Under the pieces are notes generated by a model, which was not told where the DNA came from, searched no databases, and saw nothing but the letters and a program-made list of their open reading frames with translations. DNA of 33,143 nt from Candidatus Nomurabacteria bacterium (GTDB lineage Bacteria; Patescibacteriota; Minisyncoccia; Phycocordibacterales; UBA9973): assembly GCA_027347985.1 (NCBI GenBank), contig DAIEQH010000004.1, positions 1 to 33,143 of the forward strand, read 5' to 3'. The position numbers were made by a program, and so were the translations under genes. Position 1 is the stretch's first letter. Each line of letters begins with the position of its first letter. Below, piece by piece: positions 1-33,143 of the stretch.

Positions 1-1652
1 TTACTCAAAACGGAATTGTACAAGACCAAGATTCAATTGAAAACACTAACAAAGAAGAAGACAAACCAAAACAAAAAAAAGAAGAAATAAAAAAAATAAA
101 AGATGAAGATGAAGAATTAGAATTTAAAAAGCTAAAGCCTAGAGCCTATGGCCTAACGCCTAGTTACATCCCTCCCCCACTTTCTCTCCTTGAGGAAGAC
201 CAAGGCAAACCAAATACTGGAGACATCAAGGCTAATGCAAATATTATCAAACGCACACTCGCAAACTTCGGTATTGAAGTTGAAATGGATGAAATAACTG
301 TCGGACCGACGGTCACACGTTATGCATTGAAACCAGCTGAAGGAGTGAAACTCTCACGCATCGTCGGATTGCAAAATGACTTGGCTCTTTCTTTAGCTGC
401 ACATCCTATCCGCATTGAAGCACCTATCCCTGGTAAATCACTCGTCGGTATTGAGATTCCAAACAAATCAAAATCAATCGTTGGGCTCGCAACAATGCTT
501 TCAGATAGCAAGTTTCAAAACTCTCAAAAACCTCTCACTATGGCGCTCGGTCGCGAGATAACAGGCAAAGCACTCTTTGGGAACCTCGCCAAAATGCCTC
601 ATTGTCTTGTGGCAGGAACGACAGGCTCTGGAAAGTCCGTCACCATTCACTCTATGATTACTTCCCTCTTATATAGAAATGGACCTGATGATTTAAAGTT
701 TATTTTGATAGATCCAAAACGTGTAGAGCTCACCCTTTACAACAATATTCCTCATCTGCTCACTCCTGTCATCACAGAAGCAAAGAAAACCATTTTAGCC
801 TTAAAATGGGCTGCTAAAGAAATGGATCGCCGTTACGACATATTGGAAGCAGAATCTGTACGAGATATTGAGTCTTATCATGCGAATATCTGGGGAAAAC
901 ACCCCCACCCCAACCTCCCCCTTGGTAAGGGGGAGGAGCAAGGAGGGGGTCCTGATCGTTTGCCATACATTGTCATCATCATAGACGAGCTCGCAGATAT
1001 CATGAGCGCCTACCCTAGAGAGCTTGAGTCTGCTATCGTTCGTCTCGCACAAATGTCTCGTGCTGTCGGTATACATTTGATACTTTCCACTCAACGCCCT
1101 GAAGTGAATGTCATCACCGGACTCATTAAGGCAAACATCCCTGCTCGTGTCGCTTTGAAAGTTTCTTCACAAATAGATTCACGTACGATACTTGATGCTG
1201 GTGGAGCAGAAAAACTTTTGGGCGCCGGAGATATGCTCTATTCATCGGGAGATGCACAGCCAGAACGTTTACAATGTGCATTCATTTCTGAAAAAGAAGT
1301 CAAAAGTGTCGTTAAATATCTCATCGATACTTATAAAGATGAAGTCTCTGATGAAATATCTTTGACCACGGGCTCTATCTCAGCTGATAAAAGTATTTTT
1401 GAAAGTACTCTCGAAGATGATGCGAGTGATGACGATGATGAAATGTATGAGGAAGCAAGGCAGTGCGTGATAGAAGCTGGAAAAGCATCTACTTCATATC
1501 TACAAAGAAAATTGAAATTGGGATATGCTCGTGCTGCAAGACTCATGGACAAGCTCGAAGAACGCGGAGTCATCAGTGCGGGCGACGGCGCAAAGCCAAG
1601 AGAAGTTTTAGAAAAAATCGAGCATACGGAAAGTGGAGAGAATGTATTATAA
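1..1652 (+). CDS. ftsK: DNA translocase FtsK, 3' part (5' end outside window)
   Basis: FtsK is the septal, ATP-driven double-stranded DNA pump that segregates chromosomes and directs XerCD dimer resolution. The frame is open from base 3, so the gene starts upstream and its N-terminal membrane segments are not visible. A charged Lys/Glu-rich linker is followed by the FtsK alpha/beta core with GDIKANANIIKRTL, a Walker A site AGTTGSGKSV (about bases 616-645), the IDPKRVEL motif, a Walker B site IIIDELAD (about 976-999) and STQRPEVNVITG. After an acidic linker the C-terminal winged-helix gamma domain (about 1435-1610; YLQRKLKLGYARAARLMD) is present, the part that reads oriented KOPS-type sites. 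Two repeat-derived stretches lie in frame (137-164 and 901-951). The stop codon at 1650-1652 touches a structured intergenic element. Family assignment is certain. Confidence 0.96.
   Translation, partial: TQNGIVQDQDSIENTNKEEDKPKQKKEEIKKIKDEDEELEFKKLKPRAYGLTPSYIPPPLSLLEEDQGKPNTGDIKANANIIKRTLANFGIEVEMDEITVGPTVTRYALKPAEGVKLSRIVGLQNDLALSLAAHPIRIEAPIPGKSLVGIEIPNKSKSIVGLATMLSDSKFQNSQKPLTMALGREITGKALFGNLAKMPHCLVAGTTGSGKSVTIHSMITSLLYRNGPDDLKFILIDPKRVELTLYNNIPHLLTPVITEAKKTILALKWAAKEMDRRYDILEAESVRDIESYHANIWGKHPHPNLPLGKGEEQGGGPDRLPYIVIIIDELADIMSAYPRELESAIVRLAQMSRAVGIHLILSTQRPEVNVITGLIKANIPARVALKVSSQIDSRTILDAGGAEKLLGAGDMLYSSGDAQPERLQCAFISEKEVKSVVKYLIDTYKDEVSDEISLTTGSISADKSIFESTLEDDASDDDDEMYEEARQCVIEAGKASTSYLQRKLKLGYARAARLMDKLEERGVISAGDGAKPREVLEKIEHTESGENVL
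137..164 (+). repeat. Tandem heptamer GCCTANN x4 inside ftsK
   Basis: GCCTA starts at 137, 144, 151 and 158, giving four 7-nt units (GCCTAGA, GCCTATG, GCCTAAC, GCCTAGT). They encode part of the linker between the membrane and motor parts of FtsK (peptide PRAYGLTPS), where extra sequence is likely tolerated. The perfect 7-nt periodicity is unlike ordinary coding sequence and suggests repeat-derived DNA. Confidence 0.6.
901..951 (+). repeat. In-frame C/G-rich hairpin insert in ftsK, same family as the DUF559-flanking repeats
   Basis: The core at 914-936 has arms CCTCCCCCTT and AAGGGGGAGG around a 3-nt loop, flanked by C-rich and G-rich runs. Reverse-complemented, it matches the repeats on either side of the DUF559 gene at 7421-7468 and 7829-7867, including the TTGGG-AGGGG tail. 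It encodes HPHPNLPLGKGEEQGGG, placed just before the Walker B strand where FtsK proteins normally have a short loop. The insertion keeps the reading frame. Confidence 0.8.
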
Positions 1653-1763
1653 AAATTAAAAAATGATATTTTTGCCGGTACGGAAATTTTGAAGCTTAAA
1701 ATTTCCTGAAGTTTTCGCTCCGTCGAGCTCAAAACCCCTTAAAAACATCATTTTCTAATTTTT
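1651..1763. repeat. Structured intergenic element, copy 1
   Basis: A 113-nt element begins in the ftsK stop codon and ends 11 nt before the next start. The outermost 17 nt of each end are inverted repeats (16 of 17 match). Inside are a hairpin GGAAATTTT / AAAATTTCC with loop GAAGCTT (about 1682-1706) and a second, GTTTT...AAAAC (about 1710-1735). It shares its core (GATATTTTTG, CGGTACGGA, GAAGCTTAAAA, TCCTGAAGTT, ACCCCTTAAAAACATCATTTT) with copy 2 at 2120-2233, while the arm sequences differ. It may be a mobile MITE/REP-like unit, a structured RNA or a terminator. Confidence 0.8.
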
Positions 1764-1774
1764 ATTCATAAATT

Positions 1775-2128
1775 ATGAAAACAGATGCAAAAAAAATATT
1801 AAAAATAGCTGGCTTGTCGGCTTTTTTGCTTTTCATTATTATTTACGCTTTCTTTAGAACCAAAGATGTGGTGCTCGGTGTAAAAATAACAGACGTGAAC
1901 ATAGTAGACGGAGCAAAAGTGACGGACAATATTCAAAAAATAACGGGAAATGCTAGAAATGCTGTGAATTTGACCTTAAATGGCAGGCCAATATCAATAG
2001 ACCAGAGAGGAAATTTTGACGAGACAATTATCCTCCTTCCGGGGTATAATATAGTGGACATTTATGCCAAAGATGAATTTGGCAATAGTGATGAGAAAAA
2101 TTATAAATTAATGTTAGAAAAAAACTAG
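1775..2128 (+). CDS. Small membrane-anchored Ig-like domain protein
   Basis: A 117-residue protein with one N-terminal membrane segment (about residues 13-30, LSAFLLFIIIYAFF) after a Lys-rich cytoplasmic start, then about 85 residues predicted to lie outside. The exported part (VKITDVNIVDGAKVTDN, ITGNARNAVNLTLNGRPI, GNFDETIILLPGYNIVDIYAKDEFGN) has the alternating hydrophobic pattern and the loop residues of a glucodextranase-B / bacterial Ig-like beta sandwich, a fold commonly used for binding to the cell surface or to polymers. It sits alone between ftsK and recA, bracketed by two copies of the structured intergenic element, and its TAG stop lies inside the left arm of copy 2. The domain call is by pattern; the function is unknown. 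Confidence 0.75.
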   Translation: MKTDAKKILKIAGLSAFLLFIIIYAFFRTKDVVLGVKITDVNIVDGAKVTDNIQKITGNARNAVNLTLNGRPISIDQRGNFDETIILLPGYNIVDIYAKDEFGNSDEKNYKLMLEKN

Positions 2129-2233
2129 AAAATGATATTTTTGTCGGTACGGATTTTTTGAAGCTTAAAAAAGTCCTGAAGTTGCCTCGCCGTCGCTCGG
2201 CAAACCCCTTAAAAACATCATTTTCCAGTTTTT
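2120..2233. repeat. Structured intergenic element, copy 2
   Basis: This is a second copy of the 1651-1763 element in the same orientation. It begins inside the upstream gene (stop codon 2126-2128) and ends 10 nt before recA. The outer 17-nt arms pair in 16 of 17 positions and carry a paired change relative to copy 1 (arm base 6 is T:A in copy 1 and C:G here). Both inner hairpins are kept with different bases: GGATTTTTT / AAAAAAGTCC around GAAGCTT, then GTTGCC / GGCAAAC. This looks like compensatory change that preserves folding. Confidence 0.8.
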
Positions 2234-2243
2234 AAAGTAAAAT

Positions 2244-3284
2244 ATGAAAAAAGCAAAAGAAAAAAAAGCAGATAAAACGATGGGGGTATCAATGCTTGAT
2301 GATACATTGAAAGCGATACAAGCAAAATTTGGAGAAGGCTCCATTATGAAATTTGGTGACTCACCGAAAGTAGATGTGAATGTCATCCCGACGGGGTCTA
2401 TCGGGCTAGATATGGCGCTCGGCGTCGGAGGAATTCCTCGTGGAAGAATTATTGAAATATTCGGACCTGAATCTTCAGGTAAGACTACCCTTTCCCTACA
2501 CATCGTGGCTGAAGCACAAAAGTTGGGAGGCGTTTGCGCATACATAGATGCTGAACATGCGATGGACCCTGACTATACAAAAAAACTCGGAGTAAATATT
2601 GATAACTTGCTCATCTCGCAACCAGATACAGGAGAACAAGCACTTGAAATAGTGGAATCTCTCGTCCGCACGGGGAAAATTGATGTCATCGTCGTAGACT
2701 CTGTCGCTGCCCTCACACCAAAAGATGAAATTGAGGGAGACATGGGAGCATATCATGTCGGTAAACAAGCAAGACTAATGTCGCAAGCACTTCGAAAACT
2801 CACCGCCATCGTCGCTAGAAGTAAAACTGTCGTCATCTTCATAAACCAAATCAGAATGCAGATAGGTGTGATGTTTGGCAATCCTGAAACCACCCCAGGA
2901 GGCAAGGCTCTTAAATTTTACACCTCTGTTCGCCTTGATATTCGTAAAATTGCTCAAATTAAAAAAGGTGAAGACATTGTCGGAAGCCGAACACGTGTGA
3001 AAGTGGTGAAAAATAAAGTGGCTGCGCCTTTCAAACAAACAGAATTTGATATCATTTATAATGAAGGAATCTCAAAAGAAGGAGAAATTATCGCATTGGG
3101 AGAGAAATTCAAAATTGTAGAGAAAACTGGAAATTCATATTTCTATATACCAACTGGAGAAAAAGCAGAGAAAGTAAAACTCGGCGTTGGTTATGATTCC
3201 ACTCGCACATTCTTGAAAGAAAACAAAAAAATAGCAGAGCAAATCTTGAAAGAAATCCGCAAAAAGTTTACAGAAGAAGCCTAA
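2244..3284 (+). CDS. recA: Recombinase RecA
   Basis: RecA forms nucleoprotein filaments on single-stranded DNA, drives strand exchange and triggers the SOS response. At 346 residues it is of normal length. Visible features are the N-terminal Lys-rich helix, [11 protein letters not shown], Walker [10 protein letters not shown] (residues 74-82), [12 protein letters not shown], Walker [11 protein letters not shown], the loop-1 region ([20 protein letters not shown]), the loop-2 region ([22 protein letters not shown]) and the C-terminal domain ending in KFTEEA. The start ATG lies 10 nt after the intergenic element. The TAA stop (3282-3284) is the first part of a palindrome belonging to the RAYT island. 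No LexA box was recognised upstream. Confidence 0.98.
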
Positions 3285-3316
3285 AAACTTGTCAACCTGC
3301 CAGGTCGACAAGTTTT
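3284..3316. repeat. RAYT-1 palindrome, copy 1
   Basis: Arms AAAACTTGTC / GACAAGTTTT and inner arms ACCTG / CAGGT form one long stem with a single mismatched pair and a one-base centre. It overlaps the recA stop codon and encodes the last residues (KLVDLAG) of the NUDIX remnant on the other strand. The same core recurs at 3824-3850 and 4502-4532. It is also shaped like a bidirectional terminator between convergent recA and NUDIX. Confidence 0.92.
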
Positions 3317-3809
3317 ATCCTAGCCTCTTCTAAAAAAACTATATCTCTAGGAACAATATAATCTCTTCCCTCCACACTGCGTGCCTTACATTCAGTTAAG
3401 ATATTTAGTGCTTCATTAAAAGATACCCAAACTTGTTCAAAGCCATTTTCTTTTTCACTGTCTGTAAAATTAAATACTCCTTTTTCCCCTATAACCTTTG
3501 CCAAATAACAATATGAGGTCTGTTTAAGATTAAAAATCTTTCTATATTCAACAATAGAGCCAATTTCTGTTATAATTTCAACATTACAACCTATCTCTTC
3601 TAAACATTCTCTTTTTAGAGCATCTATTTTATTTTCGGTACCTTCTATACCCCCCCTGGCAGTTTATAATAATCTTCCCTAGAAACATAGAGAAGAGCGA
3701 CATTTTTATCTTCATCAAAAACAACTGCGCGTCCTGCTTCACGTGTGGAATAATTTTTTACTTCTTCCTCAGAAACATTTTCTGGATTTATTAATTTAAG
3801 CTGTCTCAT
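3292..3809 (-). pseudogene. NUDIX hydrolase, frameshifted at a poly-G tract
   Basis: NUDIX proteins hydrolyse nucleoside diphosphates linked to another moiety, such as oxidised dNTPs or nucleotide sugars. Reading from ATG 3809, the first part (MRQLKLINPENV to YYKLPGG) runs into a stop straight after a G tract: 7 C on the plus strand at 3650-3656. With 8 G the frame continues through a perfect NUDIX box (G-x5-E-x7-REcLEEiGc: IEGTE, then RECLEEIGC) to VFLEEARIKLVDLAG at 3292. So one base is missing. It could be a real null allele, a phase-variable switch or a homopolymer sequencing error. The C-terminal KLVDLAG comes from palindrome copy 1. It lies between two copies of the RAYT-1 palindrome, downstream of the RAYT. 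Confidence 0.85.
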
Positions 3810-3823
3810 AAAAAAATCCTTTT

Positions 3824-3850
3824 ACTTGTCAACCTGCCAGGTCGACAAGT
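3824..3850. repeat. RAYT-1 palindrome, copy 2
   Basis: Same core as 3284-3316 (arms ACTTGTC / GACAAGT plus ACCTG / CAGGT). It sits between the NUDIX start (3809) and the end of the RAYT gene, and encodes the RAYT C-terminus KLVDLAG. Confidence 0.92.
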
Positions 3851-4476
3851 TTATCATATTCTCTTTCTTTAAAGAATCCACCAAGTTCCTTTAAATAATC
3901 CTCAGGTGTAATATCAAAATTTTCATAAAATAAATCCTCATTAATAATTCTTGAAAATTCTGAAGTATTTTTATTGAAGTAATCTCTAAAACTGGACCAT
4001 TTATAATTCTTTAAAAATTCTAATTTTTTATTCTCGGTAAAATCACTTTTTTTTATTAGATCAAAAATATTTAAGTCTATGTAAAAAGGTATATACAAAA
4101 AGTGTCTATTATTTGTTATCTGAATAATGCGTGCTGAATTTTGAAATAAATATCCACTTGCTTCTCTTTTTATGTTTATATATTTTGTAAATGAATTGCC
4201 GAGTCTTTTTACAAATTCTAGAACTCCACCATCAACTTTTTCGTATAAAAGAAGATGATAATGATTTGGCAACAAAGTCCATTTTAAAATTTCAACTATT
4301 TTATCTTGTTCAGGAAAAGAGTCTACTGATTTTCTGTGTGAATTTATTCTTAAACTTTCACCTTTATTATTCAAACGATATAAATTTAGAACAAATCTAA
4401 AATAATCAGAGTCATTATCAAAAATTTTCTCCTTTCTTACTCCCCTATTACAAATATGATAAATATCTCCAACCAT
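3829..4476 (-). CDS. REP-associated tyrosine transposase (RAYT, Y1/HUH family), locus 1
   Basis: RAYTs are single-copy relatives of IS200/IS605 TnpA that bind and nick REP palindromes on single-stranded DNA through a HUH motif and one tyrosine. This 215-residue protein shows the IYHICNRGV start motif, the metal-binding HUH motif PNHYHLLLYE (H72, H74), GYLFQNSARI, and the likely catalytic Tyr in YIPFYIDLNI (about Y132). Its neighbouring palindromes at 3284, 3824 and 4502 are the expected REP partners. The C-terminal seven residues are encoded by palindrome copy 2. The island interrupts what would otherwise be a simple recA/efp junction. Confidence is high for the family; present-day activity is not shown. 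Confidence 0.9.
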   Translation of the reverse strand: MVGDIYHICNRGVRKEKIFDNDSDYFRFVLNLYRLNNKGESLRINSHRKSVDSFPEQDKIVEILKWTLLPNHYHLLLYEKVDGGVLEFVKRLGNSFTKYINIKREASGYLFQNSARIIQITNNRHFLYIPFYIDLNIFDLIKKSDFTENKKLEFLKNYKWSSFRDYFNKNTSEFSRIINEDLFYENFDITPEDYLKELGGFFKEREYDKLVDLAG

Positions 4477-4501
4477 ATTTTATATTTTCTCAAAACACAC
4501 C

Positions 4502-4532
4502 AAACTTGTCAACCTGCCAGGTCGACAAGTTT
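4502..4532. repeat. RAYT-1 palindrome, copy 3
   Basis: Arms AAACTTGTC / GACAAGTTT with inner ACCTG / CAGGT. It lies upstream of the RAYT start (4476) and overlaps the efp stop codon (4531-4533). It marks the right edge of the island. Confidence 0.92.
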
Positions 4533-5103
4533 AAACACGCTCTACGTATTCTCCTGTTTCTGTATTGATACGGATGACGTCTCCTTCTTCTATAAACATC
4601 GGAGCGTTTAGGGTAGTACCATTTTCTAATGTAATTATTTTGTTACCACTCTTGGAAGTATCTCCCCTGACAGCCGGAGGTGCTTCTTTCACTTTGAATT
4701 CCATTTTGATAGGCAAAGTTATCTTGATTGTTTTTTCTTCACCATCATTATCCCAGACGAGAGCGACGACATTGCCATTCTCTTTAAAGAATTTCCCTGC
4801 ATCACCGACTAGAGCAGAATCTAATTCAAATCTATTTTTCGGATTATCTATATCACAAAACCAATATTCACCTCTGTTGTGATACAAAAATTTAACTTCT
4901 CGTTTTTCTATATCTGCTTCATCTGCTGTATCAGAAACATGGAAAGTGGCAGCTATAGTTTTGCCAGAAATTAAACTTTTTAACTTCACCTGATTTTGAG
5001 GTTTTCTCTGTTGGGTTCTCGCCACATGAGACTCTACCACCTCACAAGGTTCATCGTTATAGATAATAATTTTCTTTTCTCTTATTTCGTTATATTGAAG
5101 CAT
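4531..5103 (-). CDS. efp: Translation elongation factor P
   Basis: EF-P enters the ribosomal E site and relieves stalling at polyproline stretches. The 190-residue protein has the three-domain EF-P layout: an N-terminal KOW-like domain (MLQYNEIREKKIIIYNDEPCEVVES), an OB domain with FLYHNRGEYWFCDIDNPKNRFEL, and a C-terminal OB domain ending GDVIRINTETGEYVERV. Typical EF-P carries a lysine or arginine at the tip of the PGKG-type loop of domain I; here the loop reads HVARTQQRKPQNQVKLKSL, with no PGKG, so the modification state is uncertain. No modifying enzyme (EpmA/B, EarP, YmfI) is in the window. It lies 54 nt downstream of rpsR on the same strand and may share its transcript. Confidence 0.95.
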   Translation of the reverse strand: MLQYNEIREKKIIIYNDEPCEVVESHVARTQQRKPQNQVKLKSLISGKTIAATFHVSDTADEADIEKREVKFLYHNRGEYWFCDIDNPKNRFELDSALVGDAGKFFKENGNVVALVWDNDGEEKTIKITLPIKMEFKVKEAPPAVRGDTSKSGNKIITLENGTTLNAPMFIEEGDVIRINTETGEYVERV

Positions 5104-5157
5104 GTTTTCTATACTCCCAAATCAAATTAGGGAATTTTGTTACAATAATAATTGAAC

Positions 5158-5358
5158 TTATTTAGCGACAAATGGAAGTAGCCCCATAAATCGAGCGTGT
5201 TTGATGGCACTAGCGAGAGCGCGTTGATTTTTCATCGTCACGCCTGTACGCTTGTGATTCATGATCTTACCATTTGGATTTAGAAACTTTTTTAGAATTT
5301 CTATATCTTTATAGTCGATGTATTTTATATTGTTTGCTGAAAAATAATCTTGTTTCAT
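5158..5358 (-). CDS. rpsR: 30S ribosomal protein S18
   Basis: S18 pairs with S6 on the platform of the small ribosomal subunit. The 66-residue sequence has YIDYKDIEILKKFLNPNGKI and the conserved core HKRTGVTMKNQRALASAIKHARFMGLLPF. It lacks the longer N-terminal tail of many S18 proteins. It is the third gene of an rpsF-ssb-rpsR set, a very common bacterial arrangement. The ATG lies within an inverted-repeat element (GGGATGAAA at its end), so the leader of rpsR is made of repeat sequence. Confidence 0.96.
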   Translation of the reverse strand: MKQDYFSANNIKYIDYKDIEILKKFLNPNGKIMNHKRTGVTMKNQRALASAIKHARFMGLLPFVAK

Positions 5359-5475
5359 CCCGTTAGAAGTAGGTCGTGGTCTTATTTTTATAAAACCTAA
5401 TCTACTATTTTTTATATTTAATAATAATTTTTATATTTCCCGTTAATTCACTACGACCGCGACTTCTAACGGGAT
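5357..5475. repeat. Inverted-repeat element ATCCCGTTAGAA between ssb and rpsR
   Basis: The ends are ATCCCGTTAGAAGT (5357-5370) and its complement ACTTCTAACGGGAT (5462-5475). The pairing extends inward to GGTC/GACC with small irregularities. The AT-rich middle contains a further CCCGTTA (about 5449-5455). On the gene strand it begins 9 nt after the ssb stop codon and ends in the rpsR start codon. A related unit lies at 9353-9432. Confidence 0.8.
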
Positions 5476-5484
5476 TTCATTCCA

Positions 5485-5937
5485 TTAAAATGGTATGTCT
5501 TCTGGGTTAATATCTTCCTCTGGATATTCTATGGTATCTATTTCTTCAGGGCCTTTTCCTGCTGCTTTTTTAGGTTCACTATCGTTAGAACCTCCTACAC
5601 TACTTCCACTTTTAGGTCCGAATTGAGTACGATCTGCAACTATCTCCGTACGATACTTTTTTTCTCCACTTGTTTTATCATCCCAGCTTCTTGTCTGCAT
5701 TCTTCCCTCAACCAAGATGGAGCTCCCCTTTTTCATATATTGAGCGACTGTCTCTGCTTGGCGTCCAAAAACAACAACATTGTGATAATCGGTAGATTCT
5801 TGGCGTGCATTGTTTTTGTCTTTCCAGACACGATTGGTAGCTAATGAAAAACTACAAACCTTAATACCTGAGGGCAACGAACGAAGTTCTGGATCGCGAG
5901 TAAGATTTCCTATTACAATTGCTTTATTTAAGTACAT
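5485..5937 (-). CDS. ssb: Single-stranded DNA-binding protein
   Basis: SSB coats single-stranded DNA during replication, repair and uptake. The 150-residue protein begins MYLNKAIVIGNLTRDPELRSLPSG and continues with the OB fold (VCSFSLATNRVW, TDYHNVVVFGRQAETVAQYMKKGSSILVEGRMQTRSW). A Gly/Ser/Pro-rich tail leads to an acidic tip PEEDINPEDIPF, the partner-docking motif of bacterial SSBs (usually DDDIPF). It sits between rpsF and rpsR, 25 nt after rpsF. Confidence 0.97.
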   Translation of the reverse strand: MYLNKAIVIGNLTRDPELRSLPSGIKVCSFSLATNRVWKDKNNARQESTDYHNVVVFGRQAETVAQYMKKGSSILVEGRMQTRSWDDKTSGEKKYRTEIVADRTQFGPKSGSSVGGSNDSEPKKAAGKGPEEIDTIEYPEEDINPEDIPF

Positions 5938-5962
5938 ATATTTTTTAAATTAATACTAATAA

Positions 5963-6448
5963 TTAAGCGACCATAGCATCTATCTCTTTGTCTATCTCCT
6001 TTTCGTCTATAGGAGCGACATTTTCATTTTCTCCCTCTTTTTTGGCAGAAAATATTTTTTTCCTAGAATCTTTGTGAACAAATCTTTTAGCAGCGATAGT
6101 ATTCTCTCTAACTGTTTTTAAGATTAAAAATCTTAAAAAGTTAGGATCTAAATCGAGTTTCTTTTTCAATTCCAAAACTTTTTCCGGATTTATTTCAAAT
6201 TTAACCCAACCAAAAAATGCCGAATTAAATTTACTTCGTACGTTTTGAGTAACCTTCGACATTGTGTAAGCGAGAGTAATCATTTTAGGCATTTCGTCTG
6301 AAATGATTTCACCACCTAGAGAAACGACGAGGTCTTTCAAGTTGCCATAAAGGGCAGGTATTCCCTCTTCAGGAATAGTAGGCAACAAAAGATAGCCCAC
6401 CTCATAGATACGAGAGTTTATTTCTACATCCTCATTTGTGTCTTCCAT
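5963..6448 (-). CDS. rpsF: 30S ribosomal protein S6
   Basis: S6 binds S18 and 16S rRNA on the platform of the small subunit. The 161-residue protein has the ferredoxin-like S6 fold: YEVGYLLLPTIPEEGIPALYGNLKDLV, GGEIISDEMPKMITLAYTM, FNSAFFGWVKFEINPEKVLELKKKLDLDPNFLRFLILKTV. It also has a long charged tail (KKIFSAKKEGENENVAPIDEKEIDKEIDAMVA), beyond the usual ~100 residues. It is the first gene of rpsF-ssb-rpsR, preceded by a recognisable promoter (6536-6564) and a leader hairpin (6481-6527). No Shine-Dalgarno sequence is seen before the ATG. Confidence 0.95.
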   Translation of the reverse strand: MEDTNEDVEINSRIYEVGYLLLPTIPEEGIPALYGNLKDLVVSLGGEIISDEMPKMITLAYTMSKVTQNVRSKFNSAFFGWVKFEINPEKVLELKKKLDLDPNFLRFLILKTVRENTIAAKRFVHKDSRKKIFSAKKEGENENVAPIDEKEIDKEIDAMVA

Positions 6449-6480
6449 ACTATAAATATTTTAATTATTTTTTAATAAAT

Positions 6481-6527
6481 CTCATTATGGACCTTTGTGA
6501 ACTGGTTTCAATGCCAGCTCAAATGAG
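6481..6527 (-). promoter_or_regulatory. Leader hairpin of the rpsF operon
   Basis: Immediately after the expected transcription start is a stem-loop with outer arms CTCATT (6481-6486) / AATGAG (6522-6527) and inner arms GAACTGG (6499-6505) / CCAGCTC (6514-6520, one mismatch). In many bacteria the rpsF leader RNA is bound by the S6:S18 complex for feedback control. The position fits that role, but the diagnostic consensus could not be confirmed by eye. Confidence 0.55.
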
Positions 6528-6535
6528 ACTCAAAC

Positions 6536-6564
6536 ATAGTAGCAATTTTTCATCTAAATGTCAA
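6536..6564 (-). promoter_or_regulatory. Sigma70-type promoter of rpsF-ssb-rpsR
   Basis: On the minus strand a perfect -35 TTGACA (plus-strand 6559-6564) is followed after exactly 17 bp by TACTAT (6536-6541). It overlaps the 3' end of tatD and lies about 90 nt upstream of the rpsF ATG. It is the clearest promoter in the window. Confidence 0.8.
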
Positions 6565-7408
6565 AAAGCTTTTTAGCATTTAGAACAATCGCTTCTACCA
6601 CATCAAGCTCTGGAAGACCTTTTATTTCAGCAATTTTTTTTACAATTTCTTTAACGTAAACGGGCTCATTACGCTTACCACGATGTGGCACTGGTGCTAC
6701 GTATGGAGAATCTGTATCTGCTAATATCATATCAAGCGGTGTTTCTCGTATTACACTTTCATAATCACAAATTTCTATCTTGGGAGGAAATGTTATCGGT
6801 CCGGCAAAAGAAACAAGAATGCCTATTTCTATAAATCTTTTCATGTCTTCAATACTACCTGCAAAAAAATGAGACACTCCTTTTACTTTTGAATATTTTT
6901 TTAATAATTCATAAACATCAAAATAAGCATTCCTCGTTTTGTCTTTCGGGTTATTACGAATATGAAGCATCAAGGGTAAATTTGATTCATTTGCAAGTTC
7001 TATTTGTTCTATAAAAGCTTTTCTCTGCTTTTCTATCGATTCCTCGTCCATATGAAAATAATCCAAGCCACATTCTCCTATACCGACTACTTTACCTTGT
7101 TTTATAAGTTCTCTATATTTTTCTTTATCAAAAATTTCTCCACGGGAAGTAAATTCTTTTCCTTCATCACCAAGTTCATTTTTGTCATGGTGAGAAGCAC
7201 TTGTATGTATAGGATGAAGACCAATCGTAGCAAAGACGCCTTCTTTAAATTCATTTGTCATCTCTACTGCTTTCTTGGAAGTATCTATCTGCGTACCAAC
7301 ATTTATTACCCAAATATCATCGTTTAAAGTACGATGGAGAACAGTATTTCTGTCTTCATCAAAAGCTTTGAAGTTTATATGACTATGTATATCTATGTAT
7401 TTAGGCAT
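6554..7408 (-). CDS. tatD: TatD family metal-dependent hydrolase (DNase)
   Basis: TatD proteins are TIM-barrel, metal-dependent 3'-5' exonucleases linked to DNA repair and turnover. Visible ligands are the N-terminal HxH (YIDIHSHINF), the Glu in GIGECGLDYF, His in LMLHIRN, His in KGVSHFFAGS, and the Asp in the signature LADTDSPYVAP. The ATG at 7408 is preferred: an upstream TTG would only add MNYK and runs into repeat sequence. The protein carries an extra stretch (SHHDKNELGDEGKEFTSRG) between strands. It follows the DUF559 gene on the same strand, and its end contains the rpsF promoter. Confidence 0.92.
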   Translation of the reverse strand: MPKYIDIHSHINFKAFDEDRNTVLHRTLNDDIWVINVGTQIDTSKKAVEMTNEFKEGVFATIGLHPIHTSASHHDKNELGDEGKEFTSRGEIFDKEKYRELIKQGKVVGIGECGLDYFHMDEESIEKQRKAFIEQIELANESNLPLMLHIRNNPKDKTRNAYFDVYELLKKYSKVKGVSHFFAGSIEDMKRFIEIGILVSFAGPITFPPKIEICDYESVIRETPLDMILADTDSPYVAPVPHRGKRNEPVYVKEIVKKIAEIKGLPELDVVEAIVLNAKKLFDI

Positions 7409-7416
7409 TTTATAAT

Positions 7417-7821
7417 TCAAGACCCCCTCCTCTCCTCCCCCTTAGTAAGGGGGAGGTTGGGTAGGGGTAACTTTAACTTGCTAAAAATCTTTTGGATAAC
7501 TCCATCTATGTTAATATTTATTTCTGTATTTGTAAAACGTAAAACATTTATATCTAAACCTCTAAAATAATCAGTTCGGATTTTATCATATTCTTTGTTT
7601 TCTTTTTTAGAATGTTCTTTACCGTCAATCTCAATTACTAATTTTTTTTCAGGACAATAAAAGTCAGCAATATATCCTCCAATACTATGCTGTCTTCTAA
7701 ATTTAAAACCTAACTGCTCACGACGCAAACGTGTCCATAACAAAACTTCTTGTGGAGTTTGATTGTATCTAAGATCTATACGTCTCTCTTTTAATTTTAA
7801 AATGTTATATACAACGGTCAT
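7417..7821 (-). CDS. DUF559 domain endonuclease-like protein (PD-(D/E)XK fold)
   Basis: A 134-residue protein of the DUF559 family, related to Vsr-type very-short-patch nucleases. Key features are RRIDLRYNQTPQEVLLW, FRRQHSIGGYIADFYCP (Asp53), VIEIDGKEH (E64-x-D66) and YDKIRTDYFRGLDINVLRFTN, which give the E...D...ExD pattern of the PD-(D/E)XK nuclease core. The last residues (LPNLPLTKGEERRGS) are encoded by the repeat at 7421-7468; a copy in the same orientation lies just upstream of the start (7829-7867). Flanking by this repeat, whose relatives also lie inside ftsK and perhaps metG, suggests the nuclease and the repeat form one genetic unit. The biological role of DUF559 proteins is not established. 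Confidence 0.9.
   Translation of the reverse strand: MTVVYNILKLKERRIDLRYNQTPQEVLLWTRLRREQLGFKFRRQHSIGGYIADFYCPEKKLVIEIDGKEHSKKENKEYDKIRTDYFRGLDINVLRFTNTEININIDGVIQKIFSKLKLPLPNLPLTKGEERRGS
7421..7468. repeat. DUF559-flanking repeat, downstream copy
   Basis: Hairpin arms CCTCCCCCTTA (7434-7444) and TAAGGGGGAGG (7446-7456), followed by TTGGGTAGGGGT. This pairs in part with the C-rich run ACCCCCTCC at the left end. It overlaps the last codons of DUF559 and abuts the tatD start region. Confidence 0.9.
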
Positions 7822-7828
7822 TGTATTT

Positions 7829-7867
7829 TACCCCTCCCCCTTACTAAGGGGGAGGTTGGGTAGGGGT
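7829..7867. repeat. DUF559-flanking repeat, upstream copy
   Basis: Arms CCTCCCCCTTA (7833-7843) / TAAGGGGGAGG (7845-7855), followed by TTGGGTAGGGGT. It is nearly identical to, and in the same orientation as, the copy at 7421-7468. It sits between the metG stop codon (7873-7875) and the DUF559 start (7821). Confidence 0.9.
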
Positions 7868-7872
7868 CTAAA

Positions 7873-9354
7873 TTATTCTTTACGTAAAAACAAAGGCTCT
7901 GCTGGTTTTTTGTTTTCTTTAATTAATTTTTTGAGTTTTTCATTTGTCTCTGGCATGACAGGGTTTAACATTCGAGCGATTTGATATAATTCTAAAACCA
8001 TTTCTTTTATCATTTCTTTTCCTTTTTTCTCATCGGTTTTTATAACTTTGAAAGGTTCTGTCTCTTGAATCTTTTTATCAAGATCTTGTATTTTCCCCCA
8101 AATAAAATCCATCACTTTTTTAAGGTCAAATTCTTCATAGATATTAAAATATTCTGTGAAATCCGTTCGGGCTGGAATCTCTGGACACTTCTCTAAATAT
8201 TTTTCGGAAAGAGTCAAAATTCTAGAAGATAAATTCCCCAATCCATTTGCTAGGCCAGAATTATATGCATCTTTGAAACGCTTCATAGTGAAAGGGCTAT
8301 CCTCAAAATTACTTACTTCTTTCAATAAGAAAAATCTCAATGCATCTACGCTGTATTCATCTACAACGTCTTTCGGGTCAACTCCATTGCCGAGCGTTTT
8401 AGACATTCTGATTCCGCCTTCGCCTGTGATAAAGCCATTTACAACTATTTGATGAGAATTCGGTATTCCTGCCGCAAAAAGCATCGCTTGCCACATAGCT
8501 CCTTGAAAACGAGTATTATCTTTTCCACAATACTGCGTCGGGTTGCCATTCACCCAATATTTTTCAAAAAGATTTTCATCACCACCCCCTACCCCCTCCT
8601 CCACGAGGTGGGGAGTATTCTCAGGCCAGCCTAAAGTAGAAATATAATTAACCAAAGCATCAAACCAAACATACATCACATGATCTTTGTCTCCTGGTAC
8701 TTCTATTCCCCAAGGCATTTTAGACTTGAGTCTGGAGATAGAAAAATCTTGAAGACCGTTTTCTACGAATGTTTTTATTTCATTGAAACGAAAATCCGGC
8801 ACAATAAACTTTGGGTTCTTTTCATAAAAATCTAAAAGTTTTTCTCCAAAAGCAGAATATTTGAAAAAATAATTTTCTTCTTTTATCATCTCAAGCGGAC
8901 GTCCGGGATGGACAAGACATTCTCCACTGTCATTCAATTCAGAATCTGTCTTTTCGCTTTCACAACCGATACAATACTTCGCTTCGTAATTTTTTTTATA
9001 AATAAAACCGTTATCTGCCACTAATTTCCAAAAATATTGCGCTGATTTTATGTGATGCGGGTCAGTAGTACGAACAAAATGAACATCTTCACTCACTCCA
9101 AACATTTTCAATTGTTTTTTAAATGTTTCAAAGCCTTGATCTACAAAATTTTGCACTTCCTTTCCCTCTTCTTTTGCTCTTTCATAAATTTTTATTCCAT
9201 GTTCATCCGTGCCAGTATTGAAATATACATCAAATCCTGCAAGTTTTTTGGAGCGGGCTATAGCATCTGCTCGCACGAGTTCAAGTGCATGCCCCATATG
9301 AAGGGGGGCGTTTACATAAGGCAATGTCGTTGTGATATAGAAACTATTTTTCAT
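7873..9354 (-). CDS. metG: Methionyl-tRNA synthetase
   Basis: MetRS is a class I synthetase that charges tRNA-Met. The protein has the Rossmann HIGH motif (PLHMGHALE, residues 19-22), a zinc-type knuckle region (YCIGCESEKTDSEL...CLVH), WFDALVNYIS, QYCGKDNTRFQ, the KMSKS equivalent RMSKTLGN, and an anticodon-binding helical domain. At about 493 residues it is the short form without the C-terminal tRNA-binding EMAP-like domain. ATG 9354 is chosen: residues encoded upstream (MEVSNG) come from an inverted repeat, and GGAGG lies 11 nt before this ATG. A GC-rich insert at 8584-8616 adds EEGVGGGDE in a loop before the active-site NGNPTQYCG. Confidence 0.96.
   Translation of the reverse strand: MKNSFYITTTLPYVNAPLHMGHALELVRADAIARSKKLAGFDVYFNTGTDEHGIKIYERAKEEGKEVQNFVDQGFETFKKQLKMFGVSEDVHFVRTTDPHHIKSAQYFWKLVADNGFIYKKNYEAKYCIGCESEKTDSELNDSGECLVHPGRPLEMIKEENYFFKYSAFGEKLLDFYEKNPKFIVPDFRFNEIKTFVENGLQDFSISRLKSKMPWGIEVPGDKDHVMYVWFDALVNYISTLGWPENTPHLVEEGVGGGDENLFEKYWVNGNPTQYCGKDNTRFQGAMWQAMLFAAGIPNSHQIVVNGFITGEGGIRMSKTLGNGVDPKDVVDEYSVDALRFFLLKEVSNFEDSPFTMKRFKDAYNSGLANGLGNLSSRILTLSEKYLEKCPEIPARTDFTEYFNIYEEFDLKKVMDFIWGKIQDLDKKIQETEPFKVIKTDEKKGKEMIKEMVLELYQIARMLNPVMPETNEKLKKLIKENKKPAEPLFLRKE
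8584..8616. repeat. C/G-rich in-frame insert in metG, possibly the DUF559 repeat family
   Basis: The run ACCCCCTACCCCCTCC followed by a CCTCCACGAGG hairpin and TGGGGAG stands out from the AT-rich gene. The composition and the CCCCCTACCCCC/GGGG layout resemble the reverse complement of the DUF559-flanking repeat, but the central hairpin differs. It encodes a Gly/Glu-rich loop without breaking the frame. Confidence 0.5.
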
Positions 9355-9432
9355 CCCATTAGAAACCTCCATAAATATTTTAAGTAGTTAATTTTAACAC
9401 TAATATGTACATCTTATAATTTCTAACGGGAT
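9353..9432. repeat. Inverted-repeat element ATCCCGTTAGAA between the AI-2E permease gene and metG
   Basis: The ends are ATCCCATTAGAAA (9353-9365) and TTTCTAACGGGAT (9420-9432), 12 of 13 paired. On the gene strand the first end supplies the stop codon of the permease (CGT TAG) and the other contains the metG start (GGGATGAAA). The ends match those of the element at 5357-5475; the AT-rich interior differs. Confidence 0.8.
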
Positions 9433-10505
9433 TCATTTTGTATAGCCCTAGCAAGAGTTTTATGTTTTTCAACATCACTTAATAATTCCATTAAAAATAC
9501 AGCTACGGGGATAGCGAGAACTAAACCCCAAAATCCACCTAATTCAAAACCCACCACAGCAGCAATAATCACAACAAGAGGAGAAAGACCTACTACACTC
9601 TTTATGACAAGTGGAGAAAAAAGGAAGACTTCAAATTGATGCAATATTATATAGGCTCCAGTGACCATAAGAGCGCTCGAAAAGCCACCAGAAAGATAAG
9701 AAAAAGAAAAAGCTGGAATAAGTGCGACTAAAATACCATAAGGGACAAGCTCCATTATTCCTGCAATCAAAGCCAAGAGAAGGGCGTATTGTATGCCCAT
9801 GAGAGAAAGCATGAGATAAGTCAAAATAGCAATAAGGATACCCAAGAGCATTTGTCCTTTCATCCACAATGCAATCTTTCTGCGAGAACGTTCCCAAAGA
9901 TCAACAGCATATTCTTCATACTCTATCGGCAAAATAATTCTTAGAAACTTTTCAATGCCTTTCTCTTGAATCGAAAGATAAAAAGAAATAAGAACGATAA
10001 GTATTACGTTGAAAATGCTACCGAATGCCACAGAAAGCACTTGGAAAAATCCTCCAGAAAGATTTGTGATGAAAGCTCTGGAAGTTTCTAGAAGAGTTGT
10101 CAAAGACAAACTATGAGAAAGATTGCCTATAATATCTTTAGCACCACCAAATGCACCACTTTTGAAATAATTTAAGATTGCAGAGTCTGGTATATAAGCG
10201 GATAGGAAAACAGAAAAATTATAAATTTCAGTTATTAGGAGAGGAACAAAAAGATAAAACAAAAGAGCTAAGATGGCAATGGTAAATATATATATAATGA
10301 CTACGGCCAAAACTCTGTTTATTTTAAATCTCTTGAAAAAAGGTATAGCCGACTCCACAAAAGAAGCGAGCATTATAGCAGTTAAGATTACAAGAAGAAC
10401 ATCTCGTAAAAACCAAATCAAAAAAAATCCGAGGGCCACTAGAAAAAATCGGATTATTGTGCCGGTAGTTATTGAAATAGAATTGGTATTACCTTTAGGA
10501 GGCAT
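9423..10505 (-). CDS. AI-2E family transporter / PerM-like permease
   Basis: A 360-residue polytopic membrane protein of the AI-2E transporter (UPF0118) family. An N-terminal pair of hydrophobic helices (IRFFLVALGFFLIWFLRDVL, LVILTAIMLASFVESAI) is followed by FKRFKINRVLAVVIIYIFT. The central soluble segment is followed by the hallmark YEEYAVDLWERSRRKIALWMKGQMLLG, then GIMELVPYGILVALIPA and the glycine-rich SPLVIKSVVGLSPLVVIIA region. Family members export small molecules or exchange cations; the substrate cannot be inferred here. Its stop codon TAG lies within an inverted-repeat end. Confidence 0.9.
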   Translation of the reverse strand: MPPKGNTNSISITTGTIIRFFLVALGFFLIWFLRDVLLVILTAIMLASFVESAIPFFKRFKINRVLAVVIIYIFTIAILALLFYLFVPLLITEIYNFSVFLSAYIPDSAILNYFKSGAFGGAKDIIGNLSHSLSLTTLLETSRAFITNLSGGFFQVLSVAFGSIFNVILIVLISFYLSIQEKGIEKFLRIILPIEYEEYAVDLWERSRRKIALWMKGQMLLGILIAILTYLMLSLMGIQYALLLALIAGIMELVPYGILVALIPAFSFSYLSGGFSSALMVTGAYIILHQFEVFLFSPLVIKSVVGLSPLVVIIAAVVGFELGGFWGLVLAIPVAVFLMELLSDVEKHKTLARAIQNESR

Positions 10506-10528
10506 ACGCGTATAATAACATATAATAT

Positions 10529-11797
10529 CTAAAATTTCAGTATTTTGGAAAACTTGGACTTGTCTTTAAAAGGCCCAATAAGAGCTAGGTTTAGCTTGTT
10601 GTTTTTGAAGATAGAGTTGGCTAGAAGTTTTATATCTTCTGCTTTTACTTTCCTGATCTCATTTGCTTTTTCTTCCGATTTTTTTACTTCGCGTTTCAAA
10701 ACTTCTTGTAAGCCATAAAAGCCTGCAATATCATCACTGGACTCTAGAGAGAGTTTCATATTGCCTATCAAAAATTCTTTTACTTTATTTAATTCCTCAT
10801 CACTAACTTTTTCTTTTTTTAATCTATCACATTCAAAAAGAACCGCTTTTAAAACTTCCTCTATCCTCTTATTATCTACGCCAGCAGAAACTTGTAGAAA
10901 TCCATGGTCAGTATAAGAATCGTTATAGGCACGTACATAATATCCGACTCCCATTTCTTCTCTTAATTTTTGGAAAAGTCTTGAACTCATCCCCCCTCCT
11001 AAAACTCCCGCTAAAACAGAAAGGGTGGCATTTTTTTTACTAAATAAATCCTGACTACGGACTCCTAAGACAAAATGAGTTTGATCTGTTTTTTTGAAAT
11101 TAACCAATACTTCCGGCTTCTTTTGATTTTCTTTCACTTTCAATTTTGGGGATTTTTTGCCACGCGGAACTTTAGCAAAAACTTTTTTTACTTCCTTCAA
11201 TACATCACTTTCTTTCACTTGCCCTGCGACGACTATCACTGTGGCCTCTGGTAAATAATGCGCTTTTTTATATTTCACAAAATCATCACGTTTCATGGCC
11301 AAAATATTTTTCTTTTCACCAGCAATATTCCAGCCAGCTGGTTGGTCGCCATACAAAAGCTCCATCATCAAATCTTGGACATGCCTATTGGGCATGTCTT
11401 CATACATATTTATCTCTTCTATTATCACTCCTTTTTCTTTATGCATTTCAGCTTCTGGAAAAGTGGAATTCAAATAGATGTCAGAGACCACGTCAAAAAT
11501 TTGTTTAAAGTGTTTTGCGTCAGCTTTGGCATAATATCCTGTATATTCTTGTGCGGTAAAAGCATTGTATTGAGAGCCAAGTGTATCCAACTCTTTTGAG
11601 ATATCTATTGCTTTGGGCCTTTTGACCGTCCCTTTAAAACACATATGCTCCAAAAAGTGTGATAAACCATTTATCTTTTTTGTTTCATATTTAGAACCAG
11701 CTTCTACTAATACTAAAACAGTCGCCGTCGGGTTGTCCTTCATCGGCACTGTGATGACTCGCAGACCATTTTTTAAAACTTTTTTTGTGAATTTCAT
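10529..11797 (-). CDS. M16 family zinc metallopeptidase
   Basis: A 422-residue inverzincin-type peptidase (pitrilysin/processing-peptidase family). The zinc site is the inverted motif HFLEH (H47, E50, H51) in NGLSHFLEHMCFKGT, with the more distal Glu in the EKGVIIEEINMYEDMP region. The second, inactive half is present, including GVLGGGMSSRLFQKLREEMGVGYYVRAYN, typical of the processing-peptidase subgroup. Substrates are unknown. It starts one base before the GlyRS stop codon, so the two are very probably co-transcribed. Confidence 0.94.
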   Translation of the reverse strand: MKFTKKVLKNGLRVITVPMKDNPTATVLVLVEAGSKYETKKINGLSHFLEHMCFKGTVKRPKAIDISKELDTLGSQYNAFTAQEYTGYYAKADAKHFKQIFDVVSDIYLNSTFPEAEMHKEKGVIIEEINMYEDMPNRHVQDLMMELLYGDQPAGWNIAGEKKNILAMKRDDFVKYKKAHYLPEATVIVVAGQVKESDVLKEVKKVFAKVPRGKKSPKLKVKENQKKPEVLVNFKKTDQTHFVLGVRSQDLFSKKNATLSVLAGVLGGGMSSRLFQKLREEMGVGYYVRAYNDSYTDHGFLQVSAGVDNKRIEEVLKAVLFECDRLKKEKVSDEELNKVKEFLIGNMKLSLESSDDIAGFYGLQEVLKREVKKSEEKANEIRKVKAEDIKLLANSIFKNNKLNLALIGPFKDKSKFSKILKF

Positions 11798-13111
11798 TTA
11801 GATTTTGTCTTGTATATATTTTTTTAAACTTTCTACTTTTATTCTCTCCTGCTCGCCTGTATCTCTGTCGCGGACGGTCACCGTATTATCCGTCAGAGTG
11901 TCAAAGTCCACAACAATACAAAATGGCGTGCCTATTTCGTCCTGACGGCGGTAACGCTTGCCGATATTACCATTGTCATCCCACATCACACGGCCAAATT
12001 CTGCTTTAAGCGGGGCAAAAACTTTTTCATTGGCATATTCTACAAGTTCGGGTTTATTTTTCAGTAACGGTGAAACAGCACAGATAACTGGCGCCATAGA
12101 AGGTTTAAACTTTAAATATGAACGTATTTCTCCATCTTTTTCATCTTCAGCATAAGAAGAAAGTAAAATAGCCAGCACCGCTCTATCGACACCAAAAGTA
12201 GGCTCTATAACGTGCGGAATAATTTTTCCGCTTTTTTCCTCATCAATATAATCTAATTTGTGATTTTTTAAATCAAAATCTGTCCTATAAGCTAGACCAA
12301 AAAGTTCTTTCTGCCCGAAAGGATATTCAAACTCAAAATCAACTGTCCTGCTAGAATAATGAGCCCTGTCTTCTTTTGGTATTTCAAGTTCATGCACTTT
12401 ACCCATATCGATACCTATCTCTTCCATCCAATCAAGCATCTCACCTTTCCAATATTCAAAATATTTTTCCCAATCTTCACTTCTGACAAAATATTCTATC
12501 TCCATCTGTTCAAATTCACGAACTCTGAAAATAAAATCTCGTGGAGTTATTTCGTTTCTAAATGCTTTACCAATTTGCGCCATGCCAAAAGGAAGTTTCG
12601 GATGAAAAGCGTCAACTGTGTTTTTGAAATTCACAAACATTCCTTGCGCTGTTTCTGGACGCAAATACGAAATCGCCGAAGAATCATCCGATGCTCCCAC
12701 TTTTGTCTGAAACATCATATTGAACTGTTGTGGGCTTTTTAGTTTTCCATCACAATCAGGACAGGTTTTTGCATGTCCGTGTATATCTAATGAAATTTGA
12801 TCAGTTCGAAAACGATGACCACAATTTATACACTCGGACATCGGGTCGGCAAAACCGGCGACATGACCGGATGCCTGCCAGACTTCCTGACGCATCAGGA
12901 TAGCTGCGTCCACCCCGTACATATCGCGTCTGTTGTCCACAAATTTTTTCCACCAATTCTGTTTAATATTATTTTTCAAAGCCACTCCGAAATGCCCCCA
13001 ATCATAGGTGCCAGCTAGCCCGCCATATATTTCAGAACCTGGGAAAATAAATCCCCGTCTTTTACAAAGTGAAACTATTTTTTCCATTAAATTATTTTCT
13101 TCTGTTTTCAT
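11798..13111 (-). CDS. glyQS: Glycyl-tRNA synthetase, class II homodimeric type
   Basis: GlyRS of the single-chain alpha2 type charges tRNA-Gly. The 437-residue protein has GFIFPGSEIYGGLAGTYDWGHFG, a zinc site CINCGHRFRTD...CPDCDGKL, motif 2 (AFRNEITPRDFIFRVREFEQMEIEYFV), motif 3 (HVIEPTFGVDRAVLAIL) and a C-terminal anticodon-binding domain (RRQDEIGTPFCIVVDFDT). This type replaces the alpha2beta2 GlyQ/GlyS enzyme. The gene is flanked closely by the M16 peptidase and a surface-protein gene. Confidence 0.96.
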   Translation of the reverse strand: MKTEENNLMEKIVSLCKRRGFIFPGSEIYGGLAGTYDWGHFGVALKNNIKQNWWKKFVDNRRDMYGVDAAILMRQEVWQASGHVAGFADPMSECINCGHRFRTDQISLDIHGHAKTCPDCDGKLKSPQQFNMMFQTKVGASDDSSAISYLRPETAQGMFVNFKNTVDAFHPKLPFGMAQIGKAFRNEITPRDFIFRVREFEQMEIEYFVRSEDWEKYFEYWKGEMLDWMEEIGIDMGKVHELEIPKEDRAHYSSRTVDFEFEYPFGQKELFGLAYRTDFDLKNHKLDYIDEEKSGKIIPHVIEPTFGVDRAVLAILLSSYAEDEKDGEIRSYLKFKPSMAPVICAVSPLLKNKPELVEYANEKVFAPLKAEFGRVMWDDNGNIGKRYRRQDEIGTPFCIVVDFDTLTDNTVTVRDRDTGEQERIKVESLKKYIQDKI

Positions 13112-13115
13112 ACAA

Positions 13116-15047
13116 TTATTCTACAACCCTGCTCCCATTAGCAGGAAAATTCGGGTCGTTTAAAAGCCTAGTATCAAGCGACGCCTTATTGACTCTCACA
13201 TCCACATTAGCAAAATCATCGTGTCCGGTCAAAACTGTATCATTTAAAAGTATGGGCGTGGTGCCGACTTGGGAAAGCGAAGGAGTGAGCTCTACTTGGA
13301 AAGAAACATTTCTATCTGCATTTGTGATCCCCGTTCCTCTTTTAATTGTACCTATATTCCAAGTTATTTGTTTCGTAGTGTCATCGTAACTTAAATCTTC
13401 ACTCGATGGAGAAGATGACCCCACAAAACGGACCCATGAAGGAAGAGTAGAGGTTACCTGCCCTTTTGAAATATTATTGGCAGTATTAGAAAGAGACCAA
13501 ACTATAGTATAAGTTGTCTTTTGTTCTACTTTCGGAGGAATCGGTCCGCTGTTTGTAAAAGCACCAGAACTAAATAGCGCTTTAGTGGAAAGACCAACAT
13601 CAGAAATAATTTTTATAACTTTAGATTCTCCGCTAGTTAATTGCTTGATCGCATTACCATCTCCTTCTTGTCCCCCAGTGATAGAGACATCTATGTTAAT
13701 AGACGGAGAAGATAAGATTCCACCTGAAGCGGAGAAAAGTGAGAGGGGAGAGAAAGAAAAAGAGACAGAACCAGAATCACTAGGATTTACCTCTGCAAAA
13801 TTGCTTATAGAATTTTTATCCCAGACTATCACACCTTGCGATGAATTATAAAAACCCTGCCCTGCTGATATTGTCTTGCGATTGACTGCATTCCCAGAAA
13901 TTTTCGCACGAATCTCTAAATTACTTATTTTCGTTTCTAAATTGTTCGCCCATTGTATTTGTCCCGATATCGGAGTTTTGGTATCTATCGCATATTCGCT
14001 CTGATAAACGCCATTTACTAGTAACCTTGCTTCTATCGAGGATTTTGTTATTGAAACAGTATGTTCTAAAGAATTGAAAACGACTCCGATCTGAGATTTA
14101 TCTCCATCAGATTGAGATCCACTCCAAACACGAAATACTTTTTGCTCTCCAGCAGAAACATCAATCATTTTCCCGACTACAGAAATATTACGTTCTGCTC
14201 CGGGGGCTAAATCTCCTAAATCCCAAATATTATTGCCAAGAGTCGGAGCTGGTGTGGCAGAAGTAAACTGAAAGCCAATAGGATAATCAACTTTCAGCAA
14301 CATATTGGAAACTGGCTTGGTAGAATTGAGAGTTGCCTTCACATTAAGAGTGATATCTTGGTTTGAACTCATTTCGGTAGGAGCATCAACAGAGAGATTT
14401 ATTGGAGTAGAATTGATAGAAACATCATAGAACTTATCTTTAACAAAGATGGCGTTAGATCCTTCAACTCTGTATTCTAGAGAAATTTTTATTTGACGGG
14501 TGCTACCTTGCTCTCCAAATAAAACCAACTTAACATTTTCATTTTTTATACCTCCTGCTGGAATGGTCCCCAAAGAAATACGCATATGTTCGTTGTCTTC
14601 TCCAGAAACAGTCGCAGAGCTTTTTGGATATTCCACTACCATATCAACCAAATCTAAAGGAGAATTATTTCTATTTACTATTTCAAGCAAAAGAGGATAC
14701 TCTTCTCCCCCAGCAGTGAAAGCATTACTAAGCACAGAAATATCAATATTGTCGTTTGAAACAGTATTGCCTTTGGCAAAAAACATATAAGCAGCATATC
14801 CTACAGCCAAAACAAAAAATATTATTGAAAATATAAAAAATTTTTTAAACATAGATGTCTTTTTAAAAAAATTCTCTTCTAAATTTTTATTTGAATCTTC
14901 CCTTTTTTCCCAAGAATCCATCACTTCCCTCTTTTGAAAGTGAGGAAAACTGTCACGGTGCTCTATCTTCGTTTCGTAATTTTTATTGAAGAGCTTACTT
15001 TTCAACTCTTCTATTTTGTTTAATTTATCCTTATCGTAAGGTGGCAT
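13116..15047 (-). CDS. Large membrane-anchored protein with Ig-like/DUF11-type repeats
   Basis: A 643-residue protein whose cytoplasmic N-terminus (about 65 residues, highly charged) leads to one membrane helix (about residues 70-90, FFIFSIIFFVLAVGYAAYMFF) and a ~550-residue exported part. That part is Ser/Thr/Asn-rich and built of repeated beta-sandwich units with phrases such as LLEIVNRNNSPLDLVDMVVEYP, VDYPIGFQFTSATPAPTLGNNIWDLGDL, and TSTLPSWVRFVGSSSPSSEDLSYD...ITWNIGTI. These resemble DUF11/CARDB-like modules. No catalytic motif is seen. A cell-surface structural or adhesion role is an inference. It lies between recO and GlyRS. Confidence 0.8.
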   Translation of the reverse strand: MPPYDKDKLNKIEELKSKLFNKNYETKIEHRDSFPHFQKREVMDSWEKREDSNKNLEENFFKKTSMFKKFFIFSIIFFVLAVGYAAYMFFAKGNTVSNDNIDISVLSNAFTAGGEEYPLLLEIVNRNNSPLDLVDMVVEYPKSSATVSGEDNEHMRISLGTIPAGGIKNENVKLVLFGEQGSTRQIKISLEYRVEGSNAIFVKDKFYDVSINSTPINLSVDAPTEMSSNQDITLNVKATLNSTKPVSNMLLKVDYPIGFQFTSATPAPTLGNNIWDLGDLAPGAERNISVVGKMIDVSAGEQKVFRVWSGSQSDGDKSQIGVVFNSLEHTVSITKSSIEARLLVNGVYQSEYAIDTKTPISGQIQWANNLETKISNLEIRAKISGNAVNRKTISAGQGFYNSSQGVIVWDKNSISNFAEVNPSDSGSVSFSFSPLSLFSASGGILSSPSINIDVSITGGQEGDGNAIKQLTSGESKVIKIISDVGLSTKALFSSGAFTNSGPIPPKVEQKTTYTIVWSLSNTANNISKGQVTSTLPSWVRFVGSSSPSSEDLSYDDTTKQITWNIGTIKRGTGITNADRNVSFQVELTPSLSQVGTTPILLNDTVLTGHDDFANVDVRVNKASLDTRLLNDPNFPANGSRVVE

Positions 15048-15066
15048 TATATGATTATACCATAAT

Positions 15067-15645
15067 CTATAAATGTGTCTCCTTTAAAGCTTTGTTGATT
15101 TGGCTTAAAATTTTTGTCCTATTTTCGGAAACTTTATACATTAATTCTTCTTCAAATGGCGACTTGATAAAGTCCTTTAATGTTTCATCGCCACCTATAT
15201 ACCCCAAGTTATTCAAAATACGCAAGACGATGATAGCCTCGATATTTCTCAGTTCTTCTTTCGTTTCAGCTTTCTCTAAGACGGACAAACCATTTAACAA
15301 ATCAAGAAATAAATCTCTGTTTGGATCTTCTCCAGCCAGCAAGCGTTTTAATAATCTTGAAATACTTGAAAAAACTTCTAAAATCTTTGGGTCCGAAAGA
15401 TTTTCTAATTTATTTGTTTTAGAAGCACTCGTAATTCTCCAAAAATCTTTCCCTTTTACAAAATCAATTTTAAGATATGAAAAATCTTGTAAAACAAAAC
15501 GTAACTTTGAAGATATTTTCCGCACACCTTGCGCCGAAGCATATATCATCCCTAAGTCGCGGGTAAAAATGGAATAATATTTTCCGGTCTCTCCGAAATT
15601 ATTACTTCCTAATATCAAACCCTCTGTGTGATAAATGTGATGCAT
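15067..15645 (-). CDS. recO: DNA repair protein RecO (short form)
   Basis: RecO anneals single strands and helps RecA displace SSB in the RecFOR pathway. The N-terminal OB fold is recognisable (HTEGLILGSNNFGETGKYYSIFTRDLGMIYASAQGVRK, SYLKIDFVKGKDFWRITSA), followed by helices with LLKRLLAGEDPNRDLFLDLL and LRILNNLGYIGGDE. At 192 residues it is shorter than the usual ~240, and the four-cysteine zinc knuckle of many RecO proteins is absent. Partners in the window are recA, ssb and recJ. Confidence 0.85.
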   Translation of the reverse strand: MHHIYHTEGLILGSNNFGETGKYYSIFTRDLGMIYASAQGVRKISSKLRFVLQDFSYLKIDFVKGKDFWRITSASKTNKLENLSDPKILEVFSSISRLLKRLLAGEDPNRDLFLDLLNGLSVLEKAETKEELRNIEAIIVLRILNNLGYIGGDETLKDFIKSPFEEELMYKVSENRTKILSQINKALKETHL

Positions 15646-15651
15646 ATATTA

Positions 15652-16212
15652 CTAAAACATTTTTTCCAAAGACTCCAAGAGTTGTGGCAATTGTGTACAA
15701 CCCTCCCAACCACTCAAATGTCCACCATTTGGTATGGAAATTAAACCACAAGAAAGTTTCTCTGCTAAATATTCTGCATTAGAAAACGGAACATTCATAT
15801 CATTATCTCCGTGAACTACAGCAAAATGGTTACAAACATTTTTAATCTTTTCAAAATTAAAAGGTGTGTTCAAAAATTTATCTACTAATTCATAACCATC
15901 TTTCTTTATTTCAAAAGCTGGTCCAGAGACAAGGATCGCTCCTCCAATTTTCTGACTTTTATCTAAACTTTCTAAATATCGCAAAATAGCTGGACTTCCT
16001 AAAGAGTGCCCAACTAAAAATATCTCTTTTGTTGGTTTTTCTACGGCATTTTTTATAGTCTGTATCCATTCTTCTTTTATGGGAGCTTCTGGACTAGGCA
16101 TTGGCAAAGCACATGCATAAATATCTTTTTTATTTAATTCCCCCATAAGCCAAGGCCTCCATCCCCCATTTGGCTTCCCTTCAAACCCATGTATCATAAA
16201 TACTTTTTTCAT
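15652..16212 (-). CDS. Alpha/beta hydrolase of the RBBP9/YdeN family
   Basis: A 186-residue serine hydrolase. The early strand MKKVFMIHGFEGKPNGGW gives the oxyanion HGF turn; the nucleophile elbow is GHSLG (Ser70); the acid is in VHGDNDMNVPF; the His is in PNGGHLSG. This matches the small RBBP9/YdeN group, whose natural substrates are largely unknown. It sits 6 nt from recO on the same strand. Confidence 0.88.
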   Translation of the reverse strand: MKKVFMIHGFEGKPNGGWRPWLMGELNKKDIYACALPMPSPEAPIKEEWIQTIKNAVEKPTKEIFLVGHSLGSPAILRYLESLDKSQKIGGAILVSGPAFEIKKDGYELVDKFLNTPFNFEKIKNVCNHFAVVHGDNDMNVPFSNAEYLAEKLSCGLISIPNGGHLSGWEGCTQLPQLLESLEKMF

Positions 16213-16252
16213 AATTAAATTTTATCACATTTACTAGCTCAAAAAAACATTA

Positions 16253-16288
16253 CTTAACACTTTTAGACGATAGGATAAATATGTTAAG
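16253..16288. repeat. Repeat flanking PaaX/Cas2-like gene 1, downstream copy
   Basis: Terminal arms CTTAACA (16253-16259) / TGTTAAG (16282-16288). It shares 22 identical bases (from TAACACTTTT through GACGATAGGAT) with the copy at 16781-16812, in the same orientation. It sits 5 nt beyond the stop codon of the gene. Confidence 0.88.
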
Positions 16289-16292
16289 AGAA

Positions 16293-16763
16293 TTATTGTT
16301 TTTTTCTAAGATTATACACCTTAACACCATCATTAACTTTTAAATATTTCAGTCTTTCAATAAATTCCTTCGGCAAGGGGCCAGAACCGATCCAGACACT
16401 CTTTTGAACCATTTCAAAATCCCATTCTTTTATTTGATTCCTGATCCATGTTCTGACTTTCCTCTTTGTTTCTGGTATATCAAATATTATGAGAACCTTG
16501 TTGTCTTTCAATGGTTTCCGTTCCACTTTTCTATATGGGTTTTGAAAAAATATCTTCCCTTTTTGAGAAAGACAAAGGGTGTCATTTTTATCTTCTAAAA
16601 TTCCGCGTTTCTTTAACCTATATATGTTTTGATAATATGCATTTTGAGAAATTTTACGCTTTTTCTGTATTCGCTCCCATAAAATCTTTTTCCTTATGGA
16701 AGTGGAACGACAAGAAAGAAGAAAAGCAATTAATTCATCGGTAAAAGTTGTTTCGTAATACAT
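16293..16763 (-). CDS. PaaX/Cas2-like winged-helix protein, locus 1
   Basis: A 156-residue protein with an N-terminal winged-helix-like part (ISQNAYYQNIYRLKKRGILED) and a C-terminal ferredoxin-like Cas2 fold. The fold shows in strand KVLIIFDIPETKRKVR, whose Asp95 is the position of the Cas2 catalytic Asp, and in FEMVQKSVWIGSGPLPKEF (residues 117-134), matching the Cas2/PaaX Q-x-S-V strand. Such proteins are often annotated as Cas2 or PaaX-family regulators. No cas1, other cas gene or CRISPR array is present. The gene is bracketed by two copies of a private repeat. Its paralogue at 24564-25046 has the same layout with a different palindrome. Function is unknown: autoregulated DNA-binding protein or mobility protein are both possible. 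Confidence 0.8.
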   Translation of the reverse strand: MYYETTFTDELIAFLLSCRSTSIRKKILWERIQKKRKISQNAYYQNIYRLKKRGILEDKNDTLCLSQKGKIFFQNPYRKVERKPLKDNKVLIIFDIPETKRKVRTWIRNQIKEWDFEMVQKSVWIGSGPLPKEFIERLKYLKVNDGVKVYNLRKKQ

Positions 16764-16780
16764 CTTAATATTATACTACA

Positions 16781-16812
16781 TAACACTTTTAGACGATAGG
16801 ATGAAAGTGTTA
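16781..16812. repeat. Repeat flanking PaaX/Cas2-like gene 1, upstream copy
   Basis: Perfect 9-bp arms TAACACTTT (16781-16789) / AAAGTGTTA (16804-16812) around a 14-nt centre containing GACGATAGG. It lies between the MBL gene end (16832) and the start of the PaaX/Cas2-like gene (16763), where it could also act as an operator. Confidence 0.88.
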
Positions 16813-16831
16813 AGAATGATAAAAAATCATA

Positions 16832-17446
16832 TTATTCAACTGAAAAAATACCTTCGGCTAATTTAAGAAATTGATTTTTCCTATCAATAACCCCACGTTC
16901 ATGCATTATGATAACTTTTCCTATTTTTTTAAATGTTTTTGCAAAAGCAAATGCTTCTTCTGGTCCAAAAGTATAAAAAGTTCCTACTGGTAAAAGAGCA
17001 TAATCTACTTCAAGCTTTGCCACATCTATACCTGACGGATAAAACATATCACCTGGAAAATATATTTTTTTATCGTCCACGGTAATAAGAAAACCTAGAT
17101 TTTCTTTTAAGGAGACATTTGGACCATGATCAACGTCAAAGACAGAGATAGAAACATCTTCGATTTTAATTTGATTATCTCCTTTTATTTCTATAATTTC
17201 AGACAAAAGTTTCTCTTGACCTATGGACTCATGGCATTCATGATTTATGTAAAGCTTTTTGGGAGATAATTTTTTAATTTGCTCTAATGAAAAATGGTCT
17301 CCATGAATGTGAGATACCAACATGGCATCAACTTTAATATTTTCTAATTTTTCAACCGGTGTATGACTACCAATATCCACAGCCAAACGGAAACCTTTGT
17401 CGGTTTCAAAAATAAATCCAGATTGTTCAAACTTAATGATTTTCAT
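16832..17446 (-). CDS. MBL-fold metal-dependent hydrolase (UlaG-like)
   Basis: A 204-residue single-domain metallo-beta-lactamase-fold protein. The metal motif is SHIHGDHFS (HxHxDH), with further ligands in FDVDHGP, the Asp in FPGDMFYP and the His in MHERG. It lacks the RNase J/Z accessory domains and resembles the UlaG-like / Lactamase_B_3 group. The substrate is unknown. It lies 5 nt after the HD-domain gene on the same strand. Confidence 0.88.
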   Translation of the reverse strand: MKIIKFEQSGFIFETDKGFRLAVDIGSHTPVEKLENIKVDAMLVSHIHGDHFSLEQIKKLSPKKLYINHECHESIGQEKLLSEIIEIKGDNQIKIEDVSISVFDVDHGPNVSLKENLGFLITVDDKKIYFPGDMFYPSGIDVAKLEVDYALLPVGTFYTFGPEEAFAFAKTFKKIGKVIIMHERGVIDRKNQFLKLAEGIFSVE

Positions 17447-17451
17447 TTGTT

Positions 17452-18012
17452 TTATTCCGACAAACCTTTTAGCATTTGAAGAATTACTTCATACTGAGGA
17501 GTAATCTCTTTTTTTGCTATATCAAGGCTAAGAGCATTCCATTTCTCATTAGCTTTTTCATTTAATAAAGCAACTAGATCTTTAAAAGGCATGTCTCTCA
17601 AATACCTCATAGCAAAAGAAAAACCTTTAATTGAAATAAATCTATAACAGTCTGCATTACAACAAATTTCAGATTCTAAGGAATAAAATTTATCAACACC
17701 ATGATGTTCTATCACACAATGCCGAATGTTTTCCTTTTCTTCTTCAGATAAAGAAAAATTATTTAATAGATCATTAGTTTTTTCAAGAGACATTAAAACA
17801 TGCTCTTTAGGACGATTTTCTCTCAATGCTTGCCCAATCAGACAATCCATAAGTAATGTTCCTGCTTCTACAATATCAACATCTGCACCCAATTCTTTAG
17901 CAAGCCTCTTACCTGTCTCGGTAGCTAAGTCAACGTGTAACTTTACAGGCATATTCGTTTTTTCCACTTCTGAATATGCTAATTTTCGTGCTTCTATTAT
18001 AAAATCTTCCAT
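17452..18012 (-). CDS. HD-domain family protein with HD replaced by MD
   Basis: A 186-residue all-helical protein with the pattern of small HD-domain phosphohydrolases: KLHVDLATETGKRLAKELGADVDIVEAGTLLMD, then HVLMSLEKTNDLL, then EEEKENIRHCVIEHH. In the family the third helix ends in LLHDI; here it reads LLMDCL, so the first residue of the defining HD pair is Met. The other histidines remain. Metal binding may therefore be weakened or altered. It lies directly downstream of ileS (5 nt) and upstream of the MBL gene, suggesting co-transcription. Confidence 0.75.
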   Translation of the reverse strand: MEDFIIEARKLAYSEVEKTNMPVKLHVDLATETGKRLAKELGADVDIVEAGTLLMDCLIGQALRENRPKEHVLMSLEKTNDLLNNFSLSEEEKENIRHCVIEHHGVDKFYSLESEICCNADCYRFISIKGFSFAMRYLRDMPFKDLVALLNEKANEKWNALSLDIAKKEITPQYEVILQMLKGLSE

Positions 18013-18016
18013 AGTT

Positions 18017-21000
18017 TTATTTTACTATTTTTATTTTAAAAACCAAATCATCTATTTTTATAGTTTCTCCTTCATTTGATTTAAAATCTACTTTTGAGGC
18101 AAGAATTACCTTTAGCAAATCACTTTCAAATTTTTGGATTAAGTTTTTACCTTCATCACTCGTTTCAACAGTAAGAGAAATGACGTCGCTAGGTGTGAGT
18201 CCCATCTTTTTACGCATATCTTGTATTCCACGTACTAGCTCACGATAATATCCTTCCTGTTTTAATTCTTCCGTAATACTGACATCTAGCAAAACTTCAT
18301 TCTCAATTTTTTCATCGAAAATTACTTCTTTAACATTTAATTCGTCTTTAATTAATTCCAGATATTCGTTTGATAATTTTTCACCTACTTTTATTTTAAG
18401 TGAAGCAAGTGGCTGACGGACTTTTATTCCGGCTTTTTGGCGAGCATCTAATCCGAGAGTGACAATTCCTCTGACAGTCTCCATGTCTTCAATAATTTTC
18501 TCATTCCCAAAGCTGGGTTTTAAAAATTCCCCAAAACCCAGCTTTTGCCAAAACCCTGTTTTCTTATATTCCGGCCAACTTTCTAAATGTACACTTTCTA
18601 AATCATTTTCATTTTTTAATTTTAACCAAATATCTTCAGCAGAAAGCGGAGCAAATGGCGCCATGACTTTCGCTAGAGTTTTTAAAACATAATACAAAGT
18701 TTGTCTTGCCCCGTTCCCCTTGGCAGAGTTTACTGCCTCATCTTTTATTCTGTCTCGTGAACGACGTAAATACCACGTAGAAAGGTCTCCAATAAAATCT
18801 CTTATTGCTCTCGTTGGCTCAAGTAATTTATAGTTATCAAGATTTTTTGTTGTAAGGTCTATCAATTCGTCCAAGCGAGCTAAAATCCATTGGTCGAGGA
18901 TATTAAGGTCGGACCTTTTTGAAGATTCAAGTTCCGACCTTTCTAAATCTTTATCTCTATAGAGTTCATAAAATGCTAAGACATTATAAAGTAAACCGAA
19001 AACTTGTCTGTGAAGTTCCATTACTGTTTTCTCATCAAAATTTTTAGATTCACCTGGCTGATTGATTGAGTACATCCAAAGTCTTAAAGTATCCACGCCG
19101 TATTTATCCATAGCCATCCATGGGTCAACAATATTATCTAAAGATTTGGACATTTTTTTACCTTTAGCATCAAGCAAGTGTCCTAGACATATAACGTTTT
19201 TATAGGCTTTACCACGCCCCATAAGCACTCCAACGGCGTGTAATGTGTAAAACCAACCACGAGTCTGGTCAATGGCCTCAGAGATGAAATCTGCGGGATA
19301 ACCTTTTCCTTCTACCCATTCTTTATTCTCAAAAGGATAGTGGTCTTGTGCGAAAGGCATAGCTCCAGAATCAAACCAAACATCCATGACTTCTTTCGTA
19401 CGAATTAAATTACCACCACATTTACAAACAAGATTCAAATCATCTACATAAGGTCTGTGTAAGTCTAACTCAAAATCATCATTGTGTGGAATGGGTACGA
19501 AATCTAATTCTTTTATCTCAGCATTTTTAAACATTCTTATATCATTTTCCAAATGATATATTGTTTCAGTATCATTAAGTCCTTTTGCCCCAGCGAAAAG
19601 AACTCTAGCTGGTCCTTCATGAGTAACAATTAAAATATTTTTATCTTTATATTTTTTTTCTATATCATATATAAAATCTGTAACTCTAAGTTTCAAATCT
19701 TTATGAGATTCTCCTCCCTCGGGTTTATGAAAATAACCATGTCCTCCTTTTTCACGAACTTCCCAATAATCAGTCCACGTTTTTCCATCAAAAACACCAG
19801 CACACAATTCCCAAAGCCTTTTATCAAAAACAAGACTATCATTAGACAAGTCTAATTCTTTTTTAACAATTTCCGCTGTTTCCTTCGTCCTAAAAAAATC
19901 CGATGCAATAATAAAATCGATTTTTTTATCTTTTAATATAGGGATAGCGTTTAAAACTTGTTTCTTTCCTTCTTCTGTTAGATGATCTTCGTCTTCAATC
20001 TTCGAACATATTTTACTCGTCAGATTACTTTCTGCACCGCCATGTCTCATTACAAAATATTTATTACCAGATTTTTTAGTTTTTTCTTTTATCTCTTCTA
20101 CGCTTCCAAGCACATCAACTTTTTTACAAACATCACAAACCCAGACAGGAAGCGGTGTTCCCCAATATCGCTCTCGTGAAATCGCCCAATCTTTTATATC
20201 TTTCAACCATTCGCCAAATCGTCCATCACGGATATGTATTGGTTCCCAATTTATATCTTTATTCTCCTCAATCATTTTTTCTTTAATTCTTGAGTCGGAC
20301 ATTTGTATATACCAAGAGTCACGAGCATAATAAATGAGAGCGGTATGACAACGCCAACAATGTGGATATGAGTGTTCGTATCTTTCCTTTTTAAATAAAA
20401 GTGGACCAGTAGAACGATTTGCTAAATCTTTTATAATATCTACGGCAACCTCTTCGTCTCTCACAAACCTGCCTTCTAAAAATCCTGTCCCCACTAAAAA
20501 TTTACCATCAAGACCGACAAGGTGATGTTTCGGTAAACCAATCTTTGTTCCCAATACGAAGTCATCTTGTCCATACATGACAGCAGTGTGCACTACTCCT
20601 GTACCGTCTTCTGTCGTCACAAAATCCGCAGGATAAACTTTATATGCTTTATCCATTTTATCTTTTTCTTTTCCTGAAATAGTATCTTTCAAAAATGGAT
20701 ATAGTGGTTCATATTCTAAACCGATTAAGTCTTTACCTTTTATGTTGTCATGAACTATCTCAATTTCTTTGCCTTCAAAAACACTTTTAATTCTGTCTTT
20801 TGCAACTATATAAAGTTCGGGTATGCCAACAATTCGTAATGCTGTATAAAAAATATCTTTTCCTACAGCAAGTGCAATATTTCCAGGAAGCGTCCAAGGT
20901 GTCGTTGTCCAAGCTAAAATATAAGCACTATCTTTCGTAATTTTTCCTTCTCCAAATGGTTGTCCTGACTTAAGATGAAATTTTACATACACAGATAAAT

Positions 21001-21604
21001 CTTTTATATCTTCATAACCTTGAGCAAGCTCATGTGAAGAGAGAACTGTTCCACAGCGAGGACACCAAGGAACAACTTTATAATCTTTATAAAGTAATTT
21101 CTGTTCATTAACTTTTTTCAAAATGTTCCAGACAGATTCAATATAAGTATTGTGGTAAGTAACATAAGCATTTTCTTGGTCAGCCCAGTAACCTATTCGA
21201 TTAGTAAAATTTTTCCACAATCCAATATATTCCCAGACACTCTCTTTACATTCTTGATTAAATTTTGCAATACCATATTTTTCAATAGCAATTTTTGAAT
21301 CAAGTCCAAGTTTTTTTTCTACTTGAAGTTCTACGGGCAAACCATGCGTATCCCATCCGCCTTTTCTACGTACATGATACCCTTGCATTGTCTTATACCT
21401 AGGAATAGCGTCTTTAAATGCTCTCGCCTCAAGGTGATGAATACCTGGTTTACCATTGGCTGTAGGAGGACCTTCATAAAAAACAAACTCTTTTTTGCCC
21501 TTCGTTTGACTCAGGGTCTTCGAAAAAATGTTATTTTTCTTCCAAAATTGCAAAACCGCTTCTTCGCGTAAAGCAGATTCTGATTTACCATTATTAGTAT
21601 CCAT
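18017..21604 (-). CDS. ileS: Isoleucyl-tRNA synthetase with an embedded histidine-phosphatase domain
   Basis: IleRS charges tRNA-Ile and edits mischarged Val. The 1195-residue protein has the HIGH-region equivalent PPTANGKPGIHHLEARAFKD, zinc/Trp motif VPWCPRCGT, CP1 editing signatures (WTTTPWTLPGN, DGTGVVHTAVMYGQDDF), YWGTPLPVWVC, DVWFDSGAMPFAQ and KKMSKSLDN (about residue 816). Between GSVEEIKE and DLHRPYVD, about residues 515-700, is an extra domain with all histidine-phosphatase hallmarks: RHGGAES (R520, H521), ASDFFRTKETAE, LWELCAGVFDGK, PEGGES and VTHEGPA (H662). The frame is unbroken. Two 37-nt palindromes (18509-18545, 18905-18941) are also in frame. The synthetase call is certain; the extra domain's role is unknown. 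Confidence 0.96.
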   Translation of the reverse strand: MDTNNGKSESALREEAVLQFWKKNNIFSKTLSQTKGKKEFVFYEGPPTANGKPGIHHLEARAFKDAIPRYKTMQGYHVRRKGGWDTHGLPVELQVEKKLGLDSKIAIEKYGIAKFNQECKESVWEYIGLWKNFTNRIGYWADQENAYVTYHNTYIESVWNILKKVNEQKLLYKDYKVVPWCPRCGTVLSSHELAQGYEDIKDLSVYVKFHLKSGQPFGEGKITKDSAYILAWTTTPWTLPGNIALAVGKDIFYTALRIVGIPELYIVAKDRIKSVFEGKEIEIVHDNIKGKDLIGLEYEPLYPFLKDTISGKEKDKMDKAYKVYPADFVTTEDGTGVVHTAVMYGQDDFVLGTKIGLPKHHLVGLDGKFLVGTGFLEGRFVRDEEVAVDIIKDLANRSTGPLLFKKERYEHSYPHCWRCHTALIYYARDSWYIQMSDSRIKEKMIEENKDINWEPIHIRDGRFGEWLKDIKDWAISRERYWGTPLPVWVCDVCKKVDVLGSVEEIKEKTKKSGNKYFVMRHGGAESNLTSKICSKIEDEDHLTEEGKKQVLNAIPILKDKKIDFIIASDFFRTKETAEIVKKELDLSNDSLVFDKRLWELCAGVFDGKTWTDYWEVREKGGHGYFHKPEGGESHKDLKLRVTDFIYDIEKKYKDKNILIVTHEGPARVLFAGAKGLNDTETIYHLENDIRMFKNAEIKELDFVPIPHNDDFELDLHRPYVDDLNLVCKCGGNLIRTKEVMDVWFDSGAMPFAQDHYPFENKEWVEGKGYPADFISEAIDQTRGWFYTLHAVGVLMGRGKAYKNVICLGHLLDAKGKKMSKSLDNIVDPWMAMDKYGVDTLRLWMYSINQPGESKNFDEKTVMELHRQVFGLLYNVLAFYELYRDKDLERSELESSKRSDLNILDQWILARLDELIDLTTKNLDNYKLLEPTRAIRDFIGDLSTWYLRRSRDRIKDEAVNSAKGNGARQTLYYVLKTLAKVMAPFAPLSAEDIWLKLKNENDLESVHLESWPEYKKTGFWQKLGFGEFLKPSFGNEKIIEDMETVRGIVTLGLDARQKAGIKVRQPLASLKIKVGEKLSNEYLELIKDELNVKEVIFDEKIENEVLLDVSITEELKQEGYYRELVRGIQDMRKKMGLTPSDVISLTVETSDEGKNLIQKFESDLLKVILASKVDFKSNEGETIKIDDLVFKIKIVK
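18509..18545. repeat. 37-nt in-frame palindrome in ileS (copy P1)
   Basis: Arms AAAGCTGGGTTTT (18509-18521) and AAAACCCAGCTTT (18533-18545) pair perfectly around an 11-nt loop. On the coding strand it gives KLGFGEFLKPSF. Same 13-11-13 architecture and same reading frame as P3 and P4 in argS. Confidence 0.92.
18905..18941. repeat. 37-nt in-frame palindrome in ileS (copy P2)
   Basis: Arms AAGGTCGGACCTT (18905-18917) and AAGTTCCGACCTT (18929-18941) pair in 12 of 13 positions around an 11-nt loop. It encodes RSELESSKRSDL in the linker before the anticodon-binding domain. The size is that of P1, P3 and P4, but the arm sequence differs. Confidence 0.85.
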
Positions 21605-21636
21605 AAGTAGATATTAACAGAAAAAATGTTTTTTTT

Positions 21637-23445
21637 CTACATCCTTTCTGGAACTTTTATGCCTAGAAGATAAAGTCCATTTTTCATAACCAGAGAAAAG
21701 GCCAAGGTTAGAGATATTTTGTATGGCGACATCAAATCGTCTTTATCTATTATTTTGGTATTGCCATAATAAGTATTGAAGGCACGAGCGATTTCTATTA
21801 AATAATTTGCAATATAATGAGGTTCGAATTCTTTTGCAGACCTGTATACGATTTCGGGAAATCTGTATAATAATTTTTCTATATCACCTAGTGGGAAAAC
21901 ACCAGAATAAAAGCCGGGCTTTTTAAAATCTTCAAAGCCCGGCTTTGAAAATAAAAATCCAGGTAAAACATTTTCTAATTTTGCTTTTTCTAAAATAGAA
22001 TTTGCGCGTGCATATGAATATTGTAAATAAGGACCAGAGTCTCCTTCAAAGGAAATGGATTTTTCAAAATCATAAATGATATTCCCTCCAATATTTTGCT
22101 TCAAAATAGAATATTTTAAAGCAGCAACACCAACTTCTCTACTTATTTGTTTCTTTTCTTCATCGCTAAAATCTCTATCTTTTATTTTCTCTAAAATTTC
22201 ATCACAAGATTCTAGAATTAAAGATTCTCCAGTGATGACATTCCCCTTTCGAGAAGACATCTTCCCTGTAGCAAGACGCATCATACCGTGGACAACGTGT
22301 CTCATTCTGGAAGCAACACTAGGGTCCATTATTTCTAGAGCTTTACTGACCACTTTCATATACTCTTCTTGTTCATTGGCGGTGATAACTATAGATAAAT
22401 CTGGATTTTCTTTTTCAAATTTTGTTTTAGTAAGCCCTAATTCTTTTGTCTCGTATGTAGGCAAACCTTTGGAATTAATAAAAACTCTGGTGTGGAGCTT
22501 CGGGTCGTATTTTTCAGCGTGGAAAACTATGGCTCCATCTGATTTTTCAAAAATCCTTCGACTATTCTCAGGACCCTCGGCTTTATTTAAATTTTCTTGA
22601 ACGATTTTTTCTCCCATAGGAGCAACGAGACTTTCAAAAAAATAATAATTGAAACTAGTGCCGAGTACTTTATAAATTTCTTCAAAAGCTTCAAGAGTTA
22701 CCCTTCTGCCCCAATCATAAATTTCATTTATCTTTTCATCACTTCTATCATAAATTTTTTGATTTATTTCATCTATTTGTTTTTTAATTTCAATACTTGC
22801 TTCATATGCGGTCGCTCCTTCGGTATAACATTCTCCTATCCAAGTAGCTAAATCAGGTGCTGATTCTCTAGAAGACATCTTTTTTTCTAAAATACCATCA
22901 GATTGTAACCATTCCATGCCATAAATCGCTTTTGCCACGTGAGGACCGACATCTCCTTGATAATTAGCTCGTACGGTCTTCGCACCAGAATGTTCCACAA
23001 TACGAGAAATGGATTCCCCTATCGTGTTACTCATCAAATGCCCAATATGAAAAGGTTTAAAAGGGTTCGGCTGGGTATATTCCACCATTACTTTTTTGCC
23101 AGTAAAAATATTATTCTGTCCAAAATTTTTATTTTCCAAAATTTCTTTTATGGAGTTAATAAAAAATTCCTGCGATAAATAGAAATTAATAAAACCATTT
23201 TTCGTTTCTATTTTTTCTAGAAAGCTGGGTTTTGGGTAATTTTTAAAACCCAGCTTTAGAGCATCCACTATTTTTTCTGCTAACTCTTTTGGATTAATTT
23301 CTAAACTTTTAGCTAAAGCCATAGCCACATTGGTAGAAAAATCTCCCATCTTTAAATCAGCAGGATGCTCAAGAGAAATATTATCAACATCAATATTGAG
23401 ATTTTCAAGAGTTTCTCTTATTAAATTTTCTATTTTTTCTTTCAT
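21637..23445 (-). CDS. argS: Arginyl-tRNA synthetase
   Basis: Class I ArgRS charges tRNA-Arg. The ~602-residue protein has the N-terminal additional domain (LEHPADLKMGDFSTNVAMALAK), the HIGH region VEYTQPNPFKPFHIGHLMSNTIG, and EYTEGATAYEAS-type and YDWGRRVT stretches. It also has MRLATGKMSSRKGNVITGESL (the KMSK-like site) and the C-terminal DALR anticodon domain ending LYLLGIKVPERM. ATG 23445 is chosen just after the mazG stop; an ATG at 23466 in the same frame would add seven residues and overlap mazG. Two in-frame 37-nt palindromes (P3 21910-21946, P4 23221-23257) add short symmetric peptides. Confidence 0.95.
   Translation of the reverse strand: MKEKIENLIRETLENLNIDVDNISLEHPADLKMGDFSTNVAMALAKSLEINPKELAEKIVDALKLGFKNYPKPSFLEKIETKNGFINFYLSQEFFINSIKEILENKNFGQNNIFTGKKVMVEYTQPNPFKPFHIGHLMSNTIGESISRIVEHSGAKTVRANYQGDVGPHVAKAIYGMEWLQSDGILEKKMSSRESAPDLATWIGECYTEGATAYEASIEIKKQIDEINQKIYDRSDEKINEIYDWGRRVTLEAFEEIYKVLGTSFNYYFFESLVAPMGEKIVQENLNKAEGPENSRRIFEKSDGAIVFHAEKYDPKLHTRVFINSKGLPTYETKELGLTKTKFEKENPDLSIVITANEQEEYMKVVSKALEIMDPSVASRMRHVVHGMMRLATGKMSSRKGNVITGESLILESCDEILEKIKDRDFSDEEKKQISREVGVAALKYSILKQNIGGNIIYDFEKSISFEGDSGPYLQYSYARANSILEKAKLENVLPGFLFSKPGFEDFKKPGFYSGVFPLGDIEKLLYRFPEIVYRSAKEFEPHYIANYLIEIARAFNTYYGNTKIIDKDDLMSPYKISLTLAFSLVMKNGLYLLGIKVPERM
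21910..21946. repeat. 37-nt in-frame palindrome in argS (copy P3)
   Basis: Perfect arms AAAGCCGGGCTTT (21910-21922) / AAAGCCCGGCTTT (21934-21946), 11-nt loop. Encodes KPGFEDFKKPGF in the loop before the DALR domain. Confidence 0.93.
23221..23257. repeat. 37-nt in-frame palindrome in argS (copy P4)
   Basis: Perfect arms AAAGCTGGGTTTT (23221-23233) / AAAACCCAGCTTT (23245-23257), 11-nt loop. The arms are identical to P1 in ileS. Encodes KLGFKNYPKPSF in the N-terminal domain. Confidence 0.93.
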
Positions 23446-23449
23446 TAAA

Positions 23450-23782
23450 TTATCTTTTATCTCCATCCCCTTTCAACTTTCCTCTTTTCTTTCTTGATTG
23501 TAATTTATCTATATTGGTTTTAGCTATATCTTCAAGAGAGATACCTAGATCATAGGCTAATACAGCCAGATACCATAAAACATCCCCTAATTCTTCTTTT
23601 AAAGCTTCTCTGCGTTCCTTGCTCATTTTCCCTTCACCGTCATCTCCACGTAGCCATTTTTTTATCTTCCCCATTACCTCACCAGATTCATTCCCTAAGC
23701 CCAAAGCAGGATAAATAACTTTATATTTTTTTGGATGAAATGCTGTTGTTAGTGCTTTTTTTTGATATTCTTTTAATTCCAT
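23450..23782 (-). CDS. MazG-like nucleotide pyrophosphohydrolase
   Basis: A 110-residue all-alpha NTP pyrophosphohydrolase. The metal-binding pattern is LGLGNESGEVMGKIKKWLRG (E-x-x-E-like) followed by ALKEELGDVLWYLAVLAYDLG (ExxxD), the signature of MazG/MazG-like house-cleaning enzymes that remove non-canonical NTPs. A C-terminal Lys/Arg tail (KLQSRKKRGKLKGDGDKR) follows. It lies between tmk and argS, with stop and start 4 nt apart if argS begins at 23445. Confidence 0.88.
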   Translation of the reverse strand: MELKEYQKKALTTAFHPKKYKVIYPALGLGNESGEVMGKIKKWLRGDDGEGKMSKERREALKEELGDVLWYLAVLAYDLGISLEDIAKTNIDKLQSRKKRGKLKGDGDKR

Positions 23783-23797
23783 ATCGTTTAAAATAAA

Positions 23798-24490
23798 TTA
23801 TTTAATAATCTTTTTTACCTTTTTATAAATCTCCTCATGAATTACTTCCCGAGACAAAATTTCATTTTCTGGTGCACAATCTATTTTTATGAAATTTGGA
23901 ACTTCTTTCACAAGTTTTAATGCACTCTTGCGAGAATTTATCAAAAAGTTTACATCTGCTTCGTGTACATCTTTTTTCTTTTTCAAATATGCTCTCTTCA
24001 TTTTACTACTATCTCTATCTTTTAGAAGTTTCAAAACTATTTTTATAGGTAAATCTAAATATAAAGTGATATCTGGACGAGGAATTTTGAAAATTTCATA
24101 TTCCATCTCATCAAGCCACTTCATAAAATCATTTCTTCTTTTCGTATCTTTAGTCTTTCCACCTTGGTGAATCTGGTTAGCCGAAACATAACGATTTGCA
24201 ACAACAATATATCCTTTTTTTAACCACTCCATTAGTTCCTGGCTTGATTCCCATCTATCTGCCGCATAAAGGACCGAAGCTATTTTCGGATGAACATGTA
24301 GGAATTTATAATATTGTTCACTTAAACAATGCCCAATAAATTCACCAAAGAAATTTTTATAGTATTCAGGAAAATCAACAATTTTGACTGTCTTGCCTTC
24401 TTTTTTCAATCTTTTTGCCAAAAGAGCAACCTGCGTTGCTTTTCCACTACCGTCTGTGCCATCTATAACAATCAATTTGCCTTTTTTCAT
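23798..24490 (-). CDS. tmk: Thymidylate kinase
   Basis: Tmk phosphorylates dTMP to dTDP. From ATG 24490 the protein is 230 residues: P-loop IDGTDGSGKATQ (residues 9-20), IVDFPEYYKNFFGEFI, AADRWESSQ, and the DRY-type motif here NRYVSANQIHQGGK, followed by DITLYLDLP. The longer frame from 24550 adds 20 residues encoded by the neighbouring palindrome (MAESVSFEE...), so it is rejected. The LID region is long and Lys-rich, of the type seen in CPR and eukaryotic-like enzymes. It is just downstream of the PaaX/Cas2-like gene 2 cassette. Confidence 0.9.
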   Translation of the reverse strand: MKKGKLIVIDGTDGSGKATQVALLAKRLKKEGKTVKIVDFPEYYKNFFGEFIGHCLSEQYYKFLHVHPKIASVLYAADRWESSQELMEWLKKGYIVVANRYVSANQIHQGGKTKDTKRRNDFMKWLDEMEYEIFKIPRPDITLYLDLPIKIVLKLLKDRDSSKMKRAYLKKKKDVHEADVNFLINSRKSALKLVKEVPNFIKIDCAPENEILSREVIHEEIYKKVKKIIK

Positions 24491-24529
24491 ATTAATAACA
24501 ATCATTATACGCTTAAAATATTTTTCTTC

Positions 24530-24569
24530 AAATGACACACTTTCTGCCATGGCAGAAAGTGTGTCATTT
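24530..24569. repeat. Perfect 40-nt palindrome downstream of PaaX/Cas2-like gene 2
   Basis: Two 20-nt halves are exact reverse complements about the centre CCATGG (24547-24552); each half contains TGACACACTTTCTGCC or its complement. The TGA stop codon of the PaaX/Cas2-like gene (24564-24566) lies inside it. A near copy is at 25076-25109. Confidence 0.95.
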
Positions 24570-25046
24570 TATTACATATGATTTAGCCAGTTTAAAAGTT
24601 TTTATACACTTGCTAAGTTTAATTTTTTCAAGGTATTCTTTAAACTCTTTAGGTAACGGGAAAGGACCTACCCAAACACTTTTCTGAACCATTGTGTAAT
24701 TAAATTTTTTTAAATGCCATCTTAGCCATTCTCTTTCAGCTTTTCTCTCTGTCGGAACGTCAAACATTAGAAGAAGATTCTTATCTTTAGAAATATTTTG
24801 TGGTTTATCAAATTCTTTTAAGGAATCAATTTTTGTTTTTACATATTCTTTCCCACGTTTAGAAAGTACTATTCCAGACAATTCTTTTTCTATAAGATTT
24901 TTCTTTTTCAAACGATCAATGGTGGTTCTAACACTCCTCGGTGGATATTTCTTAAAACTAGGAATACCAAAAATATTTACTCTCATACCTTTATATCTCA
25001 TTTCCGTGTTCCAAAGTTCTTTTAAAATTTCTTTTGCAATTGACAT
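24564..25046 (-). CDS. PaaX/Cas2-like winged-helix protein, locus 2
   Basis: A 160-residue protein from ATG 25046 (an in-frame ATG at 25073 only adds MIFRLLYIY and almost touches the palindrome). The N-terminal winged-helix-like part (YPPRSVRTTIDRLKKKNLIEK...LSKRGKEYV) is followed by a Cas2-like ferredoxin fold: NLLLMFDVPTERKAERE (Asp96) and YTMVQKSVWVGPFPLPKEF. The motif MVQKSVW-x-G-x-x-PLPKEF is shared with locus 1, while the N-terminal parts differ, so the two are diverged relatives. It is bracketed by two copies of a private palindrome, one overlapping its stop codon and one ending at the stop codon of the upstream 2H gene. No CRISPR system is nearby. Confidence 0.8.
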   Translation of the reverse strand: MSIAKEILKELWNTEMRYKGMRVNIFGIPSFKKYPPRSVRTTIDRLKKKNLIEKELSGIVLSKRGKEYVKTKIDSLKEFDKPQNISKDKNLLLMFDVPTERKAEREWLRWHLKKFNYTMVQKSVWVGPFPLPKEFKEYLEKIKLSKCIKTFKLAKSYVIK

Positions 25047-25075
25047 ATAAATATATAATAACCTAAAAATCAAAG

Positions 25076-25109
25076 TGACACAATCTCTGCCATGGCAGAA
25101 AGTGTGTCA
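25076..25109. repeat. Palindrome upstream of PaaX/Cas2-like gene 2
   Basis: Halves TGACACAATCTCTGCCA (25076-25092) and TGGCAGAAAGTGTGTCA (25093-25109) pair in 15 of 17 positions around CCATGG; the right half is identical to the 24530-24569 copy. It ends next to the TAA of the 2H gene (25110-25112) and 30 nt from the PaaX/Cas2-like ATG. Confidence 0.93.
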
Positions 25110-25664
25110 TTATGATGATATTTTTTTAGGATGAAGCTTTTTAAATTCTGCTTTAGAACGAATAGGTATTCCATAATATTCCCTACCAGGACGTTCCCCT
25201 TTTGTGAAAAGTGTAATGTGTGGAACTCCTACCGGAATATGAGTTTTTAATAAAAAGTTTAATCTTTTATAAAAAATATACATATCAGGCATATCAACAA
25301 GTCTAATATAAGATTTCCTATGCTCTAAAACTTTTGGATTCCCAAAATATTTTTTCTTTTCTATAAAATAAATGCCTTTCTGCTTATATTCCCATTTTAA
25401 ATTTTTTGAAATAAACTTTAATTTAGCTACTTTCTTTTTTCTTTCTAAAACAGAAAATTTATTCAACGCTTTTTCAATTAGTAATAATGTTTTATCTCCT
25501 ACAATAGTTATGTGTCTATAAGTTTGTTCTCTAAAACCCTTCAACTCTTTTTTTGCTTCTAAATTACCATAATCTACCTGATTCTTTTTCAAAGGAATCA
25601 TAAAACCTAAAGATCCTTTAATTGATATAGGCTTATCGGGTTTAATTGCAATTTTGTTCTCCAT
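25110..25664 (-). CDS. 2H phosphoesterase / 2'-5' RNA ligase-like protein
   Basis: A 184-residue Lys-rich protein with two HxTx motifs, HITI (His51) in YRHITIVGD and HITL (His149) in VPHITLFTKGE, about 98 residues apart. This is the spacing and context of the 2H phosphoesterase superfamily, which cleaves or forms 2',3'- or 2'-5' phosphodiester bonds in RNA and nucleotides. The region between has the expected alternation of strands (KLKFISKNLKWEYKQKGIYFIE, SYIRLVDMPDMYIFYKRLN). The exact substrate is unknown. It lies 1 nt from the upstream membrane-protein gene. Confidence 0.75.
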   Translation of the reverse strand: MENKIAIKPDKPISIKGSLGFMIPLKKNQVDYGNLEAKKELKGFREQTYRHITIVGDKTLLLIEKALNKFSVLERKKKVAKLKFISKNLKWEYKQKGIYFIEKKKYFGNPKVLEHRKSYIRLVDMPDMYIFYKRLNFLLKTHIPVGVPHITLFTKGERPGREYYGIPIRSKAEFKKLHPKKISS

Positions 25665-25665
25665 G

Positions 25666-26004
25666 CTAGATTTCTAAAATTTTTAATACTCTCTTAATAG
25701 CTACAAAACCATAACCCCAAAGGAATGGGAGCCAGAGAGGCATTAATCCAAATAAAGTATTTCTAACAAAGGTTTCAACGCCTGTGCTGATAAAAACCAT
25801 TTCAGATAAAATCATTGCAAAAAATCCAAAAATCAATATAAAGGTATCTCCTTTCTCTTTTTTGATAAAGAAAGAAATTATAATAATTCCTATATATACT
25901 GCTGTCAAAACATAGTCGTTCTCTATGATTGGAATTAACCAAATCATCACAAGAATCGGTATTATATTTAAAACAATATTTATTATTTTATTTTTTAGAT
26001 TCAT
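25666..26004 (-). CDS. Small integral membrane protein
   Basis: A 112-residue protein with about four hydrophobic helices (IINIVLNIIPILVMIWLI; YVLTAVYIGIIIISFFI; FILIFGFFAMILSEMVFIS; LFGLMPLWLPFLWGYGFVAI) and short charged loops (KKEKGD). No family is recognised and no catalytic motif is seen. It lies between glyA (3 nt away) and the 2H gene, so it is probably co-transcribed with them. Confidence 0.75.
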   Translation of the reverse strand: MNLKNKIINIVLNIIPILVMIWLIPIIENDYVLTAVYIGIIIISFFIKKEKGDTFILIFGFFAMILSEMVFISTGVETFVRNTLFGLMPLWLPFLWGYGFVAIKRVLKILEI

Positions 26005-26007
26005 GAC

Positions 26008-27252
26008 TTAAACGAATTTTTTTGGTATTGGAAATTTTTTGGCGAGTTTTTTGATTTCTTTGTGGACAGATTCTTTTACTTTTTTATCATCTTTATTTTT
26101 GAGTGTCTTTATCATAAGCTCTGCGACATATTTACAGTCTTTCTCTTTGAAACCACGGGTCGTGATGGCCGGAGTGCCAAATCTGATGCCAGATGGATCC
26201 ATCGGTTTTCTAGTATCCCCTGCGATGGTATTCATATTTAAAGTAATCCCCACTTCATCGAGCACTGTCTGAGCTTCCTTGCCTGTCACCCCTAAAGAGC
26301 CGAAAACATCAGCTAAAATAAGGTGATTGTCGGTACCTCCACCTATCATACGAATTTTATTTTTACGAAAAACTTCTTCCATCGCTTTTGCATTTTTCAA
26401 AATCTGTCTAGCATATTTTTTATATTTTGGCGTTATTGCTTCTCCGAAAGCAACAGCCTTGGCGGCAATGGTATGCATATGCGGACCGCCTTGTATCCCT
26501 GGGAAAATAGCTTTATCAATTTTTTTCGCAATTTCTTCATTCTCTCTAGTGAGAATTATTCCTCCACGAGGCCCCCGAAGAGTTTTGTGAGTAGTGGAAG
26601 TGATAATATCAAAGCCATCATCAAATGGATTGCGAAGCACTCCGGCAGCGATGAGCCCTGCGATGTGTGCCATGTCTGCCATAGTGATGGCTCCGACTTC
26701 ATGCGCAATCTCTACAAACTTTTTATAATCAAGAGTGCGAGAGTAAGCAGAAAAACCAGCTAAAATTATTTTCGGTTTAAATTCTTTTGCCACACGACGC
26801 AAATCTTCATAATCAATTTCTCCTGTCTCAGGATTTTTCATCTTGTATGTGACAAATTTATAAATTTTTGCAGGTAAAGTCATCGGATGTCCATGAGTTA
26901 GATGCCCTCCATGAGAGAGGTCCATACCAAGTACAACATCTCCAGGATTCAAAAGTGCAGAATATACTGCCAAGTTTGCGGGAGCGCCAGAATGCGCTTG
27001 AACATTTGCGAATTTACATTTAAATAATTTACAAACACGCTCTATAGCTAGACGTTCCACGGCATCGGTAAATTCTTGTCCACCATAATATCTGCGGCCC
27101 GGATATCCTTCAGAATATTTATTGGTAAAGATAGAACCGTTCGCTTTCAAAACATCTTCTGAAACATAGTTCTCGGAAGGGATGAGTTCTAGCCCTTCTT
27201 TTTGCCTTTTTTCTTCAGCTTTTATTAATTTTTCTATTAGTTTATCGTGCAT
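26008..27252 (-). CDS. glyA: Serine hydroxymethyltransferase
   Basis: GlyA is a PLP enzyme that converts serine and tetrahydrofolate to glycine and 5,10-methylene-tetrahydrofolate, feeding dTMP synthesis. The 414-residue protein has LELIPSENYVSEDVL, TNKYSEGYPGRRYYGG, NVQAHSGAPANLAVY, GMDLSHGGHLTHG, ADMAHIAGLIAAG and the PLP-lysine motif TSTTHKTLRGPRGG (Lys223). The C-terminal domain contains the GGTDNHLI and TPAITTRGF motifs. Its start overlaps the end of the MBL gene by 16 bp, implying translational coupling. Confidence 0.97.
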   Translation of the reverse strand: MHDKLIEKLIKAEEKRQKEGLELIPSENYVSEDVLKANGSIFTNKYSEGYPGRRYYGGQEFTDAVERLAIERVCKLFKCKFANVQAHSGAPANLAVYSALLNPGDVVLGMDLSHGGHLTHGHPMTLPAKIYKFVTYKMKNPETGEIDYEDLRRVAKEFKPKIILAGFSAYSRTLDYKKFVEIAHEVGAITMADMAHIAGLIAAGVLRNPFDDGFDIITSTTHKTLRGPRGGIILTRENEEIAKKIDKAIFPGIQGGPHMHTIAAKAVAFGEAITPKYKKYARQILKNAKAMEEVFRKNKIRMIGGGTDNHLILADVFGSLGVTGKEAQTVLDEVGITLNMNTIAGDTRKPMDPSGIRFGTPAITTRGFKEKDCKYVAELMIKTLKNKDDKKVKESVHKEIKKLAKKFPIPKKFV

Positions 27253-28100
27253 TTATTTATTCTAGCACATTTAATAATTATTGCTCCCAATAAGTCTGTC
27301 CGAAGAATTTTAGCCTTTAATGAAGAAAGTGTGTCTAATGTGTCTTGATGTGGATGTCCATATTTATTATCTTTACCATCTGAGATGAGAGCATAGGCGG
27401 GAGAGACAGCTTCCACAAAAGGATATGAGGAAGATGTGCGTGAACCATGGTGTGCGACTTTAAGAATGGTACTTTTTAATTCTTCTTTATTATTTCCTGC
27501 TAGAATTATTTTTTCTGTTTTGATAGTCGCATCACCTGTAAGCATAATATTAGTGTCACCATACGATAATCTCCCTACTACTGAACCATCATTAGTCGCC
27601 CAAGTGGACACATCACGGTCGGGAAATAAAATATCAATAAATACTCCCCCACCTAGGTCGAGCTTCATTCCTTTTTTCGCTAAAATATCAGGTATATTAT
27701 TTTTCTTCATTTCATCTCTCAAGTTTTGATATGTTTTTGAGTCAGTCAAAGCACCAGATTCAAAAACTTTACCAACTTTGTAAGTTTTCAAAACATCTAG
27801 AAAGCCACTAATATGGTCAGCATCCGGATTGGTGATAATGAGTGCATCAATATTTCTATCAAAAGGAGACATCACGCGAGTAAGTTGGTTTAAAATTTTT
27901 TTCGGTGGACCACCATCAACCAATATTTGTGTCCCTGTCGGAGATTCAATAAAGAGAGCATCCCCTTGCCCGACATCTAGCATCGCAAAAGTAAAACCTC
28001 GATGAGAATTTTGCCAATCAATATAAAAAATAAAAATATTCACTACAAAAAGCAAAAGAGTGAAGAAAAATAACCAATATTTCTTATAATTTTTGAACAT
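27237..28100 (-). CDS. ComEC-associated MBL-fold hydrolase (stand-alone ComEC C-terminal domain)
   Basis: A 287-residue protein with one N-terminal membrane helix (YWLFFFTLLLFVVNIFIFYI) and an exported metallo-beta-lactamase domain matching the C-terminal part of ComEC: FAMLDVGQGDALFIESPTGTQILVDGG, ITNPDADHISGF, MLTGDA, KVAHHGSRTS and LISDGKDNKYGHPH. In many bacteria this domain is fused to the ComEC channel and is thought to degrade the non-transported strand during DNA uptake. Here the channel part is a separate gene at 28863-30371 on the same strand, separated by the superoxide dismutase on the opposite strand. Confidence 0.9.
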   Translation of the reverse strand: MFKNYKKYWLFFFTLLLFVVNIFIFYIDWQNSHRGFTFAMLDVGQGDALFIESPTGTQILVDGGPPKKILNQLTRVMSPFDRNIDALIITNPDADHISGFLDVLKTYKVGKVFESGALTDSKTYQNLRDEMKKNNIPDILAKKGMKLDLGGGVFIDILFPDRDVSTWATNDGSVVGRLSYGDTNIMLTGDATIKTEKIILAGNNKEELKSTILKVAHHGSRTSSSYPFVEAVSPAYALISDGKDNKYGHPHQDTLDTLSSLKAKILRTDLLGAIIIKCARINKCTIN

Positions 28101-28143
28101 AAATTTCAGGAAAACTTCATGATAACTTCACCTGATAATATGC

Positions 28144-28149
28144 TATAAT
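28144..28149 (+). promoter_or_regulatory. Candidate -10 box (TATAAT) upstream of sod
   Basis: TATAAT lies 128 nt before the sod ATG in the intergenic region shared with the divergent MBL gene. No convincing -35 hexamer is seen at the right spacing, so this is a weak call. Confidence 0.35.
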
Positions 28150-28190
28150 ATTAACACGAATAAACCTCCAATTATCAATTTAATAATGCA

Positions 28191-28273
28191 ACAGGGATTT
28201 ACTTTTTTGAGCTGGTCTGGCCGGGGTTCGGGGCCCCGGGAAACCGAGGACCCGAAAAAAAGTAAATCCCTGT
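28191..28273. repeat. 83-nt near-perfect palindrome in the sod leader
   Basis: The 18-nt outer arms ACAGGGATTTACTTTTTT (28191-28208) and its exact complement (28256-28273) enclose a GC-rich core with GGTC/GACC, GGTT/AACC and a CGGGGCCCCG centre that can extend the hairpin. The GC content of the core is far above the surroundings. It ends 3 nt before the sod start codon, so a transcript through it would carry a strong hairpin next to the start. No second copy was seen in this window. Confidence 0.88.
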
Positions 28274-28276
28274 GAA

Positions 28277-28879
28277 ATGAATATTATGAAAAAATTTGAA
28301 GAACAAAAATTTAATATAGGTGAATTAAAAGGTATTTCAGCAAAAAACATAGAAGAGCATTTGAAACTCTATGCTGGCTATGTGAAACACACCAATTTAA
28401 TTTGGGAGAAAATGGGAGAATATATGGCTGATGCTGAAAAAAATGCTTATGTCATAGGAGAATTACAAAGAAGATTTGGTTTTGAATTCAATGGCATGAG
28501 AAATCATGAATATTATTTCGAATCCTTGGAGGGAGGAGCAAAAGCACTACCTTTAAACTCTCAATTTAAGAAGGCTATAGAAAAAATAGTTCCTTCTTTT
28601 GATATTTGGCTTACTGCTTTCAAAACCCTAGCTATGACCCGCGGCATAGGTTGGGCAATATTGTATTGGGATAAAAAGACAGAACAATTAGTAGCCACTT
28701 GGGTGGATGAACAACATTTAGGACAACTAAACGGCCTAAATTGGGTTCTCGGTATTGATATGTGGGAACATGCTTTTGTCTATGATTACCCAACTTCAGA
28801 AAAGAAAAAGTATGTTGAAGCTTTTTTTGACAACCTAAACTGGGAAGTCATTGAAGAAAACTTTAAAAAGGCTCAGTAA
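28277..28879 (+). CDS. Superoxide dismutase, Fe/Mn family
   Basis: SOD converts superoxide to oxygen and hydrogen peroxide. The 200-residue protein aligns over its length with Fe/Mn SODs: ISAKNIEEHLKLYAGYV, FGFEFNGMRNHEYYFESL, RGIGWAILYWDKKTEQLVATWVDEQ and GIDMWEHAFVYDY. The four metal ligands are His28, His77, Asp161 and His165. The usual KHH near the first ligand, which contributes the gateway His, reads LKLY here. Metal choice cannot be told. It is the only plus-strand gene in the right part of the window. It is convergent with comEC, overlapping its 3' end by 17 bp, and preceded by the 83-nt palindrome. Confidence 0.92.
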   Translation: MNIMKKFEEQKFNIGELKGISAKNIEEHLKLYAGYVKHTNLIWEKMGEYMADAEKNAYVIGELQRRFGFEFNGMRNHEYYFESLEGGAKALPLNSQFKKAIEKIVPSFDIWLTAFKTLAMTRGIGWAILYWDKKTEQLVATWVDEQHLGQLNGLNWVLGIDMWEHAFVYDYPTSEKKKYVEAFFDNLNWEVIEENFKKAQ

Positions 28880-30371
28880 AAAAACTCTTTATATTTTTTC
28901 CAAAAAGCTTATAAATAAAATAAGCATAAATCGCTATGACAAAAACAAGCGGAAAATTTGGAATAGACAAAGCAGCAAATGGAATATGAGAGAAAAAATT
29001 TATTATGATAAGTTCGTATTGGAGAAAAAGTTGCGAGAGTAAACCGAAAGGGACAGAAAGAAAGTAAGAAACAATCCCAGCGAAACCAGTTAAAAATCCT
29101 AAAATCATAGTTGGAGGAATAAAAGGCAAAACTAAAACATTTGCCGGTAAAGCAACTAAAGAAAGATTGCCCATTTTATACAAAATAAAAGGCATAACAA
29201 AAATATAACAAGCAAAAGTGATTGAAATAATCTCCCTTAATTCAAAACGCTCTGTCACCCACAAAAAATATTTCTCAATTTTAGGTGTAAAAAATATGAG
29301 AGCCACTGTGGCAATAAAAGAAAGTTGAAAAGAAACATCAAAAACTAAAACAAAAGGATTTATCAAAACCATAAACACACCAGCTATAATCAAAGCCCGC
29401 ATTACATCATAGTTTCTTCCTATAAGACGTGCTGCCAACGCTAGTGTCGCCATTATCCCAGCCCGGATAGCGGTAGAAGAACCACCTGTCATTAAAACAA
29501 AAAGTAAAATTGTAAATATTCCAGCTCCAATTCCAATATTTTTAGGAAAAGGTGAAAGAACTTTCATAATCCACTCAGCGACAATTGTCACATTATATCC
29601 AGAAAGGGCGACTATATGTATAGTACCCGTGTCCACAAAACTCTGCCTTAAAGATTGGTTAAAAGAAGATTTCTCTCCCAAAATAAGCCCACCCATGAGC
29701 AATGACTCAGGCTCTCTAATAACCAAATTCATTTTAGACAAAAAGACATTTTTAACGTAAAACAACGTACTTTTTATTTTATTTCCATTCCCTTCTGAGA
29801 CAACTTCAATTTTCGGATAAGTCATGACATAGAAAATTCCGTCTTTTCGTAAGTAATTTACATAATCAAATTCTTTATCTTGATCCGTCATAAAATTGTC
29901 TGGTTTTTTTAGTGTACCTTCAAAATTAATCTCATCTCCATATTTAAACTCTTGGTCTAAATTGGTTGATACTAAAATTTTTGTGGCGAAAAAAGGCCTT
30001 GCCTTAAGAGGATCCAAGGCAAGGCCTTGGGGGGCCACTTCCACCGTCAATTTCTGATTATTTTCTGCAATGCTTGGCTCGTCTATAATTTTTCCAGACA
30101 AAATAATTTTTTGTCCAACGGAAGATTCAAAAATTTGAGGTGCGGGAACATCAACATTATTAAATCTAAAAATACCAAAAGATATAGCCAAAATAAAAAC
30201 TCCTGCAAATATTCCCCATTTGTTTTTTGAGATAAAAGTGTGAAAAAATACAATCGCAACAGCAATTATCCCAATTAAAATAATGGTATAAAAATTTACA
30301 AAAACAAAAGAGCGCAAAAGCACCCCAAAAATAAAACCAAAACAAGAAGCATAAAAAATTCTGTCTTGCAT
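28863..30371 (-). CDS. comEC: ComEC/Rec2 competence channel (without MBL domain)
   Basis: ComEC forms the inner-membrane channel that takes up single-stranded DNA. The 502-residue protein has N-terminal membrane helices, an exported OB-like domain (GQKIILSGKIIDEPSIAENNQKLTVEV...FKYGDEINFEGTL), and the competence domain with LLMGGLILGEKSS, the hallmark HIVALSGYNVTIVAE, GGSSTAIRAGIMATLALAARLIGRNYD and many C-terminal helices. It ends before any MBL motif; that domain is encoded at 27237-28100. A 36-nt palindrome (29993-30028) is inserted in frame in the OB-like domain. With RecA, SSB and RecJ nearby, the cell probably retains DNA uptake. Confidence 0.93.
   Translation of the reverse strand: MQDRIFYASCFGFIFGVLLRSFVFVNFYTIILIGIIAVAIVFFHTFISKNKWGIFAGVFILAISFGIFRFNNVDVPAPQIFESSVGQKIILSGKIIDEPSIAENNQKLTVEVAPQGLALDPLKARPFFATKILVSTNLDQEFKYGDEINFEGTLKKPDNFMTDQDKEFDYVNYLRKDGIFYVMTYPKIEVVSEGNGNKIKSTLFYVKNVFLSKMNLVIREPESLLMGGLILGEKSSFNQSLRQSFVDTGTIHIVALSGYNVTIVAEWIMKVLSPFPKNIGIGAGIFTILLFVLMTGGSSTAIRAGIMATLALAARLIGRNYDVMRALIIAGVFMVLINPFVLVFDVSFQLSFIATVALIFFTPKIEKYFLWVTERFELREIISITFACYIFVMPFILYKMGNLSLVALPANVLVLPFIPPTMILGFLTGFAGIVSYFLSVPFGLLSQLFLQYELIIINFFSHIPFAALSIPNFPLVFVIAIYAYFIYKLFGKNIKSFFTEPF
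29993..30028. repeat. 36-nt in-frame palindrome in comEC (P5)
   Basis: Perfect 13-nt arms AAGGCCTTGCCTT (29993-30005) / AAGGCAAGGCCTT (30016-30028) around a 10-nt loop. On the coding strand it encodes QGLALDPLKARP within the OB-like domain. It differs in arm sequence and frame from P1-P4 in ileS and argS but has almost the same size. Confidence 0.92.
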
Positions 30372-30389
30372 TGAAAAATTTAAATAAAA

Positions 30390-30884
30390 TTATTTTCCTT
30401 TTTTAAGTTCTATCTTGTTGCCATCTGCAAAATTGGTGGCTATTTCATCCACACGGTCATTATATTTATCTCCGCTGTGCCCTTCTACATAAGTCCATTT
30501 GATTTTAAAATCTTGAGAAAGTTTATAAAGTTCTTCCCAGAGTTCTTTGTTTAAAACTGGTTTTTTAGCAGCATTTCGCCAATTATTTTTTTGCCAATTG
30601 AAAATCCACTCTGTTATTCCTAAAATAACATATTTTGAATCAGAAAAAATTTCTACGGGTATATTTATTTTCATCTTTTTAAGATTTTTTAATGCTTCTA
30701 TGGGTGCAGTGAGCTCCATTTGATTATTCGTCGCATGTTTTGAGCCTCCACCAAATTCAAAAACACTTTTTCCATTAATTAAAACCACCCCCCAACCAGC
30801 CGGACCAGGATTTCCTCTCGCCGCCCCATCTGTATAAATTATTATTTTACCTACCCCTTTTAAATTTTTACTTTTTTTTATCAT
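30390..30884 (-). CDS. rnhA: Ribonuclease HI
   Basis: RNase HI cuts the RNA strand of RNA:DNA hybrids such as R-loops and primers. The 164-residue protein has the catalytic carboxylates in IIYTDGAARGNPGPAGWG (Asp19), NNQMELTAPIEAL (Glu57) and VEIFSDSKYV (Asp82), the basic protrusion (IFNWQKNNWRNAAKKPVLN), the loop histidine in YVEGHSGDKYND, and the final Asp in NDRVDEIA. ATG 30884 is chosen; an in-frame TTG at 30896 would add MVKF and overlap the NUDIX stop. The start is 5 nt from that stop. Confidence 0.95.
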   Translation of the reverse strand: MIKKSKNLKGVGKIIIYTDGAARGNPGPAGWGVVLINGKSVFEFGGGSKHATNNQMELTAPIEALKNLKKMKINIPVEIFSDSKYVILGITEWIFNWQKNNWRNAAKKPVLNKELWEELYKLSQDFKIKWTYVEGHSGDKYNDRVDEIATNFADGNKIELKKGK

Positions 30885-30889
30885 AAATT

Positions 30890-31298
30890 TTACCAAATTT
30901 TCGCTCTTATTAAATCAGGAATAATTTTTTCTTCTGTAATAGTAATCATTGGATATCTTTTTGTTTTAAAATCTTTTTTGGTTAACCAAATAAAATCTTC
31001 AATCTCCATATCTGGTTTTATGCCCCCCCCCTACAGTTGCAATATATACTCTTTGATTATAAATCACTTCAGGGTTATAAAATGACATTCCTTTATATTC
31101 ACCAAAAAATTTTGACTCAATTAAATCAACTCCGATTTCCTCTTTTAATTCTCTTTTTAAACAATCTTCATCTGATTCTCCTTCTTCAATCTTACCTCCT
31201 GGCGTCCAAAGTTCTTTGTACCCCTTACCTTTGAGCATTAAAATTTTTTTGTCCTGAATTATTATTCCAGCAATTCTAGTTTTTAGTTTAATTTCCAT
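30890..31298 (-). pseudogene. NUDIX hydrolase, frameshifted at a poly-G tract
   Basis: From ATG 31298 the protein shows ARIAGIIIQDKKILML-type strands (TRIAGIIIQDKKILMLKGKG), then a perfect NUDIX box G-KIEEG-E-SDEDCLK-RELKEEIGV. It then reaches a run of 9 G (9 C on the plus strand, 31023-31031), after which the frame ends quickly (HKTRYGD). With 8 G the frame continues as IKPDMEIEDFIWLTKKDF...YPMITITEEK to a TAA at 30890-30892, the expected C-terminal half. So one extra base is present. This mirrors the other NUDIX gene (7 G instead of 8). It lies directly downstream of RAYT locus 2, as the other NUDIX gene does at locus 1. Confidence 0.85.
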
Positions 31299-31341
31299 AT
31301 CTAAAGTATATCAAAATATATAAATATTTACTATATTTCCT

Positions 31342-31364
31342 ACTTGGGAGCTCGGCTCCCAAGT
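31342..31364. repeat. RAYT-2 palindrome, copy A
   Basis: Arms ACTTGGGAGC / GCTCCCAAGT with loop TCG, a perfect 10-bp hairpin just after the RAYT stop codon (31367-31369). It could terminate the RAYT transcript. Confidence 0.93.
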
Positions 31365-31366
31365 GA

Positions 31367-32023
31367 TTAATCTAATAACAAATACTTTAATTCTTTTTCT
31401 TTCTTTTTTCTCTTTACAATATCTGGTAATGAAGAATTACAAAAAGATCTATATTCCCTCTCATCAGAAAACTGTTCCAAAATAATATTTTTAGAACAAA
31501 TATTTCTTTTACTTTTATCAACATATTCTTTAAAACTTGATACTGGTAAATTTTCCATCCATTTTTTATTTAAACCTTCATGTACTTTATAATTTAAATT
31601 TACATAAACACTCAAATGTAAAAGATATTCATTTGAATCTATGTGTATAGCTTTATATTTTCCTTGAAACAAAGAACCACCGCGTTTATATTTTTCGTTA
31701 AAATAATTAGTATATCCTGTTGATAATCTATGCATAAATTTTTGTATACCATCACCAACAAGAGGTTCTAAAATAAAATGATAATGATTTTGGTTCAAAC
31801 AATAAGCAATAAAATTTACTAATTTCCCTGACTTGGGAGCTCGGCTCCCAAGTTGATTAAAAGAGTTTTCAAAAATACTACCTATGGGGTCTTTAACATT
31901 AAAATCGTTCATGCTTTTTAAAAAACGATGAAAATCTTCTACATCCATAAAGATATCTCTCTTATCCACTCCCCTATTATAAATATGATAAAATTCTCCA
32001 GTGGTAAATTTAATGTTTCGCAT
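31367..32023 (-). CDS. REP-associated tyrosine transposase (RAYT, Y1/HUH family), locus 2
   Basis: A 218-residue Y1/HUH protein from ATG 32023 (an ATG at 32041 would add MLYYIY and nearly touch the palindrome). Features: GEFYHIYNRGVDKRDIF, HUH motif NQNHYHFILEP (H80, H82), GGSLFQGKYKAIHI, and the likely catalytic Tyr in HLSVYVNLNY (about Y140). This is a closer match to the RAYT consensus than locus 1. It is bracketed by copies A and C of its own palindrome. A third copy (B) lies inside the coding region, in frame, giving QLGSRAPK. The palindrome family is unrelated to that of locus 1, as expected if each RAYT recognises its own REP. Confidence 0.92.
   Translation of the reverse strand: MRNIKFTTGEFYHIYNRGVDKRDIFMDVEDFHRFLKSMNDFNVKDPIGSIFENSFNQLGSRAPKSGKLVNFIAYCLNQNHYHFILEPLVGDGIQKFMHRLSTGYTNYFNEKYKRGGSLFQGKYKAIHIDSNEYLLHLSVYVNLNYKVHEGLNKKWMENLPVSSFKEYVDKSKRNICSKNIILEQFSDEREYRSFCNSSLPDIVKRKKKEKELKYLLLD
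31831..31853. repeat. RAYT-2 palindrome, copy B, inside the RAYT gene
   Basis: Identical 23-nt hairpin (ACTTGGGAGC, TCG, GCTCCCAAGT) within the coding sequence. It encodes QLGSRAPK about 15 residues before the HUH motif, with the frame intact. Confidence 0.93.
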
Positions 32024-32043
32024 ATAGATATAGTATAGCACAA

Positions 32044-32072
32044 AACACTTGGGAGCTCGGCTCCCAAGTGTT
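32044..32072. repeat. RAYT-2 palindrome, copy C
   Basis: The same hairpin with arms extended to 13 bp (AACACTTGGGAGC / GCTCCCAAGTGTT). It overlaps the recJ stop codon (32071-32073) and lies upstream of the RAYT start. Confidence 0.93.
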
Positions 32073-33143
32073 AATAGATATTTTCAATTCTTAATCTCAA
32101 TTCTTCCCTGCCTCGGAATCTAGATAAATCAAAGGTTGCTAGAAGATTCACTTTCAAACCTTCCAATAGCGGCACATCAAATGAATCATTGTTAGAAAAG
32201 AAAGAAATTGCTTTCACTTTATTTTTGTCAGAATCGGAAAAAGTAATCTCCAAATGCTCACCAGAACCATTTTTGCCAAATTTTTTAATATTTTCTATCT
32301 TCACATTTTGAAAAAGAAAAATCGGTTTCGGATTAGCGAGCCCGAAAGGAGCCATTTTTTCTACTTCACGCCAATTTTTCATATTTACAGCACTTAAGTC
32401 AGTTTTTATATCATAAATAATTTCTCTGTCTTTTTTTTCTCTCTTTACTTTGTGAAAAGATTTAGAAAGAGCCTCTTCTAGAAAATGAATCTTTTCTCCA
32501 CTGACAGTGAAACCACCTGCAAATTCATGCCCGCCAAATTCTGTGAAAAATTCACTAGTTTCTGTCATCAACTCAACCAGAGAAACTGAACCATCAGAAC
32601 GACAAGAACCTTTTATTAAATCATTTTCATCTTTTCCCCAGACAAACACGGGCCTTTTGTGTTCATCTGATATTTTGCCTGCGATAAGCCCTAGTACGCC
32701 TATACGCCATTCTGGATTTCCTATGACAATTACTTCTCTTATTTCGCGTTTCTCAAATTTTTTATTTACTTCCCGCATTATAGAAGTCACCATTGTTTTT
32801 CTGTCATCGTTTATTTTTGATAAGTGATCTGCAATTGTTCCCGCTTTTATTTCATCATTTGTAGAAAGAAGTTCATAAGCTCTCATTGGGTCGTCTATAC
32901 GTGAAGCAGCATTGAGCCGTGGCGTCACCATAAAACCAATGTCATCTTCTGAAAGATATTTCTGGTCAATTTTCATTTTACTAAGAAGTTTTTGCAAGCC
33001 AGGACGCGGAGACTTCCTTAAGACTTTCATCCCATAATAAGCAATAGCTCTATTTTCTCCCAAAAGCGGAACCAAATCTGAAAGAGTAGCAAGCCCTGCC
33101 ATATCTAGCAACCACTTTTCCCAACCTTCATTTATTTTGTAAT
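32071..33143 (-). CDS. recJ: Single-stranded-DNA-specific exonuclease RecJ, C-terminal part (5' end outside window)
   Basis: RecJ is a DHH-family 5'-3' exonuclease on single-stranded DNA, acting with RecFOR. The frame is open to the right edge (YKINEGWEKWLLDMAGLATLSDLVPLLGENR), so the N-terminal DHH catalytic motifs lie outside. Visible parts are the end of the DHH domain (MVTPRLNAASRIDDPMRAYELL), the DHHA1 domain with KGSCRSDGSVSLVELM and the GGH motif FGGHEFAGGFTV, and the C-terminal OB domain (MAPFGLANPKPIFLF, LLATFDLSRFRGREELRLRI). Its TAA stop (32071-32073) overlaps RAYT-2 palindrome copy C. Confidence 0.94.
   Translation of the reverse strand, partial: YKINEGWEKWLLDMAGLATLSDLVPLLGENRAIAYYGMKVLRKSPRPGLQKLLSKMKIDQKYLSEDDIGFMVTPRLNAASRIDDPMRAYELLSTNDEIKAGTIADHLSKINDDRKTMVTSIMREVNKKFEKREIREVIVIGNPEWRIGVLGLIAGKISDEHKRPVFVWGKDENDLIKGSCRSDGSVSLVELMTETSEFFTEFGGHEFAGGFTVSGEKIHFLEEALSKSFHKVKREKKDREIIYDIKTDLSAVNMKNWREVEKMAPFGLANPKPIFLFQNVKIENIKKFGKNGSGEHLEITFSDSDKNKVKAISFFSNNDSFDVPLLEGLKVNLLATFDLSRFRGREELRLRIENIY

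Follow-up and report, generated by a model that had tools for sequence, protein, structure and literature searches.

The RAYT-like gene and its hairpin

This locus raises the question of why a transposase gene should carry, within its own coding sequence, the hairpin that stands on both its sides. The gene lies in a 33,143-nt stretch of DNA (hereafter the window) from Candidatus Nomurabacteria bacterium, assembly GCA_027347985.1, contig DAIEQH010000004.1, positions 1–33,143. The 23-nt palindrome ACTTGGGAGCTCGGCTCCCAAGT occurs here in three exact copies, after, inside and before the gene, all in one orientation (Table 1). The chance expectation for such copies is zero (100 dinucleotide shuffles), and the whole 0.65-Mb draft genome holds only five of them, namely Copies A, B and C, a fourth in contig C41 and a fifth in contig C59. 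The hairpin consists of a 10-bp stem and a 3-nt loop, folds as single-stranded DNA with −10.2 kcal/mol (z about −6), and is present also in the predicted fold of the mRNA.

Table 1. Coordinates of the gene, its palindromes and related features in the window.
Feature	Position	Strand	Remarks
RAYT-like Y1/HUH transposase gene, 218 aa	31367..32023	-	ATG at 32023, TAA at 31367–31369; Pfam and AF2 model
Copy A, downstream flanking palindrome	31342..31364	-	2 nt past the stop codon
Copy B, internal in-frame palindrome, site 1	31831..31853	-	exact match; encodes L58–K64, LGSRAPK; site conserved in homologues
Copy C, upstream flanking palindrome	32047..32069	-	23 nt 5' of the ATG; extends into a 29-nt inverted repeat
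Site 2, about residues 146–158	31550..31588	-	without palindrome here; in many homologues the own palindrome lies there
HUH motif, residues H80-Y81-H82, preceded by N79	31778..31786	-	invariance in alignments

The protein matches Y1_Tnp (PF01797) with 29.4 bits against a cut-off of 23. Residues N79, H80 and H82 are invariant in alignments A1 and A2, and the candidate catalytic tyrosine Y107 is invariant, together with H80 and H82, in alignment A2. The AlphaFold (AF2) model of the 218 residues has a mean pLDDT of 87, and its nearest PDB fold is 4er8, a RAYT–REP complex (E 7e-6, TM 0.52/0.67); this entry was reached by fold search only, a sequence search of the PDB giving no match, and no viral relatives of the gene were found. 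The score with the NCBIfam model for REP-associated tyrosine transposases is 19.2 bits, below the cut-off of 80. We chose the label RAYT-like because this curated family score and three classical RAYT/REP features, the GT(A/G)G head, inverted flanks and high copy number, are all missing.

The initial annotation had described an exact copy of the flanking hairpin lying in frame just before the HUH motif, and this is borne out: between Q57 and S65, the codons CTT GGG AGC CGA GCT CCC AAG of Copy B encode the peptide, which ends about 15 residues upstream of H80 and H82. Residues 59–63, the centre of this peptide, are the sole segment of the model with pLDDT below 50.

Recurrence of the internal palindrome at two sites

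Homologues were collected from whole genomes of relatives and from genome contigs, with titles naming Parcubacteria, Nomurabacteria, Moranbacteria, Giovannonibacteria and other patescibacterial groups. The set comprises 120 distinct genes from patescibacteria, a group with very small genomes; 95 of the genes have a detectable flank palindrome. What the initial annotation had seen once recurs in dozens of these relatives at two conserved sites: site 1 is the loop between the GSIYE helix and the strand preceding the HUH motif, and site 2 is a loop near residue 150. The gene's own flank palindrome is found at site 1 (87 nt) in 59 of the 95 genes and at site 2 (54 nt) in 27, compared with 3.5 and 1.7 expected from the palindromes of other loci; neither observed value was reached in any of 10,000 permutations, and the remaining 473 nt of the gene hold such a palindrome in one gene of 95. 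Since an early test demanding GC-rich flank hairpins overlooked AT-rich palindromes, a reverse test was made starting from the internal palindromes. It gave a match to the own flank in 66/78 cases at site 1 (3.5 expected) and 34/37 at site 2 (2.6 expected). With the forward and reverse tests taken together, 86 of the 120 genes carry their own palindrome within the coding sequence, and the proportion is 33/34 in the nearest clade versus 3/12 in the most distant.

The palindromes themselves differ widely among loci (TTGGGAGC.., TTGGAGGC.., TGAGAGGC.., ATAGCGCC.., TCGGGTGT..), the encoded peptide varying accordingly (LGSRAPK, LGGKTSK, LRGKASQ, LGSRTTK, LRGPTSQ). At some loci, the internal elements are double hairpins.

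Whether the peptide QLGSRAPK is an insertion had also been asked. The lengths of the site-1 loops lend no support to an insertion of eight residues into an empty loop: they are about the same with the own palindrome (median of 28 codons) as without it (27 codons), and no clean empty site was found among them. Two N-truncated homologues start near site 1 and were considered as possible outcomes of a recombination joining a flank to this site. Only one of them, L288 (genome G030), begins within a decayed site-1 palindrome, possibly through a palindrome-associated deletion; the other, L289, has none.

In the E. coli rayT control, REP cores lie outside the gene only. None of nine non-patescibacterial RAYTs has its own palindrome inside the gene, a limited control, since the same filter also finds no near-perfect palindrome in the flanks of most of them.

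Concerted evolution of internal and flanking copies

Internal palindromes are on average 0.978 identical to their own flanking palindrome, while the identity between orthologous internal palindromes falls from 0.91 in close pairs to 0.40–0.47 in distant pairs. In 58 of 59 cases, the internal copy resembles its own flank more closely than it does the nearest relative whose flank differs; it should be noted that this figure covers genes pre-selected as occupied, and that the unconditioned comparison is the one given by the forward and reverse tests above. The loop bases, which are unconstrained by the stem, match the own flank in 53/56 comparisons (8.6 expected), in the same orientation in 28 cases and reversed in 26; where one orientation would read a stop codon, the readable orientation is used 20 to 1. 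Independent tree pairs show the internal base following the flank, with no opposing case among the pairs listed and with too few pairs at single positions for significance. The internal copy matches its own flanks while the palindrome varies by locus, and this is concerted evolution.

The pattern that the initial annotation had named as contrary to its claim, a peptide kept on non-palindromic codons, was not what we found. The peptide varies with the flanking palindrome of its own locus, and third positions at identical residues are identical in 58/62 comparisons inside the palindrome versus 0.66 outside (pooled, partly overlapping pairs). Different palindrome types occupy different frames at one and the same site. 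The copies come and go, as their presence changes at least 26 times on the tree at site 1 and at least 12 times at site 2.

Copies in host genes

The two further copies of ACTTGGGAGCTCGGCTCCCAAGT in this genome are both in frame, one as part of an inverted pair in rsmH and the other in an ftsQ-like gene that was recognised by no family model. Most related genomes have no palindromes at these variable loops of rsmH and the ftsQ-like gene. A similar pair stands in the same rsmH loop of the relative G014, and the rsmH copies are thus palindrome pairs in two species. In two relatives, exact copies lie in frame in fmt and in a PIF1-like helicase gene. That such a palindrome can sit in frame, as the initial annotation had suggested, therefore holds also for other genes of the same genome and for many genes of relatives.

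Coding sequence is not preferred by the wider TTGG family of palindromes away from RAYTs, because only 24 of 45 distinct copies fall within ORFs of 120 aa or more, a length that serves only as a proxy for coding status, versus 80% of random positions. The larger ORFs with such copies match recG, leuS, ligA, uvrC (twice), argS, truB, mnmA (twice, at the same place) and rnhB; these copies were matched to the TTGG family pattern and not to a RAYT of the same genome. In one relative, the wider TTGG type reaches as many as 52 palindromes. We also observed that mnmA of two genomes (L160, L164) carries different in-frame palindromes at one shared place, and that genome G046 (L176–L190, L268–L287) has about 50 palindromes, many of them within a larger inverted-repeat element, TTACACCACA...TGTGGTGTAA.

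Possible origin of the internal copies

We consider it probable that the transposase spreads and re-copies its own hairpin and that its own gene, which has two tolerant loops, is the nearest target. The unit would be REP/RAYT-like, a gene for a single-strand HUH transposase with its presumed recognition hairpins on either side. Through the enzyme, or through its reaction, the hairpin would be copied into new places and also over existing hairpins, with a preference for the neighbourhood of the enzyme's own gene. Internal copies would survive at sites 1 and 2 because only these two loops of the protein tolerate an in-frame, hairpin-encoded peptide of 7–8 residues, and there they would be repeatedly rewritten to the current flanking hairpin; farther off, the surviving copies would be those between genes and those in frame in host proteins where a loop tolerates them. 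The sequences themselves show the identity, frame and position of the copies, their concerted evolution and their presence in host genes; that the enzyme recognises the hairpin, that it copies it and that it prefers nearby targets is what we infer, and mobilisation is read here from sequence patterns and not from observed movement. The observed pattern fits a hairpin-copying enzyme without proving one. Further points weigh against re-copying: no clean empty site was found at site 1, the flanks have no GT(A/G)G head of the classical RAYT systems, and nearly every gene of the nearest clade is occupied, a regularity beyond what purely selfish re-seeding might lead one to expect.

This regularity is also the main reason why self-regulation, the idea of the initial annotation, is a serious rival, even if we regard it as rather unlikely. 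Here, the protein would bind the hairpin in its own mRNA or gene and limit its own expression or mobility, selection would keep the internal hairpin, and its co-evolution with the flanks would follow from shared recognition. The unusually conserved third positions inside the palindrome and the hairpin in the predicted mRNA fold are in line with this, as is a copy kept at site 1 or site 2 throughout almost the whole nearest clade. The repeated changes of presence on the tree speak against it, and so does the copying of loop bases in either orientation, which recognition of the stem alone would not require; the copies in host genes would have no such role. A bolder version, which we hold to be of similarly low probability, makes the internal hairpin an obligate working part: the gene would carry its own address in its coding sequence and would use it in feedback control or in-frame excision between sites, and the protein would be rewritten with each change of the recognition site.

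Homogenisation by ordinary recombination of the host, in which short inverted repeats would undergo gene conversion or template switching without a transposase, appears improbable. Palindromic stems would allow conversion in either orientation, in agreement with the nearly equal numbers of same and reversed loops, but the shared identity of only about 19–23 bp is short for homologous recombination, homogenisation stops at the palindrome edge, and the distant copies in host genes require dissemination. That LGSRAPK has a function in the protein, with the palindrome incidental to it, is very improbable: the peptide does lie near the HUH strand, but it differs with each palindrome and is missing from homologues with an equally long loop, its segment is predicted to be disordered (pLDDT), and palindrome types stand in different frames at the same site. 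An assembly artefact or chance can practically be set aside, since, although most of the genomes are metagenome assemblies, the internal copy is found also in the complete chromosome CP011215 (L093) and in the 694-kb contig AWSN01000001 (L040), with zero copies expected by chance.

Comparison with known palindrome systems

The closest parallel is the REPtron, described in the parts of PMC2817692 and PMC8266576 consulted as a gene for a Y1/HUH protein with the RAYT fold that is bracketed by short hairpins whose sequence co-evolves with the gene; according to the same parts, Stenotrophomonas REPs likewise have an 8-bp perfect stem and a 3-nt loop. Both in the window and in the relatives, the RAYT-like gene is flanked by two copies of one palindrome, as in REPtrons. 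Unlike in REPtrons, the flanks are direct in the window, and in the relatives 41 are in the same and 18 in inverted orientation. A GT(A/G)G head stands beside 3 of 149 flank palindromes versus 8 after shuffling, and a search for a GTAG foot at the flank palindromes found none. Further differences are the five copies in this genome, compared with the abundant cognate palindromes of REPtrons, and the own palindrome inside the coding sequence.

As with the Rickettsia palindromic elements (Ogata et al., as summarised in the part of PMC10969869 consulted), in-frame palindromes lie in many unrelated protein genes. Those elements are about 150 bp long, whereas here the core is 23 nt and pairs are about 44 nt, the comparison being one of size. 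In contrast to them, a transposase gene with the same palindrome, a candidate mobilising enzyme, is present in the genome here, and the hairpin behaves like a Rickettsia palindromic element that has such an enzyme. CGTC-type repeats, including some in-frame Rickettsia palindromes, seem to have no dedicated transposase, as far as PMC3733652 was consulted. The present in-frame palindromes stand beside a transposase gene that bears the identical palindrome and is its most regular host, so that what mobilises coding palindromes can be put to a direct test. In addition, nature has recorded here, within a single stretch of DNA, how a recognition site and a protein sequence change jointly.

Intragenic REPs, in the main text of PMC3733652 as far as consulted, resemble the present copies in lying inside ORFs, often those of DNA-repair genes, and encoding extra residues, and some overlap the ends of transposase genes; that text, in the same part, differs in describing neither a REP within a RAYT gene nor concerted evolution between REPs and flanks. 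Set beside REPINs (PMC3116915, in part), whose unit is an inverted pair of palindromes, the present copies are mixed: some of the internal and dispersed ones form inverted pairs (the rsmH copy; L084, L086, L103), and the flanking and internal copies of the window locus are single palindromes. In the consulted parts of the literature, mostly outside subscription journals (PMC2817692, PMC3116915, PMC3686654, PMC3733652, PMC8266576, PMC6006769, PMC10969869), an internal RAYT palindrome was not found.

Other features of the genome and window

The 0.65-Mb draft genome (G000) contains eight RAYT-like genes. A second RAYT-like gene of the window, at positions 3829–4476 on the minus strand, has a different palindrome, which is located upstream of the gene and again over its C-terminus, where it supplies the stop codon. 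A run of nine C at window positions 31023–31031, which is a variable tract or else reflects a sequencing error, lies in the adjoining NUDIX-like gene, which appears frame-broken.
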